Source: Croceibacterium selenioxidans (lineage in GTDB: Bacteria; Pseudomonadota; Alphaproteobacteria; Sphingomonadales; Sphingomonadaceae). From it: a DNA stretch of 64,000 nt. A program made the translations under genes and the position numbers. Location of the stretch: contig NZ_JAHFVK010000003.1 of assembly GCF_018599195.1 (NCBI RefSeq), positions 90,564 to 154,563 of the forward strand, read 5' to 3'. A model generated the notes under the pieces. It made no database searches, had not been told where the DNA came from, and saw only the letters and a program-made list of their open reading frames with translations. Numbering within the stretch: the stretch's first letter is position 1; every line of letters starts with the position of its first letter. Of this stretch, positions 1-64,000 are shown in pieces.

Positions 1-1
1 G

Positions 2-1474
2 TTCAGGCCCTACGCCAATACGCTGGTGCAGCAGCTTTCGGGCGGTGCGCTCAGCCTGGCGACGCTCGAGGGGGTCTTTGGCGCTGCCGACGGGCAGGAC
101 TACTCCGGGCAGTTCCTTGCATCGGGCCAGGGCTTCACAGAGGCCTATACCCTCGATAGCGAGGCGTATTCGTTCTTCGGACAGGTCGACTTCGAAATCA
201 CCGACGGCCTCGTCCTTACCCTGGGCGGCAACTATACCGACGACAGCAAGAAGTTCGTCACCAATGCCCGTTCGACCGACACCTTCTCGGGCATCGACCT
301 CGACGCGCCGCAATACGCGGCATTCCGTGGGCAGCTGCTTTTCGGTGGTGCCCTCGCTCAGGGTGTAGGCACGGCGCTCGGCCTCGGCCGTTCTGCTACG
401 GCGGCGGAAGTCGGTGCCTTTGCGGTGTCGAACCCCACGGCCTTCGGCGTGATCCAGACCGGTGCGACGGCCTACGCCAGCGCCAATGCCAACAACCCGC
501 TTGCGAACCCGCTGGCCCCATTACGCGCGCTGCAGTTTATGCCGCCGTTTCTCAACGTCCCCAACGTGGTCGAGGACGGCAAGACCAACGACAGCGATTT
601 CGCCTACACCATTCGCCTGGCGTACGATGTGAGCGACACCATCAACGTTTATGCGACCTACGCGACCGGCTTCAAGGCAAGCTCGATCAATCTCTCGCGC
701 GACAGTCGTCCTTCGCCCAACGATCGGGACGCGATCATCGCGGCGGGTCTCGACCTCAACAACCTGGTCTACGGAAGCCGCTTTGCGGGTCCCGAGAACT
801 CGCGGGTGATGGAGGCCGGGATCAAGGCGAACTGGGGTGACATCTCGGCCAACCTCGCAGTGTTCGACCAGGATATCTCAGGCTTCCAGTCCAACATCTT
901 CACCGGGTCGGGCTTCGCCCTGCGCAATGCGGGCGAGCTCAGCACTTTCGGTGTCGAGTTCGAAGGTCTGGCGACGATCGCCGATGCTCTGACGCTGAAC
1001 CTCGGAGTGACCTACCTCGATCCCAAATACGTCAGCTTCGAACAGTCGGCCGTAGGGGATCTCTCGGGCACTCGTCCGGCGGGGATCCCCGCTTGGACGG
1101 TCCTGATCGGTGCTCAGTACGAGCATGAGATCGGCGGGGGCACACTCGTGCCGCGGGTTTCGTTCCTGTGGCAATCGAAGGAGCAGCTGATCGAAGGCCT
1201 TCCGGGCTTTGTGGTGCGCAATCCCGATGGAACGATCGCCGATGCGACGCCAGCGCTCGAGGCTGCCGAGCCCTTCACTCGCGAAGTGCAGGACCTGACC
1301 GCCTCGTTCTCCTATGACATGGACATTGGGCTCAGCCTGTCGGTCTGGGGGCGTAATCTTCTCAACAAGCGCGATGTCGGCGTGATCTTCGATACGCCCG
1401 CTCAGCCGCGCGGCATCTCCGGCTATGCGAACGATCCGAGGACTTACGGGGTCAGTGCTCGCTATCGTTTCTGA
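2..1474 (+). CDS. TonB-dependent receptor, C-terminal part (5' end outside the window)
   Basis: The reading frame is open from the first bases of the window, so only the C-terminal ~490 residues are seen. The protein ends in an aromatic residue after a beta strand (…GVSARYRF), the usual end of an outer-membrane beta barrel. Repeated strand patterns such as VYATYATGFKASSINLSRD and the closing LSVWGRNLLNKRDVG segment are typical of TonB-dependent receptors that import large substrates across the outer membrane. The plug domain and TonB box must lie upstream and cannot be checked. The substrate cannot be inferred. A strong terminator follows the stop codon. Confidence 0.9.
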   Translation, partial: FRPYANTLVQQLSGGALSLATLEGVFGAADGQDYSGQFLASGQGFTEAYTLDSEAYSFFGQVDFEITDGLVLTLGGNYTDDSKKFVTNARSTDTFSGIDLDAPQYAAFRGQLLFGGALAQGVGTALGLGRSATAAEVGAFAVSNPTAFGVIQTGATAYASANANNPLANPLAPLRALQFMPPFLNVPNVVEDGKTNDSDFAYTIRLAYDVSDTINVYATYATGFKASSINLSRDSRPSPNDRDAIIAAGLDLNNLVYGSRFAGPENSRVMEAGIKANWGDISANLAVFDQDISGFQSNIFTGSGFALRNAGELSTFGVEFEGLATIADALTLNLGVTYLDPKYVSFEQSAVGDLSGTRPAGIPAWTVLIGAQYEHEIGGGTLVPRVSFLWQSKEQLIEGLPGFVVRNPDGTIADATPALEAAEPFTREVQDLTASFSYDMDIGLSLSVWGRNLLNKRDVGVIFDTPAQPRGISGYANDPRTYGVSARYRF

Positions 1475-1495
1475 TCTACTCGAAAGAGCGGGATC

Positions 1496-1524
1496 AAAAG
1501 GGGGTCTTTTGACCCCCTTTTCAT
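1496..1524 (+). terminator. Rho-independent terminator after the TonB receptor
   Basis: An 11-bp perfect stem (1496-1506 with 1511-1521) closes a four-base T loop. The stem is G/C rich in its centre with A and T runs at its ends, and the run of T at the 3' side ends it. It lies 22 bases after the receptor stop codon. The A run on the left arm means it could also work on the other strand. Confidence 0.85.
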
Positions 1525-1552
1525 TTGCACCGCGATGAATTCTGTGATGCCT

Positions 1553-1589
1553 TCCCCCTCAGGTACACAACAATGTGACCTGAGGGGGA
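1553..1589 (+). promoter_or_regulatory. 12-bp perfect inverted repeat covering the DUF805 ribosome binding site
   Basis: The arm TCCCCCTCAGGT (1553-1564) is exactly mirrored by ACCTGAGGGGGA (1578-1589) with a 13-base loop. The right arm contains the GAGGGGGAG Shine-Dalgarno stretch of the gene starting at 1598. In RNA this would form a stable hairpin that hides the ribosome binding site; in DNA it could equally be a dimer operator. The sequence shows the symmetry; the role is inference. Confidence 0.6.
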
Positions 1590-1597
1590 GATAGATC

Positions 1598-2104
1598 ATG
1601 AAATGGATGTTGTTGCCCTTCCGGCGCTACGCCGAGTTTTCCGGTCGTTCGCGAAGGATGGAATTCTGGATGTTCCAGCTGCTGGGACTGATAGTCGGCG
1701 TCGTCTTGTACAGCCTGATCCTGGCCGGTGGCGGAATGGAGTGGATTACCATGGTCGCCGCGACCGCGGAGGGATCGGTGGTCGACAATCAGCTCGAAGG
1801 ATTCTCTTTCGGCCCCTTGGCCTGGGTAGGAATCGTGGGACTTCTCGTGTGGTTCGTGGCTGCGTTCATTCCTTCACTCGCGGTGACGGTGCGGCGTCTT
1901 CACGATCGCGACATGTCGGGATGGTACTTACCGGGCTTTATCGTAGCCGTGATCTGCCTGAGCCTCATTCCCATCCTGGGAGCGATCCTGGTGCTCGTCC
2001 TTGAGATCGGATGGATCGTCCTGATGGCCTTGCCGGGTACCCAGGGATCGAACAAGTATGGTGCGGATCCGCTTGGCCAGGCCGACGCGGAAGTCTTCGC
2101 CTAA
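1598..2104 (+). CDS. DUF805 family inner-membrane protein
   Basis: This 168-residue protein starts with the family's opening, MKWMLLPFRRYAEFSGRSRR followed by MEFW, then hydrophobic segments near residues 25-43, 68-95 and 108-140. The charged VRRLHDRDMSGW motif between helices is the DUF805 hallmark. The family is widespread in bacteria and its function is not established. The start is supported by a purine-rich ribosome binding site (GGGGGAG), which lies inside an inverted repeat. The gene converges on the permease gene downstream; the two stop codons overlap within the four bases 2101-2104. Confidence 0.9.
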   Translation: MKWMLLPFRRYAEFSGRSRRMEFWMFQLLGLIVGVVLYSLILAGGGMEWITMVAATAEGSVVDNQLEGFSFGPLAWVGIVGLLVWFVAAFIPSLAVTVRRLHDRDMSGWYLPGFIVAVICLSLIPILGAILVLVLEIGWIVLMALPGTQGSNKYGADPLGQADAEVFA

Positions 2105-4617
2105 AGTGACCTGAGCGCTCGGGCCGGCTTCGCCCGCAAGAGCGGTAGCGAAGCGCCGAGCGCGAAGGCCAGAACCAGCGCGATTCCCGCGCCGAGTACT
2201 CCGAGGACGCGCGGCCAGTCCGGCAGCCACTCGAACTCGAACAGCTGGACGATGACCAGCCAGGCGAGGCCACTGCCCAGGCCAAGCGCAACCAGGGCAA
2301 GCACAGCCGCGAGCAGTCCGAATTCCGCCAATTGCAGCGTGAGCAGTTGCCGGGTGCTCGCCCCGAGCACGCGCAGCACGACTGTATCGTAAAGCCGTGC
2401 CGCTCGAGCTGCGGCGATGGCGCCAAGCAAGACCGCGATCCCCGCAAGCACCGCCACTCCAGCGGCTGCGAGGATTGCCAGCGATACCTGTTCAAGGATG
2501 TCCCGCGCCTGGGTCAGTAGGGGGCCAACCTCGATGACCGAACTCGAGGGGAATGAGCGGACGAGATCACGCAAAAGACCACCGGCCTCGCTTCCACTTG
2601 GCAGAGAGACCGTGGCCGCGAGGTTGTGCGGAGCGTCCTGCAGGGCGTTGGGCGAGAAGATCAGGACATAGTTGAAGCCCATGCTCTCCCAGTCGATACG
2701 CCGGAAGCTGGCGATTTTTGCCTGCCGCTCCACGCCCAGCAGGCCGATGGTGAGATAGTCGCCGATCTTGAGCCCCGCGGCCTGTGCCAGGTCGAAGTCG
2801 ACCGACACGAGCGGTTCGCCCTGGTAGTTCTCCGGCCACCATTCCCCTGCGACCAGCGAGTTGCCTTGCGGCAATCGGTCCGCATAGGTCAGCCCACGCT
2901 CACCCCGAAGCGCCCAGGCCCCTTCCGGCAGCTCGTCCATCTGGCTGACGACAGTGGGGTGAGCTTTCGGTCCATAGGACAGGATCGCTCCGCGCAGGGT
3001 TGGCACGACCCGGATCTCGGCCTCGGGAGCGTGACGACGGACGGCGGCTTCGAACTCCGCCTCGCGATCCCGTGGGACGTCGAGCACAAAGTAGTCGGGC
3101 GCGATCTGCGGTACGCTGCGAGTGATATTTGCCGAAAGGCTGGTCTGCACCGCAGCCAGAACGACGAAAGCCGAGAGGCCGAAGCCGAGCGCCGTTACCA
3201 GCGACCCGGTTTGGGAGCCGGGCCGGTGTAGATTGGCGAGCGCGGATCGAAGCAGCGGGTTGGCCGGGCGCGGCGCGCGGGTGGCGAGTTTGCGAATGGA
3301 CCAGCCCAGGCCCCAGAGTACGATCAGAAGGGCTACGGCGCCGCCCATGAAAAGGGCGCTCAGACCAGGCTGCGGTGAACCGATCAGTGCCAGGGCGGCG
3401 ATACCCGCCAGTCCCAGGCAAACCGGCCAGATGGCTCCGCGCCAGGCCCCCGCCAGGGGCGCGACGCGTGACCGCATCAATTCCATCGATGGGAAATACC
3501 GCGCCCGCATCAGCGGCGGAGCGGCGAAGACGAGGGCGACCAACAATCCGAAGAGCATTGCTCGCAGAAGTGCCCCGGGATCGACCACCAGGCCGGTCCG
3601 CACTGGCAGTAGATCGCCCAGCGCCCGCGCCAGCAGCGGCGTGACGAGCACGCCCGCGACGAGCCCCGCAACAGCTCCCGCGAGGGCGGCCACGCCGATC
3701 TGGAGCGCGTAGATCCGGACGATATCGTGGCTGGTGGCGCCAAGAATCTTGAAGGTCGCGATGCTCGCCCGGCGGGCCTCGAGATAGGACGCCACGCCGC
3801 CGCCAATGCCGATCCCGGCGATGACCAGCGCAGCAAGGCCCACCAAGGTCAGGAACTCTCCCATGCGGCCGACGAAGCGCTCGGCTCCCGGGGAGGCTCG
3901 GTCGCGGGTGCGGATGTCGAAGCCCGAGTCCGGAAAGCGCTCCGTCAGCGTCTTCTCGACGCTTTCGGGAAGGTCATTGCCGATGAAACGCACCCGGGTC
4001 TTCGACTGGTACATCGCTCCAGGGGTGGTGAGGCCTGCCGCGGCGGGAACCTCGAGCGGAACGATTACCGTCTGGCCGAGCTGGAAGCCCTCGCTCAGCC
4101 GGTCCGGCTCCTCATCGATGATCCCGGCCACGGTCAACTCGGTTGAGCCGACCTTGAACTTGTCTCCGGGGACGACCCCCAACCGCTCAGCGGCGCCCTC
4201 TGCGAGCCAGGCTTGGCCGGGCGGCGGAGCGCCCAGGGTGCTACCGCCGTCGAGCGTCAGCGAACCGTAGAGTGGCCAGTTCGCATCCACGGCCTTCAGC
4301 TCGATCGGTGTCGCCGCCTCGGCGGTGCTGGCCATCGCCTGCATGCGCAATCCGCGCGAAATCGTGCCGTACCGAGAGAGGAATTCGCTCTCCTCCTCAT
4401 TCAAGGGTCGCTGCCAGACTTCGACCTCGAGATCGCCGCCGAGGATCTCGCGGCCCCGCTCGGCCAGTTCGCCTCTGATTGCCCCAGTCAGCGTGCCGAT
4501 GGCTGCAAGCGCACCGACGCCGAGGAACAGGCAGACAAGCAGCAACCTGAGGCCGCGAAACCGGCGGTGGAGATCGCGCCGGGCGATGCGCCAGGCAGCA
4601 GGCCACGAAAGCGTCAT
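2101..4617 (-). CDS. FtsX-family ABC transporter permease (YbbP-like)
   Basis: 838 residues. One N-terminal membrane helix (about 22-44) is followed by a large periplasmic domain, then three helices (about 255-370), more helices in the middle, a second periplasmic domain and three terminal helices, the duplicated FtsX/MacB plan of YbbP-type permeases. It lies 45 bases downstream of the cognate ATPase gene on the same strand and tesA is divergent. Enterobacteria have the same ybbA-ybbP/tesA arrangement. By family these systems act at the inner membrane, probably on lipid or lipoprotein-like substrates, but the substrate of YbbAP is not settled. Stop codon overlaps the convergent DUF805 stop. 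Confidence 0.88.
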   Translation of the reverse strand: MTLSWPAAWRIARRDLHRRFRGLRLLLVCLFLGVGALAAIGTLTGAIRGELAERGREILGGDLEVEVWQRPLNEEESEFLSRYGTISRGLRMQAMASTAEAATPIELKAVDANWPLYGSLTLDGGSTLGAPPPGQAWLAEGAAERLGVVPGDKFKVGSTELTVAGIIDEEPDRLSEGFQLGQTVIVPLEVPAAAGLTTPGAMYQSKTRVRFIGNDLPESVEKTLTERFPDSGFDIRTRDRASPGAERFVGRMGEFLTLVGLAALVIAGIGIGGGVASYLEARRASIATFKILGATSHDIVRIYALQIGVAALAGAVAGLVAGVLVTPLLARALGDLLPVRTGLVVDPGALLRAMLFGLLVALVFAAPPLMRARYFPSMELMRSRVAPLAGAWRGAIWPVCLGLAGIAALALIGSPQPGLSALFMGGAVALLIVLWGLGWSIRKLATRAPRPANPLLRSALANLHRPGSQTGSLVTALGFGLSAFVVLAAVQTSLSANITRSVPQIAPDYFVLDVPRDREAEFEAAVRRHAPEAEIRVVPTLRGAILSYGPKAHPTVVSQMDELPEGAWALRGERGLTYADRLPQGNSLVAGEWWPENYQGEPLVSVDFDLAQAAGLKIGDYLTIGLLGVERQAKIASFRRIDWESMGFNYVLIFSPNALQDAPHNLAATVSLPSGSEAGGLLRDLVRSFPSSSVIEVGPLLTQARDILEQVSLAILAAAGVAVLAGIAVLLGAIAAARAARLYDTVVLRVLGASTRQLLTLQLAEFGLLAAVLALVALGLGSGLAWLVIVQLFEFEWLPDWPRVLGVLGAGIALVLAFALGASLPLLRAKPARALRSL

Positions 4618-4662
4618 GTCGACAGCGATGTCAGGCGGCGCGGCAACGGGGCGGGGCAGCGC

Positions 4663-5349
4663 TTAGGCACGGGTGTCGCTGGCGATGCGCCCGTCGGACA
4701 GGGACACGATCCGATCGCATCGCTCTGCCAAGTGCTCGTCGTGAGTAATGATGACCAGCGTCGCCCCGGTTTCTTCGCGGCGGTTGAATAGAAGCTCGAT
4801 GATCTCGGCACCGGTCGCCACGTCGAGATTGCCCGTCGGCTCGTCCGCAAAGACCAGCGGCGGGCGAGACGCAATCGCGCGGGCGATGGCGACGCGCTGC
4901 TGCTCGCCGCCGGATAGCTGGGCGGGATAGTGGGTCAGGCGATGGCCAAGGCCAACCGCCTCCAGCTCAGCCGCGGCGCGGGCCCAGGCGTCGGGCTCGC
5001 CTGCAAGCTCCAGCGGGGTTGCGACATTCTCCTGCGCAGTCATCGTGGGAAGGAGGTGGAAGGCCTGGAGCACGATGCCGATACGGCCGCGTCGGGCGCG
5101 AGCCAGGGCGTCTTCGTCGAGCGAAGTGAAGTCAGCACCTGCGACGCGCAGGGTTCCTCCGCCAGCCCGTTCGAGACCGGTCAGGACCGACATCAGCGAG
5201 CTTTTCCCGGAGCCGGATGGGCCGAGCAGGGCGAGAGTCTCGCCGGTCGGAACGATGAGGTCGATGCCGCGGAGGATTTCGACGGCAGCTTCGCCTTCGC
5301 CGAGCGTAAGCCGCAAGTCATGCGCCTCGATTGCAGGAGGTCTTGTCAC
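4663..5349 (-). CDS. ybbA: ABC transporter ATP-binding protein (YbbA/LolD-like)
   Basis: A 228-residue ATPase of the MacB/LolD class. Walker A is GPSGSGKS (residues 43-50), the signature is [14 protein letters not shown], and Walker B is LVFADEP followed by TGNLD. I chose the GTG at 5349 as start because homologous proteins begin just before the [10 protein letters not shown] strand; the frame is open much further upstream but that part overlaps the divergent tesA gene and reads like a shadow. It energises the permease encoded next to it. LolD is the nearest alternative, but the neighbouring YbbP-type permease and divergent tesA favour YbbA. Confidence 0.87.
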
Positions 5350-5397
5350 AAGTGTTGGATGGCATAGGGAAAGATGGCGAGCAAGGAGGCTTGGACG

Positions 5398-6099
5398 ATG
5401 CGTATTGGCGGCTTGTCGATGGTTTTGGCGGCGCTCGCCCTCGCGGCCTGTGGTAGCGAGCCGGCGCAGCCTCCTGCGCAGGAGCCTCAAATGAAGGCCG
5501 CGAGCGAGCCCGTGGCCGCGCCCGTCTCCGGGCCCGAGCGCCGGATTCTCGCCTTCGGCGACAGCCTGTTCGCCGGCTACGGGCTGGGTGAGGGCGAAGG
5601 CTACCCAGAGAAGCTGCAAAAGGCGCTGCGGGCAAAAGGCATCAATGCCCAAGTAGCCGATGCCGGCGTGTCGGGAGACACCACCGCGGCAGGACTGCAA
5701 CGGCTCGCCTTCGTGCTCGACAGCCAGGCCAAGGCACCCGAACTCGCCATCGTCGAGCTGGGAGGAAACGATCTGTTGCGCGGCATCTCCCCGGCGGAGA
5801 CGCGCGAGAACCTAGAGGCGATCCTGCAGGAGCTGGCGAAGCGCAAGATTCCGGTCTTGCTGATGGGCATGCGGGCGCCGCCCAATCTCGGCCAGCAGTT
5901 CGTCTCCGAATTCGACGGAATCTACCCGGCCTTGGCGCGCCAATATTCGACCGCACTGGTGCCGTTCTTCCTCGAACCGGTTTACGACAAGCCGCAGCTG
6001 ATCCAGGCCGACAGGATCCATCCCACGGCGGCCGGGATCGATGCGATGGTTGCGGCCACAGTAGCCGACGTGGCGAAGGCTTTGCCAGCAACTCAGTGA
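5398..6099 (+). CDS. tesA: TesA-like SGNH-family arylesterase/lysophospholipase, lipoprotein
   Basis: 233 residues. The SGNH blocks are visible: FGDSLFAGYG with the catalytic Ser near residue 56, a Gly block around GVSGDTTAAG, GGNDLLRG, and DRIHPTAAG carrying the Asp/His pair near the C-terminus. The N-terminus is a lipoprotein signal, with LALAAC ending at Cys18, so the protein is probably membrane-anchored rather than free in the periplasm as E. coli TesA is. The ATG at 5398 is chosen over one at 5374 because AGGAGG lies 8 bases before it and the signal peptide then begins correctly. Divergent from ybbAP. Confidence 0.88.
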   Translation: MRIGGLSMVLAALALAACGSEPAQPPAQEPQMKAASEPVAAPVSGPERRILAFGDSLFAGYGLGEGEGYPEKLQKALRAKGINAQVADAGVSGDTTAAGLQRLAFVLDSQAKAPELAIVELGGNDLLRGISPAETRENLEAILQELAKRKIPVLLMGMRAPPNLGQQFVSEFDGIYPALARQYSTALVPFFLEPVYDKPQLIQADRIHPTAAGIDAMVAATVADVAKALPATQ

Positions 6100-6108
6100 C
6101 GGAGTTGC

Positions 6109-7194
6109 CTAGACCCGCGTGACCCGACCCCCGGCGACACGCCAGATCGCCGCTTCCCCTTCGATGGCCGCGAACGGCGGGAGTTCGGTGCCGGTCAGCC
6201 AGACCTGTGCACCGCCGGTACGAAGCCTTTCGAACAGCGCCTCTCGCCGCAGCGGATCGAGATGGGCTGCAACTTCGTCTAGCAACAGGACGCCGGGACG
6301 GCCGGCGGCGGCGAGTTCGGCATGCGCGAGCGTCATGGCGATCAGCATGGCCTTCTGCTCACCTGTGGAGCAGCTTGCGGCAGGCATTCCGCTGCCGGCC
6401 ATCGTCACTTCGAGCTCGTCGCGATGCGGACCGGTGAGGGTGCGCTGTGCCGCCCGGTCCCGCGCCCGCTGACGCGCCAGTTCCGAAGCCAGCTCGTGTG
6501 CGTTCAGCGCGCCACCGGCGAGGTAAGACAGGGCGGGGCGGGCAAACGGTGCCACGGGAAGCGCTGCCAGGGCTTCGGACAAGCGCTCGACCATGCTCGC
6601 CCGGCCCAGGGCCAGTGCGGCCCCACTCTCGGCCAGTTGCGTCTCCAGCGAGGTCAGCCATTGCGGGTCGGGAGCGACCTCGCTTGCCAGCAGGCGATTG
6701 CGTTCACGCAGCGCGGCCTCGTAGCGCGAGGCATAACGGGCGTGGGCAGGATCAAGCGCCAGCGCAAGGCGGTCCATGTAGCGGCGGCGGGCTCCGGCGC
6801 TGTCGGTAAATAGACGATCCATCGCGGGGGTCAGCCATCCGACCGCCAGCCATTCTCCCAGTGCCACGGCGCTCGCTTCTGCGCCGTTGATCTGTACCAG
6901 TCGCCGACCCGGGCGGTCCGCGGAGGTGCCGGTGCCAAGCTGCACCGCGCCAATGCCGTCTTCGCAATCCAGCTGAGCGCTGACCGCGAAGCCGCCGACA
7001 CCCTCGTTCCCGGCCATGTCCGGAAGGCCGGCGCGTCTCAGACCTCGTCCGGGCGCAAGCAGGGACAGCGCCTCCAGCACGTTGGTCTTCCCTGCGCCGT
7101 TCTCTCCGAACAGCAGGTTGATCTTCGCGCTGCCGTCCAGGCGGCTAGCGGCGTGATTGCGGAAGTGGCTGAGGGTGATCCGGTCGAGCGCCAT
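6109..7194 (-). CDS. recF: DNA replication/repair protein RecF
   Basis: 361 residues, normal RecF length. It starts with the ALDRITLSHFRNH strand typical of RecF, Walker A is GENGAGKTNVLEAL (about residues 30-43), the signature region SCSTGEQKAMLIAMTLAHA is near residue 270, and Walker B is GVLLLDEVAAHLD. RecF loads RecA at single-strand gaps with RecO and RecR in the cytoplasm. It is not next to dnaA-dnaN-gyrB, its common place in many bacteria. It converges with tesA, leaving nine bases between the stops. Confidence 0.96.
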   Translation of the reverse strand: MALDRITLSHFRNHAASRLDGSAKINLLFGENGAGKTNVLEALSLLAPGRGLRRAGLPDMAGNEGVGGFAVSAQLDCEDGIGAVQLGTGTSADRPGRRLVQINGAEASAVALGEWLAVGWLTPAMDRLFTDSAGARRRYMDRLALALDPAHARYASRYEAALRERNRLLASEVAPDPQWLTSLETQLAESGAALALGRASMVERLSEALAALPVAPFARPALSYLAGGALNAHELASELARQRARDRAAQRTLTGPHRDELEVTMAGSGMPAASCSTGEQKAMLIAMTLAHAELAAAGRPGVLLLDEVAAHLDPLRREALFERLRTGGAQVWLTGTELPPFAAIEGEAAIWRVAGGRVTRV

Positions 7195-7346
7195 AGGCCA
7201 GACAAGCGTTAGGCGAAGGGCAAGAGCTAGACCACAGCAAACCCGCTTCGCCGCTATTTAGGAAATTTCGCCAAGTTGCGGGAAGCTGGGGCGCCGGTAA
7301 TTCTCTAATAACGACAAGAATCGCGCGAAACCGCCATTTTCGAAGT

Positions 7347-7363
7347 TTGGCACGCCCTATGCA
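7347..7363 (+). promoter_or_regulatory. Sigma54-type promoter of the small-peptide/pspC-like unit
   Basis: The sequence reads TTGGCACG-CCCT-ATGCA. GG (-24) and GC (-12) are exactly 10 bases apart, and the match to the consensus TGGCACG-N4-TTGCW fails at only one position. Predicted transcription start is near 7374, about 47 bases before the first start codon. A PspF-type sigma54 activator is encoded in the same window at 28.3-29.3 kb, which makes it the natural candidate activator. The match is seen; the regulation is inferred. Confidence 0.7.
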
Positions 7364-7420
7364 AAGTGTCTCGCATCGGCGGAATGGCCCGCCGGGATGA
7401 GATAAAGGGGATTATTTGAA

Positions 7421-7555
7421 ATGTCTGTTCTGTCGCACTTTGCTCGCCACGCCTTTGCCGCTCTTAGCGCGCTTGCGATTTCCACGGTTCTGTTCGCCAA
7501 CGTGCTCGCGACTTCGGCGACTGATGTTCACTCGGTCGCGGGTATCCTGGCATGA
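7421..7555 (+). CDS. Small membrane peptide preceding the PspC-like gene
   Basis: 44 residues beginning MSVLSHFARHAFAALSALA and containing one hydrophobic stretch (about residues 11-31), so a single membrane helix or an uncleaved signal. An AAGGGG ribosome binding site lies about 10 bases upstream. Its stop overlaps the next start in ATGA, which points to translational coupling. It is first in the transcript from the sigma54-type promoter at 7347. A similar short membrane peptide heads the psp operon at 28145. I do not recognise a named family. Confidence 0.65.
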   Translation: MSVLSHFARHAFAALSALAISTVLFANVLATSATDVHSVAGILA

Positions 7556-7767
7556 ACCCGGTAGACCGTCGCCCCTCCGGATACGAGCCGTCGCGCCAGC
7601 TGCGGCTCGACCGGACCAACGGCAAGGTTTTCGGCGTCTGTGCCGGCCTTGCCAACTACATGAACGTCGATCCGCTGATCGTGCGGGCGGTGTTCGTGGT
7701 CGGGACGGTGTTCGGCTTTGGGACCTTCCTCGTGGCTTACCTCGTGATCGCGCTGCTGGCGGAGTGA
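7552..7767 (+). CDS. PspC-domain protein, short form
   Basis: 71 residues, made of little more than one PspC domain: RLDRTNGKVFGVCAGLANYM, then VDPLIVRAVFVVGTVFGFGT and a hydrophobic end. The KVFGVCAGLA motif and the two membrane segments are characteristic. PspC proteins sit in the inner membrane and take part in envelope-stress sensing with PspA and PspB. This copy lacks the long C-terminal tail of the psp operon PspC at 26447-26824. It is coupled by a four-base overlap to the small peptide upstream. Confidence 0.88.
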   Translation: MNPVDRRPSGYEPSRQLRLDRTNGKVFGVCAGLANYMNVDPLIVRAVFVVGTVFGFGTFLVAYLVIALLAE

Positions 7768-7771
7768 TCCG

Positions 7772-8509
7772 TCAGCGCGCTTTCGCGAAGGGCGAGAAGT
7801 CGGTGTCCGTGTCGAACACGTCGACCCCCTCTCGCCGTTTCAAGAATCCCACTACAACGTAGGTGAAGGGCGTCAGCAGCGCTTCCCAGGCGGTCTTGAT
7901 CAGCCATTGCGAGAGCACGACCTGCCACAGCTGTTCGGGCGGCCAGCCCGCTAGTCCATAGAATGCCAACGGATAGAAGATCAGGCTGTCGAGCCCCTGG
8001 CCGACGACGGTCGAACCGATCGTTCGGGTCCATAGGAAGCGGCCGCCGGTCATTACCTTCATCTTGGCGAGGACGAAGCTGTTGGCGAATTCCCCGGCCC
8101 AAAAGGCGGTGATCGAAGCCAGCACTATGCGCCACGTGTTACCGAACACGAACTCGTAGGCCTCCTGCCCCGGCCAGTCGGCAGCGGGTGGCAGGGCCAC
8201 GACCACGGCGGCCATGAACGCCATGAACAGCAGGGCCGCAAACCCGGTCCAGATCGCCCGCCGTGCGTTGGCATAACCGTAGACCTCGGTCAGCACGTCG
8301 CCGATGATGTAGCTGAAGGGAAAGAACAGCACTCCCGCACCAAAGGACCACTGCGTCCCGTTCGGCAGAGTGACGAAACTTGGCTTGGAGGCGCCGATCA
8401 TGTTGGACAGCAGCAGGATCGCGACGAAAGCCGCCATGATGTAAGGGAAGTAGCGAAATCGCGCATGGTTGAGCGCTTCGCCTTCAAGCCGTGTCGATAC
8501 CCCGTCCAT
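7772..8509 (-). CDS. Queuosine precursor transporter (YhhQ/VUT family)
   Basis: 245 residues with about six membrane helices. Family landmarks are the first helix RFRYFPYIMAAFVAILLLSN, the FFPFSYIIGDVLTEVYGYANARR block (residues about 62-84) and the later WTRTIGSTVVGQGLDSLIF segment. The family (COG1738) imports queuine or preQ precursors used to modify tRNA position 34. No preQ1-type riboswitch was evident in the short space before the tRNA gene upstream. The product is an inner-membrane protein; substrate choice between preQ0, preQ1 and queuine cannot be told. Confidence 0.9.
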   Translation of the reverse strand: MDGVSTRLEGEALNHARFRYFPYIMAAFVAILLLSNMIGASKPSFVTLPNGTQWSFGAGVLFFPFSYIIGDVLTEVYGYANARRAIWTGFAALLFMAFMAAVVVALPPAADWPGQEAYEFVFGNTWRIVLASITAFWAGEFANSFVLAKMKVMTGGRFLWTRTIGSTVVGQGLDSLIFYPLAFYGLAGWPPEQLWQVVLSQWLIKTAWEALLTPFTYVVVGFLKRREGVDVFDTDTDFSPFAKAR

Positions 8510-8566
8510 GGCCGGTGACTATCGCGTTTTGCATGTGTCGCAAAGCGCGCTAAGGCCCGCCGCGAC

Positions 8567-8643
8567 GCGCCCGTAGTTCAACTGGATAGAGCACGAGCCT
8601 TCTAAGCTTGGAGTTGCAGGTTCGAGTCCTGCCGGGCGCGCCA
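8567..8643 (+). tRNA. tRNA-Arg (anticodon TCT)
   Basis: A full cloverleaf can be drawn: acceptor GCGCCCG/CGGGCGC, a D arm with AACTGGATA loop, an anticodon stem CGAGC/GCTTG with loop CTTCTAA, and a T arm GCAGG-TTCGAGT-CCTGC. The anticodon is TCT, reading AGA/AGG arginine codons. The discriminator is G and the 3' CCA is encoded. No T-run terminator is obvious just after it. Confidence 0.95.
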
Positions 8644-8988
8644 TCCCATTCAAAATGAGGTGAGGCGGTCCTGTTACGCACGGGACAGGGACGGTTGGCT
8701 GCGCGCGCCTGTCAACCGAGGCAATCCGCGCAACTCCCACAACTTAGTGTTCGCCATCGCGCGCAGGGAGTTGCTCCCGCGACTGTCTCAATCGAAACCT
8801 GATGCGCATTTGCCACAGGGCGGGCGCGAAAGCCCCAAATTCATCTAATTCGGATTGAAACGAGTTCGCCACTCCACCACGCGGCAAACCAGCAGTGAGC
8901 GTCGGTCAAGCGTGCGAGGCATAGGCATGCAGGCAGTAGCGCATTGCGGGTCAACGTCCGGGAAGTCGGACATGTTGGGGACTGAACT
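8644..8988. other. Intergenic space between tRNA-Arg and a TonB receptor
   Basis: About 345 bases without a convincing gene on either strand. Short open frames here lack ribosome binding sites and protein-like composition; one antisense frame only translates the tRNA. It presumably holds the promoter of the receptor gene at 8989, but no clear -35/-10 pair stands out. Confidence 0.5.
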
Positions 8989-11979
8989 GTGAAAATCCAA
9001 AGGTATCTGAAGGGAGCCGTCGCTCCCATCGCAATCGCTGCTGTGCTCATTGCGCAGCAAGCCGTCGCCCAGGAAACGCCCGCAGCGGACGAACAGACCG
9101 CTGACGAAGGCGAAGTCATCGTCGTCACCGGTTCGCGAATCGCGCTTCGGACGACCGATCGTCGTGAGCCCACGATGGTGCTCGGTTCGGACGAACTCGA
9201 GAGCCGTGGTTTCACCAATCTCGGTGACGCGCTTAGAACGGTGCCGGCGTTTGCTCCGCCTTCGAGCAGCCCGGTCGGCACTCAGGCCGGCAGCTTTGGC
9301 GCGGGCCAGACCTTCATCGATTTCTTTGGCCTCGGCTCGCAGCGCACTCTGACGCTGGTCAACGGCCAGCGCTACGTAAGCTCCAACACCGCTTCCATTT
9401 TCGGGCCGGTTGATGCGGGTTCACAGGTCGACCTGAATACCCTTCCCACGCTGATGGTCGATCGTATCGAAACGGTCGCCGTCGGCGGTGCGCCGATTTA
9501 CGGCGCCGACGCGATTGCCGGTACAGTAAACATCATCCTCAAGAAGGAATTCGACGGGGTTCGCCTCAGCGCGCAGAGCGGGATTTCTTCGCGGGGCGAC
9601 GCCGAAGAGTTCCGGCTTGGCGCTCTGGCCGGCACGACGTTTGGCGGCGGTCGCGGCAAGGTTCTCGCCTCGTTCGAGTTCAACAAGGCGGGCGGTCTCC
9701 TCTACACCGATCGCGAAATCACCAGGAGTGGCCGGTTCTATGTGGCCCGCAATGATCCCAATTTCCCGTTCAACAATCAGCTGATTGAAGATCGCCGCAT
9801 TCCCATCTTGAGCGAATTTGGCGCCCCGACGTATGTGGATATCGTGCCTGGCGATCTTGCCGCTCTCGGTGCTCCCGGTGAGAACTATGGCTTTCTTGAC
9901 GCGCAGGGGAACACGCTGGTGTTCAACCGCAACGGTGACCTGGTGCCGCTCGATTTCGGCGAGCGTCACGGCCTCACCAACTCCGCCGGCGGCGACGGCT
10001 TCAGTCTCGTTCCGCTGACGAACCTGCAGACCCCGTCGGAGCGCTACCTCGGATACGCGCGGGGCAGCTACGAACTCACCGATTCCGTCGAAGCCTTCGC
10101 CGAGTTCTCCTACGCCAATTCAAAGGGAACCGAACTCCGCGCACAGCCGGTCTACAACACCTGGTTGTTCGGCGACGCCGGGGATCCGGACGGCAACCTG
10201 ATCATTCCGCTCTCGAATCCCTTCCTTAGCGACGCTGCGCGGGCGACCATCGCCTCGCAACTTCCGGCGGGTCAGGACTTCTTCTATCTGGGACGCGCCA
10301 ATACCGACCTGGTTTCGGGTCGCGGCAGCACCACCGTCGAACTCTACCGCATCGTAGCGGGCTTCGAAGGCGATTTCGCTGTGGGAGACCGTAACTTCGA
10401 CTGGTCGCTCATCGGAAACTACGGCCGTTCGAGGACCAAGGGCTCGAGCCGCGAACTGGTTCAGGAAAACTTCGAAAACGCCCTTGCGGGCTGCACCGGC
10501 ACAAGCTCGCCGATCGCGACCGTGAGCTCGACTTGCGTCCCGTTCAATCCGTTCGGGCACCAGAATGGTCCGGAAGTCGCCGATTACATCACGACTATCG
10601 CCCATCCGATCGCCACCAACACCCAGATGGTCGTCACCGCCGACGTGACCGGCGGCCTCTTCGACATCTGGGGCGGCGAAGTCAGCTTCGCACTTGGCTA
10701 CGAACATCGCGAGGAGAAGGCCGATTTCGATCCGGGCGAGTTCTTCTACGGGGTTGCCGATCCTAACGATCCCACAGCACCCCGCGGACAGTACGGCCGC
10801 TCGATTCCGATCGATCCCGTCTTTGGCAAGTTCCACACCAACGAAGGGTTCGGCGAGCTGCTGATTCCAGTCGTGTCGCCGGACATGAACATTCCGTTCG
10901 TCGATACCTTGGAGCTCAACGGCGCTGCCCGCTATGTCGATCATTCGCTTACGGGCGGTGACCTGACTTGGACCGCCGGTGGCCGTTGGAAGCCGATCGA
11001 GGATTTCGGATTCCGCGGTAACTTTACGCGGTCGATCCGATCGCCGGCGATCACGGAACTGTTCAATCCGACCAGCCCCATCTTCACCACGGCGGACGAC
11101 CCCTGCGACTCGCGCTTTATCGGTCAAGGGCCCAATCCGGCCAACCGGGCGGCAAACTGCGCAGCAGCCGGCCTGCCGGCCAACTTTGCTTCGAACATCG
11201 TAGACCTCACATCCAGAGGCTCGCTTTCGGGCAACATCGGCCTCGAAAACGAAAAGGCGGACAGCTGGACGGTCGGCGCCATCATCACTCCTCGTTTTGC
11301 ACCGGGCCTGTCGCTATCGGTCGATTGGGTGGACATCGCGCTGAAGAACGCAATTCTGAGTCTCGATGCCGACCAGACGATGCAAGCCTGCTATGACGCC
11401 GTCGATTTCCCGAGCCCGGCTTGCGATCAGATTGATCGCGACTCCGACGGGCAGGTGGAGTTTATCCGCACCGGCTATGTAAACGCCGCGTCGTATGACT
11501 ACTCCGGCCTGGTCGCCGAACTGGATTGGCGAGTTGCGACCCCGTTCCTGGGTTCCCAGAGCCAGGTCCTGTTTAGCGGCAGCTATCAGTACATCGACAA
11601 GCTCGAACAGCGCGTCGGAGCGGGCGACCTCACGACGCTCCGCGGCCTGATCGGCTACTCGAAGCACAAGGGCACCGCCAGCGTCTCGTACGCCAACGGT
11701 CCGTTCGGCGGGTTTGTCCAGGTGCAGTACTTCGGCAAGGCCGTGGTTGATCCCGACGCCCAACCGACTGCCTACGAGTACTTCACTCGTGGTGATGTCG
11801 CGTTCGTCCACGCGTCGGTCAATTACACGTTCGACGACCAGCTGACGCTGCGGTTCAACATCGACAACCTGTTCGACACCAAGGCTCCGTTCCCGACCCC
11901 GGCGGGCGGCGGTGTCTCGACCTATTACAGCGGAGTCATGGGCCGTTACTTCAAGGTTGGCGCTGTTGTTAACTTCTAA
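8989..11979 (+). CDS. TonB-dependent outer-membrane receptor
   Basis: 996 residues with a GTG start. Signal peptide about residues 1-27 (ending QQAVAQ), then a TonB box within GEVIVVTGSRI, a plug domain with SRGFTNLGDALRTVPAF and the IETVAVGGAPIYGADAIAGTVNIILK block (residues about 163-188), then a barrel ending in Phe (VGAVVNF). Length and the GSRI-type TonB box match the large receptors that are numerous in sphingomonads and import polysaccharide or aromatic breakdown products. There is no neighbouring transporter or enzyme to suggest a substrate. A terminator follows at 12010. Confidence 0.93.
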   Translation: MKIQRYLKGAVAPIAIAAVLIAQQAVAQETPAADEQTADEGEVIVVTGSRIALRTTDRREPTMVLGSDELESRGFTNLGDALRTVPAFAPPSSSPVGTQAGSFGAGQTFIDFFGLGSQRTLTLVNGQRYVSSNTASIFGPVDAGSQVDLNTLPTLMVDRIETVAVGGAPIYGADAIAGTVNIILKKEFDGVRLSAQSGISSRGDAEEFRLGALAGTTFGGGRGKVLASFEFNKAGGLLYTDREITRSGRFYVARNDPNFPFNNQLIEDRRIPILSEFGAPTYVDIVPGDLAALGAPGENYGFLDAQGNTLVFNRNGDLVPLDFGERHGLTNSAGGDGFSLVPLTNLQTPSERYLGYARGSYELTDSVEAFAEFSYANSKGTELRAQPVYNTWLFGDAGDPDGNLIIPLSNPFLSDAARATIASQLPAGQDFFYLGRANTDLVSGRGSTTVELYRIVAGFEGDFAVGDRNFDWSLIGNYGRSRTKGSSRELVQENFENALAGCTGTSSPIATVSSTCVPFNPFGHQNGPEVADYITTIAHPIATNTQMVVTADVTGGLFDIWGGEVSFALGYEHREEKADFDPGEFFYGVADPNDPTAPRGQYGRSIPIDPVFGKFHTNEGFGELLIPVVSPDMNIPFVDTLELNGAARYVDHSLTGGDLTWTAGGRWKPIEDFGFRGNFTRSIRSPAITELFNPTSPIFTTADDPCDSRFIGQGPNPANRAANCAAAGLPANFASNIVDLTSRGSLSGNIGLENEKADSWTVGAIITPRFAPGLSLSVDWVDIALKNAILSLDADQTMQACYDAVDFPSPACDQIDRDSDGQVEFIRTGYVNAASYDYSGLVAELDWRVATPFLGSQSQVLFSGSYQYIDKLEQRVGAGDLTTLRGLIGYSKHKGTASVSYANGPFGGFVQVQYFGKAVVDPDAQPTAYEYFTRGDVAFVHASVNYTFDDQLTLRFNIDNLFDTKAPFPTPAGGGVSTYYSGVMGRYFKVGAVVNF

Positions 11980-12009
11980 ACCCTGAAGAACGATCAACTC
12001 AGAATGTGG

Positions 12010-12041
12010 AAACGGCGGGCGAAAGTCCGCCGTTTCTTTTT
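12010..12041 (+). terminator. Rho-independent terminator after the TonB receptor
   Basis: AAACGGCGG (12010-12018) pairs with CCGCCGTTT (12027-12035) around an eight-base loop, followed by CTTTTT. It lies 30 bases after the receptor stop codon. Confidence 0.85.
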
Positions 12042-12127
12042 GGACCCGCTCCTGGATCATTGCGACGCGCTTGCCATTCGACTGACGGCGGAGCAGGGTT
12101 CCCAGGCAATTCGGCCGGAGGTGCGGC

Positions 12128-12526
12128 ATGAAGATAGCGCAGGCCCTGGCCGCTCTTGCCTTAACGAGCGGCCTCGCAGCTCACGCCCAAGCGCCAACCG
12201 CGCCTGTGGAGACCGATGAGATCGTCGTTCATAGACAGCGCTTGAGCGCGACCAACCTCGCCAACACCACCTTGATCATGGAACGTCGGGACTATCGGGT
12301 CAGGATAGAAATGGACGCGGACGGCACGTTCCGCAGCTCCTTGAACGGCCTCTTTTCAGATGTGGGCAGGTGGCGCATCGAAGGCGAGCGGGTTTGCTTC
12401 GATGGAACTTACCGAGAAAGCTATTGCTCCTCGGCGCTCGTTGGCAAACGGCCGGGTGATTCCTGGGACGGCGTATCCGGCCTGGATGGAAAGCGATACA
12501 AAGTGCGGCTGGTCGTCGGAACCTAG
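12128..12526 (+). CDS. Hypothetical secreted protein
   Basis: 132 residues. The first ~20 residues (MKIAQALAALALTSGLAAHA) form a clear signal peptide with an AHA-type cleavage site, so it is probably periplasmic. GGAGGTG lies six bases before the ATG. The mature part is beta-rich, with FSDVGRWRIEGERVCFDG and ESYCSSALVGKRPGDSW; two cysteines about 18 residues apart could form a disulfide. The pattern of a small beta domain measuring a growing inhibitory effect is not recognisable, and I do not assign a family. Confidence 0.65.
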   Translation: MKIAQALAALALTSGLAAHAQAPTAPVETDEIVVHRQRLSATNLANTTLIMERRDYRVRIEMDADGTFRSSLNGLFSDVGRWRIEGERVCFDGTYRESYCSSALVGKRPGDSWDGVSGLDGKRYKVRLVVGT

Positions 12527-12648
12527 TAGTCTGGCCGGGACACCTGAGAGAAAGTCCGGCTCCGCAGCAGGGTGCTATCCATATCCTTCAACAAAGTTCG
12601 ATCTGGCGCAGCCGACGGCGCTTCACGTCCGCGTCCCGTTAGCTGTCG

Positions 12649-12822
12649 CTATGCAACGGCCTGGACACCGCGAATGGCAAGAGTTTCCGCCCAGAGCAGG
12701 CGATAGCGGCGCGCCAATTCGATGTAGCGCTCGCGAATGTCAGGGAGCTTGGCGGCCGCTGCGAGACGGTAGTACCGGTCGACCCGGCGTTCCAGGTGTT
12801 CAAGACTCCGTTTCCATCGCAT
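12649..12822 (-). CDS. Small charged helical protein
   Basis: 57 residues from ATG 12822, which has AAAGGCG six bases upstream; another ATG at 12837 would add five residues. The sequence MRWKRSLEHLERRVDRYYRL followed by DIRERYIELARRYRLLWAE is a highly charged amphipathic helix pair. Short proteins with an ERYxxLAxRYR pattern are common in alphaproteobacteria and have no known function. No signal peptide or membrane helix. It stands alone between two unrelated genes. Confidence 0.5.
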   Translation of the reverse strand: MRWKRSLEHLERRVDRYYRLAAAAKLPDIRERYIELARRYRLLWAETLAIRGVQAVA

Positions 12823-12934
12823 ATTTTCGCCTTTCATCGTGTCGGTCGATCGATGGCTATTGCGCCATGGTGGCAACAATGCGGCACGAAATGAACGACT
12901 TGCGGCAGCCCCGCCACGGTTCGGCGCTTCGATC

Positions 12935-14110
12935 TCACACGGCCTGTGCCGCCGCCCACCCGCTGGCCCAGGCCCATTGGAAATTGTAGCCGCCAAGCCA
13001 ACCGGTGACGTCCACGGCCTCGCCAATGGCATAGAGGCCGGGGACGCGCTTGGCTTCCATCGTTTTCGACGAAAGCTCGGCAGTGCTGATCCCCCCGGCA
13101 GTCACTTCAGCCTTGGCGAAGCCTTCGCTGCCGTTCGGCCGGAACGGCCAGTTGGCGAGTTGGGTTTCCCCGTCGCGCAAGGCTGCGTCGGAGAGGTTGG
13201 CGAGCGGTCCTTCGAGCTTGAGCCGGTCGTTAAGGGCATCGGCCAGTCTGTCCGGAAGCCTGGCCCGGAGGGCATTGCGCAAGGTCGAGCGCGGGTTTTG
13301 ATGCTTGGTTTCGACCAACCATCCCGTGCCGGCATTCGGCAAGAAATCGATCTCGATCGTGTTGCCGCGACGCCAATAGGAGGAGACCTGGAGGATCGCT
13401 GGGCCCGAGAGGCCGCGGTGCGTGAACAGGGCGGCCTCCCGGAACGAGGCCGGTCCGCAGCGGGCGATCACTTCGGTGGCTACACCGGACAACTCTCGGA
13501 ACAGCACGTCCTCGCCGCTCAGAGTCAGGGGGACCAGGGCAGGGCGGGGTTCGACGACCTTGAGGCCGAACTGACGCGCAAGCTCGTAGGCATAGGCAGT
13601 CGCCCCGATCTTGGGGATCGAAGGCCCGCCGGTGGCGAGTACCAGCGAAGGCGCCTGGGCTACGTGCCGATCGGTCGTGACGGAGAAGCGGCCGCCTTCA
13701 TGCCGGACTTGTCGAACGGTCTCGCCACAGGAGAGCGTGAAATTTCCCGTCGCGCACTCGGCCAGAAGCAGGTCGACGATCTGTTGCGCCGATCCGTCGC
13801 AGAAGAGCTGCCCCAGCGTTTTCTCATGCCAGGCGATGCCGTGGCGTTCGACGAGGGACAGGAAATCTTGTGGAGTGTAGCGGCTGAGCGCCGATTTCGC
13901 GAAGTGCGGGTTGGCCGAGAGAAAACGCTCCGGCACGGTGTGCAGGTTGGTGAAGTTGCACCGGCCACCACCGGAAATCAGGATCTTCTTGCCCGGCTTC
14001 TCGGCATGTTCGATTACGAGCACGCGACGACCTCGTTGGCTCGCCTGGCCAGCGCACATCAAGCCAGCCGCGCCAGCGCCGAGGATGATTACGTCATAGT
14101 TGTTGTTCAT
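12935..14110 (-). CDS. FAD-dependent flavoprotein of the BaiN/HI0933 (YhiN) family
   Basis: 391 residues. The FAD dinucleotide site is at the N-terminus (VIILGAGAAGLMCAGQASQR, about 6-25), followed by PGKKILISGGGRCNFTN, the hallmark of the HI0933 family. The C-terminus has a second FAD-contacting stretch, PGLYAIGEAVDVTGWLGGYN, followed by FQWAWASG. Members are cytoplasmic flavoproteins; the bile-acid enzyme BaiN is one, but most have no known substrate. The protein is complete and shows no frameshift. It is oriented with, but about 90 bases before, the MscS gene and is probably a separate unit. Confidence 0.9.
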   Translation of the reverse strand: MNNNYDVIILGAGAAGLMCAGQASQRGRRVLVIEHAEKPGKKILISGGGRCNFTNLHTVPERFLSANPHFAKSALSRYTPQDFLSLVERHGIAWHEKTLGQLFCDGSAQQIVDLLLAECATGNFTLSCGETVRQVRHEGGRFSVTTDRHVAQAPSLVLATGGPSIPKIGATAYAYELARQFGLKVVEPRPALVPLTLSGEDVLFRELSGVATEVIARCGPASFREAALFTHRGLSGPAILQVSSYWRRGNTIEIDFLPNAGTGWLVETKHQNPRSTLRNALRARLPDRLADALNDRLKLEGPLANLSDAALRDGETQLANWPFRPNGSEGFAKAEVTAGGISTAELSSKTMEAKRVPGLYAIGEAVDVTGWLGGYNFQWAWASGWAAAQAV

Positions 14111-14198
14111 GTGGGGCCGTCCAGCAGCGGCGCTCTAGCGTTCGCCGCGGCCGGGAGCCAGCCATTCCGGAATTCCTGCAACTGCAGATGAGACGCAG

Positions 14199-15332
14199 TC
14201 AGCTTTCGGGCTGCTCGTGGTGCATCACCGGCATGACTTCGGGATAAGGCATCACCAGCGATCCATCCGGAGCGGCGGTGAAGCTGGTCTGCGTGGGATA
14301 AGCGAAGCGGATATCGCGCTCGCGCAGCTTGGCCAGCACGGCCAACGCCACCTTCTGCAGCCCGGCATGGGCTTCGAGAACATCATTCGTGCTGATCTCG
14401 AAGATGAAGTCGTAGTCGATCGAGCTTGGCCCGAAAGCCCGCAAACCGGCGCGAACGAAGCGATACCCTAGCGTGTCGACTTCGGCCCGGAGCAGGGAAG
14501 GGATGGTCTGCAGGTCCTCGTAAGGAGTCTGGTGGATCACGCTGATCGGTAGCTGGAACCGATAGACCTCGCGACCCGTGAAATTGGTCACTTCCTGCGC
14601 CAGCAGCTGGGTATTGCCGATGATGCGCATGTCTCCTGCCAGCGAGCGGATACGCGTCGACTTGAGGCCGATGCGCTGGACTACTCCCGTGACCGGCCCC
14701 TCCTTGCCCTGATAGGTAATGGTGTCGCCGACGCAAAAGGGCTTGTCGAAGATGATGGAGAGCGCGGCGAACAGATCGGAAAAAATACCCTGCGCGGCGA
14801 GGCCGATGGCGATACCGCCGATGCCTAGCCCGGCAACGAGGCCGGTGACATTCGCGCCAAGGTTGTCGAGGATGACGATTATGGCGATCGCGAAGACGAC
14901 AACCGAGACCAATAGGCGAATGATGCCCATGGCACTGGCCATGCTGTTCGGATCGCCTTCAAGGTTGCTCGTTCGGTGCGTGATAATTCCGAGGATCAGC
15001 GCTCGCGCCCAACTCGCCACCTGTAGCGCCACAGCGACCGTGAACGCGAAGGCGATGGTCTTGGCGACGTCCTGCGGCGGATGCAGGTAGCCTTGGACCA
15101 TCCGCAGTGAGACGGCGATGAGGAACCACAAGCGGGTCTTGCGTACGACGCTGACGAATACTTCGGTCAGGCCGTTCTGCGCGCCGAGCTTTTTGACCGC
15201 GCGTAACACCAGCGCCTTGATGCCGTAGAGCAGGGCGACGACCGCGGCCGCAATCGTGAGCGCGATGGCGATTTCGATCAGGTTGTTGACCGCCCAGTCA
15301 AGGACGGGCTTGCGCCAAAGGTCGATCTTCAC
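14199..15332 (-). CDS. Mechanosensitive ion channel, MscS family
   Basis: 377 residues with a GTG start overlapping the stop of the upstream LigE-like gene (GTGA), so the two are translationally coupled. It has an N-terminal helix near 15-33, two further helices near 67-85 and 95-115, and the pore-lining helix NVTGLVAGLGIGGIAIGLAA (near 165-190) with the family's Gly/Ala packing pattern. The next block, FDKPFCVGDTITYQGKEGPV, is the beta domain entry. It would act at the inner membrane to relieve osmotic stress. Its coupling to a glutathione-dependent enzyme has no obvious meaning. Confidence 0.92.
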   Translation of the reverse strand: MKIDLWRKPVLDWAVNNLIEIAIALTIAAAVVALLYGIKALVLRAVKKLGAQNGLTEVFVSVVRKTRLWFLIAVSLRMVQGYLHPPQDVAKTIAFAFTVAVALQVASWARALILGIITHRTSNLEGDPNSMASAMGIIRLLVSVVVFAIAIIVILDNLGANVTGLVAGLGIGGIAIGLAAQGIFSDLFAALSIIFDKPFCVGDTITYQGKEGPVTGVVQRIGLKSTRIRSLAGDMRIIGNTQLLAQEVTNFTGREVYRFQLPISVIHQTPYEDLQTIPSLLRAEVDTLGYRFVRAGLRAFGPSSIDYDFIFEISTNDVLEAHAGLQKVALAVLAKLRERDIRFAYPTQTSFTAAPDGSLVMPYPEVMPVMHHEQPES

Positions 15333-16174
15333 GCGCCTGCCGCCTCACCTTTCAGTCGCGCCGTTTCGGCCGCGGTGGATTGGGGACCGGTGTTGCGCTT
15401 GTTCAAGCCATTGGCCTGTGGATCGCGAACAAAAGGTTCGGGGTCATTCTCACGCCGGGGCAAGCCGAACAGGGGCGACATTCCGGGGTGTCGCCCGAGC
15501 CCGCCGTACAGGTCGAACCCGCGATCTATCCAATCGCGCAGTGGATCGTCCTCCGGCAAGGCGGGGATGTCGGCGACTGAAGCAAGGAAGAGGAATACGG
15601 CGAGCAGACGGTAATCGACGTAGTTGGGGCTCTCCCCGCCGAACCATTGATATTCGCGCAGCGTGTTGCGCATCAGCTCAAGCTTTGGCGGAATCTGCGG
15701 GAGCCGATCCTCGCGGCCGACGATGATGTCTTCGATCCTCTGACCGCCAAACATCCGTTCGCGCGATTCTGTCACGTAGTCATGATCCTGCGGCAGCGAG
15801 CGGTCGCGGTACTGCTTGAGATAGCAGGTCATCCACGGACCGATCGCGGTTTGCCAAAGCCACTGTTCGAGCATTTGCCCGCAGACCTTGACCGACGGAT
15901 CGCCGATAAGCGTCGGACGGTCGGGATATTTCTCGTCGAGATATTCGGCGATCAGCCAGCTATCGAGCACCCACTGGCCATCGTCGACGATGGCTGGCAG
16001 GCGCTCGGTCTTACCGCCTGTCCTCTCGGGGATTCCGGTGAAGCCACCGGGGACGACGTCCATCTCGAATCCCTTGTGGGCGATGGCATACTTGGTCGCC
16101 CAAACGAACGGGCTGATGGTCGCTCCGCTGGCCAGCTGGAGATCGTAAAGGGTGATCCTGTTATCCTTCGCCAA
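15329..16174 (-). CDS. ligE: LigE/LigP-type glutathione S-transferase (beta-aryl-etherase-like)
   Basis: 281 residues, the length I recall for Sphingobium LigE. The start is a TTG (16174) with a GGGAG upstream; the resulting N-terminus MAKDNRITLYDLQL fits the family. Blocks resembling LigE/LigP include GGFTGIPERTGG, IVDDGQWVLDSWLIAEYLDE, SLPQDHDYV and the C-terminal GLGRHPGMSPLFGL with DPEPFVRD. LigE-class enzymes use glutathione in the cytoplasm to split the beta-O-4 ether bond of lignin-derived dimers. No other lig genes (ligD, F, G, O) are in the window, so the assignment rests on motif resemblance from memory; another GST activity is possible. Confidence 0.72.
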   Translation of the reverse strand: MAKDNRITLYDLQLASGATISPFVWATKYAIAHKGFEMDVVPGGFTGIPERTGGKTERLPAIVDDGQWVLDSWLIAEYLDEKYPDRPTLIGDPSVKVCGQMLEQWLWQTAIGPWMTCYLKQYRDRSLPQDHDYVTESRERMFGGQRIEDIIVGREDRLPQIPPKLELMRNTLREYQWFGGESPNYVDYRLLAVFLFLASVADIPALPEDDPLRDWIDRGFDLYGGLGRHPGMSPLFGLPRRENDPEPFVRDPQANGLNKRNTGPQSTAAETARLKGEAAGA

Positions 16175-16330
16175 CGTACTACTCCCGAACGACGAGCCTT
16201 TTGACCGACTTTAGGCAGGCAAATCCTAACGCGCCAGTCACCGTTTCCTGTCGGATTTATTGACAGTCTGGAACGTCGACGAACATGCGTTAACCATTGA
16301 AATTCGCAGAAAAGCTCAGTTTGCATGGGT

Positions 16331-16425
16331 TGGCATGGCACGTGCAAAGTACAAGACACCCAACCAAGTCTTCGAACGAGGCGGGGCCGCCCATTGGTCC
16401 CCAACCGGTCTCCCGGTCCCGCCTC
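16331..16425 (+). other. Sigma54-like sequence followed by a long hairpin (possible small RNA)
   Basis: TGGCATG-GCAC-GTGCA at 16331-16346 has GG and GC 10 bases apart, with one mismatch to the -12 element. A start near 16357 would soon run through a strong hairpin: an 11-base arm at 16378-16388 pairs with 16415-16425 with one mismatch, and an inner stem ATTGGT/ACCGGT extends it. There is no T run after the hairpin, and no gene on this strand follows (the next gene is opposite). A chance match is quite possible. Confidence 0.25.
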
Positions 16426-16455
16426 CCCGAAGATTTCTCCCAAACTAATTAGATC

Positions 16456-17337
16456 TCACCGCCGCATCCGAATGCGAGTTTCCAGGTCGGTTAGGCGCTG
16501 GTCGAGGTAGGCTCTATCCTGGGAAGACGCGTTAAGTTGCGCATAGGCGGCCTCCAGATGGGACAGGTCCTGATACTCAACCTGCAATTGAGCCTGGGCA
16601 GCGGTAGAAAGGCCGCTCGACGGCAGGGCGCGACCAATCGCATCCAGGCGCGAACGGGGCGTCAGCGTTGCTCCTCCCCCGTAGTTGGTGTCTCCAAGCC
16701 TGGCGTCGAGGGCATCGAGACGGGCATCCAGATCGCTCCTCTCGCTCGAGCTGACGACGCCATCCTGCAGATATCCGGACTCCACCTGGATCAGTGCGGC
16801 ATAGTCGGTCTTGAGGCGCCGGCCTTGAGTACGGGTGACCCTGCGGTCATAGACCGCGCTATCGACGCGGCGCTCGAACTCCGCGCGCCCGTCCGCAATC
16901 TCGGCGGTTTGGGCAGTTTGCCCGTCGTCGTAAGTCCCTACGGCAAGAACCTGGGTGAGCGCGCCGTAGCGGTCAGCCAGATCGGACCTTTCTCTGGACG
17001 TAAAGCGCCGGTCGGCCCCGTAGCGGCTCTCAAGCTGCACGAGTGAGTCGTAGTCTGACTTCAATCGCGACGCGGTCTGCTGGTTCACGGCACCCGCGCG
17101 GACCTGGTTGTCGACGCGGCTCTCGAACTGGCTGCGTTGGTTGGCCAGCGGTGTTTGTCCGGCCGCCCATTGAGCTTCGATCGAAGAGGTGTTGCCCAAG
17201 CGGTCGCCGAACAGGGCGCCGAAGATAACTCCGAACGGATCCTGCTGCGGCGTTTGTTGCGTTGGGGCCTGCGCGAACGCAGGGCCAGCAGTTAGGGCTA
17301 TCGCAGCTGCGACAGTAAGGGTGATAGTTTTTCGCAT
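16456..17337 (-). CDS. Secreted protein with three tandem helical repeats
   Basis: 293 residues from ATG 17337, which has AGAAGG six bases upstream; a TTG six bases earlier would sit on that site and is less likely. The signal peptide MRKTITLTVAAAIALTAGPA followed by FAQ is clear. The rest holds three units of about 60-65 residues: one with FESRVDNQVRAG…RLKSDYDSLVQLESRYGAD, one with FERRVDSAVYDR…RLKTDYAALIQVESGY, and a weaker third ending in LSHLEAAYAQ…LDQRLTDLETRI. The first two share the pattern RLK-DYxxLxQxESxY and an ERSDL motif. Exported, probably periplasmic and helical. No family recognised. Confidence 0.75.
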   Translation of the reverse strand: MRKTITLTVAAAIALTAGPAFAQAPTQQTPQQDPFGVIFGALFGDRLGNTSSIEAQWAAGQTPLANQRSQFESRVDNQVRAGAVNQQTASRLKSDYDSLVQLESRYGADRRFTSRERSDLADRYGALTQVLAVGTYDDGQTAQTAEIADGRAEFERRVDSAVYDRRVTRTQGRRLKTDYAALIQVESGYLQDGVVSSSERSDLDARLDALDARLGDTNYGGGATLTPRSRLDAIGRALPSSGLSTAAQAQLQVEYQDLSHLEAAYAQLNASSQDRAYLDQRLTDLETRIRMRR

Positions 17338-17518
17338 TGGCAACCTTCTCAGCTTGCCTCCCGGTCGAAAAACGACGCCTGCGCGAAAGGGTTTCCAAGG
17401 ACTTGCAGAGCCGGAGAGGTCATCCTACTTCGCGACGCGCAGCGAGAAGGAGCACGTGTCGTGATCGATCGGACCAGGAATACGCCCTGTTTTGTCTCAT
17501 TCGATCTCGCGAGTTCTC

Positions 17519-19090
17519 ATGTCCGCATTTCTCACGCTCGATTCTGTCTCAGCTCAAACGCCTGAACATCGGGTCCTTTTTCAGGGCCTGACCTTAGCCA
17601 TAGGCGCTGAACGCGTCGGCCTGGTTGGCCGCAATGGTTCGGGCAAATCCACCCTCCTGCGTATTATTGCCGGCATGGCCGATGCCGCGACGGGTACCGT
17701 CCGGCGATCGGGGACGATCGGAATGCTGGTTCAGGATTGGCCGCCCGACTTATCTCTCGCTGACGCGCTTGGTGTTGCCGAGGGAATGGCCGTCTTGCAG
17801 CGTGTGCTGGCGGGCGATGGAAACGTCGCGGATTTCGAGGCGGCGGACTGGGCGCTGGGATCTCGGGTAGACAGTGCGCTGGCCGACGCCGGGGTGCCCG
17901 GGTTCGCTCTTGATCGCACGATGGGATCGCTCTCGGGCGGAGAGCGCACTCGTGTGGGCATTGCCCGGCTGCTGATCGAAAAGCCCGACTTGCTGTTGCT
18001 CGATGAACCGACCAACAATCTCGATAGCGCGGGTCGCGAGGCGATCCATTCGCTGATCCGCGGTTGGAGCGGCGGGGCCCTTGTCGCCAGCCATGATCGC
18101 GAACTTCTCGAGACCATGGACCGGATCGTCGAACTCACCTCCGTTGGCGTTCACATTGTCGGTGGAGGCTGGACAGCCTTTGCCACGCAACGCGAGGCGG
18201 AAAGGAGCAGGGTCACTCAGGACCTCGAACGCTCGGAAGCAGCGCTTCGCGAGGTGGAGCGGTCTGCCCAAAGGCAGCGCGAAGCCAAGGATCGACGAGA
18301 CAAGGCGGGGAGGGCGTTCGCGGCCAAGGGCTCGGAGCCGAAGATTCTTCTGGGCGCGAAAGCCGAACGGGCTGAGAATTCCGGGGGCCGAGGGCGCCGT
18401 CTGGGCGAGCGTTTCGTCAATGAGGCAGCTGCACGGGCCGAGGAAGCCATCGCCAAGGTCGAGGTGCTTACGCCGCTGACAATCTCCTTGCCGCCCAGCG
18501 GGATTCCGTCTGGCGCGCAAATCCTCGCGCTCGAGGAGGTCGCGGTTGACCTGGGCGAACGCCGTCTCGGACCCTGGACGTTGAGCCTTCGCGGGCCTGA
18601 GCGAGTTGCGGTCTCCGGACCTAATGGCGCGGGAAAGACCACCTTGCTCAAGATCGCGGCGGGTCTGGCCCTACCATCCAGCGGCACGGTGTGCCGTCTC
18701 GACGGTCGGATCGCCATTCTCGACCAGCACGTGACGTTGCTCGATCCCGAAGCCAGCATCCTGGCCAATTTTCGCCGCCTTAATCCGTCGCTCAACGTTC
18801 GGGATGCCTACGCCGCCTGCGCGCGTTTCGCCTTCCGCAATCGCGATGCCGAACAGCTTGTGGGCACGTTGTCGGGCGGCGAACGCCTTCGGGCAGGTCT
18901 CGCTTGCACTTTGGCTGGCGAAAGGCCGCCTTGGTTGCTCATTCTCGACGAGCCGACCAACCACCTCGATCTGGCGTCGATCGAACTGCTGGAGCAGGCG
19001 TTACGCGAATTCGACGGCGCCTTGCTGATCGTAAGCCACGATCCTGCCTTCCTGAAGGCGGTCGGCATGGATCGTGAGTTCGGTGTTTAG
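17519..19090 (+). CDS. ABC-F family ATPase
   Basis: 523 residues with two ABC domains in one chain and no membrane segment, the ABC-F plan. Domain 1 has GLVGRNGSGKSTLLRI and LSGGERTRVGIARLL; domain 2 has AVSGPNGAGKTTLLKI and LSGGERLRAGLACTL, both followed by LLLDEPTNNLD or LILDEPTNHLD. A charged linker with many Arg/Glu residues lies between them (about 215-300). ABC-F proteins act on the ribosome in the cytoplasm; this one resembles the Uup/YheS-like group rather than a known resistance protein. The ATG at 17519 is taken instead of the upstream TTG because the family's first strand starts there. Confidence 0.88.
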   Translation: MSAFLTLDSVSAQTPEHRVLFQGLTLAIGAERVGLVGRNGSGKSTLLRIIAGMADAATGTVRRSGTIGMLVQDWPPDLSLADALGVAEGMAVLQRVLAGDGNVADFEAADWALGSRVDSALADAGVPGFALDRTMGSLSGGERTRVGIARLLIEKPDLLLLDEPTNNLDSAGREAIHSLIRGWSGGALVASHDRELLETMDRIVELTSVGVHIVGGGWTAFATQREAERSRVTQDLERSEAALREVERSAQRQREAKDRRDKAGRAFAAKGSEPKILLGAKAERAENSGGRGRRLGERFVNEAAARAEEAIAKVEVLTPLTISLPPSGIPSGAQILALEEVAVDLGERRLGPWTLSLRGPERVAVSGPNGAGKTTLLKIAAGLALPSSGTVCRLDGRIAILDQHVTLLDPEASILANFRRLNPSLNVRDAYAACARFAFRNRDAEQLVGTLSGGERLRAGLACTLAGERPPWLLILDEPTNHLDLASIELLEQALREFDGALLIVSHDPAFLKAVGMDREFGV

Positions 19091-19104
19091 CGTCGTGCCG
19101 CCCG

Positions 19105-19434
19105 TCAACTGGCCTTTGCGACCTGCGCATCATCCAGCAGCTGCTGCAGCTCGCCGGCCTGGTACATCTCCATCATGATGTCGCTGCCGCCCACGAACTC
19201 TCCCTTCACGTAAAGCTGAGGGATGGTCGGCCAGTCCGAAAACGCCTTGATGCCCTGGCGGATGTCCATGTCCTGCAGCACGTCGACGCTTTCATAGGCA
19301 ACGCCGCAGTGATCGAGGATGGCGACGGCACGGCTGGAGAACCCGCACTGCGGGAACAGCGGCGTGCCCTTCATGAACAGCACGACATCGTTGTCGCCGA
19401 CGATCTTGGAGAGACGCTCGTTGGTATCGGACAT
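19105..19434 (-). CDS. grxD: Monothiol glutaredoxin, Grx4 family
   Basis: 109 residues, the usual length. The monothiol active site CGFS is seen at residues 30-33 (FPQCGFSSRAV), and the glutathione-binding WPTIPQLYVKGEFVGGSDI block follows. Such proteins bind a [2Fe-2S] cluster with glutathione and deliver Fe-S clusters in the cytoplasm. The BolA gene immediately upstream on the same strand encodes its usual partner. Confidence 0.95.
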   Translation of the reverse strand: MSDTNERLSKIVGDNDVVLFMKGTPLFPQCGFSSRAVAILDHCGVAYESVDVLQDMDIRQGIKAFSDWPTIPQLYVKGEFVGGSDIMMEMYQAGELQQLLDDAQVAKAS

Positions 19435-19471
19435 GGGGCAGGGCCTGATCTGATGAAATTGAGTATGGAAG

Positions 19472-19705
19472 TCAGTTGGGAACCGAAGTGGTCAGTTGCA
19501 AGGCATGGAGCTCGCCGCCCATGCGCCCGCCGAGCGCTTCGTATACCATCTTGTGCTGTTGGATGCGGCTCTTGCCGGAAAAGGCAGCGGAGCTGACGTG
19601 GGCGCGGTAGTGGTCGCCGTCTCCAGCGAGGTCTTCGATCACCACCTCTGCGTCAGGCAGCGCCGCCCGGATCAAGGCTTCGATTTCAGCGGCCGGCATC
19701 GCCAT
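19472..19705 (-). CDS. BolA family protein
   Basis: 77 residues. The fold is the small BolA alpha/beta domain: an N-terminal helix AAEIEALIRAALPDA, then VVIEDLAGDGDHYRAHV and the family signature QHKMVYEALGGRMGGELHAL with the conserved His. BolA proteins form heteromeric Fe-S complexes with monothiol glutaredoxins, and here the gene lies 37 bases before grxD on the same strand. Cytoplasmic. The short length fits the BolA2/IbaG-like class more than long BolA. Confidence 0.93.
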   Translation of the reverse strand: MAMPAAEIEALIRAALPDAEVVIEDLAGDGDHYRAHVSSAAFSGKSRIQQHKMVYEALGGRMGGELHALQLTTSVPN

Positions 19706-19715
19706 GGTCGGGCCC

Positions 19716-20039
19716 TCAGGACTCGCTCATCAGCTGGCGCTTGGCTTCGACCGACTTTTCCTCGAGCGCTACGCGCACGGCAGTTTCGTCGACATCGATG
19801 CCCGCCGCGGTGAGGTCGCCCAGCACCTTGCGGATCACGTCCTCATCCCCGGCTTCCTCGAAGTCCGCCTGGACAACGGCCTTGGCGTAAGCTTCGGTTT
19901 CTTCGGCCGTCAGGCTCATCTTCTCGGCGGCCCAGTGCCCCAGAAGCCGGTTGCGGCGCGCAGCCACGCGGAAAGCAGTTGTCGCATCCATCGCGAACTT
20001 GGCTTCCTCGGCCCGTTCGCGATCGTTGAAGTCGGTCAT
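19716..20039 (-). CDS. ATP synthase inhibitor zeta subunit (DUF1476)
   Basis: 107 residues starting MTDFNDRERAEEAKFAMDAT, followed by ARRNRLLGHWAAEKMSL, the diagnostic start of DUF1476. In Paracoccus this family is the zeta subunit that blocks ATP hydrolysis by the F1 sector; it is nearly confined to alphaproteobacteria. No membrane helix or signal. The gene is ten bases upstream of the BolA gene on the same strand, so a zeta-bolA-grxD transcript is likely. It supports the alphaproteobacterial assignment. Confidence 0.93.
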   Translation of the reverse strand: MTDFNDRERAEEAKFAMDATTAFRVAARRNRLLGHWAAEKMSLTAEETEAYAKAVVQADFEEAGDEDVIRKVLGDLTAAGIDVDETAVRVALEEKSVEAKRQLMSES

Positions 20040-20089
20040 GTCAGGATTCCCTCAAAAATGCTGCCGGAGGCGAATAGCGTTGCGCCGTG

Positions 20090-20692
20090 TCAGGCGGCAA
20101 GCCCGGTTCCGCGGGCGAGCCAGGGCTTCTCCGCCTCCAAGCGTGCTTCGTATTCCGCGATCGCGGCGTCGCGCGCCAGCGTCAGGCCCACCTCGTCGAG
20201 GCCGTTCACCAGGCAATGCTTGCGGAACGGGTCGATCTCGAACGTGAAACGATCCTGGAACGGCGTAGTGACCGTCTGGTGTTCAAGGTCGATCGTCACG
20301 GGGTCCGTCTCTGCCACCTCAAGCAGCCGGTCGACCTGTTCTTGCGGCAGAACCACGGTGAGAATGCCGTTCTTGAACGCGTTGCCAGAGAAAATGTCCG
20401 AAAAGCTCGGCGCGATCACCGCCTTTACGCCCATGTCGAGCAAGGCCCAGGCGGCGTGTTCGCGGCTCGAGCCGCAGCCGAAATTGTCGCCCGCGACGAT
20501 GATCGGCGCGCGTGCGAATTCGGGCTTGTCGAAGATGTTGTTCGGATCTTCGCGCACGGCTTCAAACGCACCGCGCCCGAGGCCTTCGCGGCTGACCGTC
20601 TTGAGCCAGCGGGCGGGAATGATCAGGTCTGTGTCAATGTTCTTGCGGCCGAACGGGATCGCACGGCCGGAAACTTCACGGACGGCTTCCAT
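20090..20692 (-). CDS. leuD: 3-isopropylmalate dehydratase small subunit
   Basis: 200 residues, standard LeuD length. The diagnostic stretches are [20 protein letters not shown] at the N-terminus and [20 protein letters not shown] near residues 70-90, which holds the substrate-recognition loop. With LeuC it isomerises 2- to 3-isopropylmalate in leucine synthesis. Its start overlaps the stop of the small membrane-protein gene (TGATG), and leuC lies upstream on the same strand but is separated by two other genes. Confidence 0.96.
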
Positions 20693-20853
20693 CAGTCGGT
20701 CTCCGGCGGCTCGCCGCTAGGGATCGTGGGAGCTTTCTGGCCCTGCTTGGCCTTTTCCTTGCGGCGGTTGACGTAGAGCAGGGCGGCGGCAACCGCGGCC
20801 GACCCAATCGCTCCGGCAATGGCCGCATGGCCCGAGTTGAGACGCTTGGTCAT
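20692..20853 (-). CDS. Small single-helix membrane protein between leuD and the glycosylase
   Basis: 53 residues from ATG 20853: [20 protein letters not shown] followed by a short hydrophobic run to about residue 28 and a Lys/Arg-rich tail [11 protein letters not shown]. One membrane helix with a positively charged cytoplasmic tail is predicted. A start 36 bases upstream is possible. The stop overlaps the leuD start by one base, suggesting coupling. Not recognised; conserved short isoleucine/leucine-operon peptides of this kind are not known to me. Confidence 0.6.
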
Positions 20854-20892
20854 GTTCCTTTCAATGGGGCGAGCGCTCCCCAGAGGCAAGCC

Positions 20893-21384
20893 TCATCGGA
20901 GAAATTCGCCTAATGCGCTCCACAGCTTTTCCTTCTCTCCGAGCGGCATCGCAGCATGGGCCGGGCTCGAAGAGGGCAGGGCGATCAGCGCGAGCCCGCT
21001 GCCGGCGAGCTGGGGCATACCTATCCTTGCCGACGTCTTTCCGTTGAACCCAACCGCCCGAAGGTCGGGCAAGGATGCCGCCAGGTCCCGCAACTGCGTG
21101 GGCTCGGCGTCCCGGATAGAGGCATCGAGGCTGCCTTGGCGTCTGGCGGACGCTACCGTGTCCCAGAGGCCGACTTTCGCGCGGAGCAGAGCCGCTAGAC
21201 GATCCTCGTAGTCGAGCGGCACAAGCTCGGTTCCGATGGCCTTCCCGATAAGATGCCAGAAACGGTTCTGCGGGTGCGCGTAGTAGCGACTGACGGCCAA
21301 TGACGCCTCGCCCGGCAGGCTGCCTAGGACGAGCAGGCGGGTGTCGGGTGCCACGACGGGCGCGAAGGAGGACTTGCGGATCAC
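20893..21384 (-). CDS. DNA-deoxyinosine (hypoxanthine) glycosylase, UDG superfamily
   Basis: 163 residues. The opening LLVLGSLPGEASLAVSRYYA followed by HPQNRFWHLIG is the signature of the hypoxanthine-DNA glycosylase group of the uracil-DNA glycosylase superfamily. The C-terminal motif ALIALPSSSPAHA matches the second active-site loop (SPSxAH-type) of MUG-like enzymes. It would remove deaminated bases from DNA in the cytoplasm. It sits between leuC and leuD on the same strand, an unrelated insertion in a biosynthetic pair. Confidence 0.88.
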   Translation of the reverse strand: MIRKSSFAPVVAPDTRLLVLGSLPGEASLAVSRYYAHPQNRFWHLIGKAIGTELVPLDYEDRLAALLRAKVGLWDTVASARRQGSLDASIRDAEPTQLRDLAASLPDLRAVGFNGKTSARIGMPQLAGSGLALIALPSSSPAHAAMPLGEKEKLWSALGEFLR

Positions 21385-21541
21385 GGATCGCCCCGGATCA
21401 TCGCCTGATCGAAGCGGAATGGAAAGGGCGGCTATGAGCTGGCTCCAACCGCTGACCTATCGCGAGACGCCTGGCTTCAAATTCTGAGAAAGTCAGATGG
21501 GGACGGTAAACTGAGCTGCCGTCCCCGCTCGATCAGGGCTG

Positions 21542-22972
21542 TCAGACCAGTTCGCGCACGTCCGTCAGCTTGCCGGTCACTGCCGCAGCGGCCGCCATCG
21601 CAGGGCTTACCAAGTGCGTCCTCGCGCCCGGGCCCTGACGACCGACGAAGTTGCGGTTGCTGGTCGAAGCGCAGCGCTCCCCCGGGGGAACCTTGTCCGG
21701 GTTCATGCCGAGGCAGGCCGAGCAGCCCGGTTCTCTCCATTCGAGGCCGGCTCCAATGAAGACCTTGTCGAGCCCTTCGGCTTCGGCCTGTTCCTTCACC
21801 AATCCTGAGCCCGGGACGACAATGGCCCACTTGACGTTTGACGCCTTGTGACGGCCCTTGAGCACCGCTGCGGCGGCGCGCAAGTCCTCGATCCGGCTGT
21901 TGGTGCAGCTGCCGATGAAGACGTTCTGAACTTCGACCTCGTCCATCCGCTGACCGGGCGCGAGGCCCATGTAATCGAGGCTGGCCTGGGCGGCCTTCTG
22001 CTTGGACGGATCGGCAAAGCTCGATGGATCGGGAACGACGCCACCGATTGCGACGGTGTCTTCAGGGCTGGTGCCCCAGGTCACGGTCGGCTCGATGTCG
22101 GCGGCGTTGATGACCACCGACTTGTCGAAAACTGCGCCTTCGTCGGTCTTGAGCGTGCGCCAATAGGCGACCGCCTGATCCCACTCCGCGCCCTTGGGCG
22201 AGAAGGGGCGGCCCTTGAGATACGCAAACGTGGTGTCGTCGGGCGCGATCAGCCCGGCGCGAGCGCCGCCTTCGATGCTCATGTTGCAGACCGTCAGGCG
22301 GCCTTCGACGCTCATCTCCTCGAACACCTTGCCACGGTATTCAATCACGTAGCCGGTGCCGCCGGCCGTGCCGATTACGCCGATGATGTGGAGAATCAAG
22401 TCCTTCGAGGTGATGCCCGGACCCAGGTCACCTTCGACACGCACTTCCATCGTCCTGGACTGCTTGAGCAGCAGGGTCTGGGTGGCGAGCACATGCTCAA
22501 CCTCGCTCGTGCCAATTCCGAACGCCAGCGCACCGACGCCGCCATGCGCCGCCGTGTGACTGTCGCCGCACACGATCGTAGTGCCCGGGAGGGAGAAGCC
22601 CTGCTCCGGCCCGACGACGTGGACGATGCCTTGCTCCCGCGCTGTCGCGCCGAAGTAGCGTACGCCGAATTCGGGTGCGTTGTGTTCCAGCGCTTCGAGC
22701 TGCTGAGCGCTTTCCAGATCGGCGATCGGTATCCGCTTGCCGGCGGCGTCGAGGCGCGCGGTGGTCGGCAGGTTATGGTCGGGCACGGCGAGCGTGAGTT
22801 CGGGCCGGCGGACTTTGCGCCCGTTCAGCCGCAGCGCTTCGAACGCCTGCGGGCTGGTGACTTCGTGGACCAGGTGCCGGTCGATGAAGATCAGCGAGGT
22901 GCCATCGTCGCGCCGTTCGATCACGTGCGCGTCCCAGATCTTTTCGTAGAGGGTGCGAGGTTTGGAGGCCAT
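21542..22972 (-). CDS. leuC: 3-isopropylmalate dehydratase large subunit
   Basis: 476 residues, normal LeuC length. It starts [20 protein letters not shown], and the [4Fe-4S] ligands are seen in [16 protein letters not shown] (near residue 350) and [13 protein letters not shown] (near 412-415). The substrate loop [20 protein letters not shown] is present. With LeuD it converts 2-isopropylmalate to 3-isopropylmalate. A 157-base gap without a clear gene separates its stop from the glycosylase gene. crtZ is divergent, with its ATG 77 bases from the leuC ATG. Confidence 0.96.
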
Positions 22973-23048
22973 GCCCCGCAGTTACGCACGACGGCGCGCA
23001 ATTCAAGCGGGGCTGTCTTTGATCGGCCAAAGTTCCTATTTAGACGGC

Positions 23049-23567
23049 ATGGATTGGTTGACTCCTCTCGCCGTCGTAATGGCCACCATCGCGCTGATGG
23101 AATGGGTCGCGTGGGCAAGCCACAAATATGTGATGCACGGCTTCGCCTGGGCCTGGCACCGCGACCATCACGAGCCGCACGGCAACATTCTCGAGAAGAA
23201 CGACCGCTTCGCCCTGGTGGGCGCGGCGATGAGCATTTCGATGTTTGCGCTCGGCAGCCCAATGATCCTGGGGGCGCGCGCCTGGTGGCCCGGGACGTGG
23301 ATCGGGTTGGGGATACTCGGCTATGGGATCATCTACACGCTGGTGCACGACGGTCTCGTCCACCAGCGCTGGTTCCGTTACGTGCCACGGCGCGGCTATC
23401 TCAAGCGGCTGGTGCAGGCGCATAAGCTCCACCATGCGACGGTCGGCAAGGAGGGCGGGGTGAGTTTCGGCTTCGTCTGGGCACGCGATCCGGTGCGGTT
23501 GAAGGCTGAACTCAAGCGCCAGCGCGAGGCGGGCGTGATTCAGGTGCAAGAAGCAACGGAGCTCTAA
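23049..23567 (+). CDS. crtZ: Beta-carotene hydroxylase
   Basis: 172 residues from ATG 23049 (an upstream in-frame start would overlap leuC). The four His motifs of the fatty-acid-hydroxylase superfamily are present: HKYVMHG, HRDHHEPHG, VHDGLVHQRW and HKLHHA. Four membrane helices are predicted. CrtZ uses oxygen and iron at the inner membrane to hydroxylate the beta rings of beta-carotene towards zeaxanthin. No other crt gene is in the window. The stop overlaps the sufE stop by four bases (CTAA). Confidence 0.93.
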   Translation: MDWLTPLAVVMATIALMEWVAWASHKYVMHGFAWAWHRDHHEPHGNILEKNDRFALVGAAMSISMFALGSPMILGARAWWPGTWIGLGILGYGIIYTLVHDGLVHQRWFRYVPRRGYLKRLVQAHKLHHATVGKEGGVSFGFVWARDPVRLKAELKRQREAGVIQVQEATEL

Positions 23568-23971
23568 CCCGCCGCGATCCGAGCGGCGTGCTGCTTCACC
23601 AGAGCGATCATGTTCGGCACGCCTTGGGTACGGTTGGAGCTGAGCTGGTTCCGCAGGTCGAATGGTTCGAGCGCCGCCGTGATGTCCATTGCCGCGACCT
23701 CAGCGGCCGGCTTGTCCTGCACAGCCGAGATCACCAACGCCACGATCCCCTTGGTGATCGCGGCGTTGCTGTCGGCGAGGAAGTGGAGCTTGCCGTCCTG
23801 CTCGGTCGGATAGACCCAGACGCTGGCCGAGCAGCCCCTTACCGTAGTCGCGTCGGTCTTGAGCGGCTGGGGCATTTCGTCGAGCTCGCGGCCCAGTTCG
23901 ATCAGCAGCCGGTATCGTTCGTCGGCGTCGAGAAATTCGTACTCTTCGAGAATGTCGGCTAGGGAGCGCAT
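23564..23971 (-). CDS. sufE: SufE family cysteine desulfuration protein
   Basis: 135 residues. The active-site Cys47 lies in TTVRGCSASVWV, the sulfur-accepting loop of SufE, preceded by the helical LLIELGRELDEMPQPLK block. SufE takes sulfur from the desulfurase SufS and passes it to the SUF Fe-S scaffold in the cytoplasm. No suf genes are nearby. The gene follows the long psp-like run by only 24 bases on the same strand, so it may be its last member; an internal promoter cannot be excluded. Confidence 0.93.
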   Translation of the reverse strand: MRSLADILEEYEFLDADERYRLLIELGRELDEMPQPLKTDATTVRGCSASVWVYPTEQDGKLHFLADSNAAITKGIVALVISAVQDKPAAEVAAMDITAALEPFDLRNQLSSNRTQGVPNMIALVKQHAARIAAG

Positions 23972-23995
23972 GACGCGCCCCCTAGCGCATATTGC

Positions 23996-24232
23996 TTACA
24001 GGTCCACCCCACTGGCGATGGCTTCCAGCTTGCGGATGCGTTCCTTGAGGTCGGCGATCTCGATCCGTGCGGCGCCTTCGCGGGCGCCGCCTTCGATCTC
24101 GCGCTTGCCGTGCCCTGTTTCAAGCTCACGGGACTTAAGCTCCAGCCAATCCTGCCAGCCCTTGAGCAAGGTGATGGCCACGACCAGCAGACCCGAGAGG
24201 GCAGTGGCGGCGATCAACAGTTCCTGACTCAT
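23996..24232 (-). CDS. PspB-like small membrane/coiled-coil protein (paralogue 8)
   Basis: 78 residues. One membrane helix at residues 5-25 (LLIAATALSGLLVVAITLLK) is followed by a Glu/Arg-rich coiled coil that ends IADLKERIRKLEAIASGVDL. The RIRKLEAI end aligns with the RVxVLERI motif of its neighbours and with the C-terminal RIQALESI of enterobacterial PspB, but the VTDxG segment is degenerate and the protein stops there. It is the most divergent member of the tandem series, 26 bases downstream of the previous one. Topology expected: helix in the inner membrane with the coiled coil in the cytoplasm. Confidence 0.7.
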   Translation of the reverse strand: MSQELLIAATALSGLLVVAITLLKGWQDWLELKSRELETGHGKREIEGGAREGAARIEIADLKERIRKLEAIASGVDL

Positions 24233-24258
24233 CTCGAGTTCTCCCCTGCCTCTCGCGC

Positions 24259-24516
24259 CTATTTCTCGCGGAGGCTGTCTATTTCAGCCGAAAGCCGTTT
24301 CGTCTCGCGGTCCTCGGTGGCGATCCGTTCGAGAACCTTTACTCGCTCGCGCAGTTCGAGAACCTCGCGCTTGAGCTCTGCATCTTCGCGCGGCAGCGGT
24401 TTCTCGTTGCCCATGGCGTCGGTCGTAATGCCGTGCCGGGCGCGGTGCCTCGTCTTGATGACCTCGGCGAAAGCTAGGATCGCAACGATTACAATAATGG
24501 CGGTCCACATGTTCAT
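24259..24516 (-). CDS. PspB-like small membrane/coiled-coil protein (paralogue 7)
   Basis: 85 residues. Membrane helix at about 3-21 (MWTAIIVIVAILAFAEVI), a short basic stretch KTRHRARHG, then a long coiled coil with LRERVKVLERIATEDRE, the shared signature. The C-terminus RLSAEIDSLREK keeps the IxxLR ending. The start overlaps the preceding stop in ATGA, so it is translationally coupled to paralogue 6. The helix-plus-coil plan and the location in the operon suggest an inner-membrane protein that pairs with PspA, PspB, PspC or a sibling; direct function unknown. Confidence 0.72.
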   Translation of the reverse strand: MNMWTAIIVIVAILAFAEVIKTRHRARHGITTDAMGNEKPLPREDAELKREVLELRERVKVLERIATEDRETKRLSAEIDSLREK

Positions 24517-24851
24517 TGCACATTCCCCTTGTCCGACCGCAGGCTCTCGATCTCATGGCCGAGGCGGTAGCCGCTGTCGGTGACGATGCGTTCGACGTTG
24601 ATCAGGCGATCCTGCAGCGAGCCGATCTCGGCCCGTAGCTGGGCGTTCTCCTGCGTAAGAAGCTTCACGCGCTCCATCGCCTCGGTGGTCACCGCCGGTT
24701 TCAGCGATTGGCCCCACATACCTTCCAGCGGATAGCCGTGCTTGATCTTCAGGCGGGTGTTGTGGACCGAGGCGAGAATTCCCGCGGCTCCGAGCAACAG
24801 GCCGCCCCCGACTACCCAGGGAAGGTACTGAAGAAGATCCATCGGATTCAT
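24513..24851 (-). CDS. PspB-like small membrane/coiled-coil protein (paralogue 6)
   Basis: 112 residues, the longest of the series. Membrane helix around 8-30 (YLPWVVGGGLLLGAAGILAS), a Gly/Pro-containing linker with HGYPLEGMWGQSLKP, then the coiled coil MERVKLLTQENAQLRAEIGS and the signature NVERIVTDSGYRLGHEIESLR. The VERIVTDSGY core is very close to the VLERIVTDKGY of paralogues 1-4. The start codon overlaps the preceding stop (TGATG), so it is coupled. An in-frame ATG three codons later would be an alternative start. Confidence 0.75.
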   Translation of the reverse strand: MNPMDLLQYLPWVVGGGLLLGAAGILASVHNTRLKIKHGYPLEGMWGQSLKPAVTTEAMERVKLLTQENAQLRAEIGSLQDRLINVERIVTDSGYRLGHEIESLRSDKGNVQ

Positions 24852-25153
24852 CAGGCGCGCTCCTCTGCCTTGAATTGGACTGTCTCGACGGGCGTACCGC
24901 GCAAGTCCTCGATGCTCTGGGCGAGGTCGGCGCCCTTATCCGTGGCGATGCGCTCCAGCACGCGGACGCGGGCTTCGAGCCGCTCGACATGGGCTGCGTA
25001 TTGCGCGGCCTTCTCGGCCGTGCTGTCAGCGGTCACGCCGACCTGCCGTTCCTTGAAGGCCATGAAGCGCTTGAACGCCTCGCCTAGGGTTATGATCACG
25101 GCGAGCACGATGCCGCCCAGGACCACAGCCGCAATGGTTTCACCCGGTCCCAT
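24851..25153 (-). CDS. PspB-like small membrane/coiled-coil protein (paralogue 5)
   Basis: 100 residues. Membrane helix at about 6-24 (TIAAVVLGGIVLAVIITLG), a basic juxtamembrane segment (FKRFMAFKERQ), then a segment STAEKAAQYAAHVERLEARV shared almost exactly with paralogue 4 (TAEKAAQYAAS) and the signature RVLERIATDKGADLAQSIED followed by LRG. The shared AEKAAQYAA block shows 4 and 5 are close relatives. Two bases separate it from paralogue 4. The product is expected to lie in the inner membrane with its coil in the cytoplasm. Confidence 0.75.
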   Translation of the reverse strand: MGPGETIAAVVLGGIVLAVIITLGEAFKRFMAFKERQVGVTADSTAEKAAQYAAHVERLEARVRVLERIATDKGADLAQSIEDLRGTPVETVQFKAEERA

Positions 25154-25155
25154 CG

Positions 25156-25446
25156 TCAGTTGCTCCTCTCGACTTCGTGGCCTTCGAACCGATCCTCGAC
25201 CCGGCGCTGATCGCGCAGGGCCTCGATCTGCAGGGCCACGTCGTAACCCTTGTCGGTGACGATGCGTTCGAGCACTGCCACTCGGTCTTCCAGGGCCTTG
25301 TTGCTGGCGGCGTACTGCGCGGCCTTTTCCGCGGTCGCCTGGATCTGCAGCTTCATCATGTCCTTGCGGTGGCCCAGCCAGATGGCGAAGCCCGGAATGA
25401 AGCCCAGGACCATCGCGATGGCGAAGATCGGGATGATGATTTCCAT
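25156..25446 (-). CDS. PspB-like small membrane/coiled-coil protein (paralogue 4)
   Basis: 96 residues from ATG 25446, chosen because AAGGAGAG lies eight bases upstream; the frame stays open further but the extra part is Arg/Pro-rich and reads like non-coding. Membrane helix about 2-24 (EIIIPIFAIAMVLGFIPGFA), a basic GHRKDMMKLQ segment, then TAEKAAQYAAS and the full signature DRVAVLERIVTDKGYDVA followed by QIEALRDQR. The QIEALRD ending is shared with paralogues 1-3. The last ~15 residues (EDRFEGHEVERSN) are unique. Function is inferred only from operon position and PspB likeness. Confidence 0.8.
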   Translation of the reverse strand: MEIIIPIFAIAMVLGFIPGFAIWLGHRKDMMKLQIQATAEKAAQYAASNKALEDRVAVLERIVTDKGYDVALQIEALRDQRRVEDRFEGHEVERSN

Positions 25447-25474
25447 CTCGAAGTCTCTCCTTGCTTCGCGGCGC

Positions 25475-25789
25475 TCAGCCGAGGTCCGCGGACCTGGCCG
25501 CGGGTCGGGCCTCACGTGCTGCCAAGGCATCGTCGATGCCGCGCTGGTCGCGGAGCGCTTCGATCTGCGCGGCTATGTTCAGGCCACGATCGGTCACGAT
25601 CCGCTCCAGGACAGCGACGCGATCCTCGAGCATCTCCATGCGCCCGTCTTGCTTATCGGTGTTGGACGAAGCGTAACGGGCACCGGCTTCGATGCGCATC
25701 CGCTCCACCCGTTCCCGATGCTTCGAGATGATGGCGACGATCGGGATCGACAGCGCGAAAATCGGGATCATGAACGGAAAGAAATCCAT
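25475..25789 (-). CDS. PspB-like small membrane/coiled-coil protein (paralogue 3)
   Basis: 104 residues. Membrane helix about 4-22 (FPFMIPIFALSIPIVAIIS), a basic segment KHRERVERMRIEAG, a short variable spacer, then MLEDRVAVLERIVTDRGLNI followed by AAQIEALRDQRG. The coiled-coil block DRVAVLERIVTD is identical to that of paralogue 4. The C-terminal tail DDALAAREARPAARSADLG is unique. 32 bases separate it from paralogue 2. An inner-membrane, cytoplasm-facing protein is expected. Confidence 0.8.
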   Translation of the reverse strand: MDFFPFMIPIFALSIPIVAIISKHRERVERMRIEAGARYASSNTDKQDGRMEMLEDRVAVLERIVTDRGLNIAAQIEALRDQRGIDDALAAREARPAARSADLG

Positions 25790-25821
25790 CGACGTGCTTC
25801 CTTGAGTCTGTGCCCGGGTGC

Positions 25822-26100
25822 TTATCCGACCCGGACGCTGTCCCTGTCTTCGAGCTGGCTGTTCATCGGGCGCTGGTCACGCAGCGCTTCGATCTGGTGG
25901 GCGACGTCGTAACCCTTATCGGTGACGATCCGCTCCAGAATGCGAGTGCGCTCCTCCAACTCCTGATAGGCTGTGCTGGCGGCGGTCCGGCCCTGCAGTT
26001 CCACCAACTTGCGACGATGCTGTGTCCAGATCGCGAAGATCGGAACCGACATCAGCGCTATGGGAAGCGTCACTGCGAAGATGATGTTTGCCAGGTCCAT
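25822..26100 (-). CDS. PspB-like small membrane/coiled-coil protein (paralogue 2)
   Basis: 92 residues. Membrane helix about 5-24 (NIIFAVTLPIALMSVPIFAI), basic HRRKLVELQ, then a coiled coil with QELEERTRILERIVTDKGYD and VAHQIEALRDQRP. The last block is identical over HQIEALRD to paralogue 1. The tail NSQLEDRDSVRVG differs from all others. Eleven bases follow paralogue 1. The combination of a variable helix with a nearly constant coil is the repeating theme of this cluster. Confidence 0.8.
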   Translation of the reverse strand: MDLANIIFAVTLPIALMSVPIFAIWTQHRRKLVELQGRTAASTAYQELEERTRILERIVTDKGYDVAHQIEALRDQRPMNSQLEDRDSVRVG

Positions 26101-26111
26101 GACCGTTCCTC

Positions 26112-26423
26112 TCAGCGCTGCCGTTCCGCTTGGCGGCCCATTTCGAGCGGGACGCCCGTGTCAGGTCGCACATCGCGCAGGGCCTCGATCTGGTGGGCGA
26201 CGTCGAAGCCGCGATCGGTCACGATCCGCTCAAGCACGCGCATGCGGTCTTCGAGCTCTTCGATCCGAGCCGCCTGGGCATCGTCGGCCTTGTGCGTGCG
26301 AGCCTGAAGTTCGAACTTGGCCATCTTCTGCTTGTGGCCGATCCACACGCCGTAGAAGGCCAGTGGAATTCCCATGCCGATCGCCAGGATCGGTATGAAG
26401 ACGCCAATGATTGCCGGATCCAT
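26112..26423 (-). CDS. PspB-like small membrane/coiled-coil protein (paralogue 1)
   Basis: 103 residues, first of the eight after pspC (23-base gap). Membrane helix about 5-28 (IIGVFIPILAIGMGIPLAFY), then WIGHKQKMAKFELQART, a charged stretch, and the signature EDRMRVLERIVTDRGFDVAH followed by QIEALRDVR. Residues after this (DTGVPLEMGRQAERQR) are unique. The helix followed by a W-x-GHKxKM-K motif also resembles paralogue 4 (WLGHRKDMMK) and PspB itself (HYITKWK). It is the best-preserved example of the pattern in the series. Confidence 0.8.
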   Translation of the reverse strand: MDPAIIGVFIPILAIGMGIPLAFYGVWIGHKQKMAKFELQARTHKADDAQAARIEELEDRMRVLERIVTDRGFDVAHQIEALRDVRPDTGVPLEMGRQAERQR

Positions 26424-26446
26424 CCCCTGTCCCCTCTGATAATGCC

Positions 26447-26824
26447 TTAGCGAAGCCGCTCGATCTCGGCCGAGAGGCGCGGGTTGCTGGTTACGTAGTA
26501 GGACTCGACCTCAGCCAGCCGGCGGTCGATGTCGCGGAACTGCGAGCGGATTTCCCTCGCCGTACGCTTTGGTGACTGGCGGACACGCTGCCAGTACTTC
26601 TGTTCGTCCTGATCGACGTAGAGGTTGGCGGGTTTCTTCGACGCCAGGAGCCCCAGCGCGAAGTAGATCGGAATGCCAATGCCGCCCGTCGAGACAGTGA
26701 GGATGATGAAGGCCAGACGCCACCAGATCGCATTGATGCCGGTGTAATCCTCCAGCCCCGCGCACACGCCCATGAGCTTGGCGTTCTGCTTGTCGCGGTA
26801 AAGCGTCGTGCGAGGCGTGTTCAC
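26447..26824 (-). CDS. pspC: Phage-shock protein PspC
   Basis: 125 residues. The PspC domain covers about 6-65: LYRDKQNAKLMGVCAGLEDY, then WWRLAFIILTVSTGGIGIPI and YFALGLLASKKP. A charged C-terminal coil follows (RQSPKRTAREIRSQFRDIDR, with RLAEVESYYVTSNPRLSAEI). The start overlaps the pspB stop in ATGA. In enterobacteria PspB and PspC at the inner membrane relay stress to PspA. The C-terminal RLAEVESYYVTSNP segment echoes the RLVASDNPEF of PspB, so the two may pair through it. Full length and intact. Confidence 0.93.
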   Translation of the reverse strand: MNTPRTTLYRDKQNAKLMGVCAGLEDYTGINAIWWRLAFIILTVSTGGIGIPIYFALGLLASKKPANLYVDQDEQKYWQRVRQSPKRTAREIRSQFRDIDRRLAEVESYYVTSNPRLSAEIERLR

Positions 26825-27120
26825 TTCTTGGCTCCCTTCTTTTCGGCCAACAGGCGGTCGAGTTCACGCAGCGGTTCATTGTCGATCTCGCGATCGGGCA
26901 AGAGGCGCGCCGGCTTGAACTCTGGGTTGTCGGACGCGACCAGGCGTTCGACCGTGTCCATTCGTTCGTCCAGGCGCTTGGCCAGGTTGTAGAGTTCGTC
27001 GAGCAGGTGCTCGTCGTCGGTGGTTATCGTTGCAGCCGTTTTCCACTTGGTGATGTAGTGCATGATCACCCACGGAAGGCCGATGAAGATGGCCGGAACG
27101 ATGAAGACTTCGGAACCCAT
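26821..27120 (-). CDS. pspB: Phage-shock protein PspB
   Basis: 99 residues; enterobacterial PspB is about 74, so this has a C-terminal extension. Membrane helix about 3-24 (SEVFIVPAIFIGLPWVIMHY), the ITKWK turn, then a coiled coil (DDEHLLDELYNLAKRLDERM followed by DTVERLVASDNPEF) that aligns with PspB's RMRERIQALESILDAEHPNW. The extra tail EPLRELDRLLAEKKGAKK is Lys-rich. It is separated from pspA by three bases and overlaps pspC. It acts with PspC at the inner membrane. Each of the eight genes downstream follows the same plan. Confidence 0.9.
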   Translation of the reverse strand: MGSEVFIVPAIFIGLPWVIMHYITKWKTAATITTDDEHLLDELYNLAKRLDERMDTVERLVASDNPEFKPARLLPDREIDNEPLRELDRLLAEKKGAKK

Positions 27121-27123
27121 CGC

Positions 27124-27993
27124 TCAGCTCTCCTTCTTCTCGGAGCCGCCCATGCCGAGGGCCCGCTTCATCTCTTCGAGTTCCTCGTCGATCTTGTCGG
27201 CCCCTTCGAGCGCTGCAATCTCGTCCGAGAGGCTCGGCTTGCCGGTGCCGTCGGAGATGCTCAGGGCATCCGCGCGGCCTTCGGCATAGTCTACCCGGCG
27301 CTCGAGCTGGTCGAAGCGCGTCAGGGCATCGTCGACCCGCTCGTTGGTCATCAGACTGCGGAGCTTCACGCGGTTCTCCGCGCTTTCCAGGCGAGCGGCG
27401 ATCTGCGTCTGCCGGCTGCGAGCTTCGCGCAGGCGATTCTGCAGCTTGGCGATGTCTTGCTCGTAAGCCCGCAGGGCGTCATCGAGCACGGCGATCTCCT
27501 GCTTGAGCTGGTCGCCCATATCCGCGGCGCGCTTCTTCTCGACCAGCGCAGCGCGGGCCAGGTCTTCTCGATCCTTCGACAGCGCGAGCTGGGCCTTCTC
27601 GCCCCAATCTGCCTGAAGCTTCTCCAGCTTGACGGTGTGGCGGTGCATTTCCTTCTGATCCGCAATCGTCCGCGCCGCGCTGGCGCGGACCTCGACAAGC
27701 GTTTCCTCCATCTCGAGGATGATCATGCGGATCATCTTCGAAGGATCGTCGGCTTGATCGAGCAGCTCGTTGAAGTTGGCGGCGATGATGTCTCGAGTGC
27801 GGGAAAAAATGCCCATCCAGGGTACTCCGGATACGAATGAATTGACGGCAGCGTTGAAATCCTGAGCGGCCGGTTTGCCCATGCCCGGCTGGGGGCTGGT
27901 GCGAAGCCGCTCTATTTCGCGATCGATGCGGGAAGTGGCGCGCGCGGCCGCCTCTCCGATCGGACGTAGAGGGTTTGGGTCCTTGGGGTTCAT
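27124..27993 (-). CDS. pspA: Phage-shock protein PspA with N-terminal extension
   Basis: 289 residues against about 222 in enterobacteria. The classic PspA start MGIFSRTRDIIAANFNELLD is at residue 60; it is followed by DPSKMIRMIILEMEETLVEV and long coiled-coil helices. I kept the ATG at 27993 because it overlaps the stop of the small peptide gene upstream (ATGA) and the 59 added residues (NPLRPIGEAAARATSRIDRE…) look like protein; a start at 27816 has GGAG nearby and cannot be excluded. PspA binds membranes under envelope stress and, when free, inhibits PspF. Confidence 0.9.
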   Translation of the reverse strand: MNPKDPNPLRPIGEAAARATSRIDREIERLRTSPQPGMGKPAAQDFNAAVNSFVSGVPWMGIFSRTRDIIAANFNELLDQADDPSKMIRMIILEMEETLVEVRASAARTIADQKEMHRHTVKLEKLQADWGEKAQLALSKDREDLARAALVEKKRAADMGDQLKQEIAVLDDALRAYEQDIAKLQNRLREARSRQTQIAARLESAENRVKLRSLMTNERVDDALTRFDQLERRVDYAEGRADALSISDGTGKPSLSDEIAALEGADKIDEELEEMKRALGMGGSEKKES

Positions 27994-28145
27994 GCCAACT
28001 CGACCAGCGGCGCGTCGACCGGGTTGGCGTCGGCGGCCAGGCAGATTTGCTGGTTCAGCGCGAAGGCGTTGAACGAGATCATGGCGATGATGCTCGCCAG
28101 CGCGGCGATGCCTAGCTTGCTGCTGAAGAACTCCCGGTCAAACAT
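27990..28145 (-). CDS. Small membrane peptide heading the psp operon
   Basis: 51 residues starting MFDREFFSSKLGIAALASII and having one hydrophobic helix (about 11-31), then an acidic C-terminus with one Cys. It is first after the sigma54 promoter; predicted leader is about 28 bases. Its stop overlaps the start of the pspA frame in ATGA, so translation is likely coupled. The 44-aa peptide at 7421 stands in the same place before another Psp gene and has a similar Ala-rich helix (AALSALAIS against AALASIIAM). No named family known to me. Confidence 0.65.
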   Translation of the reverse strand: MFDREFFSSKLGIAALASIIAMISFNAFALNQQICLAADANPVDAPLVELA

Positions 28146-28183
28146 GGTCTTCAATCCCCTGACCAAACCTATGCCAGTATATC

Positions 28184-28199
28184 AGCAAGGAGCATGCCA
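28184..28199 (-). promoter_or_regulatory. Sigma54 promoter of the psp operon
   Basis: On the minus strand the sequence reads TGGCATG-CTCC-TTGCT, matching the sigma54 consensus TGGCACG-N4-TTGCW with a single pyrimidine substitution and the exact 10-base GG-GC spacing. Predicted transcription start is near 28173, 28 bases before the first start codon. It is located between divergent pspF and the psp operon, as in enterobacteria, so PspF is the expected activator. Confidence 0.85.
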
Positions 28200-28254
28200 A
28201 ATGAGGAAAATGCGCCGCCTTGCTCGAATTTTGGGATATATCTTAGCAGGCTAT

Positions 28255-28280
28255 GTGGCGCATATTGCCACCTTGTGGCA
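28255..28280. promoter_or_regulatory. Candidate PspF upstream activating sequence
   Basis: GTGGC (28255-28259), GCCAC (28267-28271) and GTGGC (28275-28279) form an inverted repeat with 7-base spacing plus one more repeat of the half-site. They lie about 82-107 bases upstream of the predicted psp transcription start, the usual distance for a sigma54 enhancer, and just before the pspF start codon, where binding could also repress pspF. Confidence 0.45.
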
Positions 28281-28301
28281 TTTTTTGCTATCTCTTGGCT
28301 A

Positions 28302-29339
28302 ATGGAGCGGGAAAATCAGTTCATTGGCCAATCGGGCGCTTTTCTCGACGCCGTGGAGCGGGCGAGCCGGGCTGCGCCCATGCGTCGCCCGGTGCTCGTT
28401 ATCGGGGAGCGCGGAACTGGCAAAGAACTGATCGCCGAACGCCTTCACCGCCTGTCGAACCGTTGGGAAGAACCGCTCGTCACGATGAACTGCGCAGCGC
28501 TGCCCGAGACGTTGATCGAGGCTGAGCTGTTTGGCCACGAAGCGGGCTCGTTCACCGGCGCAACGCGCGCCAGGGCGGGACGCTTCGAAGAAGCCGACCG
28601 GGGGACGCTGTTTCTCGACGAGTTGGCGACGCTATCGATGGGGGCGCAAGAGCGATTGCTCCGGGCCGTCGAGTACGGCGAGGTGACCCGCATCGGCTCG
28701 TCGCGTCCGATCCGCGTCGACGTGCGCATCGTGGCGGCTACCAACGAGAATCTGCCAAGGCTAGCAGACGAGGGGCGGTTTCGCGCCGACCTGCTCGACA
28801 GGCTGAGTTTCGAGGTGATCACGCTGCCGCCCTTGCGGGTACGAGAGGGTGATATCGACGTTCTCGCGGACTATTTCGGCCGCCGGATGGCCGCGGAAAT
28901 CGGTTGGGAGCGTTGGCCAGGCTTTGCAGATCATGTGCGGCGGCAGCTCGACGAGCATCCCTGGCCCGGGAATGTGCGAGAGTTGCGAAACGTGGTCGAG
29001 CGCGCCGTCTATCGCTGGGCCAATTGGGAGGAGTCGATCGGATACGTCCAGTTCGATCCCTTCGAGAGCCCCTGGAAGCCGCTGGGCGTTCCCGGCAGCA
29101 AGGGCGTGGAGTCCGTGCCGGCCGCCTACGCTTCACGCCCTTTGGCGCAGGACTACGATAGCGTTGAGGACCTGCGGACCGCTGTCGAAGCGCACGAGCG
29201 GGCCATTCTCGAACACCACCTCGGCCGGAATCGCTGGAACCAGCGACAGACGGCCAAGGCACTGGGGTTGACTTACGATCAGCTGCGCCACTGCATCCGC
29301 AAGCACGGGCTTGCGGAACGCAACGGGGAGGTGGACTAA
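28302..29339 (+). CDS. pspF: Sigma54-dependent activator PspF
   Basis: 345 residues, made only of an AAA+ domain and a C-terminal DNA-binding helix-turn-helix, with no N-terminal sensory domain, as in PspF. Walker A is GERGTGKE (35-42), the sigma54-contacting loop reads GSFTGA (82-87), Walker B is GTLFLDE (101-107). The C-terminal helix pair is NRWNQRQTAKALGLTYDQLR. The ATG at 28302 matches the usual opening (ENQFIGQSGAFLDAVERAS). It is divergent from the psp operon and its own promoter should lie within the shared 156-base space. Confidence 0.93.
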   Translation: MERENQFIGQSGAFLDAVERASRAAPMRRPVLVIGERGTGKELIAERLHRLSNRWEEPLVTMNCAALPETLIEAELFGHEAGSFTGATRARAGRFEEADRGTLFLDELATLSMGAQERLLRAVEYGEVTRIGSSRPIRVDVRIVAATNENLPRLADEGRFRADLLDRLSFEVITLPPLRVREGDIDVLADYFGRRMAAEIGWERWPGFADHVRRQLDEHPWPGNVRELRNVVERAVYRWANWEESIGYVQFDPFESPWKPLGVPGSKGVESVPAAYASRPLAQDYDSVEDLRTAVEAHERAILEHHLGRNRWNQRQTAKALGLTYDQLRHCIRKHGLAERNGEVD

Positions 29340-29343
29340 CGAA

Positions 29344-29748
29344 TTAGCTGGAGCGGGAGACATTCTCGATGGTCAACAGCCGTTCTTCTCCGCTCCGGTC
29401 GGGCCAACTGATCGATTGGCCGGTGCGCAATCCGATCAGCCCGGCACCGACCGGCGTCAGGATCGAGAGGCGTCCCTCGTTGATATCTGCTTCCTTTGGG
29501 TAGACCAGGGTGACGGTTCGCCGATCGCCAGTCTTCTCGTCGACGAAAACGACCGTGGAGCCCATCGTCACCACGTCGTACGGCATCTCCGACTCAGGCA
29601 GCGTTTCGGCTCGGTCGATTTCTTCGAGCAGGAGGCGGCTGACGTTGGGATGGCGTTCGCGCACGCTGATAGCGAGATCGGCAAGCGCATCGGCTTCGTT
29701 TTCGATGAGGGTGATCGGAGGCCGCACCTGGGCCTGCTGGACAGTCAT
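29344..29748 (-). CDS. rnk: Nucleoside diphosphate kinase regulator (Rnk, GreA/GreB-type)
   Basis: 134 residues from ATG 29748 (an earlier frame extension is Arg/Pro-rich and unlikely). An N-terminal helical part VRPPITLIENEADALADLAI leads into the GreA/GreB C-terminal domain: VVTMGSTVVFVDEKTGDRRT then VTLVYPKEADINEGRLSILT and PVGAGLIGLRTGQSISWPD. Rnk lacks the long coiled coil of GreA and binds RNA polymerase. The gene converges on pspF with four bases between the stops, so termination from either side may interfere with the other. Confidence 0.87.
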   Translation of the reverse strand: MTVQQAQVRPPITLIENEADALADLAISVRERHPNVSRLLLEEIDRAETLPESEMPYDVVTMGSTVVFVDEKTGDRRTVTLVYPKEADINEGRLSILTPVGAGLIGLRTGQSISWPDRSGEERLLTIENVSRSS

Positions 29749-30091
29749 GACTGGTGGTCTTTCGAAATGGGGGAAACGCGCACCGGGCGCGTGAAGTCGG
29801 TAGCTCGCCCCGGGCGCGGGGCGTGAACGCACCGGACCCGGGGCTAAATGCCCGCGAGAAGCTGACCCCCGTGGGATCGAAAGTGCGTACTTGTCATCGT
29901 GCGATGCTGTCATCTCGGGGTGCCCATGTCAAATGGCCCTCAAGCGTGCCAACGCAATGCCAGTTGCAATTCGCGGACTCCCAGCCTATCTAGCCGCCAT
30001 CCCGACATTGTCGTGACAAGGTCTGGTGCTGGCGCCTCCTGGGGGCCGGCCCGAAGCCTCTTTGTCACGATGATTCGGTAATGGAGACCCG
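29749..30091. other. Intergenic region between rnk and rimP
   Basis: 343 bases, no convincing gene. It must hold the rnk promoter and the promoter of the rimP-nusA-infB operon. One short inverted repeat, TTGTC-GT-GACAA (30008-30019), and the nearby TTTGTCACG (30060-30068) share the GACAA half-site, but neither makes a clear promoter or RNA structure. The G/C-rich stretch 30031-30060 could fold locally. Confidence 0.45.
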
Positions 30092-30652
30092 ATGGCCGAT
30101 ATCGCGCGCCTTACAGAAGTGATCGAGCCCGAAGCGAAAGCTCTCGGTTTCGATCTCGTGCGTGTGAAGCTTTCCGGTTCCGGCGAAGAGCGCACGCTCC
30201 AGGTCATGGCCGAAGATCCGGCGACTGGGCAGTTGGTGGTCGAACAGTGCATGGCTCTGTCGCGCCGGATTTCGGACCGGATGGACGAGCTTGAAGAGCA
30301 GGGTGAAGAACTTGTCCGGGGGGCCTATAACCTCGAGGTCAGCTCACCAGGCATCGATCGTCCGCTGACCCGAGCGAAGGACTTCGCCAACTGGGCCGGG
30401 CATGACGTGAACCTTTCGCTGAACGAGGCGGTGGGCGAACACCGCAAGCTCCGCGGCGAGTTGCTCGGCATCGATGGCGATGTGGTCGCCGTGGAAGACA
30501 GGAAGGCCGGTCGCATGGAAGTGGCGCTGGCGAACATTCATTCGGCAAAGCTCGTCCTCACCGACAAGCTTATCGCCGCTACCCGTCCGCTCGATACGAG
30601 CGGCGTCGACGAAATCGAAGAAACACTCGAAGAAGAGAAGGCAGAAGACTGA
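30092..30652 (+). CDS. rimP: Ribosome maturation factor RimP
   Basis: 186 residues. The N-terminal alpha/beta domain (ARLTEVIEPEAKALGFDLVR) and the SPGIDRPLTRAKDFANWAGH block of the second domain are typical of RimP. It helps 30S subunit assembly in the cytoplasm. The acidic C-terminal tail DEIEETLEEEKAED is longer than in E. coli. Its stop overlaps the nusA start (TGATG), the standard first gene of the nusA-infB operon. Confidence 0.96.
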   Translation: MADIARLTEVIEPEAKALGFDLVRVKLSGSGEERTLQVMAEDPATGQLVVEQCMALSRRISDRMDELEEQGEELVRGAYNLEVSSPGIDRPLTRAKDFANWAGHDVNLSLNEAVGEHRKLRGELLGIDGDVVAVEDRKAGRMEVALANIHSAKLVLTDKLIAATRPLDTSGVDEIEETLEEEKAED

Positions 30653-32310
30653 TGGCCAGTCCGATTTCCGCCAACAAGGCCGAATTGCTCGCAATCGCGA
30701 ACTCCGTCGCCACCGAGAAGATGATCGACAAGGCGATCGTCGTCGAAGCGATGGAAGAGGCGATCCAGAAGGCCGCCCGCGCCCGTTACGGCGCAGAGAA
30801 CGACATTCGCGCCAAGCTTGATCCGCTCACCGGCGACCTGCGCCTGTGGCGGGTCGTCGAAGTCGTCGAAATCGTCGAGGATTATTTCAAGCAGGTCGAC
30901 CTCAAGCAGGCAGAGAAGCTGCAGCCCGGGGCCTCGATCGGTGACTTCATCGTCGACCCGCTGCCGCCGGTCGACCTTGGCCGCATCGACGCGCAGAGCG
31001 CCAAGCAGGTGATCTTCCAGAAGGTCCGCGATGCAGAGCGTGAGCGCCAGTACGAAGAGTTCAAGGATCGTGCGGGCGAAATCATCACCGGGGTGATCAA
31101 GTCGGTCGAATTCGGCCACGTAATCGTCAACCTCGGCCGCGCCGAGGGCGTGATCCGCCGCGACCAGCAGATCCCGCGCGAAGCTGCCCGCGTCGGCGAG
31201 CGGGTCCGCGCCCTGATCATGAAGGTGGAGCGCAACAACCGCGGTCCGCAGATCTTCCTCAGCCGCGCGCATCCGGAATTCATGAAGAAGCTGTTCGCGC
31301 AGGAAGTGCCCGAGATTTACGACAACATCATCGAGATCAAGGCCGCCGCCCGCGACCCGGGCAGCCGCGCCAAGATCGGCGTGATCAGCCGCGATTCCTC
31401 GATCGACCCGGTCGGCGCCTGCGTCGGCATGAAGGGCAGCCGCGTGCAGGCCGTCGTGCAAGAGCTGCAGGGCGAAAAGATCGACATCATCCCGTGGAGC
31501 GAAGACACCGCGACGTTCGTCGTCAACGCGCTGCAGCCGGCCACTGTCAGCCGCGTGGTGCTCGACGAGGAAGAGAGCCGCATCGAAGTTGTCGTTCCCG
31601 ATGACCAGCTGTCGCTCGCCATCGGCCGTCGCGGCCAGAACGTGCGCCTCGCCAGTCAGCTGACCGAGAGCCAGATCGACATCATGACCGAGGAAGAAGC
31701 CTCGGAGAAGCGTCAGAAGGAATTCGCCGAGCGCTCGAAGATGTTCGAGGAAGAGCTCGACGTCGACGAGACGCTGTCGCAGCTGCTCGTGGCGGAAGGC
31801 TTCGCCGAACTCGAGGAAGTGGCTTACGTCGAGCTGGCCGAGCTGGCTTCGATCGAAGGCTTCGACGAAGAGCTGGCCGAAGAGCTGCAGAGTCGAGCGC
31901 TCGAAGCGATCGAGCGTCAGGAAGAAGCCTACCGTACAGAGCGTCGTGAACTCGGCGTCGAGGATGCGCTGGCCGACATGCCGCACCTGACCGAGCAGAT
32001 GCTCGTTGTCCTGGGCAAGGCCGGCATCAAATCGCTCGACGATCTTGCCGATCTTGCGACGGACGAGCTGATCGCCAAGAAGCGCGAAGCTCCTCGCCGT
32101 CGTAACGCCGACGCGGGCCCACCGCTTCGTCGTCAGCAGCGCACTGAAGACAAGGGTGGCGTACTCGGTGAGTTCGGCCTGAACGAAGAGCAGGGCAACG
32201 AGATCATCATGGCCGCGCGTGCCCATTGGTTCGAGGGTGACGAGGAAGCCGCACCGGCTGCCGAAGCGCCCGTTCAAGAGGAGGCCGCCGATGCGGAATC
32301 CTCGCAATGA
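30652..32310 (+). CDS. nusA: Transcription termination/antitermination protein NusA
   Basis: 552 residues. Order of domains: N-terminal RNA-polymerase-binding domain (about 1-130), S1 ([20 protein letters not shown]), KH1 ([20 protein letters not shown] then KGSRVQAVV), KH2 ([20 protein letters not shown]), and two C-terminal acidic helix-hairpin repeats. The C-terminal acidic extension ends with Ala/Glu-rich residues, as in alphaproteobacterial NusA. It overlaps rimP by one base and ylxR starts inside its last 20 bases. Confidence 0.97.
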
Positions 32311-33037
32311 GCCGCTAGCCGACCACGACATCGCGGAAGCGACCGGCTCCGATAAGGGGCCGGAGCGCCGCTGCATACTCAGCGGGCGGATCGCCTCGCG
32401 GGACGAACTCCTGCGCCTGGCGATCTCGCCCGATGGTGACGTGTTGCCCGATGCTCACGCCAAGGCCCCAGGTCGTGGTGCCTGGATTGGCGTCACTCGT
32501 AGCGAACTGGCAGAGGCGCTGGCCAACGGAAAGCTGAAGGGGGCGCTTTCGCGGGCGTTCAAGAACGGACGTTTGGCGATACCGGATAATTTGCCCGATC
32601 TCGTCGGAGCGGCGCTATCTCGCGCGTTTCTCGACAGGTTGGGACTCGAAATGCGCAGCGGACGGCTTATCTTGGGCTCGGACCGCATTGCTGGTGAGGC
32701 CCGACTGGGCCGCGTGGCAGCGCTCTATCATGCGGCGGATGCCAGCGACGACGGCAGCCGTAAGCTGGACCAGGCCTGGCGTGTGGGAAGCGAAGCGGAA
32801 GGGAGTGGCCTTTCCGGCCTTCGCCTGCCACTGGACCGCGCGGCTCTGTCTGTGGCATTGGGCCGTGACAATGTCGTCCATCTGGCGTTGGCCGATGCCG
32901 CATCGGCCAAGCGGGTCGCTATCCCGCTACAGCGCCTCGTGAACTTTCTGGGAGCCCCTGGGGCTTCTCTCGATGAAGATGCTTGCAGGGCTGGCGATGA
33001 CGCCGCTCCCGCAAGCATGGCGACGAACGAATTTTGA
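32291..33037 (+). CDS. YlxR-type RNA-binding protein (DUF448) fused to an L7Ae-like domain
   Basis: 248 residues from ATG 32291, with GAGGAGG upstream and a 20-base overlap with the end of nusA. The N-terminal part (GPERRCILSGRIASRDELLR then LPDAHAKAPGRGAWIG) is the YlxR/DUF448 domain. The second half (DLVGAALSRAFLDRLGLEMR followed by GRLILGSDRI) begins an L7Ae/L30e-like RNA-binding domain, as in many alphaproteobacteria, where DUF448 and the L7Ae-like part are joined. YlxR proteins act in the cytoplasm on RNA; the exact role is unsettled. Position between nusA and infB is conserved. Confidence 0.9.
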   Translation: MRNPRNEPLADHDIAEATGSDKGPERRCILSGRIASRDELLRLAISPDGDVLPDAHAKAPGRGAWIGVTRSELAEALANGKLKGALSRAFKNGRLAIPDNLPDLVGAALSRAFLDRLGLEMRSGRLILGSDRIAGEARLGRVAALYHAADASDDGSRKLDQAWRVGSEAEGSGLSGLRLPLDRAALSVALGRDNVVHLALADAASAKRVAIPLQRLVNFLGAPGASLDEDACRAGDDAAPASMATNEF

Positions 33038-33054
33038 AGGACTATTGAAGGCGT

Positions 33055-35619
33055 ATGAGCGATAACGAAAACACACCGACGCTTACCCGCAAGCCGCTGG
33101 GGCTGAAGCGCTCGGTCGACGCCGGCGAGGTCAAGCAGACCTTCAGTCACGGCCGCACCAATAAGGTGACGGTCGAGGTGAAGCGTCGTCGCGCCCTGAA
33201 GCGCCCTGGGGAAGAGGGCCACTCCGCGCCTGAGCCCGAGGTCGAAGTTGCGGCACCGCCGCCACCCCCCGCTCCGCCGCCCCCGCCGAAGAAGCCCGTG
33301 GTCAAGGCCCCTGCAGGCGAAACGCCGCAAGAGCGCGTCGCGCGCCTTCAGCGCGAGGCCGAGGAAGAGCGCCTGCGCCTGACCGAGGAACAGACTCGCC
33401 GCGAGACCGAAGAGCGCGCGCAAGCGCTCGAGGAAGAGAAGCGTCGGGCCGAAGAGAACCGCCGTGCCGCTGCGCAAGAGGCTGCGGCCGTGGCCGCTGC
33501 TCCTGCCGAACCGGAAGCCAAGGCTGAGGAAGCTGTTGAGGCGGCCGAGGGTAGTGAAGCCAGCGCCAGCGCCGAGGGCGACGAGGCGACTCCCGCAGCC
33601 GCTCCAGCTCCGCGCAAGTTCACCCCGGTCGCTCGTCCTGAGGTCAAGCGCCCGGAAAAGAAGCGCGACGACCGCAAGCAACAGCAACAGCAGCAGCCGG
33701 CCGGCCGTGGTCACGTCGACGACCGTCGTCGCGGAGGCAAGCTTACGGTCAACCGTGCGCTCAACGAGGACGAAGGCGCCCGCGCCCGCTCGCTGGCGGC
33801 GCTCAAGCGCGCCCGTGAAAAGGAACGCCGCGCACACATGGGCGGCATGTCGCAGCCGCGCGAAAAGCAAGTCCGTGACGTGATCGTGCCAGAGGCGATC
33901 ACCGTGCAGGAACTCGCCAACCGCATGGCCGAAAAGGGCGCCGACCTGGTGAAGGCGCTGTTCAACATGGACATGATGGTCACCGTCAACCAGACGATCG
34001 ACCAGGACACGGCGGAGCTGCTGGTCGAGGAATTCGGCCACAACATCGTTCGCGTGTCGGACAGCGACGTGGACATCGACACGACGGAAGACGTCGATTC
34101 CGAAGAAACGTTGCAGCCGCGTCCGCCGGTGGTCACGATCATGGGCCACGTCGACCATGGCAAGACCAGCTTGCTGGACGCGCTGCGCGGAACCGACGTG
34201 GTGCGGGGCGAAGCTGGGGGTATAACCCAGCACATTGGTGCCTATCAGATCACCACGAAGGACAAGCACAAGATCACGTTCCTCGACACTCCGGGGCACG
34301 AGGCGTTCACCCAGATGCGCCAGCGCGGCGCCAACGTGACTGATATCGTTATCCTGGTGGTGGCGGCGGACGACGGGCTGATGCCGCAGACGATCGAGGC
34401 TATCAAGCACACCAAGGCGGCCGGCGTGCCGATGATCGTGGCGATCAACAAGATCGACAAGCCGGAAGCCAAGCCGCAGAAGATTCGCGAGCGCTTGCTC
34501 GAGCATGAGGTCGTGGTCGAAGCGATGAGCGGTGACGTGCAGGATGTCGAGGTCTCGGCCAAGACCGGTGCCGGTCTCGATGAACTGATCGAGAAGATCC
34601 TGCTTCAGGCAGAACTGCTCGAGCTCAAGGCCAATCCGGACCGTCCTGCCGATGCGACCGTGATCGAGGCGCAGCTCGACAAGGGCCGCGGCCCTGTCGC
34701 CACGGTGCTGGTCAATCGCGGCACCCTTAAGCGCGGCGACGTCTTCGTTGTCGGCAACGAGAGCGGCCGCGTCCGCGCGCTGGTCGACGACAAGGGCCAA
34801 CAGGTGAAGGAAGCCGGTCCTTCGATGCCGGTAGAGGTTCTCGGCCTCGGCGGCGTGCCCAACGCCGGCGATCACTTGACGGTGGTTGAGAACGAGCAGC
34901 GTGCCCGCGAAGTGGCGACCTATCGTCAGCAGCAGGCAACTGCCAAGCGTACTGCAACGGCGCCAGCCAACCTCGATGCCATGTTTGCCGGCCTCAAGAG
35001 CGACGTGAAGGAATTCCCGGTCGTGGTGAAGGCCGACGTCCAGGGTTCCGCCGAAGCCATCGTGACGGCGCTGCACAACCTCTCGAACGACGAGATCAAG
35101 GTGCGCGTCCTCAACTCCGGCGTCGGCGCTATCACTGAGAGCGACGTGACGCTGGCCTCGGCTTCGAAGGCGCCGATCATCGGCTTCAACGTGCGCCCGA
35201 ACGCCAAGGCGCGCGAGTTGATTGCCCGGCACAAGGTGGAGATGAAGTACTACGACGTCATCTACCAACTGACCGAAGAGATCGCCCGCGAAATGGCCGG
35301 CGTTCTGGGTCCCCTGCGGATCGAGAACGTGGTTGGCCGCGCCGAGGTCAAGCAGGTGTTCCCGGCCGGCAAGCGCGACAAGGCGGCGGGTCTGCTGGTG
35401 CTCGAAGGCATCATCCGCAAGGGCCTCTACGCGCGTCTCACCCGTGCCGACGTTATCGTCAGCGCGACCACAATCGCCTCGCTGCGGCGCTTCAAGGACG
35501 ACGTGGACGAAGTCCGCGTCGGTCTCGAATGCGGCGTGGTCCTCGCCGACACGAACGACATCAAGGCGGGTGACCACCTCGAAGTCTTCGAGGTCGAGGA
35601 ACGCGAACGGACGCTGTGA
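33055..35619 (+). CDS. infB: Translation initiation factor IF-2
   Basis: 854 residues. The N-terminus (to ~280) is Ala/Glu/Arg/Pro-rich and low-complexity, including a run of Pro near residues 66-78 and a Gln run near 209. The GTPase domain starts with GHVDHGKT (364-371), then [12 protein letters not shown] and [10 protein letters not shown]. Domains II-IV follow to the end ([12 protein letters not shown]). IF-2 brings initiator tRNA to the 30S subunit. The stop is followed after a few bases by a repetitive G/C-rich palindrome. Confidence 0.97.
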
Positions 35620-35624
35620 TCCAA

Positions 35625-35714
35625 CTCCCCTCCCGCTTGCGGGAGGGGTTAGGGGAGGGCTCGTGGGGAAGTGGCGCCAAGCCCACCCCCGGCTCCGCCG
35701 GCAAGCGGGAGGGG
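35625..35714. repeat. REP-like palindromic intergenic element
   Basis: CCCCTCCCGC (35627-35636) pairs with GCGGGAGGGG (35639-35648). A second copy of the right arm, GCAAGCGGGAGGGG, occurs at 35701-35714, pairing with the left arm too (CTCCCCTCCCGCTTGC). Between them lie GGGGAGGGC and CCCACCCCCGGC stretches that can pair. The layout is like the repeated extragenic palindromes of many alphaproteobacteria. It could act as a transcription attenuator between infB and the next gene. Only one copy is in the window. Confidence 0.7.
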
Positions 35715-35718
35715 CGAA

Positions 35719-36414
35719 ATGAAAACTGTCCTCGCAGTTCGTCATCTCGGCTTCGAGCACCTTGGCGTGTGGGACGCGGCGCTGGCGGACTTCGGGTTCG
35801 AAGTTCTCTACTGCGATCCCACCGTTGACGATCTGGACTCGATCGAGGCGGTCGAGCCTGACTTGCTCGTCATTCTCGGCGCTCCGATCGGGGCCTATGA
35901 TGATGAGCTCTATCCGTTCCTGACAGCTGAAGTACGCATGATCGAGCGGCGCCTGGCCGCGCGCCGGCCGCTTCTTGGCATTTGCCTTGGCGCGCAGCTC
36001 ATCGCCCGGGCATTGGGGGCCAAGGTCGGGCCGATGGCGGACAAGGAGATTGGTTTCTCGCCACTAGAACTCACTGATGCGGGTCTGGCCTCGCCGCTGG
36101 GACATATCGAGGATTGGCCGGTGCTCCACTGGCATGGCGACCAGTTCGACTTGCCAGAGGGATCGATCTTGCTCGCCTCGACCGGGGTGTGCCCGAACCA
36201 AGCCTTTGCCATCGGTCCTAACGTTCTCGGGCTGCAATGCCACCTCGAGGCCGATGCTCGCGAGATCGAGAGCTGGCTAGTCGGGCATTGCGCCGAACTG
36301 ATCGCCAGCGGCCGAGATCCCCGCGCGATCCGGGCCGACGCCGCGCGTTTCGGCCCGCAACTCGAAACCCGCGCATCGCGTGTGCTGCGGTCGTGGATCG
36401 CGGGCTGGGAATAG
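35719..36414 (+). CDS. Class I glutamine amidotransferase-like protein
   Basis: 231 residues from ATG 35719. The nucleophile elbow is LGICLGAQLIARALG with Cys89; the second motif GLQCHLEA gives His175 and Glu177. It is the stand-alone GMP-synthase-like GATase type, with no synthetase domain; many members have no known partner. The ATG is preceded by GGGAGGGG, which is itself the last arm of the palindromic repeat, so that repeat supplies the ribosome binding site. A longer frame upstream reads through the repeat and is rejected. Confidence 0.88.
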   Translation: MKTVLAVRHLGFEHLGVWDAALADFGFEVLYCDPTVDDLDSIEAVEPDLLVILGAPIGAYDDELYPFLTAEVRMIERRLAARRPLLGICLGAQLIARALGAKVGPMADKEIGFSPLELTDAGLASPLGHIEDWPVLHWHGDQFDLPEGSILLASTGVCPNQAFAIGPNVLGLQCHLEADAREIESWLVGHCAELIASGRDPRAIRADAARFGPQLETRASRVLRSWIAGWE

Positions 36415-36418
36415 GGTC

Positions 36419-36955
36419 ATGGCGCGCTACGTAGCCTTGCTGGGTTCCATCAACGTCGGCGGCAACCGGCTGCTGATGGCCGATTTGCGCGAAGCGCTGG
36501 AGCGCGAGGACTTCGAAGACGTCGAGACTGTCGTCGCCAGCGGAAACGTGTTGTTCTCGCATGACGAACGACCGTCGAGGGCGCTTGCCGAAAAGATCGC
36601 CTACATCATCCGCGACCGCTTCGATATCGACACTTTCGCTGCCGTCCGGAGCAAGGACGAACTTCAGGCGGCCATCATCGACAATCCCTTCGTTAAGGAT
36701 GGCGCGCCAAACTTCGTCCACACGATCTTCCTCGCCGAACCTCTCGACAAGGAAGCTTTCCACGCTTTCGCGAGTCGGTATGAAGGTCCCGAACGGCTGG
36801 CCGCAGGCGTTATGGAATTTTACGTCGACTTCCGCGAAGGGGTGGGGCGCTCCATGCTCGACCCGGCGATGAAGAAGGCGAAGGTAATTAAATCGCGCGC
36901 TACGGCCCGGAATGTGCGGTCGTTGCAGCGCATTCTCGACAAGATGGATAACTGA
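36419..36955 (+). CDS. DUF1697 family protein
   Basis: 178 residues from ATG 36419, five bases after the amidotransferase stop. The opening [20 protein letters not shown] with [20 protein letters not shown] followed by GNVLF is the DUF1697 signature. The remaining part ([47 protein letters not shown]) fits the family in order. No catalytic motif or membrane segment is visible and the function is unknown. Close spacing suggests cotranscription with the amidotransferase and rbfA, whose ATG follows after two bases. Confidence 0.9.
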
Positions 36956-36957
36956 CA

Positions 36958-37353
36958 ATGCCCCGCCAATCCCAAGGCAACGAAGACCGTTCGGTACGCC
37001 TGCTCAAGGTGGGCGAGCGCGTGCGCCACCTGCTTTCCGAGCTGCTCAGCCGCCAGCAGGTCCATGACGACACCCTGACCGCGCACACCCTGTCGGTCAC
37101 GGAAGTGCGCATGTCGCCAGACCTGCGGATCGCCAAAGTCTACGTGAAGCCGCTGCTCGGCGGCGACGAGGAGGAAGTGCTCGCAGCCCTTCGCCGGAAT
37201 ACCGCTTTCCTCCAGCGCGAAGTGGCGCAGCGACTGGGGCTCAAGTTCGCTCCGAAGCTGCGCTTCCTCGCGGATGAGAGCTTTGACGAGGCTGACCGGA
37301 TCGAGCGGCTGCTGAACGATCCGAAGGTGGTGCGTGATCTTGGGGAGGAATAA
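36958..37353 (+). CDS. rbfA: Ribosome-binding factor A
   Basis: 131 residues with the KH-type fold motifs [20 protein letters not shown] at the start, then [20 protein letters not shown], then [20 protein letters not shown] and [20 protein letters not shown] at the end. RbfA binds the 30S subunit during 16S rRNA maturation. It normally follows infB directly; here a palindrome and two genes intervene. The length matches other alphaproteobacterial RbfA. Confidence 0.96.
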
Positions 37354-37398
37354 TCCCGCCCCTATCGCTAGGCTGGTCCGATCACTATCTCAGCGTCG

Positions 37399-38085
37399 AT
37401 GAACGATACTCTTCTACAGGCCCTTGCGCTGATCCCGGCGCTGGTCATTGCCATAGTCTTTCACGAAGTCGCGCACGGGTGGGTTGCGCTGGCGCTTGGC
37501 GATCCGACCGCGAAAGAGAGCAAGCGGCTCACCCTCAATCCGATTCCCCATGTCGACCCCTTCGGGACCCTGGTGCTTCCCGGCCTGCTAACCTTGAGCG
37601 GCTTGCCGGCCTTTGGCTGGGCCAAACCCGTGCCGGTGAACAAATGGCGCCTGAAGAACCCGCGATACGGCATGATGGCCGTCGCAGCGGCGGGGCCGGC
37701 GACCAATCTGGTTCTGGCTACGCTCGGCGCGATCCTTCTAGGCATTCTGGCTCGTGGCTTGACCACTGCGCCCGAAGGGCTTCTCGGCTTCGGTCTGATC
37801 GCCCTGTCCTACTTCATCGGGATCAATATCTTCCTCGCCCTTTTCAATCTCTTGCCGATACCACCGTTCGATGGGTCGCACATCGTCGAGGGGCTGCTGC
37901 CCGAGAAGGCGGCGGTCGCCTACGACAAGCTTCGTCCTTTCGGCTTTATGCTGGTGTTCCTGGTCCTCCTGATCATCCCGTACTTTTTCCCTGGTCTTGG
38001 CATCGTGGAGAGAGTGGTCGTCCCTCCCTTCGAATGGGCGCAGCGCCAGTTCCTCACTTTGGCCTACTGGATTGCGGGTGGTTAA
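37399..38085 (+). CDS. Site-2 protease family (M50) membrane metalloprotease
   Basis: 228 residues with about six membrane helices. The zinc motif HEVAHG (residues 22-27; His22, Glu23, His26) lies in the first helix and the second motif PFDGSHIVEG, with the third metal ligand Asp, near residue 155. Members cut substrates within the membrane. This short type lacks the PDZ domain of RseP and is usually annotated as a site-2 protease with no known substrate. A promoter/operator region follows at once. Confidence 0.92.
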   Translation: MNDTLLQALALIPALVIAIVFHEVAHGWVALALGDPTAKESKRLTLNPIPHVDPFGTLVLPGLLTLSGLPAFGWAKPVPVNKWRLKNPRYGMMAVAAAGPATNLVLATLGAILLGILARGLTTAPEGLLGFGLIALSYFIGINIFLALFNLLPIPPFDGSHIVEGLLPEKAAVAYDKLRPFGFMLVFLVLLIIPYFFPGLGIVERVVVPPFEWAQRQFLTLAYWIAGG

Positions 38086-38086
38086 T

Positions 38087-38128
38087 TATATCCGGGTTAA
38101 TTGACAAAAATACCCGGGTATATATAAC
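38087..38128 (+). promoter_or_regulatory. Promoter with two 22-bp-spaced CCGGGT half-sites before DUF2239
   Basis: TTGACA (38101-38106), 16 bases, and TATAAC (38123-38128) make a near-consensus sigma70-type promoter. ATACCCGGGTAT (38110-38121) is a perfect 12-base palindrome filling the spacer, and a related ATCCGGGTTAA stands at 38090-38100, just left of the -35. The CCGGGT cores start at 38092 and 38114, 22 bp or two helical turns apart. This is a layout expected for a repressor, which is not identified. Confidence 0.6.
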
Positions 38129-38148
38129 GCCGTTGGAAGGGGGCGCTT

Positions 38149-38646
38149 ATGGGTGTGACCGTATTTCACAAGGGCGCGCTCTTGGCGCGGGGGACAGCGC
38201 AGGAAGTTATCCCACAGATGCGCGCGCTCGAGCCGCTCGAGAGGGCTTCAGACCTGTTGGTGTTTGATGACGATACCGGCCGACAGATCGATCTGGATCT
38301 GCAGGCGGAAGAACCAGCCAGGATGCGCGGTCGTCCGTCGCTTGGCGTGAAGGCGCGTGAAGTGACCTTGCTTCCCCGGCACTGGGATTGGCTCAATGCC
38401 CAGCGTGGTGGCGCCTCAGCGGCTCTGCGCCGGCTCGTGGAGGAAGCGAGCAAGCGCGCTAAGAGTCCCGAGCAAGGTTATGATGCGGCCTATCGCTTCC
38501 TCAGCGCGATCGCGGGTGACCTGCCCAGGTTCGAAGATGCGGTGCGCGAGATCTATGCCGGGAACAAGGTCGGTTACGATCACTTCACCTACGAGTGGCC
38601 ACCCGCAATCCGCGACCATGGCCGAACGTTGGCGTTTCCCGAATGA
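38149..38646 (+). CDS. DUF2239 family protein
   Basis: 165 residues. The N-terminus VTVFHKGALLARGTAQEVIP and the following LLVFDDDTGRQIDLDL, then GRPSLGVKAREVTLLPRHWD and AAYRFLSAIAGDLPRFEDAV are the DUF2239 pattern. The function is unknown. The basic central segment and the regulatory layout suggest an inducible or repressed gene, but no enzyme motif is visible. The gene ends in ATGA, overlapping the truB start; readthrough would place truB and rpsO in the same transcript. Confidence 0.87.
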   Translation: MGVTVFHKGALLARGTAQEVIPQMRALEPLERASDLLVFDDDTGRQIDLDLQAEEPARMRGRPSLGVKAREVTLLPRHWDWLNAQRGGASAALRRLVEEASKRAKSPEQGYDAAYRFLSAIAGDLPRFEDAVREIYAGNKVGYDHFTYEWPPAIRDHGRTLAFPE

Positions 38647-39629
38647 CACTGCGGCAACCTCATGGCTGGCTAATCCTGGACAAGCCTCGCGGGCTGGGCT
38701 CCACCCAGGCGGTGGCGGCCGTCAAGCGCGTGTTGCGCAAGGCGGGTTACGGCAAGGTCAAGATCGGGCACGGCGGTACCTTGGATCCTCTGGCAGAGGG
38801 AGTGCTGCCGATCGCCCTGGGCGAAGCGACCAAGCTGGCCGGGCGCATGCTCGACGCCAGCAAGACCTACGCGTTTACGATCCGCTTCGGGGAAGAGACC
38901 GATACGCTCGACCTCGAAGGCGAAGTGATCGCGACCAGCGATCATCGGCCGCCGCTGGCCGCGGTGGCGGCTGTGTGCCAGCATTTCACCGGAGAGATCG
39001 ACCAAGTGCCTCCCGCCTACTCTGCGATCAAGGTCGATGGGCGCAGGGCCTATGATCGCGCGAGGGCGGGCGAAGAGGTCGAGCTCAAGAGCCGCAGGGT
39101 GACGATCCACGAGCTGATCCCTCCCGGCGCAGGTGATGAACTGTGGTCGACGTTCGCCGAGACGGCCGGTCGCCCGGATCTGCTGGACCCCGCGGCACCG
39201 CTGGTTCTGGCCGACAGTGTTACGCTGGTGGCACACGTCAGCAAGGGTACCTATGTCCGCTCCCTGGCGCGCGACATCGCGCACGCCCTGGGCGCCGTGG
39301 GCCATGTCACTTACCTTCGGCGCATCAAGGCCGGCCCTTTTACCGAGCGTCAGGCGATTTCTCTGGACATTCTTGAGGAAATCGGCAACGGCGCGCGCCT
39401 TGAAGACCACCTCCTGCCGCTGGAGGCGGGGCTGGACGGTATCCCGGCCCTTACCCTCGATCCGGATAGCGCGCAGGCGGCCCGTCAGGGCCGGGTCCTT
39501 TCCGGAATGCCCCATCCCGATGGGCTCATCCTCGCAGTGTCCGGCAATGTTCCGGTGGCGCTGATGGAACTTTCGGGCGGTACGGCCAAGGTCGTCCGGG
39601 GGTTCAACCTGACGGATACCGCGGAGTAA
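38643..39629 (+). CDS. truB: tRNA pseudouridine(55) synthase
   Basis: 328 residues from ATG 38643, whose ATGA overlaps the DUF2239 stop. The opening GWLILDKPRGLGSTQAVAAV and catalytic block GHGGTLDPLAEGVLPIALGE with Asp48 are diagnostic, and the second motif KTYAFTIRFGEETDTLD follows. TruB makes pseudouridine 55 in tRNAs. It normally lies next to rbfA and rpsO, which is preserved apart from the M50 and DUF2239 genes between. The gene to its right is rpsO, five bases after the stop. Confidence 0.97.
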   Translation: MTLRQPHGWLILDKPRGLGSTQAVAAVKRVLRKAGYGKVKIGHGGTLDPLAEGVLPIALGEATKLAGRMLDASKTYAFTIRFGEETDTLDLEGEVIATSDHRPPLAAVAAVCQHFTGEIDQVPPAYSAIKVDGRRAYDRARAGEEVELKSRRVTIHELIPPGAGDELWSTFAETAGRPDLLDPAAPLVLADSVTLVAHVSKGTYVRSLARDIAHALGAVGHVTYLRRIKAGPFTERQAISLDILEEIGNGARLEDHLLPLEAGLDGIPALTLDPDSAQAARQGRVLSGMPHPDGLILAVSGNVPVALMELSGGTAKVVRGFNLTDTAE

Positions 39630-39634
39630 AATGA

Positions 39635-39904
39635 ATGTCGGTTACTGCCGAAAAGAAGCAAGAGATCATCACCAGCAACGCCCAGTCCAAGGGCGACACC
39701 GGTTCTCCCGAAGTCCAGGTCGCGATCCTCACCGAGCGTATCCGCAACCTCACTGAGCACTTCAAGGATCACCACAAGGACAACCATTCGCGCCGTGGCC
39801 TTCTCATGATGGTCAACAAGCGCCGTAGCCTGCTCGCCTACCTCAAGAAGAAGGACGTCGAGCGCTACAACAGCCTGATCCAGAAGCTGGGTCTGCGTAA
39901 GTAA
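39635..39904 (+). CDS. rpsO: 30S ribosomal protein S15
   Basis: 89 residues, the normal S15 length. [20 protein letters not shown] and the block [20 protein letters not shown] then [20 protein letters not shown] are characteristic. S15 binds 16S rRNA during 30S assembly and often represses its own mRNA. A terminator hairpin follows, then pnp. Confidence 0.98.
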
Positions 39905-39920
39905 GAATATTTGATGGGAA

Positions 39921-39944
39921 GCGGCCCCTCAGTGGGCCGCTTTT
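39921..39944 (+). terminator. Terminator or attenuator between rpsO and pnp
   Basis: GCGGCCC (39921-39927) pairs with GGGCCGC (39934-39940) around CTCAGT and is followed by TTTT; adjacent A and T bases extend the stem. In many bacteria partial termination here reduces pnp relative to rpsO. Confidence 0.85.
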
Positions 39945-40081
39945 CGTATATGGGGCAGGCCTCGCAATTCGGCGAGGAAGCCTTGGGGCAAGAAAAGGCT
40001 CCGCACCGGACCGGGACGGAACACCCGGCACTTGAGGCCCCGTGGCGCAATCTGGCTCCGCGGATCTCGTAAGGAAAACAC

Positions 40082-42385
40082 ATGTTCGACACGAAAACCG
40101 TATCGCTGGAGTGGGGCGGCAAGACCCTCACTCTGGAAACCGGCCGCATTGCCCGTCAGGCTGACGGGGCGGTCCTCGCCACTTACGGCGAAACCGTGGT
40201 GCTGTGCGCTGTCACCGCCGCGAAGTCGGTCAAGGAAGGGCAGGACTTCTTCCCGCTGACTGTCCACTACCAGGAAAAATTCTCGGCCGCCGGTCGTATC
40301 CCGGGCGGCTTCTTCAAGCGTGAGCGTGGCGCGACCGAAAAGGAAACGCTGACCAGCCGCCTTATCGACCGTCCGATCCGTCCGCTGTTCCCCGAAGGGT
40401 TCTACAACGAGATCAACGTCATCGCCCAGGTCATGTCCTATGACGGCGAGACTGAGGCCGACATCGTGGCCATGATCGCCGCGTCGGCCGCCCTGACGCT
40501 GTCGGGCGTTCCGTTCATGGGCCCGATCGGGGCCGCCCGCGTCGGTTTCAAGGACGGCGAATACCAACTCAACCCGTCGATGGGCGAAGTGGCCGAAGGT
40601 CGGCTCGACCTCGTGGTCGCCGCGACCCAGGACGCGGTCATGATGGTCGAGTCCGAAGCCAAGGAACTGACCGAGGAAGAGATGCTCGGCGCGGTCATGT
40701 TCGCGCACGAGGAATCGAAGAAGGTCATCGGCGCGATTATCAAGCTGGCCGAACAGGCCGCCAAGGATCCGTGGGATCTCGACGTCACCGACAACTCGGC
40801 GATGAAGGCGGAGATCAAGAAGCTGGTCGGTGACGATATCGCCGCTGCCTACAAGCTGACCGACAAGTCGGCCCGTTCGAACGCGCTCAACGAAGCGCGC
40901 GCCAAGGTTAAGGCGCACTATGCCGACGCCGACGGCCAGACGAGCATTACCGCCAACAAGCTGACCAAGAAGATCGAGGCGGATATCGTCCGCACCGCGA
41001 TCCTCAAGGACGGTGCGCGTATCGACGGCCGCAAGCTCGACCAGGTCCGCGCGATCGAGGCGACTGTCGGCTTCCTGCCGCGCACGCATGGTTCGGCGCT
41101 GTTCACCCGCGGTGAAACGCAAGCGATCTGCACCACCACGCTCGGCACCAAGGACTCCGAGCAGATGATCGACGGCCTCAACGGCCTGTCCTACGAAAGC
41201 TTCATGCTGCACTACAACTTCCCGCCCTACTCGGTCGGTGAAGTGGGTCGCTTCGGCGCCCCGGGCCGTCGTGAAGTCGGACACGGCAAGCTGGCCTGGC
41301 GCGCCCTGCGCCCGATGCTGCCCTCGAAGGAAGACTTCCCCTACACGATCCGCATCCTGTCCGACATCACCGAGTCCAACGGGTCGAGCTCGATGGCGAC
41401 CGTTTGCGGTGGCTGTCTGGCGATGATGGACGCTGGCGTGCCAATCGCGCGCCCGGTTTCGGGCATCGCGATGGGCCTGATCCTCGAAGGCAAGGACTTC
41501 GCGGTCCTCAGCGACATCCTGGGCGACGAGGACCACCTCGGCGACATGGACTTCAAGGTGGCCGGTACCGAAGCGGGCATCACCAGCCTGCAAATGGACA
41601 TCAAGATCGCCGGCATCACCAAGGAGATCATGGGCAAGGCGCTCGAGCAGGCGAAGGCCGGCCGCGCGCATATCCTGGGTGAGATGACCAAGGCTCTGGG
41701 CTCGGCCCGTACCGAACTGTCGGCCCACGCGCCGCGGATCGAGACGATGCAGATCGACAAGTCGAAGATCCGCGACGTCATCGGCACCGGCGGCAAGGTG
41801 ATCCGCGAGATCGTGGCCGAGACCGGCGCCAAGGTCGACATCGACGACGAGGGCGTAATCAAGATCAGCTCTTCCGACCTCACCCAGATCGAGGCCGCGA
41901 AGAAGTGGATTCAGGGCATCGTCGAAGAGCCCGAGGTCGGCAAGGTCTACAACGGCAAGGTCGTCAACATCGTCGACTTCGGCGCGTTCGTGAACTTCAT
42001 GGGCGGCAAGGACGGCCTCGTCCACGTTTCCGAGATGAAGAACGAGCGGGTCGAAAAGCCGACCGATGTCGTCGCCGAAGGCCAGGAAGTTAAGGTCAAG
42101 GTCCTTGAGATCGACAACCGCGGCAAGGTTCGCTTGTCCATGCGCGTCGTCGATCAGGAAACCGGTGAAGAGCTGGAGGACACCCGTCCGCCGCGCGAAC
42201 CGCGTGAACCGCGCGGCGATCGCGGTGACCGTGGTGGCGACCGTCGTCCGCGCCGTGATGGCGACCGGGGCGGCCGTGGAGGCGATCGCGGCCCGCGTCG
42301 CGACCGCGACGACCGCGGCCCGCGTTCCGACCGCAACGAAGGCGGCGATCCGGACCACCTTCCGGCATTCCTCAAGGATGATTGA
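40082..42385 (+). CDS. pnp: Polynucleotide phosphorylase
   Basis: 767 residues. Two RNase-PH domains (about 1-225 and 310-555) with an alpha-helical linker, a KH domain ([20 protein letters not shown]), and an S1 domain ([20 protein letters not shown] then [13 protein letters not shown]). The C-terminus is an unusual Arg/Gly/Asp-rich tail with repeats such as [20 protein letters not shown], absent from E. coli PNPase. The enzyme degrades RNA phosphorolytically in the degradosome; the RGG-like tail may give extra RNA binding. It is followed by a strong terminator. Confidence 0.97.
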
Positions 42386-42411
42386 GGTTTGACGAAATAA
42401 GGTAAACGAGG

Positions 42412-42443
42412 GGCCGCGAGGGAAACTTCGCGGCCTCTTTTTT
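42412..42443 (+). terminator. Rho-independent terminator after pnp
   Basis: GGCCGCGA (42412-42419) pairs with TCGCGGCC (42428-42435) around GGGAAACT, followed by TCTTTTTT. It lies 27 bases after the pnp stop codon. Confidence 0.9.
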
Positions 42444-42465
42444 CAACGATTTGCTGCGAGGTCCC

Positions 42466-43134
42466 ATGATTACACGCGAACTGCTCGGCACCGCCCATGT
42501 GCCCGGTGGAGAAGAACTCCAGCTGTTCGCTCACGGTCGCGATTTCATGATCGTGTTGGGCCATAACGAGCTGATGAGCACCCGTATGCGCCACTCCGAA
42601 GAGGCGCTGGCGGAGATGACACTCGCCCGAATGGGGCGGCCGGACCCGACCCTGCTGATCGGCGGCTACGGTATGGGTTTCACCCTCGGAGCGGCGTTGG
42701 CACAGCTTGGACGGGGTGGCCGTGTAACCGTTGCAGAGCTAGTGCCCGAGATCATCGAATGGGCACGCGGGCCAATGGCGGAGCTGGCCGCCGGATGCCT
42801 CGACGATCCACGCGTCACGTTGGCGATGCAGGACGTGGCGGACGCGATCGCTGCGGGGAGGGGCCGCTATGACGCCATCCTCCTCGACGTCGATAACGGG
42901 CCTGATGGTCTCGTACGGGCCGAAAACGACCGCATCTATTCGCGATCCGGCCTTCACTCCGCTTGGGAGGCGCTGCGGCCGGGAGGCGTGCTGGCCATTT
43001 GGTCTGCCGCTCGGGATCCTGCCTTCGCCCGTCGTCTCAGCGCGGCGCGTTTCACCGTCGAGGAAGTCGAGATACGGGCCCGACCTAATGGCAAAGGGCC
43101 GCGCCACACGATCTGGTTCGCGCGCCGAGGCTGA
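42466..43134 (+). CDS. Spermidine-synthase-like SAM-fold protein
   Basis: 222 residues from ATG 42466. The nucleotide-binding motif GGYGMGFTLGAALAQLG (near residue 66), then the acidic strand VTVAELVPEIIEWARG and the catalytic-position YDAILLDVDNGPDGLVR resemble the spermidine/spermine synthase superfamily. The lack of the N-terminal oligomerisation strand block and a divergent acidic motif mean the aminopropyltransferase call is not safe; many such proteins are annotated only as spermidine-synthase-like. Cytoplasmic. Confidence 0.75.
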   Translation: MITRELLGTAHVPGGEELQLFAHGRDFMIVLGHNELMSTRMRHSEEALAEMTLARMGRPDPTLLIGGYGMGFTLGAALAQLGRGGRVTVAELVPEIIEWARGPMAELAAGCLDDPRVTLAMQDVADAIAAGRGRYDAILLDVDNGPDGLVRAENDRIYSRSGLHSAWEALRPGGVLAIWSAARDPAFARRLSAARFTVEEVEIRARPNGKGPRHTIWFARRG

Positions 43135-43206
43135 GCGGTGTAACTAAGCCCCGTAGTCAGAACAACGAATCGGGTCGCCTCTCACCTGTTGGCAGGAGGA
43201 TGACCC

Positions 43207-44268
43207 ATGACCGAAGCAATCGACGAAACTCGTCTCAACGATCTCATCGGCAAGGTGATCGGCGATGTGGCTGGTGCGCTTAGCCTTTACATGGCCTATC
43301 TCGGCGATCAGGCCGGCGTCTTTGACGCTCTCGATGGTAGCGGACGCCTGACTGTGGACCAGTTGGCCGCCAAGTCGGGCCTCAACGCCAAGTACCTCCG
43401 GGAATGGCTGGGCTCGGTTTCTGCCGCCGGCTATGTTAATCATCACCCCGAGGACGAGACTTTTTCGATCACCCCGGAACAAGCCTTGATATTCACCCGG
43501 GAAGGGCAGCCCGCATGTATGCAGGGCTTTATCCAGGCAGTCGTCTCGCAATTCGAAAGCCACGAAAAGGCGACCGACACCTTCAAGTCGGGCAAGGGCC
43601 GTCCCTGGGGCGACCATACCCAATGCCTGTTTTGCGGCGTCGACCGGTTTTTCCGGCCCGGCTATCAGGCCAATCTGATCGAGACGTGGATACCGGCACT
43701 TGAAGGCGTTGAGGCCAAGCTCAAGTCGGGCGCCAAAGTTGCAGACATCGGATGCGGCCACGGTTCCTCGACCGTGCTCCTGGCGCAAGCTTATCCGAAG
43801 TCGACCATCCATGGGATAGACTTCCACGCGCCTTCAATCGAGGAAGCGAAGAGAAAGGCCGCTGAAGCGGGCGTAACCAATGTCGAGTTCCAGGTGGCCA
43901 AGGCGCAGGACTTTGCTGGCGAGGGCTACGACTTCGCCTGCATCTTCGACGCGCTGCACGATATGGGCGACCCCGTGGGCGCCGCGAAGCACATCCGTGA
44001 GACCCTCGGGCCCGACGGCACGCTAATGCTGGTCGAGCCGTTGGCGGGCGACACAATGGCCGAGAACATGCATCCGCTCGGGCAGATCTTTTACGCGTTC
44101 TCGACCACGGTCTGCACCCCCAACTCCTTGTCGCAAGAGGTCGGACTGGGCCTGGGAGCGCAAGCGGGCGAGAAGCGATTGGCCGAGGTCTGCAAGCAGG
44201 CCGGCTTCGCCAGTGTCCGCCGCGCCGCCGAGACGCCGACCAACATGGTGCTGGAGGTTACGGGCTAA
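43207..44268 (+). CDS. Class I SAM-dependent methyltransferase with N-terminal winged helix
   Basis: 353 residues. The N-terminal ~90 residues (LTVDQLAAKSGLNAKYLREW then LGSVSAAGYVNH) form a winged-helix domain like that of Rv2258c-type or small-molecule O-methyltransferases. The SAM site is KVADIGCGHGSSTVLLAQAY (near residue 178) with acidic strand STIHGIDFHAPS and motif FDALHDMGDP. The substrate is unknown. AGGAGG lies just before its ATG. Two other cysteine-containing segments (RPWGDHTQCLFCGVDRFFR) occupy the middle. Converges with the DUF1993 gene. Confidence 0.82.
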   Translation: MTEAIDETRLNDLIGKVIGDVAGALSLYMAYLGDQAGVFDALDGSGRLTVDQLAAKSGLNAKYLREWLGSVSAAGYVNHHPEDETFSITPEQALIFTREGQPACMQGFIQAVVSQFESHEKATDTFKSGKGRPWGDHTQCLFCGVDRFFRPGYQANLIETWIPALEGVEAKLKSGAKVADIGCGHGSSTVLLAQAYPKSTIHGIDFHAPSIEEAKRKAAEAGVTNVEFQVAKAQDFAGEGYDFACIFDALHDMGDPVGAAKHIRETLGPDGTLMLVEPLAGDTMAENMHPLGQIFYAFSTTVCTPNSLSQEVGLGLGAQAGEKRLAEVCKQAGFASVRRAAETPTNMVLEVTG

Positions 44269-44275
44269 TCTGCGC

Positions 44276-44794
44276 TCAGGCCGGCTGGGTCAGGCGAAGC
44301 TTGCCAAGATAATCGAGCTTGCCGACCTTCACGCCTTTCGCCCGCAGGATGCCGTAGGCCGTCGTGGCGTGGAAGTAGAAGTTCGGCTGGCTGAAGGTGA
44401 AGAGGAAGTCCTCGGCGGTGAAGTCGAGACGCTTTTCACCGATCTCAAAACGCATCGGCTTGCCGATAAAGCTTTCGAGTTCGTCCTCGCCGACGCTCTC
44501 GAGCAGCGCGATGGCGCCATCCAGGCGCTCGCGCAGTTCGTTCAGCGAACCGGGCAGGGCTTCGGCGAAGTTCGGCGAGAAGACGCCTTGGCGCACAGCT
44601 TCGATGGCCCCTTGGCTGTGTACGGCCATGGACTTCACCTGATAGCTGAAGGGAAACATGTCTTCCGCCAGGCGTGCGTCGACCACGGAGGATTCGTCGA
44701 GGCCGCAAGCCGCTGCCTTGTCGAGCCATCCGCGTCCGGCACCGAGGATCTGGAGCCAGCTGGGAACGAGGGCGGCGTGAAGCGAAAGCGGCAT
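44276..44794 (-). CDS. DUF1993 domain-containing protein
   Basis: 172 residues from ATG 44794 (GGGAG eight bases upstream); a longer frame runs into a non-coding-looking stretch. The sequence MPLSLHAALVPSWLQILGAG and later VHSQGAIEAVRQGVFSPNFA, and LFTFSQPNFYFHATTAYGIL, which has a conserved His, is the pattern of DUF1993, a DinB-like helical bundle family. Function unknown. It stands alone on this strand between two plus-strand genes. Confidence 0.9.
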   Translation of the reverse strand: MPLSLHAALVPSWLQILGAGRGWLDKAAACGLDESSVVDARLAEDMFPFSYQVKSMAVHSQGAIEAVRQGVFSPNFAEALPGSLNELRERLDGAIALLESVGEDELESFIGKPMRFEIGEKRLDFTAEDFLFTFSQPNFYFHATTAYGILRAKGVKVGKLDYLGKLRLTQPA

Positions 44795-44947
44795 TTGGAA
44801 GTCTCCCAATCGGTTTGGTGGCGCGGCCATAGCGGATTTGGCGTTCGACACCAGATGCCAAGCCCGCCGCCGTGCGGATGACGCTGCCTCTTTCCTTTTG
44901 AGCGTCATTGCGCGATGCCCGTCAGGGTCGATGACGAGGTGACTGCC

Positions 44948-45406
44948 ATGACCAAGGCCTGCCTTGCCCTGCTTGCCGCTTGCTCAGCTTTGTCGCCGGC
45001 TATGGCGCAGGCCCCGCGCGCGATGCTCGAATATTCCTCGGCCGCGGCGATCCGCGACGGTTGCCTGGCCTGGGCGAGGGAGCGCAAGCTGACGGTGGCC
45101 GTCGCCGTCTATGACGAGAGCGGGAGGATGCTGGCTTTCGCCCACATGGATGGCGCCGCCACCGCCGTAGCGGAGTTCGCCCAGTGGAAGGGCCGCTCGG
45201 CCGCCACGATCCATGTCGCTTCGGCAGAGACCGCCAACTGGGGGAAGGGACCGCCCGGCCTCGCCACCTGGGAAGGCGGCCTGCCGATTTTTTCCACCAA
45301 CGGGGTGGCGCTGGGCGGCGTAGGCGTGTCTGGTGCGGAAAGCTCAGAAGATGTCGCTTGCGGACGGGCAGGAATTGCCGCCGCCGGATTGAAAGAAGCG
45401 GCGTAG
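44948..45406 (+). CDS. GlcG/HbpS-family (DUF336) heme-binding-like secreted protein
   Basis: 152 residues from ATG 44948, which has GAGGTGA six bases upstream; an ATG at 44915 would put a non-signal segment first. The signal peptide is MTKACLALLAACSALSPAMA. The rest (AIRDGCLAWARERKLTVAVA then VYDESGRMLAFAHMDGAATA, GVALGGVGVSGAESSEDVAC) has the GlcG/HbpS signature and GVSG motif. Some relatives bind heme; others have no known ligand. The short-chain dehydrogenase gene begins 14 bases after its stop, so they form one transcript. Confidence 0.87.
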   Translation: MTKACLALLAACSALSPAMAQAPRAMLEYSSAAAIRDGCLAWARERKLTVAVAVYDESGRMLAFAHMDGAATAVAEFAQWKGRSAATIHVASAETANWGKGPPGLATWEGGLPIFSTNGVALGGVGVSGAESSEDVACGRAGIAAAGLKEAA

Positions 45407-45420
45407 TAGCGGGAGAGACA

Positions 45421-46290
45421 ATGCCGATTACCAGTTTCGAAGGGAAAACCGCGTTCATCACCGGCGGCGCCAGCGGCATCGGCCTTGGTATCGCCAAAGT
45501 ACTGGCTTCGCGGGGTGCAAAGGTCGTCCTGGCCGATCTCAGGCAGGATCACATCGACCGTGCGCTGGCGGACTTCGCGGGCGGCGGGCGTTCCAACCTT
45601 GTTTCCGCTCTGCAGCTCGATGTGACAAACCGCGAGCAATACCGGGACGCTGCGAAGCGTATGCTGGACGAGTTCGGCGGCATCGACATTCTGGTCAACA
45701 ATGCCGGCGTCGGTCTCGAAGGGCCGGTCCTCGAAGCTACCTATGCCGACTACGACTTCGGCTTCGGGGTTAACGTCGGCGGCGTCATCAACGGCTTCGT
45801 GGAGTTCCTGCCGCAAATGATTGCACACGGTCGCGGTGGTCACGTGGTTTCGACCGCCAGCCTCGCCGCGGAAGTTGTGATGCCGGAGTGGTTGGCGATC
45901 TATGCCTCAAGCAAGGCGGCCGTGTGCCACTATTGCGAGGCTGTGAAACCGGCCTTGGGGGAAAAGGGCATCGGTGTCTCCATCCTCCTCCCAGGCCCGG
46001 TAAAGTCCAATATTCACGAAACGCAGCAGAACCGCCCGGCTCATCTTCTGCAGAGCAGTGGCTACAAGGCCAGCGAAGAGCGGCTCTCCCGCCGCATCGT
46101 GGGCGACAACTGGATGGAGCCGGAGCAGGCGGGCGAACTGGTGGCGGAGGGCATCCTGGCCAACCAAACCTACATCGTCACACACGGCTACTATAAGGAC
46201 GCGATGCGCGCGCGAGCCGAGGCCGTTCTTGCAGCGACACCCGATGTCAAAGAGGAAGCTCCCGACTTCGGGCAGTTCCGTGACGAGTAG
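45421..46290 (+). CDS. Short-chain dehydrogenase/reductase (first of two)
   Basis: 289 residues from ATG 45421. The NAD(P)-binding motif is TGGASGIGLG (residues ~14-23), with the NNAG strand ILVNNAGVG, the catalytic Ser in VVSTASLAAE and Tyr/Lys in YASSK. A C-terminal part beyond the usual 250 residues contains GPVKSNIHETQQNRP and the EAGELVAEGIL segment. The substrate is unknown. It is followed, 12 bases on, by a related dehydrogenase sharing TGGASGIGLG and the same C-terminal FxEExKxR-type ending, so the pair is probably a duplication. Confidence 0.87.
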   Translation: MPITSFEGKTAFITGGASGIGLGIAKVLASRGAKVVLADLRQDHIDRALADFAGGGRSNLVSALQLDVTNREQYRDAAKRMLDEFGGIDILVNNAGVGLEGPVLEATYADYDFGFGVNVGGVINGFVEFLPQMIAHGRGGHVVSTASLAAEVVMPEWLAIYASSKAAVCHYCEAVKPALGEKGIGVSILLPGPVKSNIHETQQNRPAHLLQSSGYKASEERLSRRIVGDNWMEPEQAGELVAEGILANQTYIVTHGYYKDAMRARAEAVLAATPDVKEEAPDFGQFRDE

Positions 46291-46302
46291 GAAGAGGGTT
46301 CA

Positions 46303-47253
46303 ATGGAAAATCTGACCGGCAAGGTCGCCTTCATCACGGGCGGTGCTAGCGGAATCGGCCTCGGAATGGCGCGTGCCTTCCTCGAGGAGGGCATGAAAGT
46401 CTCGCTCGCCGACTGGAGCGACGACCATATCGCGAAGGCGAAGGAGCAACTCGCGGGTAATAACGCGGTCCATTTCGTGAAGACCAACGTCGCCGAGCGC
46501 GAGAGCTTACGGGCGGCGGTGGACGAGACGTTGGAGGCCTTCGGCAAGATCCATGTGCTCTGCAACAACGCCGGTGTGAATGGCGGCGGGACGGCGGCCA
46601 GTGGCGACTTCGACGATTGGGACCGGGCGATCTCGGTCAATCTCGGCGGCGTGGTCAACGGCACCAAGATCATCGCGCCAATCATCCGCCAGCAGGGCGA
46701 GGGCGGGCATATCGTCAACACCAGTTCGATGGCGGGAGTCGTGCCGTTGCCGGGCCTCGCAGCCTACTCGACGGCCAAGTACGCCGTCCGGGGATTCTCG
46801 GAGAGCTTGAGGATGCAATTGGCCAAGGACGGCATCGGGGTGTCCTGTCTCTTCCCCGGGGCTACCCGCACTGCGTTGGTACCGATTCCCGAAGACGATC
46901 CGGAGCACATCAAGGAAGAAGGGGCGCCTCAGTTCCTCAAGGACCTGTGGGACGCCATGCGCGGTGCCATCGATCCCTCTGACACGGGCAAGGTGGTTGT
47001 GGAGGCGATCAAGCAGAACCGCTTCTACATTTTCACGAACCGCGAGTTCCTAGAAGAAGTGAAGCAGCGGCACCGCGAGATCGAAGAGGCGTTTCCGCTC
47101 GATGAGCCCACGCCGGGCCGCGTTAAGTTTGAATCCATGCGCGCGGCGATGGTTCGGGATCTCATGGCCCCGGGAAATCGGCCAGTTCCGACGCGGAAGG
47201 AAGGGGACTTCGCTCTCGACCTCGGGTCCGCTTCATCGGCAGGTGGACAATAG
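46303..47253 (+). CDS. Short-chain dehydrogenase/reductase (second of two)
   Basis: 316 residues. TGGASGIGLGMARAF near residue 12 binds the cofactor, ILCNNAGVNG-type motif (VLCNNAGVNG), catalytic Ser in VNTSSMAGVV and YSTAK follow. The last ~50 residues (EEVKQRHREIEEAFPLDEPT and MRAAMVRDLMAPGNRP) are an extension. The sequence is distinct from the first SDR but shares the overall plan, so the two may act on related substrates. A strong bidirectional terminator follows the stop. Confidence 0.87.
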   Translation: MENLTGKVAFITGGASGIGLGMARAFLEEGMKVSLADWSDDHIAKAKEQLAGNNAVHFVKTNVAERESLRAAVDETLEAFGKIHVLCNNAGVNGGGTAASGDFDDWDRAISVNLGGVVNGTKIIAPIIRQQGEGGHIVNTSSMAGVVPLPGLAAYSTAKYAVRGFSESLRMQLAKDGIGVSCLFPGATRTALVPIPEDDPEHIKEEGAPQFLKDLWDAMRGAIDPSDTGKVVVEAIKQNRFYIFTNREFLEEVKQRHREIEEAFPLDEPTPGRVKFESMRAAMVRDLMAPGNRPVPTRKEGDFALDLGSASSAGGQ

Positions 47254-47254
47254 C

Positions 47255-47299
47255 AAAAAACCGCGCGGTAACCTGGGGTTAGGTTACCGCGCGGTTCTT
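47255..47299. terminator. Bidirectional terminator between the SDR pair and the DUF4168 gene
   Basis: CCGCGCGGTAACCT (47261-47274) pairs perfectly with AGGTTACCGCGCGG (47281-47294) around GGGGTT. A run of six A precedes the left arm (a T run on the minus strand), so termination is strongest for the minus-strand gene ending at 47318; the plus side has only TTCTT. Confidence 0.88.
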
Positions 47300-47317
47300 G
47301 CGACCCTTAGGCTCGAT

Positions 47318-47737
47318 TCAGCCTTCGGTCTGTCCCGCGTGCTTGGCCATGGCCGTCCGTACCTTGTCCCGCAGCGTTGGATCCGCCTGGGCGGCTTTTC
47401 CGATGGCGTTGTACTTGGCCGGATCCAATCCGGACTCCGTTACAGCCGCCTGCATCTTTGATTGTTTCTGATCGTCAGCGATCGACGTATCGGCCTGGAT
47501 GGCCTGCAACTTTACCGTCGCTTTGGCAAAGCTATCGATTTCCGAGTCTGAGATGGTGGCCGCAGCGGCGGCATCGGCCGCTGGAGCGGCGTCAGCTGCT
47601 GGAGCTGCAGGTGAGGCCGGACCCTGCGCAGCGGGAGCCGGCGGCTCGGCTGCGTCGGCCGGCGCGCCAGCCTCCTGCGCTTGAGCTACGCCTGTTGCAA
47701 AAACCAAAGCAGCAAATGAGTAAGCAATCAACTTCAT
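47318..47737 (-). CDS. Secreted DUF4168 protein with Ala/Pro-rich N-terminus
   Basis: 139 residues. The signal peptide MKLIAYSFAALVFATGVAQA is followed by a low-complexity Ala/Pro/Asp segment (residues ~22-65), then the DUF4168-type block ISDSEIDSFAKATVKLQAIQ, with ADDQKQSKMQAAVTESGLDP and AKYNAIGKAAQADPTLRDKV. The product is probably periplasmic or surface exposed. DUF4168 has no established function. The gene is isolated, its terminator lies just downstream, and its promoter must lie in the 370-base space before the MFS gene. Confidence 0.85.
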   Translation of the reverse strand: MKLIAYSFAALVFATGVAQAQEAGAPADAAEPPAPAAQGPASPAAPAADAAPAADAAAAATISDSEIDSFAKATVKLQAIQADTSIADDQKQSKMQAAVTESGLDPAKYNAIGKAAQADPTLRDKVRTAMAKHAGQTEG

Positions 47738-48106
47738 GGTATTCTCCTTCGCTCACAGCGAAACTCCGTGTCTGGAGTTGCACCGCGACGACCGTGCGAG
47801 GACATTGGGGGAGTGGCGCTTCTCAGTGAACGCCTATCCCTCATTCGTTTTTATCAATTGGTGATAACTTCGGCGTGAAAACGAAGGACTTCAAATATTA
47901 GTCGACAATATGTGCAACATGTCCGTTGAATGGCGATTTATTGAATTTTATTACTCAAACCAGCGTATGAAGCCCACAGTTCGTCGCTAAGCGCGCCATT
48001 GGCCGGTCCGGCTGATCCGGGTTTCGTTCAAAATCAGGCATTCGAGCTTTCCTGACCGGTGGCCGCGTGGCATCTGTCCCTAAAAGACAATCTCGGGAGG
48101 ATGGGC
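47738..48106. other. Divergent intergenic region between the DUF4168 and MFS genes
   Basis: About 370 bases, clearly more A/T-rich at 47840-47970 than the coding regions around it. It must hold both promoters. TTATCA (47851-47856) and TGATAA (47862-47867) form an inverted repeat with a five-base spacer, a plausible dimer operator. No convincing gene on either strand. Confidence 0.5.
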
Positions 48107-49444
48107 GTGGCGATACCTTTCAGCGAAGCGATATCTCGCGCGCCTTTACGGACCTTTCAGTGGCTGACGTTCGGTATCTGCATGCTTGTCCTGGTAGCGG
48201 ACGGCATCGACGCGCAACTTCTTGGGATCGTCGCGCCCAAAGTGATCGCCGATTTCGGTGTCGACAACGGGACCTTCGGCTGGGCGATGAGCGCTGCGCT
48301 CGTGGGTTTCGGGCTGGGCTCCTGGGGTGGCGGCTGGCTCGGTGACAAGATCGGCCGTCGCTACTCGTTGGCGGTAGCCGCAGTGATTTTTGCGTTATCG
48401 ACCATCGCCGCGAGCACGGCAGACGGGGTCTGGCACATGGCCGCCTGGCGCATCGTTGGGGGATTCGGGTTTGGCTCCGCTTATGCCAACGCAATTGCCC
48501 TTGCGAGCGAGTGGTTGCCGGATCGTTGGCGTTCGGTGGGGGTGACCACTTTGTCGGTCGGTACACCTGCCGGCGGCTTTGTGATCGCGGCGCTCGCCCC
48601 GGCGCTGGTGGAGGGTTACGGCTGGCGAGGCTCTTTCGTCGTGTCAGGCGCCGCCACACTTCTGGTGGTCGTCCTGATCCTCGCGGTACTGCGCGACAGT
48701 CCCTCGTTCCTCCTTGCACGCGGCAAGAAGGAGGCGGCGCAACGGGCGGCTCGCAAAGTCCTCGACGAAGACATCGAGTTGGTGCCGGAATTGCACGACA
48801 TGGCGGATGAAAGCGGTGCCAGGATCGGCGTTCTCCATCGCAGCAACTTCAGGCTGAACCTGGGCGTGGGCATCTCGTTCACGGCTGCCGCGTTGGTGGC
48901 CTACGCCATGCTCAGCTGGACGACCACGATGCTGACGGGCCAAGGCTTCAGTTTCGAGCAGGCCTCTTACGCCGTTTCGGTGGGTGGCATAACATCGGTA
49001 TTCTCGTCGATCGCCGCGGGGTTGCTGGTGCGCGTGTTAGGCTCACGTTTGTTGGTGATGGGCATCAGCGCGAGCTTGCTCGGGACCTTGCTGGTGCTGG
49101 CCTATGTCATCGAGACCATGCCCGCAGCGCCGAGTGCGCAGACGCAAGTGCTGGTGGTGGCCCTGGTTGGTCTGGCGGCGGCGCTGTTCAGCGCGGGCAT
49201 CGCGAGCATGTACGCGATCATGACTCATGCCTATCCCCCGTCGTGCCGTTCCGCAGGCATTGGCTTTGGCATCTTCATGGGCCGCGTCGGCGCGGTGGCG
49301 GCGACCCTGTTCGGGGGGAGGCTGCTCGACATGGGTGATGGCAGCGTGGTCCCCTTCTTCACGGTCCTGGCCTTCGGCGCTGTGCTGGTGTCGGCCGCTG
49401 CGTTCATTGTCGACCGACAGGTCCCGCCAGCCAGTCGCGTGTAG
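48107..49444 (+). CDS. MFS transporter, aromatic acid:proton symporter-like
   Basis: About 445 residues with 12 predicted helices. The first loop motif DGIDAQLLGIVAPKVIADFG is the AAHS-type signature, followed by GWLGDKIGRRYSLAVAA. I took the GTG at 48107, because GGGAGG directly abuts the ATG at 48101 but lies six bases before the GTG. Proteins of this family bring aromatic acids such as protocatechuate or vanillate into the cell. The following HAD and sulfatase genes suggest organic sulfate or aromatic metabolism, but the link is inference. Confidence 0.85.
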   Translation: MAIPFSEAISRAPLRTFQWLTFGICMLVLVADGIDAQLLGIVAPKVIADFGVDNGTFGWAMSAALVGFGLGSWGGGWLGDKIGRRYSLAVAAVIFALSTIAASTADGVWHMAAWRIVGGFGFGSAYANAIALASEWLPDRWRSVGVTTLSVGTPAGGFVIAALAPALVEGYGWRGSFVVSGAATLLVVVLILAVLRDSPSFLLARGKKEAAQRAARKVLDEDIELVPELHDMADESGARIGVLHRSNFRLNLGVGISFTAAALVAYAMLSWTTTMLTGQGFSFEQASYAVSVGGITSVFSSIAAGLLVRVLGSRLLVMGISASLLGTLLVLAYVIETMPAAPSAQTQVLVVALVGLAAALFSAGIASMYAIMTHAYPPSCRSAGIGFGIFMGRVGAVAATLFGGRLLDMGDGSVVPFFTVLAFGAVLVSAAAFIVDRQVPPASRV

Positions 49445-49579
49445 CACGCCACTCTTGACCACCACCTGAGAAGGGGAATTGCCACCGGCAGTTTCCGGGT
49501 TTCTGCGGATTTCGGGAAAGCGGTAACGCGGCTTGATTGGAGGCCCATCCAATCCGGCGCGAGGATCGACATTTCGGAT

Positions 49580-50512
49580 ATGAACCCAGGTAGACCCGGT
49601 GCAGTTGATCCACTTCCCAGTTGGAACCCCGGTCGCGCGAAATCGGTGCTTCTCGATTTCGTCGCTCGTGTGACGGATCAATCCGGAGCCGACTTCGTTC
49701 CACCGGCGGACCGGGTGGCGACTTTCGACAACGACGGCACCTTGTGGTGCGAATACCCGCTGCAGGTGCAGGTCTTCTTCCTGGTCGACCGGGTTAAAGC
49801 CCTGCGCGACGCCGATCCCTCGGTGGGCGACCGGCAGCCGTTCAAGGCCCTGCTCGAGCATGATGCCGCAACCTTGCACTCACTCGGGAAGCAAGGTCTG
49901 ATGGAACTCTTCGCTGCCACTCACGCCGGAATGAGCGAGGAGGAATTCGGAAGAGTCGCCCACGATTTCCTTGCCACGGCCAAGCATCCGAAACTCGGCA
50001 CGCTGTTCTCCGAGAACGTCTATCGGCCGCAAGTGGAACTGCTCAAGTTCCTGCGCGGGAATGGCTTCCGCACCTTCATCGTCACCGGCGGTGGTATCGA
50101 ATTCGTTAGGGCCATCTCCGAACAACGATACGGAGTAATGCGCGACGAAGTCGTCGGTTCGAACGACAAGCTGCAGTTCGAGATCGTCGATGGCAAGGCC
50201 CAGGTGAAGAAGCTGGGCGAGTTGAACAGCTTCGACGATCGCGAGGCCAAGCCCGCCAACATCGCGCTCCACATCGGCCGCCGGCCGATCCTGGCGTTCG
50301 GCAACTCCGACGGTGACCTGGCCATGCTCCGCTACGCGCTCGGCGGCGAAGGACCGCGACTGGCTCTGCTCCTCCACCACGACGATGCCGAACGGGAGTT
50401 CGCATACGACAGGGAATTCCATCTAAGCCCTCTCGCCGAGGCGCTCGACAAGGCGGATGCATACGGGATCGTGCTGACCAGTATGAAGACCGATTGGGCC
50501 GAGGTCTTCTGA
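49580..50512 (+). CDS. HAD-superfamily phosphatase (PSP-like)
   Basis: 310 residues. HAD motif I is VATFDNDGTLW (near residue 47), motif II FIVTGGGIEF (Thr) near 174, motif IV LAFGNSDGDLAM near 235-246, with a basic residue before it. The type is close to bacterial phosphoserine-phosphatase-like haloacid dehalogenase hydrolases, many of which accompany sulfatase genes. The start codon has no strong ribosome binding site, so the N-terminus is uncertain. 184 bases separate it from the first sulfatase gene. Confidence 0.84.
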   Translation: MNPGRPGAVDPLPSWNPGRAKSVLLDFVARVTDQSGADFVPPADRVATFDNDGTLWCEYPLQVQVFFLVDRVKALRDADPSVGDRQPFKALLEHDAATLHSLGKQGLMELFAATHAGMSEEEFGRVAHDFLATAKHPKLGTLFSENVYRPQVELLKFLRGNGFRTFIVTGGGIEFVRAISEQRYGVMRDEVVGSNDKLQFEIVDGKAQVKKLGELNSFDDREAKPANIALHIGRRPILAFGNSDGDLAMLRYALGGEGPRLALLLHHDDAEREFAYDREFHLSPLAEALDKADAYGIVLTSMKTDWAEVF

Positions 50513-50696
50513 GCCAACAGTGCGGACCTCCTAGGGACAAACGCCGCGCCCTGCAGGGGCCAGCGCTTTCCTTTCAGCGCATTGCCGGCACGAGACAGGG
50601 TCCGCCACCACGCATTCTCAGGGATTATGCCGATGGCAGCTCAAGCCATGGCGGACAGAGTTCAATGGGAAGGGACTCGCGTCGTTGGAGAGTGTT

Positions 50697-52196
50697 ATGC
50701 CGAAGGGAAAGCCGAATATTCTGTTCATCATGGGTGACGACATTGGGTGGTTCAATCCAAGCTGCTACAACAGCGGGATAATGGGCTACAAGACGCCCAA
50801 CATCGACCGCATCGCAAACGAAGGAGCGCGCTTCACCGACTGGTATGGTCAGCAAAGCTGCACTGCCGGTCGAGCTGCCTTCCTGACCGGTCAGTCTCCA
50901 ATCCGCACCGGCCTAACAAAAGTTGGACTTCCAGGCGCAGATTTGGGGCTCGGCCCTGACGATCCCTGCATCGCGCAAGTCCTGAAGGCGCAGGGTTACG
51001 CGACGGGTCAATTCGGCAAGAACCATCTTGGCGACCGGGATGAGCACCTGCCGACCATGCATGGCTTCGACGAGTTCTTCGGCAATCTCTACCACCTGAA
51101 TGCCGAGGAGGAGCCGGAGAACGAGGACTATCCGAAGGATCCGAAGTTCCGGGAAAAGTTCGGCCCGCGCGGAGTGCTCAAGTGCAAGTCCGATGGCAAG
51201 GGCGGTCAGAAGATCGAGAACACCGGCCCGATGGGCAAAAAGCGGATGGAGACCGTCGATGAGGAATTCCTCGGCGCTGCCAAGGACTTCATCAAGCGCA
51301 ATCACAAGGCGGGCGGTCCCTGGTTCTGTTACTTTAACTCAACCCGGATGCACGTCTTCACGCACCTGAAGGAGGCGTCGAAGGGCAAGACCGGGCTCGG
51401 CCTCTATCCCGATGGGATGGTCGAACACGATGGCCATGTAGGTGAGCTACTCGATCTTCTCGACGAGCTCGGCGTCACCGAAAACACCATCGTCGTTTAT
51501 ACCACCGACAACGGCGCTGAGTGTTTCACCTGGCCAGACGGCGGTACCACGCCGTTCAAGGGCGAAAAGGCGACCAACTGGGAAGGGGGCTTCCGCGTCC
51601 CTTGCGTGATCCGCTGGCCCGGGGTGATCGAGCCGGGCCAGATCATCAACGACATCTGCGCGCATGAAGACTTCCTGCCGACGTTCGCGGCGGCGGCGGG
51701 AGACACCGATGTCGTCGAACGCGTGAAGAAGGGTGGAAAGATTGGCGACAAGAAGTTCAAGGTGCACCTTGATGGCAACAACCTGATCCCGGCCTTCAAG
51801 GGCGAGGCGAAGGAATGGCCGCGGCAGGGATTTGCCTACTGGAGCGACGATGGCGATCTGATGGCGCTACGCGTGCGGCAGTGGAAGGTCGCATTCCAGG
51901 AACAGCACACCGAGGTTAACCCGAAAACGCCGCTCGGCGTCTGGCAGGGCAACTTTACCGCGCTGCGGGCACCGATGTTGTACAACATACGAACAGACCC
52001 GTTCGAGCGAGGTCCCGAGAGCATCTACTACGGCGACTACTCCGCCCACCGGATGTTCCTGTTCGTGCCGGCGCAGGCGATCGTCGGACAGTTGCTCGCC
52101 AGCTTCAAGGAGTTCCCGCCGCGGGCCAAGGCGGCGAGCTTCACGGTAAGCGACGCCATGGAGAAGATCTCCACCGCGAGCCCCAGTCAAAACTGA
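50697..52196 (+). CDS. Sulfatase (first of a tandem pair)
   Basis: 499 residues from ATG 50697 (GGAGAG upstream; a TTG 12 bases earlier is less likely). The metal-binding start KPNILFIMGDDIGW, the formylglycine motif CTAGR with Cys55, LTGQ after it, and KNHLG-type (GQFGKNHLGD) and VYTTDNGAE motifs give the type I sulfatase plan. The active-site motif is C-x-A-x-R rather than C-x-P-x-R. The N-terminus has no signal peptide, so a cytoplasmic enzyme is predicted. Substrate unknown. Very similar to the next gene. Confidence 0.9.
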   Translation: MPKGKPNILFIMGDDIGWFNPSCYNSGIMGYKTPNIDRIANEGARFTDWYGQQSCTAGRAAFLTGQSPIRTGLTKVGLPGADLGLGPDDPCIAQVLKAQGYATGQFGKNHLGDRDEHLPTMHGFDEFFGNLYHLNAEEEPENEDYPKDPKFREKFGPRGVLKCKSDGKGGQKIENTGPMGKKRMETVDEEFLGAAKDFIKRNHKAGGPWFCYFNSTRMHVFTHLKEASKGKTGLGLYPDGMVEHDGHVGELLDLLDELGVTENTIVVYTTDNGAECFTWPDGGTTPFKGEKATNWEGGFRVPCVIRWPGVIEPGQIINDICAHEDFLPTFAAAAGDTDVVERVKKGGKIGDKKFKVHLDGNNLIPAFKGEAKEWPRQGFAYWSDDGDLMALRVRQWKVAFQEQHTEVNPKTPLGVWQGNFTALRAPMLYNIRTDPFERGPESIYYGDYSAHRMFLFVPAQAIVGQLLASFKEFPPRAKAASFTVSDAMEKISTASPSQN

Positions 52197-52267
52197 CATC
52201 TGAAAGCCGGTGCCCGTTCGGATCGCGTCACGCCCCGGACGGGCCGGCTAACTTCGGAGTAAGTGCC

Positions 52268-53800
52268 ATGGCGAAGAAAAAGCCGAACATTCTGGTCATC
52301 TGGGGGGACGACATCGGGATCAGCAACCTCAGTTGCTACACTCGGGGCCTGATGGGCTACCAGACGCCCAACATCGACCGGATCGCCAATGAAGGGATGA
52401 TGTTCACCGACAGCTACGGCGAGCAGAGTTGTACAGCCGGCCGCTCATCCTTCATCACCGGGCAGAGCGTGCTGCGCACGGGCCTGTCAAAGGTCGGGGC
52501 TCCCGCCTCTCCTATCGGCATGAACGAAAAGATCGTGACCATCGCCGCGCTGCTCAAGGAGCAAGGCTATGCCACCGGTCAGTTCGGCAAGAACCACCTT
52601 GGCGATCTCAATCACATGCTGCCGACCAATCACGGCTTCGATGAGTTCTTCGGCAACCTCTACCATCTCAATGCCGAAGAAGAGCCAGAGATGGACAACT
52701 ATCCGAAGGATCCCCGCTTCAAGGCCATGCTGGGGCCGCGCGGCGTGATCCATAGCTGGGCGACCGAGAAGGATGACGCCACCGTGCATGAGCGTTGGGG
52801 CAAGGTCGGCAAGCAAAAGATCGAGGAAACCGGACCGCTTACCAAGAAGCGCATGGAGACCTGCGATGACGAATTCGTCGCCGCAGCCACCGACTTCATC
52901 AAGCGTCAGAATGAGGCGGGGCAGCCATGGTTCGTCTGGCTGAATACCACCCACATGCATATGTTCACGCACACCAAGAAGGAAAGTCTTGGTCAGGCGG
53001 GACGCTGGCAATCGCCGTACCACGATACGATGATCGACCATGACAAGAACGTCGGCGAGATGCTCGACTTGCTCGACGAGCTTGGCCTCGCCGAGGATAC
53101 CTTTGTCATGTACTCGACCGACAACGGGCCGCACCGCAACAGTTGGCCGGATGGTGGCATGACGCCCTTCCGCAGTGAAAAGAACACAAACTGGGAAGGC
53201 GCTTTCCGCATTCCACTACTGATCCGTTGGCCTGGCAAGGTCGAGGCGGGCGCGGTTTCGAACGAGATCGTCCAGCACCACGATTGGCTACCCACCTTCA
53301 TGGAGATGGCGGGCGCTCTCGACGTGGTCGACCAGCTCAAGAAGGGCTACAAGGCCGTCGGGCGGACCTACAAGAACCATATAGATGGGATGAGCTTGCT
53401 GGGCTATATTACCGGCAAGGAGAAGGAAAGTCCGCGTAACTTCTTCTTCTACATCAGTGATGACGGCGACATTCTGGCCATGCGCTATGACAACTGGAAG
53501 ATCGTGTTCATGGAGCAGCGCTGCCAGGGGACGATGCAGGTCTGGGCAGAACCGTTCACCCGATTACGCTTGCCGAAGATATTCAACCTTCGGACGGATC
53601 CTTATGAGTTCGCGGATGTCACCTCGAACACCTACTACGATTGGTTTCTGCACAACGACTACTTCATCTTCGCCGCCCAAGTCGGGGCCGCGAAGTTTGC
53701 AGAAACCTTCAAGGACTTCCCGCCGATCCAGCGACCCAACAGCTTCACGATCGACGACGCGGTGGCGAAGATGGCGGACGCGGGTGCCGGCGCAAGTTAA
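52268..53800 (+). CDS. Sulfatase (second of a tandem pair)
   Basis: 510 residues. KPNILVIWGDDIGISN at the start, CTAGR with Cys55, then GQFGKNHLGD and VMYSTDNGPHRNSWPDGGMT make the sulfatase core; the Cys falls at the same residue number as in its neighbour. Blocks such as HGFDEFFGNLYHLNAEEEPE are identical in both, so the pair arose by duplication. Again no signal peptide. Divergent parts lie in the insertion near 155-185 and the C-terminal third, so substrate preference may differ. A terminator follows. Confidence 0.9.
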   Translation: MAKKKPNILVIWGDDIGISNLSCYTRGLMGYQTPNIDRIANEGMMFTDSYGEQSCTAGRSSFITGQSVLRTGLSKVGAPASPIGMNEKIVTIAALLKEQGYATGQFGKNHLGDLNHMLPTNHGFDEFFGNLYHLNAEEEPEMDNYPKDPRFKAMLGPRGVIHSWATEKDDATVHERWGKVGKQKIEETGPLTKKRMETCDDEFVAAATDFIKRQNEAGQPWFVWLNTTHMHMFTHTKKESLGQAGRWQSPYHDTMIDHDKNVGEMLDLLDELGLAEDTFVMYSTDNGPHRNSWPDGGMTPFRSEKNTNWEGAFRIPLLIRWPGKVEAGAVSNEIVQHHDWLPTFMEMAGALDVVDQLKKGYKAVGRTYKNHIDGMSLLGYITGKEKESPRNFFFYISDDGDILAMRYDNWKIVFMEQRCQGTMQVWAEPFTRLRLPKIFNLRTDPYEFADVTSNTYYDWFLHNDYFIFAAQVGAAKFAETFKDFPPIQRPNSFTIDDAVAKMADAGAGAS

Positions 53801-53818
53801 CGCTGGTACAAAGAATAA

Positions 53819-53856
53819 CGCCCGCGATCGATGATCGCGGGCGCTTCCTTTTTTGG
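53819..53856 (+). terminator. Rho-independent terminator after the sulfatase pair
   Basis: CGCCCGCGATC (53819-53829) pairs with GATCGCGGGCG (53833-53843) with a three-base loop, followed by CTTCCTTTTTT. It also lies just past the end of gcrA on the other strand. Confidence 0.92.
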
Positions 53857-53868
53857 CTTGAGCCGAGG

Positions 53869-54540
53869 TTAGCGAACCCGCGGGCCGCCGAAGGGGAGCG
53901 GCGGAGGGGGCCGGCGAGCGCCACGCGGCAGCTGGGCCTGATAGGCTCGGCCGCAGTGCTGGACGCAATAAGGGAACCCGGGGTTCACCTTCTCACCGCA
54001 GAAATGGAAGTCGGGCTCGCCCGGATGGCCCATGGGCCAGCGGCAGACCCTGTCGTTGAGATCGAGCAGGCTGGTCTTGTCGGCGATTTCCGGGCTCGGC
54101 CGGGCCGGGACGAGTCGGCGCGGCGGGGCCGGCGGAATCGGGGCCTGCTGATCGCCCGGACCCTGACGCAGGAATCCGCCAGGACCGACCGAGACGACGC
54201 GGGGCCGATCCGGATCGCGGTTGGGCAGCGGCTGGCTGGCGACAGGCGCGGCGGTGACGGGCTCGTCGTCCTCGACCTCGAACTCCGGCTCAGGCGCGGG
54301 GGGTTTGGGCTTTGGCTTTGGAGCGGGAGCGGCAGCCTTCGGCTCTTCCTTCGGCTTCGCCGCCGCCTTAGGCTCGTTGGCCTTCACCGGCGAGGGGCGC
54401 GACTTGAGGCCAAGGCGGTGCGCCTTGCCGATCACCGCGTTGCGCGACACGCCACCAAGTTCATCGGCAATCTGGCTAGCGGTGGCGCCGCCTTCCCACA
54501 TCTTGGTTAGCGTCGCGATACGTTCGTCGGTCCAGCTCAT
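53869..54540 (-). CDS. gcrA: Cell-cycle regulator GcrA
   Basis: 223 residues from ATG 54540. The N-terminus MSWTDERIATLTKMWEGGAT, then SQIADELGGVSRNAVIGKAH followed by RLGLKSR, is the GcrA DNA-binding domain. A long Pro/Ala/Lys linker follows, then the C-terminal RNA-polymerase-binding part with LLDLNDRVCRWPMGHPGEPD and FHFCGEKVNPGFPYCVQHCG, whose Cys/His residues are conserved. GcrA works with methylated DNA and sigma70 to drive cell-cycle genes in alphaproteobacteria. The gene diverges from the ABC-2 permease gene. Confidence 0.95.
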   Translation of the reverse strand: MSWTDERIATLTKMWEGGATASQIADELGGVSRNAVIGKAHRLGLKSRPSPVKANEPKAAAKPKEEPKAAAPAPKPKPKPPAPEPEFEVEDDEPVTAAPVASQPLPNRDPDRPRVVSVGPGGFLRQGPGDQQAPIPPAPPRRLVPARPSPEIADKTSLLDLNDRVCRWPMGHPGEPDFHFCGEKVNPGFPYCVQHCGRAYQAQLPRGARRPPPPLPFGGPRVR

Positions 54541-54619
54541 CAGAAATCCATCTACAAATCCGGGCGGGCGGGACCGCACAAACCTTGCCAGCACCGGGCC
54601 GGGCCGATAGGCGCGGACC

Positions 54620-55522
54620 ATGGCCGATCAAGCTCCAGCCGCTGCGCCGAATAATCTCGACAAGCAACCTGAATCTGTCGACCCCATCGCGAGTGCCGGG
54701 CGTACGTTTCCGCCCAAGGGGCAGCCACTGATCGCGGGTCTTAACCGGATCGGGCTGTGGAGCCTCTATATGAAGGAGGTGCGGCGGTTTCTCAAGGTCC
54801 AGACGCAAACCGTGTGGGCTCCGGCGATCACTACACTGCTTTTCCTGGTCATCTTCACCGTTGCGATGGGGCGGGGGGATCGCGTTATCCTCGGCGTTTC
54901 CTTCGCCACCTTTGTCGCGCCCGGCCTCGTCATGATGGGCATGATGCAGAATGCCTTCGCGAATTCCAGCTTCTCGCTTCTGGCAGGTAAACTGCAAGGC
55001 ACGATCGTCGACCTGCTGATGCCGCCGCTGACCAACGCAGAGTTGATGATCGGCATCGTCGCCGCCGCGATTACGCGGGCCGTGATGGTCGGGGGCGCGG
55101 TCGTGCTCGCGATGGCGCTGTGGCCTGGCGTGGACCTGATGGCGGCACACCCCTGGGCGATCGTCTGGTTCGGCCTCATGGGCTCGACCATGCTGGCCCT
55201 GATGGGCCTGATGACCAGTCTCTGGGCGGAGAAGTTCGATCACGCTGCCGCCGTCACCAACTTCGTGGTCGCGCCGCTCTCGCTGCTTTCGGGCACGTTC
55301 TACGTAATCGAGAACCTCTCGCCCCTATTTCAGGGCCTGAGTCGCGCGAATCCGTTTTTCTACATGATCTCGGGATTCCGCTTCGGCTTCATCGGAGAGA
55401 GCGACATCGGCAACACCAACCACGCGGTCATCGGCGCCGCGATCGGCGTAGGAGTGCTCAACCTGGTCCTGGGATTCCTGACCTACCGGCTCCTCAAGAG
55501 CGGGTGGAAAATCAAGAGCTGA
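54620..55522 (+). CDS. ABC-2 type transporter permease
   Basis: 300 residues. A soluble N-terminal ~45 residues precede six helices; the ABC-2 signature region (GLMGLMTSLWAEKFDHAAAV followed by TNFVVAPLSLLSGTFYVIEN) is near residues 190-230. This is the drug/capsule/O-antigen exporter permease type. No ATP-binding gene lies beside it in this window, so the partner is unknown. It starts 79 bases from gcrA on the opposite strand. Confidence 0.88.
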   Translation: MADQAPAAAPNNLDKQPESVDPIASAGRTFPPKGQPLIAGLNRIGLWSLYMKEVRRFLKVQTQTVWAPAITTLLFLVIFTVAMGRGDRVILGVSFATFVAPGLVMMGMMQNAFANSSFSLLAGKLQGTIVDLLMPPLTNAELMIGIVAAAITRAVMVGGAVVLAMALWPGVDLMAAHPWAIVWFGLMGSTMLALMGLMTSLWAEKFDHAAAVTNFVVAPLSLLSGTFYVIENLSPLFQGLSRANPFFYMISGFRFGFIGESDIGNTNHAVIGAAIGVGVLNLVLGFLTYRLLKSGWKIKS

Positions 55523-55537
55523 GCGTTCGCGAAGACG

Positions 55538-55918
55538 TCAGTGCGTGAGGCTGCGGCGCAACCGATAGCGTCCAGCCAGAAACGTTTCGAACAGTTGCGG
55601 GACGTTCGGATGGTCGACAGGTCCCCCGGCGCTGTCTTCCAACAGGTTCTGCTGGCTGACATAGGCGACGTAGGAAGAATCGTCGCTTTCGGCGAGGAGG
55701 TGATAGAACGGCTGATCCCGGCGGGGGCGCATGTCCTGGGGAATCGCCTCATACCATTCTTCGGTGTGAGCGAAGACCGGATCAATGTCGAAAACGACGC
55801 CGCGGAAGTCGAAAAGCTTGTGTCGCACCACGTCACCGATCGCGAAACGCGCTTCGACCCGCTGTGAAGCTTCGATCAGCCTGCCTGCCCGGGGCGAATA
55901 GAATTGAGCTCGTTCCAT
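55538..55918 (-). CDS. hspQ: Heat shock protein HspQ
   Basis: 126 residues from ATG 55918. The core ARFAIGDVVRHKLFDFRGVV then FDIDPVFAHTEEWYEAIPQD and YHLLAESDDSSYVAYVSQQN is the HspQ/YccV (DUF525-type hemimethylated DNA-binding) pattern. It is somewhat longer than the ~105 residues in E. coli because of an N-terminal segment. HspQ is a cytoplasmic adaptor that affects Lon and DnaA levels. A longer upstream frame merely translates the antisense of tRNA-Ser and is rejected. Confidence 0.9.
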   Translation of the reverse strand: MERAQFYSPRAGRLIEASQRVEARFAIGDVVRHKLFDFRGVVFDIDPVFAHTEEWYEAIPQDMRPRRDQPFYHLLAESDDSSYVAYVSQQNLLEDSAGGPVDHPNVPQLFETFLAGRYRLRRSLTH

Positions 55919-56085
55919 TATCCTAGGATATAGGATACCTCTGGATGGCAGCAAGGTTCCGGACGCCGGAATCCCCAGCCCAATCTCGTTCTGCGAAGTC
56001 TGGGGCTTGGCAAGCCAGAGACGTTCCGCTAACCGCCGCGCTCCTGACCGACCGGGGGCCCGTTTTGGGCTCCTGAGCCCTTCTC

Positions 56086-56177
<92 letters not shown>

Positions 56178-56178
56178 C

Positions 56179-56207
56179 AGTCCTTGTTAAGCAAGGACTT
56201 TCATTTT
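56179..56207 (+). terminator. Terminator after tRNA-Ser
   Basis: AGTCCTTG (56179-56186) pairs with CAAGGACT (56192-56199) around TTAAG and is followed by TTCATTTT. It begins four bases after the tRNA's CCA. Confidence 0.8.
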
Positions 56208-56601
56208 CCCCACAGCCATTTTTTGATGGTCTTTTCGACTGTTTCGCCAACTTACGGCGCGGCCCGGAATGTCGGAAATTTCGCCGTTCGGCTGTTTGGC
56301 GAGAATGGGCTGATTTTCTGCCGAGATTTCCGCGGGTTATTTTTTCGGACCGCAACTCGGTTTCGAATCCTATTGGGTCCATCGGACGCCTCCGGAAATT
56401 GCGCGGGGGCAGAAATAACGTCCTGTGCAAAGTTAACCTTTCGGGGATGCGCAGTCGAAGTGTTAGAAGGCCAGTTATGATGCAGTCGGCAATTAAACGC
56501 CGACATTCTCGCAACAGTCCCGCCTAAGCCACCTAGCAAGGTGAGCCACGAAAAAGAGAAGAACCCAATATCGGATAATTATGAATTAACAGGAGGTTGG
56601 G
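56208..56601. other. Upstream region of a TonB receptor gene
   Basis: About 390 bases without a convincing gene. It is more A/T-rich than average, particularly 56320-56360 and 56530-56595. Open frames here (plus and minus) lack start signals and protein-like composition. It probably carries the receptor promoter; AGGAGG at about 56592 serves the receptor ATG. Confidence 0.5.
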
Positions 56602-59019
56602 ATGAGAACATTCGATCGCTCGGCGTCACGAGACGTCCTCCCTGCCGCAGGCATGACTGCCCTGTTTTTAGCGTTATCCGCCGTCCCAGCGGCCGCCCAG
56701 GACGAGTCCCAGCCAAGCGCAGCACCTGCGGAGGCCACCCCTGAACAGGAAGGGGAAATCGTTGTTACGGCCCAGTTTCGCGAACAGCGCCTGCAGGATA
56801 CGCCGATAGCCATTACGGCGGTTAACGCCGAAATGCTTCAGGCCCGCAGCCAAACCAATATCGCCGAAGTCGCCGCTCAGGCTCCCAACGTCACCCTGAA
56901 ACCGCAGGGTCCCGCCTTTGGTCCTTCGCTCGCGGCCTCGATCCGCGGTGTCGGCCAATACGATTTCAACCCGGCTCTCGAGCCCGGCGTCGGCTTGTAC
57001 GTCGACGACGTCTATTACGCGACTCTCACAGGGGCGATCTTCGACCTGCTCGATCTCGAGCGGGTCGAAATCCTTCGCGGACCGCAGGGCACGCTTGCCG
57101 GAAAGAACTCGATCGGCGGTGCGGTAAAGCTCTTTTCCAAAAGACCGACCGGCGACGGAAGCGGCTACGTCTATGGCGCTTATGGCAGCCGTAATCGGAT
57201 CGACCTTCGTGCCGGCGCCGACTTTAAGCTCACCGACGACCTGTTCATGCGTGTTGCTGGCGTGGCGCGAAAGCAGGGGGGCTACGTCGACCGGCTCGAC
57301 TTTGGCTGCGTCAATCCTCCCGGATCGGCCCTCAATCCCGCTGTTGGCGGCGTCGCCTCCCTTACGGGCGGCGATTGCCGGATCACGCGCGACGGGGACG
57401 TCAACTACCAGGCCGGACGCGTGCAGCTGCGTTATACGCCCTCTGACCGCATCGATATCAATATCATTGCCGATTACACAAACGACGATCGAAACGCCGC
57501 TGCCAGTGTTTTGTTGTTGGCCGATAACACCGCCAACCCCAACATTCGCGGGAATGCCACGGCCGTCCCTTACGATAGTCGGTTTATCTGCGGCCAGTAT
57601 TGCAATTACGCGAGCTACTTCTCGCCGGCCGGCTCTTGGCAAACCCCTCCGGTAGCGGGTTACCCGCTCATCGAGACACGAGGGGACGGTCGGTCGAAGT
57701 TCGACGGCTGGGGCGTCTCGGGCCAGATTGACTTCGATATCAACGACAATCTGCAGCTGCAGTCGATCACGGCGTATCGCCAATACGACCTCGACTTCAC
57801 CAATGACGATGACAACTCGCCGCTGGCGATCTCCAACGGTTTCGGCAACCTCGATTACTGGGGCTTCACCCAGGAGCTCCGGCTCAACGGCTCGATGCTC
57901 GACGACGCCCTCAACTGGACGCTGGGCGCCTTCTACCTGGACCAGCGTTCCACTTATGCGACGTTCCAGGACATCCGCTACGCCCCAATCCCGCTCCAAT
58001 TCCAGGGTGACGATCCGGTCAACGCCAGCACCAAGGCCGCGTTCGCGGCGCTTTCGTGGGAGATCATCGACGCGCTCACCCTGAATCTCGGCGCGCGCTA
58101 CACTGACGAGCACAAGGACTACACCTTCTCCCGCCGCAATCGGGACGGCTCGCTCAACCCGTTCCTCGGCGCGCTTGACGGGGTCACAGGTGTTTACGAC
58201 GGCAGCAAGTTCGACTGGCGCGTCAACCTGCAGTATCGCCTGAGTGACGAGGTGATGACCTACGCGCAGGTCTCCACGGGCTTTAAAGGCGGCGGCATTG
58301 GCCCGCGGCCGTTCAACCCGGCACAGGTTCAGCCGTTCGGTCCTGAAACCCTGACTGCCTACGAAGTGGGCATAAAGACCGACCTCTTCGATCGCGTCGT
58401 GCGGTTGAACGCGGCGGCGTTCTTCTCCGACTACACCGACATCCAGCTCACCTTGCTTGCCTGTCCGCAGTTCGGTGGGCCTGGGCCCTGTGCCCTGCCG
58501 CAGAACGCTGGCGACGCGCACATAAAAGGCCTGGAACTGGAGACGACCATTGACCCGGGCAATGGACTGCTCGTTGACGGTTCACTCAGCTATCTCGACT
58601 TTGACTACACCTCGATCAATCCGCAGGCAGGCGGACCGAGTGCGCCGGGCGGCGTGCAGGAAGGGATGATTGCTCCCTACACACCGAAGTGGAAATGGGC
58701 GTTTGGTGTCCAGTATGAAGTCGATCTTGGGACCACCGGTTCGATCACACCGCGTGTCGATGCCTCCTACCAGTCGGACATCTTTTCAAACGCCGTGAAT
58801 GGCCCGAACAATCATATCGATGGCTACACCCTGGCCAATGCTCGCCTGACCTGGAGAAACCCTGACGAGGATCTCGAAGTCTCGCTGGAAGTGACCAACC
58901 TGTTCGACAAATACTACCTGTTGACGAGTTTTGACCTCACGGGCGCCGGTGCCGGGCTTGTGTCCGGTCAGCCGGGACGGCCGCGCGAATGGGCCGTCAG
59001 CGTCAAGAAGACTTTCTGA
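56602..59019 (+). CDS. TonB-dependent outer-membrane receptor
   Basis: 805 residues. Signal peptide about 1-32 (ending AVPAAAQ), TonB box in EGEIVVTAQFREQ, plug with LQDTPIAITAVNAEMLQARS and VEILRGPQGTLAGKNSIGGA followed by VKLFSKRP, then a barrel with the final strand REWAVSVKKTF. AGGAGG precedes the ATG by six bases. The TAQFRxQxLQDTPIA type is the large sphingomonad group tied to iron or aromatic-compound uptake. Nothing beside it fixes a substrate. The histidine kinase gene follows after about 290 bases that appear non-coding. Confidence 0.93.
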   Translation: MRTFDRSASRDVLPAAGMTALFLALSAVPAAAQDESQPSAAPAEATPEQEGEIVVTAQFREQRLQDTPIAITAVNAEMLQARSQTNIAEVAAQAPNVTLKPQGPAFGPSLAASIRGVGQYDFNPALEPGVGLYVDDVYYATLTGAIFDLLDLERVEILRGPQGTLAGKNSIGGAVKLFSKRPTGDGSGYVYGAYGSRNRIDLRAGADFKLTDDLFMRVAGVARKQGGYVDRLDFGCVNPPGSALNPAVGGVASLTGGDCRITRDGDVNYQAGRVQLRYTPSDRIDINIIADYTNDDRNAAASVLLLADNTANPNIRGNATAVPYDSRFICGQYCNYASYFSPAGSWQTPPVAGYPLIETRGDGRSKFDGWGVSGQIDFDINDNLQLQSITAYRQYDLDFTNDDDNSPLAISNGFGNLDYWGFTQELRLNGSMLDDALNWTLGAFYLDQRSTYATFQDIRYAPIPLQFQGDDPVNASTKAAFAALSWEIIDALTLNLGARYTDEHKDYTFSRRNRDGSLNPFLGALDGVTGVYDGSKFDWRVNLQYRLSDEVMTYAQVSTGFKGGGIGPRPFNPAQVQPFGPETLTAYEVGIKTDLFDRVVRLNAAAFFSDYTDIQLTLLACPQFGGPGPCALPQNAGDAHIKGLELETTIDPGNGLLVDGSLSYLDFDYTSINPQAGGPSAPGGVQEGMIAPYTPKWKWAFGVQYEVDLGTTGSITPRVDASYQSDIFSNAVNGPNNHIDGYTLANARLTWRNPDEDLEVSLEVTNLFDKYYLLTSFDLTGAGAGLVSGQPGRPREWAVSVKKTF

Positions 59020-59312
59020 TAGGCCGCTATCGACGGCGTCGCGTTCGCGAAGACATATGCGTCGTTCAGCGCGGCGAGCGTTCGACTTGTGAATTTCTAT
59101 GCACGACGGGATTTCGGATGGAGCACGCTGGGCCTGTTCGCCGGATGGGGGCTACGGGGTAAGGCGGCGATAGGAGCTAGCCTCTACATGGGTGGCCAAT
59201 GGTTGCAGCCTGGCCTTACTTACAACGCCACCAATTATCGCCTCGATTAGTCGACAATCTGCGAATGACCCATGGTCTGGAACATTGCTTTGGGCCCCGC
59301 AGTTAGCGCACC

Positions 59313-61247
59313 ATGGTATCCCCGCCAGCAAAACTCCGGGCAGCACTGCCAACCGTGTTTCTCCCGACGCTGGGTGCAATCGCACTTCTGGCACTAATCG
59401 TCGGAACGGTCCTTCATTACTCCACCAGCCGGTCAGATGAGCTGGCGGTTGAGCGACAGAATCGGCTTATCGCGCTTGGCATGCAGCAAGCCATTGCGAA
59501 AGTTGCCAATGATCAGGAAGCCTCGACCCGCTGGGACGATGCGGTTCAGCATCTGAACCAGCGGCCGCTCGATTACCGGTGGATCGACAACAATCTCGGG
59601 ATCTGGTTCAACTCTTACTATGGGCACGACGAAGTCTACCTGCTCGACCCTGCTGACCAGCCGATCTACGCGATGCAAGGAGGCGTTCGAGCTAATCCCG
59701 AGACATTTCGGCGGGTAGCGGCGCAGGCTGTCCCCTTGGCGGAAGAACTCCGCCGCACTCTTCGATCTCCCTCCCGCCCACGCACTGCCGGAGAAGGCGC
59801 AACGCCCGGAGCGTGGGACATGGCGGTCGTAGCAGGCCGACCCGCCATCCTGAGTGTCAAACCGATCGTCCCAGAGACGGGCGAGGGCACCCTCCAGCCG
59901 GGTACGGAATACCTGCACGTCAGCGCGCGTTATCTTGACGGAACGTTGCTCGGACAGCTCTCGCGCGACTTTCTTGCGAAGGATGCAAGGTTCAGCTCGA
60001 GGCCCGAGGGTGAAGCTTCCTTACCGGTTCGCAACCGCGCAAGGCAGACCATCGGCTATATAGTCTGGACCCCATTCCAGCCTGGTGAACAGGTCGAGAA
60101 GCGGATGATTCCGGCGCTGGCCTTGGCGCTGATGTTTGTAGCGGCATTGCTTGCCTGGCTTCTCCACCAGGCCTGGCAGCGGGCACGGGAGGAAAGAGAG
60201 CTTCTCGAACTCACGTTCGAAAATGTCACCCAGGGTATCCTGCTTACTGATTCCAACTTGCGCCTCATGATCTGGAATCAGCGGTTGTGCGATATGTTCG
60301 GCTTTGCACCCCAAGCGCTCAAGGTCGGCACAGAACTGCGCGATCTCGTCCTGATCAACGCCCAACGCGGCGAAGTGGGGGAGGGCGATCCTGCGGAGAT
60401 CCGCGACCATGTCATTGCGTCGATCGCGAGGGGCGATGAGCAACGCGCCGAAATGCTGCGTGAGGATGGCCGCATACTCGAGCTTTTCGGTCGGACAATT
60501 TCGGGTGGACGCTATCTGCTCATTACCCGGGACGTGACCGATGAACGCAAGGCCGCCCGGTTGAAGGAGGAACTGGTTTCGACCGTCAGCCATGAGCTTC
60601 GCACGCCTCTTACGGCGATAGCCGGATCGCTGGGCCTAATGGTCGGATCGCCTGTCGAGCCGTTGCCTGAAAAGGCAGCCCGGTTAGCGCAGATCGCGTT
60701 GCGGAACTGCGAACGGCTGATCGCACTCGTCAACGACCTGCTCGACATGGACAAGCTGGCGTCGGGAACCGCGGAATTCGAATTCAAGGAAGTCGATCTT
60801 CGCGATCTAGTCCGGGACGCCGTCGAGCATAATCAGCCTTATGCGGAGCGCTTCGGTGTAACCTTGAAAGCCGAGCTGCCCGCGAAGCCGTTCACGGCGC
60901 GCGTCGACCCTCTTCGCATCGAACAGGTTCTGGCCAATCTCCTCTCGAATGCCGCCAAGTTTTCGCCGCGCGGCAGCGACGTCCAGGTGATGCTGGAAAC
61001 AGAGGGCGCCAAAGCTCGAATTAGCGTGGTCGATCAGGGGTCGGGCATCGCTCCCGAATTCAGGAACCGGCTCTTTACGCGTTTCGCCCAGCAGGACGCG
61101 ACATCGCAAAGACAGCAGTCCGGCACGGGGCTAGGTCTCGCGATCACCAAGGCAATCGTGGAGAGACACGGTGGGCGGATCTGGCTGGACCCCGAGGTGA
61201 CCGTCGGTTCGACTTTCCATTTGGAACTTCCCGTAACTGGCGCTTAG
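59313..61247 (+). CDS. Membrane sensor histidine kinase (CHASE4-type sensor)
   Basis: 644 residues. Helix 1 about 13-34, a periplasmic CHASE4-like domain (WDDAVQHLNQRPLDYRWIDN, about 70-240), helix 2 about 265-286, a PAS-like segment (LELTFENVTQGILLTDSNLR), then HisKA with VSHELRTPLTAI (phosphorylated His427), and HATPase: N box NLLSNAAKFSP, G1 DQGSGIAPEF, F box LFTRFAQQD, G2 GTGLGLAITKA. Complete and intact. No response-regulator gene lies beside it in the window, so it is an orphan kinase in this view. The signal is unknown. Confidence 0.92.
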   Translation: MVSPPAKLRAALPTVFLPTLGAIALLALIVGTVLHYSTSRSDELAVERQNRLIALGMQQAIAKVANDQEASTRWDDAVQHLNQRPLDYRWIDNNLGIWFNSYYGHDEVYLLDPADQPIYAMQGGVRANPETFRRVAAQAVPLAEELRRTLRSPSRPRTAGEGATPGAWDMAVVAGRPAILSVKPIVPETGEGTLQPGTEYLHVSARYLDGTLLGQLSRDFLAKDARFSSRPEGEASLPVRNRARQTIGYIVWTPFQPGEQVEKRMIPALALALMFVAALLAWLLHQAWQRAREERELLELTFENVTQGILLTDSNLRLMIWNQRLCDMFGFAPQALKVGTELRDLVLINAQRGEVGEGDPAEIRDHVIASIARGDEQRAEMLREDGRILELFGRTISGGRYLLITRDVTDERKAARLKEELVSTVSHELRTPLTAIAGSLGLMVGSPVEPLPEKAARLAQIALRNCERLIALVNDLLDMDKLASGTAEFEFKEVDLRDLVRDAVEHNQPYAERFGVTLKAELPAKPFTARVDPLRIEQVLANLLSNAAKFSPRGSDVQVMLETEGAKARISVVDQGSGIAPEFRNRLFTRFAQQDATSQRQQSGTGLGLAITKAIVERHGGRIWLDPEVTVGSTFHLELPVTGA

Positions 61248-61436
61248 ACCGGCGGTATGGCGGACCCGACCGCAAGGTAGGGAAAGCGGGCATCGCTATC
61301 AGTCAACAGAGGGCCCCGATCTCCCTCCGATAGGGCCAAGAAGTATCTGCTTGGAATTGCGAAGTGATCCGTCTTGCGTCACGGGCTAGGTTACAAGCGG
61401 ATGCGCCAGGTCATGCTTCCGATGGAGAAAGTCGCC

Positions 61437-62284
61437 GTGAAAGATACCTTCACCCTCGCTCTATCCTGCCGCAATCAGCCGGGTCTGGTCGCAAGAGTCT
61501 CGACGTTCCTGACGGCTAGCGGGGCGGATATTGTCGACTTGCAGCAATACACCGATCCCATCAGCGCGGGCTTCTTTCTGCGAGCCGAGTTCAAGGGTTC
61601 GACGCCGGTCGCCGAGTTGCAGACAGGATTTGCGCCCATCGCCAGCGAGTGTGAAATGGAGTGCCGTTGGCGCTCGCCCGGCTACGTGCCAAAGGTCGTG
61701 CTGCTCGTATCCAAGTTCGACCACGCGTTCGGCGACCTGCTGTATCGCATGCGGATCGGCGAAATAAACATGGAGGTGTTGCCGCGATCAGCAATCACCC
61801 GCGCGAAGCGTTGACCACTTCGCTGATCCAGGACATCCCCTATCACTACCTCCCCATCACCAAGGAAACCAAGCCTCAGCAGGAGGGCCAGATCAAGGAC
61901 CTGGTCACCAGAAGCGGCGCAGAGCTGGTAGTGCTTGCGCGCTACATGCAGATCTTCTCCGACGAGTTGACCGAGTTTCTCTCAGGCCGTTGCATCAATA
62001 TCCATCATTCGTTCTTGCCCGGCTTCAAGGGGGCGAAACCCTATCACCAGGCCTACGATCGCGGCGTGAAACTGATCGGTGCGACCAGCCACTACGTGAC
62101 GACCGACCTCGATGAAGGGCCGATCATCGCGCAGGACGTAGCGGTGGTAAGCCACCGCGAAACGCCCGACGAGTTGGTCGAGAGGGGACGCGACGTGGAG
62201 CGACGAGTGTTGGCCCGGGCGGTCAAGTCGCACCTTGAGTACCGGGTGTTCCTGAACGGTAATCGGACGGTCGTATTCGACTGA
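61437..62284 (+). pseudogene. purU: Formyltetrahydrofolate deformylase, disrupted by a frameshift
   Basis: The N-terminal part ([60 protein letters not shown]) and the C-terminal part ([14 protein letters not shown]…; [40 protein letters not shown]) are consecutive pieces of PurU, an ACT domain and a formyl-transferase-like domain with the NIHHS motif. They are in two frames. The shift falls near 61774, in the MEV(V)AAISNHP region, where one base appears to be missing. PurU makes formate and THF. The start is GTG 61437 with GGAGAAA upstream; ATG 61422 is possible. A sequencing error is a fair alternative. Confidence 0.85.
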
Positions 62285-62378
62285 CCACCTCAGTCTGCGA
62301 TGTCAGAAGAACCGGATCGACGTCTCATCTGATTTGACCTGCATGATGGCCCGAATGCAGGTCGGGGTTGCCAAGGAA

Positions 62379-62402
62379 GACCCCCGGCTTGCGCCGGGGG
62401 CT
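62379..62402. terminator. Hairpin between purU and the CEMIP-like gene
   Basis: CCCCCGGC (62381-62388) pairs with GCCGGGGG (62393-62400) around TTGC. Short pyrimidine-rich sequence follows on the plus side and there is no long T run, so this may be a weak bidirectional terminator between the convergent genes. Confidence 0.6.
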
Positions 62403-62411
62403 CTCGTTCCG

Positions 62412-64000
62412 TCAGCCGCCGAGGCCCTCCTTACCGACCTCGATCATGGCCCCCACAGGCAAGGCCCTGGCGCTTAAGCCGGGGGGAGCGTTGTTCCCTG
62501 GCGAAACCGTCAGGCCGGCCGCATTGTCGACCACGAGCTTGGCCCACAGCGTGTCGCCATCTCTGAACCAGGAAGTCTCACGGGCCTCGCGCAGAGCGGC
62601 CAGGCTGGCTTTTTCCACGCCCCCGGTCGCGGCCTTGAACCCGGGAAATTCGAGAATCACCGATGAGCCGTCGTCCATTTCGGTCAGGGACAAGGATAGC
62701 TTATCCCTTGCCGTCTCGACCCGTAGCTCGGCGCCACTGCCGATGGTGGTTTCCCCGACATATTCGAACCGCTTGCCGTGGCGCTGGAGGATGATCGGAT
62801 CGGTGATGGGACCGGTCTCGAACCCGCTGAAATTGCCCGCGATGCTGAACCGGCCGATGTCGCCCTTACAGATCGCCGCATTCCAGGTCGCCTTGATCTG
62901 GCAGGCTTCTTCATCGGCCGCGATGCCGTTGTCGATAACGATATAAGCACCGGGAGTGCCGCTAACCGAGCCGTCCAGGTCGCGGAAGGCCGCGCTCTTG
63001 TAGGCGGCACTGCGTCCGTAGTCGGACGCCCAGCGGCGCTGGATCGGCGGGAAGCTGACCGGCTGGGCGTTGACGAACGTCAGGCCCTTGACCGAGTTGT
63101 CGGTGCTCATGCCGAAGCTGGTGAACAGCAGGTAGGAGAGCGCGCCCGCGTCACGAAGATCGTTGGACACGTAGTTCACGAACTTGGTGTTTTCCACTTC
63201 GTGGTGGAAATCGTAATACTCGTAGCCGCGGATCGGGAAATCGGCGGCGACGTTCGGCAGGCTGCGGCCGTAGGCTAGTTCCTCGGGCGTGGTCGGGTTT
63301 CCGATGTTGTCGCTCTCCCCGACGAACAGTGAATCGACCACCCGTGACGTGAAGGGCGCGATACCGGGAATGCCGGACGCATGAGTGAAGCCGATGGCGT
63401 TATCGGCCAGTTTCAGGTTGGTGTAGAGGTGGTACTCACCACGGCCCCAGATCGCACCGTTGCGGTTCTTGTATCCGGTGAAATTGTCGAACACCGATAC
63501 CACCAGGCCGCTCTTCGTATCGGTCGGGTCGGCGTAGGCGGTAAGATTGGGGCCGGCGATACCGAACTTGCCGTCAGGCCCCGGGCCGCGATCAAGCATC
63601 AAGCCATCGAAATTGGAGTGGGCGGTATTGCCGCTGAACTCGCGCAGCTTGGTCCGTCCGGGCCAGGTGTTGGCGCTGATCTCCGTTCCCGCGAACGCCC
63701 CCGTTGGATGCTGCGGAAAGGCCATCCAGAAGCCAATCTGGTCGGACCCGGCGGCGACGTTGTCCCGATAGATGTTGTCGGGGTTCGTGATCCAGAAAGT
63801 GGAGACGGTATTGTCCGAAGGAATCAGGATATGCTCAGAAGCCTGACCCTTCGTGGACTGATGAGCCAAAGTAAGATTCGTCGGTTCGCAGGGCAGGGTG
63901 GGATGACACTTGGTCATGATGCCGAGGTTGTGGACGAACTGGTTGCCGGTCTCGACCGCGTCTTCGAGGAAGAAGCAGTGGCCCACGGTGTTGAAGGTGA
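62412..64000 (-). CDS. C-terminal part of a large CEMIP/TMEM2-like (G8-domain family) protein
   Basis: The frame is open at the right edge of the window, so the N-terminal part is missing; about 529 residues remain. NTVGHCFFLEDAVETGNQFV, then STFWITNPDNIYRDNVAAGS and DQIGFWMAFPQHPTGAFAG resemble blocks I recall from the vertebrate hyaluronan-degrading proteins CEMIP and TMEM2, which share a G8 domain and a right-handed beta-helix. The rest is beta-strand-rich, like a beta helix (FDGLMLDRG…, NGAIWGRGEYHLYTNLKLAD). Signal peptide and G8 domain cannot be checked. A secreted polysaccharide-acting protein is inferred. Confidence 0.68.
   Translation of the reverse strand, partial: TFNTVGHCFFLEDAVETGNQFVHNLGIMTKCHPTLPCEPTNLTLAHQSTKGQASEHILIPSDNTVSTFWITNPDNIYRDNVAAGSDQIGFWMAFPQHPTGAFAGTEISANTWPGRTKLREFSGNTAHSNFDGLMLDRGPGPDGKFGIAGPNLTAYADPTDTKSGLVVSVFDNFTGYKNRNGAIWGRGEYHLYTNLKLADNAIGFTHASGIPGIAPFTSRVVDSLFVGESDNIGNPTTPEELAYGRSLPNVAADFPIRGYEYYDFHHEVENTKFVNYVSNDLRDAGALSYLLFTSFGMSTDNSVKGLTFVNAQPVSFPPIQRRWASDYGRSAAYKSAAFRDLDGSVSGTPGAYIVIDNGIAADEEACQIKATWNAAICKGDIGRFSIAGNFSGFETGPITDPIILQRHGKRFEYVGETTIGSGAELRVETARDKLSLSLTEMDDGSSVILEFPGFKAATGGVEKASLAALREARETSWFRDGDTLWAKLVVDNAAGLTVSPGNNAPPGLSARALPVGAMIEVGKEGLGG

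What the first reader, a model, noticed from the sequence alone, without database searches (positions are those of the whole stretch)
23996..26423. Eight extra PspB-like genes in tandem behind pspABC
Downstream of pspA-pspB-pspC on the same strand lie eight small genes (78-112 residues). Each encodes one N-terminal membrane helix, a basic juxtamembrane stretch and a C-terminal coiled coil. They are spaced by -4 to 32 bases. All carry a version of the core (V/I)LERIVTDxG, which aligns with the PspB C-terminal coil (E. coli RIQALESILDAEHPNW). Classical psp operons contain one PspB. A run of nine PspB-type proteins under one promoter could form mixed oligomers around PspA or respond to different membrane insults. 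I know of no description of such an array.
Basis: partly seen in the sequence, partly recalled or inferred. Interest (0 to 1): 0.82.

Follow-up and report, generated by a model that had tools for sequence, protein, structure and literature searches.

The report
Ordered array of phage-shock membrane anchors
Right behind the pspABC membrane-stress genes this bacterium carries eight small related genes, and relatives across its family keep similar sets in a preferred order; they likely encode membrane anchors that would help hold the repair protein PspA on a damaged membrane, an extra layer of a textbook stress response.

Summary
In detail: eight small minus-strand genes (g1-g8, 23996-26423) follow pspABC, spaced -4 to 32 bases; seven have a counterpart in L031 with dN/dS 0.05-0.19. 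The label "extra PspB" is half right. None passes a PspB model. Profile-profile comparison finds PspB over the full length, but PspC's C-terminal half equally well, and a tree leaves the array outside both PspB (99) and PspC (99). The motif LERI-V-TD aligns with PspC's ERY-V-TS, whose valine is reported to matter for binding PspA.

The set is not local: 211 of 213 listed own-family genomes match. In 75 of 80 named loci the genes lie between pspC and sufE, as types A to D, A usually first and D usually last. Sigma-54 sites lie before pspA and almost never inside. Presence follows PspA: 30 of 30 PspA-positive against 1 of 13 PspA-negative relatives. Unlinked copies in sister families occur only with PspA (35 of 35, against 15 of 23 genomes without one; weak once relatedness is considered).

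Best reading: a third family of Psp membrane proteins, predicted PspA-docking anchors. Docking is untested. Ravi et al. 2024 mention "PspB duplicates" in one clause.

The parts
26112..26423 (-). g1, array type A, 103 aa
   Evidence: dN/dS 0.19 against L031
25822..26100 (-). g2, array type A, 92 aa, no orthologue in L031
25475..25789 (-). g3, array type A, 104 aa
25156..25446 (-). g4, array type A, 96 aa; reciprocal best of a gene in 63 of 75 loci, nearly always the first array gene there
24851..25153 (-). g5, scored as type A by profile but outside the type A clade of the tree; nearest to the second A-like gene that sits late in relatives' arrays, 100 aa
24513..24851 (-). g6, array type B with conserved KHGYPLEGMWGQ stretch after the helix, 112 aa
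   Evidence: clade support 100
24259..24516 (-). g7, array type C, LERIATE tail, 85 aa
23996..24232 (-). g8, array type D (type D is the last array gene in 69 of 75 loci); short tail, 78 aa
   Evidence: clade support 100
26821..27120 (-). pspB proper (PF06667 E 4.6e-19)
26447..26824 (-). pspC (TIGR02978 E 2.1e-34); its C-tail is the best match to the array profile in this genome outside the eight
27124..27993 (-). pspA
   Evidence: one PF04012 match in this genome
27990..28145 (-). 51-aa membrane-type small ORF overlapping the pspA start; similar frames in relatives
28185..28199 (-). sigma-54 -24/-12 type site TGGCATGCTCCTTGC
28266..28280 (.). inverted repeat TGCCAC-N3-GTGGCA, candidate PspF-binding site (untested)
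28302..29339 (+). pspF, divergent (start at 28302 is inferred; the open frame begins at 28194; name from position and its AAA+/Fis-type sequence, no model scan run)
23564..23971 (-). sufE-like gene that bounds the array downstream in relatives too (name recalled, no model scan run)

Best explanation
The eight genes form an ordered set inside the phage-shock (psp) gene cluster, and each protein is predicted to cross the inner membrane once and likely uses its cytoplasmic tail, which aligns with the PspA-binding tail of PspC, to hold PspA at the membrane under stress. Shown here: a family separate from PspB and PspC in the tree, kept as four types in a preferred order behind pspC, and present almost only where PspA is present. 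Inferred mechanism: when PspF and sigma-54 switch the operon on, the array is made together with PspA; the proteins insert with the N-terminus outside and the coiled tail inside; tails of types A and B offer PspC-type docking sites for PspA, while types C and D, whose coils look more like PspB, would pair with those tails or with PspC and set when they are open. The N-terminal halves differ sharply between types, so they probably sense or sit at different membrane states while feeding one common output. Extra type-A copies (four or five here) would add docking sites.
For: Position: array genes lie between pspC and sufE in 75 of 80 named loci (these are the best 80 matches to g1-g4, so near relatives); in 10 of 10 own-family genomes the matches lie under 1.5 kb from pspB. 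Spread: 211 of 213 listed own-family genomes match. Order: type A first in 68 of 75, type D last in 69 of 75, all four types in 56 of 75. One transcription unit: sigma-54 type site before pspA in 50 of 70 loci, 1 hit in 150,441 bases from pspC to sufE. Co-occurrence with PspA: array in 30 of 30 PspA-positive and 1 of 13 PspA-negative own-family genomes (the exception is 66% complete). Other families of the order: of 58 genomes, 35 of 35 with a copy away from psp have PspA, 15 of 23 without such a copy do. Tail: profile-profile of types A-C with PspC's C-terminal half 94.1-95.7%, with PspB 94.5-94.6%; in the own genome the next match after the eight is pspC's tail (E 0.014). PMC6003685 reports that a change at V125 of Yersinia PspC abolishes PspA binding and that the matching E. 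coli change, V105D, abolishes PspC-dependent signalling (passages); V105 aligns with the V of LERIVTD, V in 82 of 124 type A and 100 of 103 type B. Division of labour: head identity 0.11-0.14 between types, 0.19-0.47 within; tail 0.46-0.56 between types A-C, 0.63-0.75 within.
Against: No binding or expression data. At the key valine type C mostly has alanine (75 A, 10 V, 5 T of 90), type D always (73 of 73), and so do 37 of 124 type A; D lacks the second half of the tail. With 40-residue tail models the window's genes are split: g1, g2, g6 prefer PspC; g3, g4, g5, g7, g8 prefer PspB; over all, PspC wins in 103 of 124 A and 82 of 103 B, but in only 15 of 90 C and 14 of 73 D. Scores of single proteins are low: against non-sphingomonad PspB only 18% of type B and 4% of type D exceed all shuffles, against PspC only 9% of C and none of D, and reversed sequences reach 14.7 bits with one tail model. 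For single types some shuffled-column controls are high (up to 40.8% for type C against one PspB set). Co-loss with PspA inside the own family could be one deletion of a linked block. The test on unlinked copies leans on related genomes: without one family of four PspA-negative genomes p rises from 0.0003 to 0.012, and 15 PspA-positive genomes do without an unlinked copy.
Confidence: 0.48

Rival explanations
1. Diverged PspB copies: the eight act as alternative PspB subunits that pair with PspC and change the on/off switch.
For: Full-length profile match to PspB (94.6%); same one-helix layout and basic flank; types C and D score higher with PspB tails than PspC tails (75 of 90 and 59 of 73); PMC11237479 uses the words PspB duplicates; cytoplasmic parts of PspB and PspC interact (title of a reference seen).
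Against: 0 of 8 over PF06667 or TIGR02976 cut-offs; PxW/F ending behind the core in 1 of 390 against 65 of 79 own-family PspBs; outside the PspB clade, support 99; types A and B closer to PspC tails.
Confidence: 0.25
2. Copies of the back half of PspC that lost the PspC domain, so that the array began as PspC fragments.
For: PspC's C-terminal half aligns from its membrane segment to its end (94-96%); another alphaproteobacterial psp locus has exactly such a mini-PspC after pspC (L223, L224: IERYVTSPEFGLNRQFRDLE on one helix), and the tree puts that one inside PspC.
Against: The array itself lies outside the PspC clade (99); types C and D are closer to PspB.
Confidence: 0.12
3. Dosage or drift: tandem duplication in a strong stress operon made redundant copies with no separate roles.
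For: Copy number differs among relatives (2 to 9 per locus) and g2 has no counterpart in L031.
Against: Four types recur in a preferred order in 75 loci; type-specific heads are kept; dN/dS 0.05-0.19 in seven genes.
Confidence: 0.08
4. Passengers: small membrane proteins with a role unrelated to PspA that only use the psp promoter.
For: No array protein has a tested function; the unlinked copies sit near other genes, next to rpoD in L205 and L211; the link of unlinked copies to PspA is weak once one family is left out (p 0.012).
Against: Unlinked copies were found only with PspA (35 of 35 against 15 of 23), and array loss goes with PspA loss.
Confidence: 0.07

Closest known systems
PspB (PF06667, TIGR02976)
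   Same: Size, one N-terminal helix, basic flank, predicted cytoplasmic coil; full-length profile match; same operon
   Different: All eight below the family cut-offs; PspB's PxW/F ending almost absent; separate clade; two to nine per operon, in four types
PspC C-terminal half (TIGR02978 tail)
   Same: In types A and B the tail E-R-x-V-T-(D/S) followed by a stretch ending near I-E-x-L-R; the valine position is the one reported to matter for PspA binding
   Different: No PspC domain (PF04024); separate clade; types C and D depart from the motif
PspB duplicates noted by Ravi et al. 2024 (PMC11237479, e.g. AOL22920.1)
   Same: Probably the same phenomenon: extra PspB-like genes in a psp operon
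   Different: One clause in the passages I saw; no types, order, copy number, PspC-tail link or link to PspA presence there. I could not look up the accession or the supplements
Mini-PspC plus second PspB after pspC (L223, L224, two genomes of one unnamed alphaproteobacterial genus)
   Same: Single-helix extras behind pspC with a PspC-type and a PspB-type tail
   Different: Two genes only, and they fall inside PspC and PspB in the tree

Membership tests
PspB (PF06667 / TIGR02976) | Score above the curated cut-off | tested here: not met
   0 of 8; best g4 13.5 bits against 25.6 (PF06667), g5 17.7 against 51.7 (TIGR02976)
PspB (PF06667 / TIGR02976) | One N-terminal membrane helix, basic flank, cytoplasmic coil | tested here: met
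   Hydropathy and charge count: 8 of 8 one helix, flank basic in 7 of 8; coil and side judged from sequence only
PspB (PF06667 / TIGR02976) | C-terminal PxW/F ending behind the core | tested here: not met
   1 of 390 array proteins, 65 of 79 own-family PspBs, 15 of 21 other PspBs. A stricter pattern is in 0 of 390 arrays and 18 of 21 other PspBs, but also in 0 of 79 own-family PspBs, so it does not discriminate. Patterns were written after seeing sequences
PspB (PF06667 / TIGR02976) | Falls inside the PspB clade | tested here: not met
   PspB plus the L169 and L223 second copies 99; array outside (78 proteins, 80 columns)
PspB (PF06667 / TIGR02976) | Profile-profile homology | tested here: met
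   Types A-C together 94.6% full length; type D alone 28.7%, inconclusive
PspB (PF06667 / TIGR02976) | Binds PspC and silences the response | not testable with these tools
   -
PspC (PF04024 / TIGR02978) | PspC domain | tested here: not met
   No PF04024 match in any of the eight
PspC (PF04024 / TIGR02978) | PspA-binding C-tail motif | tested here: inconclusive
   By pattern in 216 of 227 types A and B, 42 of 90 C, 0 of 73 D, 15 of 19 PspCs, 0 of 21 PspBs; tail models split the window's own genes; binding itself untested
Psp system component | In the pspF-controlled sigma-54 operon | tested here: inconclusive
   Same strand, gaps -4 to 32, a sigma-54 type site before pspA and almost none inside; transcription not measured
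Psp system component | Presence follows PspA across genomes | tested here: met
   30 of 30 against 1 of 13; unlinked copies 35 of 35 against 15 of 23; relatedness not corrected

The most novel reading that the evidence does not exclude
Sphingomonads own a third class of Psp transmembrane protein, neither PspB nor PspC: a modular panel in which type-specific membrane heads read different kinds of damage and a shared PspC-type tail delivers PspA to the spot, so that one operon builds a tunable PspA-recruiting surface.
Probability: 0.35. Interest if true: 0.82.

Novelty: new variant of a known kind. Interest (0 to 1): 0.62.

Why it matters
The Psp response is a model for how bacteria sense and mend inner-membrane damage, and how a stress signal reaches PspA and brings it to the membrane is still open. 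Here a bacterial family has multiplied the candidate docking piece into an ordered set with separate membrane heads. If the reading is right, this is a natural experiment: delete types one by one and see which stresses still recruit PspA. It would also mean that annotations of these genes as hypothetical, or as PspB, miss a family-wide part of the stress response.

Tried and rejected
Direct PspB duplication: rejected as the simple origin because the tree keeps the array apart and most tails differ. An iterated array model may have drawn pspC into itself; its pspB and pspC scores were dropped and replaced by position-defined sets. A strict PspB-ending pattern proved useless because own-family PspBs lack it too; a looser one replaced it. 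The first count on unlinked copies (40 of 40 genomes with a match) was corrected: four of the 40 match only next to pspA, most likely pspB itself, and one (G057) has only a psp-linked copy. Solved-structure search gave generic coiled-coil and membrane-helix matches, best E 0.0038, not used. Pfam and NCBIfam side matches (bZIP, ZapB, LapA, HscB and others) are below their cut-offs and not used. Direct repeats in the DNA are the paralogues. A sigma-70 promoter scan found none in 22900-28400. The tree cannot say whether the array arose from an unlinked copy: array and unlinked relatives group together with support of only 54, and type C is only partly recovered.

Papers: PMC11237479, PMC9239133, PMC6003685, PMC5596341, PMC5443232 and PMC9241875 were seen as passages only; Flores-Kim and Darwin 2015 and 2016 only as entries in reference lists; PMC4416846 is not held. 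Searches behind the statement that no fuller description was found: (open-licence PMC papers only).
Full report
What is there. Behind pspA-pspB-pspC on the minus strand lie eight open frames of 78-112 residues at the stated coordinates. Gaps run from -4 to 32 bases, and each start has a purine-rich stretch upstream (by eye). Each protein has one hydrophobic helix near its N-terminus and no second one. Against L031, a locus of a Porphyrobacter sp. bin, seven genes have a one-to-one partner at 79-96% identity with dN/dS 0.05-0.19; g2 has none (best 50%). pspA, pspB, pspC and sufE give 0.03-0.09 in the same comparison. So these are real, selected genes, and the set differs by one from this relative.

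Spread and order. A profile of g1-g7 matches 273 of 296 genomes of the order at E 0.001: 211 of 213 listed own-family genomes, with 1-7 matches each, and 62 of other families with 1-3 (my counts from the listing, three unmatched genomes are not listed). Some weak matches in other families are pspB itself. Eighty named loci (Erythrobacter, Qipengyuania, Novosphingobium, Altererythrobacter and others; the best 80 of 424, so biased to near relatives) were read. In 75 of them array genes lie between pspC and sufE; the other five lack pspC or sufE in the stretch held. Two loci show an array-like frame before pspC and two after sufE. The 390 array proteins (382 from 75 loci plus the window's eight) were sorted into four types by iterated models: A 124, B 103, C 90, D 73. 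Type A comes first in 68 of 75 loci, D last in 69 of 75, all four occur in 56 of 75; strict A-B-C-D order holds in only 29, mostly because a second A-like gene sits later. The window reads AAAAABCD. In a tree, types B and D are clades with support 100, g1-g4 with nine of ten sampled type A proteins (and one C) 94; g5 is outside that clade and type C only partly recovered.

Is it PspB? None of the eight passes PF06667 or TIGR02976, while the operon's pspB does. Profile-profile comparison, with PspB and PspC sets cleaned of array members, gives for types A-C together 94.5-94.6% against PspB and 94.1-95.7% against PspC from its membrane segment to its end; 12 shuffled-column controls each reach at most 10.8% and 3.6%. 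For single types controls are noisier (up to 40.8% for type C against one PspB set). Against the non-sphingomonad sets type B leans to PspC (92.6 against 44.1%), type C to PspB (94.2 against 62.6%), type A matches both, type D is weak with both (28.7 and 7.5%) but is tied to the other types (73 of 73 above 721 scored shuffles). PspB and PspC themselves match only over 32-34 tail columns, at 25-54%. In a tree of 78 proteins and 80 columns PspB (with two second copies) and PspC halves (with one mini-PspC) each form a clade of support 99 and the array lies in neither; array and unlinked relatives group together with weak support, 54. In the own genome the best match to the array profile outside the eight is the tail of pspC (E 0.014). 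So the honest label is a third family related to both.

The tail. PMC6003685 (passages) says that PspC's C-terminus binds PspA on a stress signal and recruits it to the membrane, that a change at V125 of Yersinia PspC abolishes this interaction, and that the matching E. coli V105D abolishes PspC-dependent signalling. E. coli V105 is the V of ERYVTS and aligns with the V of LERIVTD. That position is V in 82 of 124 type A and 100 of 103 type B, but A in 75 of 90 type C and in all 73 type D. A PspC-type tail pattern is in 116 of 124 A, 100 of 103 B, 42 of 90 C, 0 of 73 D, 15 of 19 PspCs and 0 of 21 PspBs. A PxW/F ending behind the core is in 65 of 79 own-family PspBs, 15 of 21 others and 1 of 390 array proteins; a stricter ending pattern fails on own-family PspBs too (0 of 79) and is not used. 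All patterns were written after seeing the sequences. Equal-length tail models favour PspC in 103 of 124 A and 82 of 103 B, and PspB in 75 of 90 C and 59 of 73 D; of the window's genes g1, g2 and g6 prefer PspC, the other five PspB.

Regulation. A site of the sigma-54 type (TGGCATGCTCCTTGC) lies at 28185-28199, between pspF and pspA. The pattern TGGCA(C/T/G)-N5-TTGC is found before pspA in 50 of the 70 loci in which pspF, pspA, pspC and sufE were all found, and once in 150,441 bases of their pspC-sufE stretches. In the whole window the looser two-mismatch pattern is no more common than chance (63 against 61), so the evidence is the position, not the motif.

Tie to PspA. Of 199 own-family genomes 186 have PspA. 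I took all 13 without and 30 of the 186 with it: array matches are in 30 of 30 and 1 of 13; the exception is 66% complete (Fisher 8e-10, by genus 6e-7). Losing the operon in one piece would also do this. In other families of the order relatives of the array sit away from psp: 12 such loci were read, all on other contigs or at least 350 kb off. For the wider test I searched PspA in 58 genomes: 40 of the 62 matching ones and 18 of up to 21 non-matching ones, and then placed the matches of the 40. Thirty-five have a copy on another contig than pspA or more than 50 kb from it, one has only a psp-linked copy, four match only beside pspA. PspA is present in 35 of 35 with an unlinked copy and in 15 of 23 without (Fisher 0.0003; 0.012 without the one family that supplies four of the eight PspA-negative genomes). 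So this second test is supportive, not strong. After this correction I lowered the main confidence from 0.50 to 0.48 and raised the passenger rival from 0.05 to 0.07.

Origin. In the psp loci read from 11 genomes of families f2, f5, f6 and f7 there is pspABC without an array, one with a second PspB (L169); in f8 two of three have one type-C-like gene after pspC. Outside the order, two genomes of one alphaproteobacterial genus have a mini-PspC and a second PspB behind pspC (L223, L224). Across the class 14 of 289 genomes match, four of them own-family; of the rest only G369 is strong (E 1e-14), the others are weak, several of them PspB or unrelated coils.

What is known. [quoted passage not shown] PMC9239133 does not mention PspB arrays in the passages seen. 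Eight paper searches found no fuller account. Of the 120 relatives listed one has the UniRef name Phage shock protein B (P0114); the others are unnamed, hypothetical or carry unrelated names.

Verdict. A real, family-wide, ordered addition to the Psp operon. That it works with the Psp system is well supported by position and by presence; that it docks PspA is a prediction.

Noticed in passing
window 27990-28145 (-): A 51-aa membrane-type frame sits between the sigma-54 site and pspA and overlaps the pspA start; similar frames are hit in 46 of 81 sequences (80 loci plus window; place checked only for the few shown). It may be an unannotated first gene of the operon.
   Followed up: partly
L050 9118-9291 and similar places: A 58-aa glycine-rich membrane protein lies between the array and sufE in many relatives (hits in 38 of 80 loci, none in the window).
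   Followed up: partly
L223 1222-1710, L224: In two genomes of an unnamed alphaproteobacterial genus pspC is followed by a one-helix mini-PspC and a second PspB, a two-gene parallel to the array.
   Followed up: partly
L160 4436-4690, L164 4540-4776: In family f8 a short PspC domain without the tail follows pspC, before a type-C-like gene.
   Followed up: no
L205 4896-5168, L211 4712-4984: The unlinked relative lies 22-34 bases behind a large gene, shown to be rpoD-type in L205 and of matching size and similarity group in L211.
   Followed up: no
L169 6171-6395: A second PspB-type gene after pspC (ILDAEVPGW ending), inside the PspB clade.
   Followed up: partly
L038, L039, L076: About 1.4-1.5 kb with another frame lies between the array and sufE.
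   Followed up: no
window 22953-23567 (+): Looks like a carotenoid or fatty-acid hydroxylase (HRDHHEPH stretch; name recalled, no model scan).
   Followed up: no
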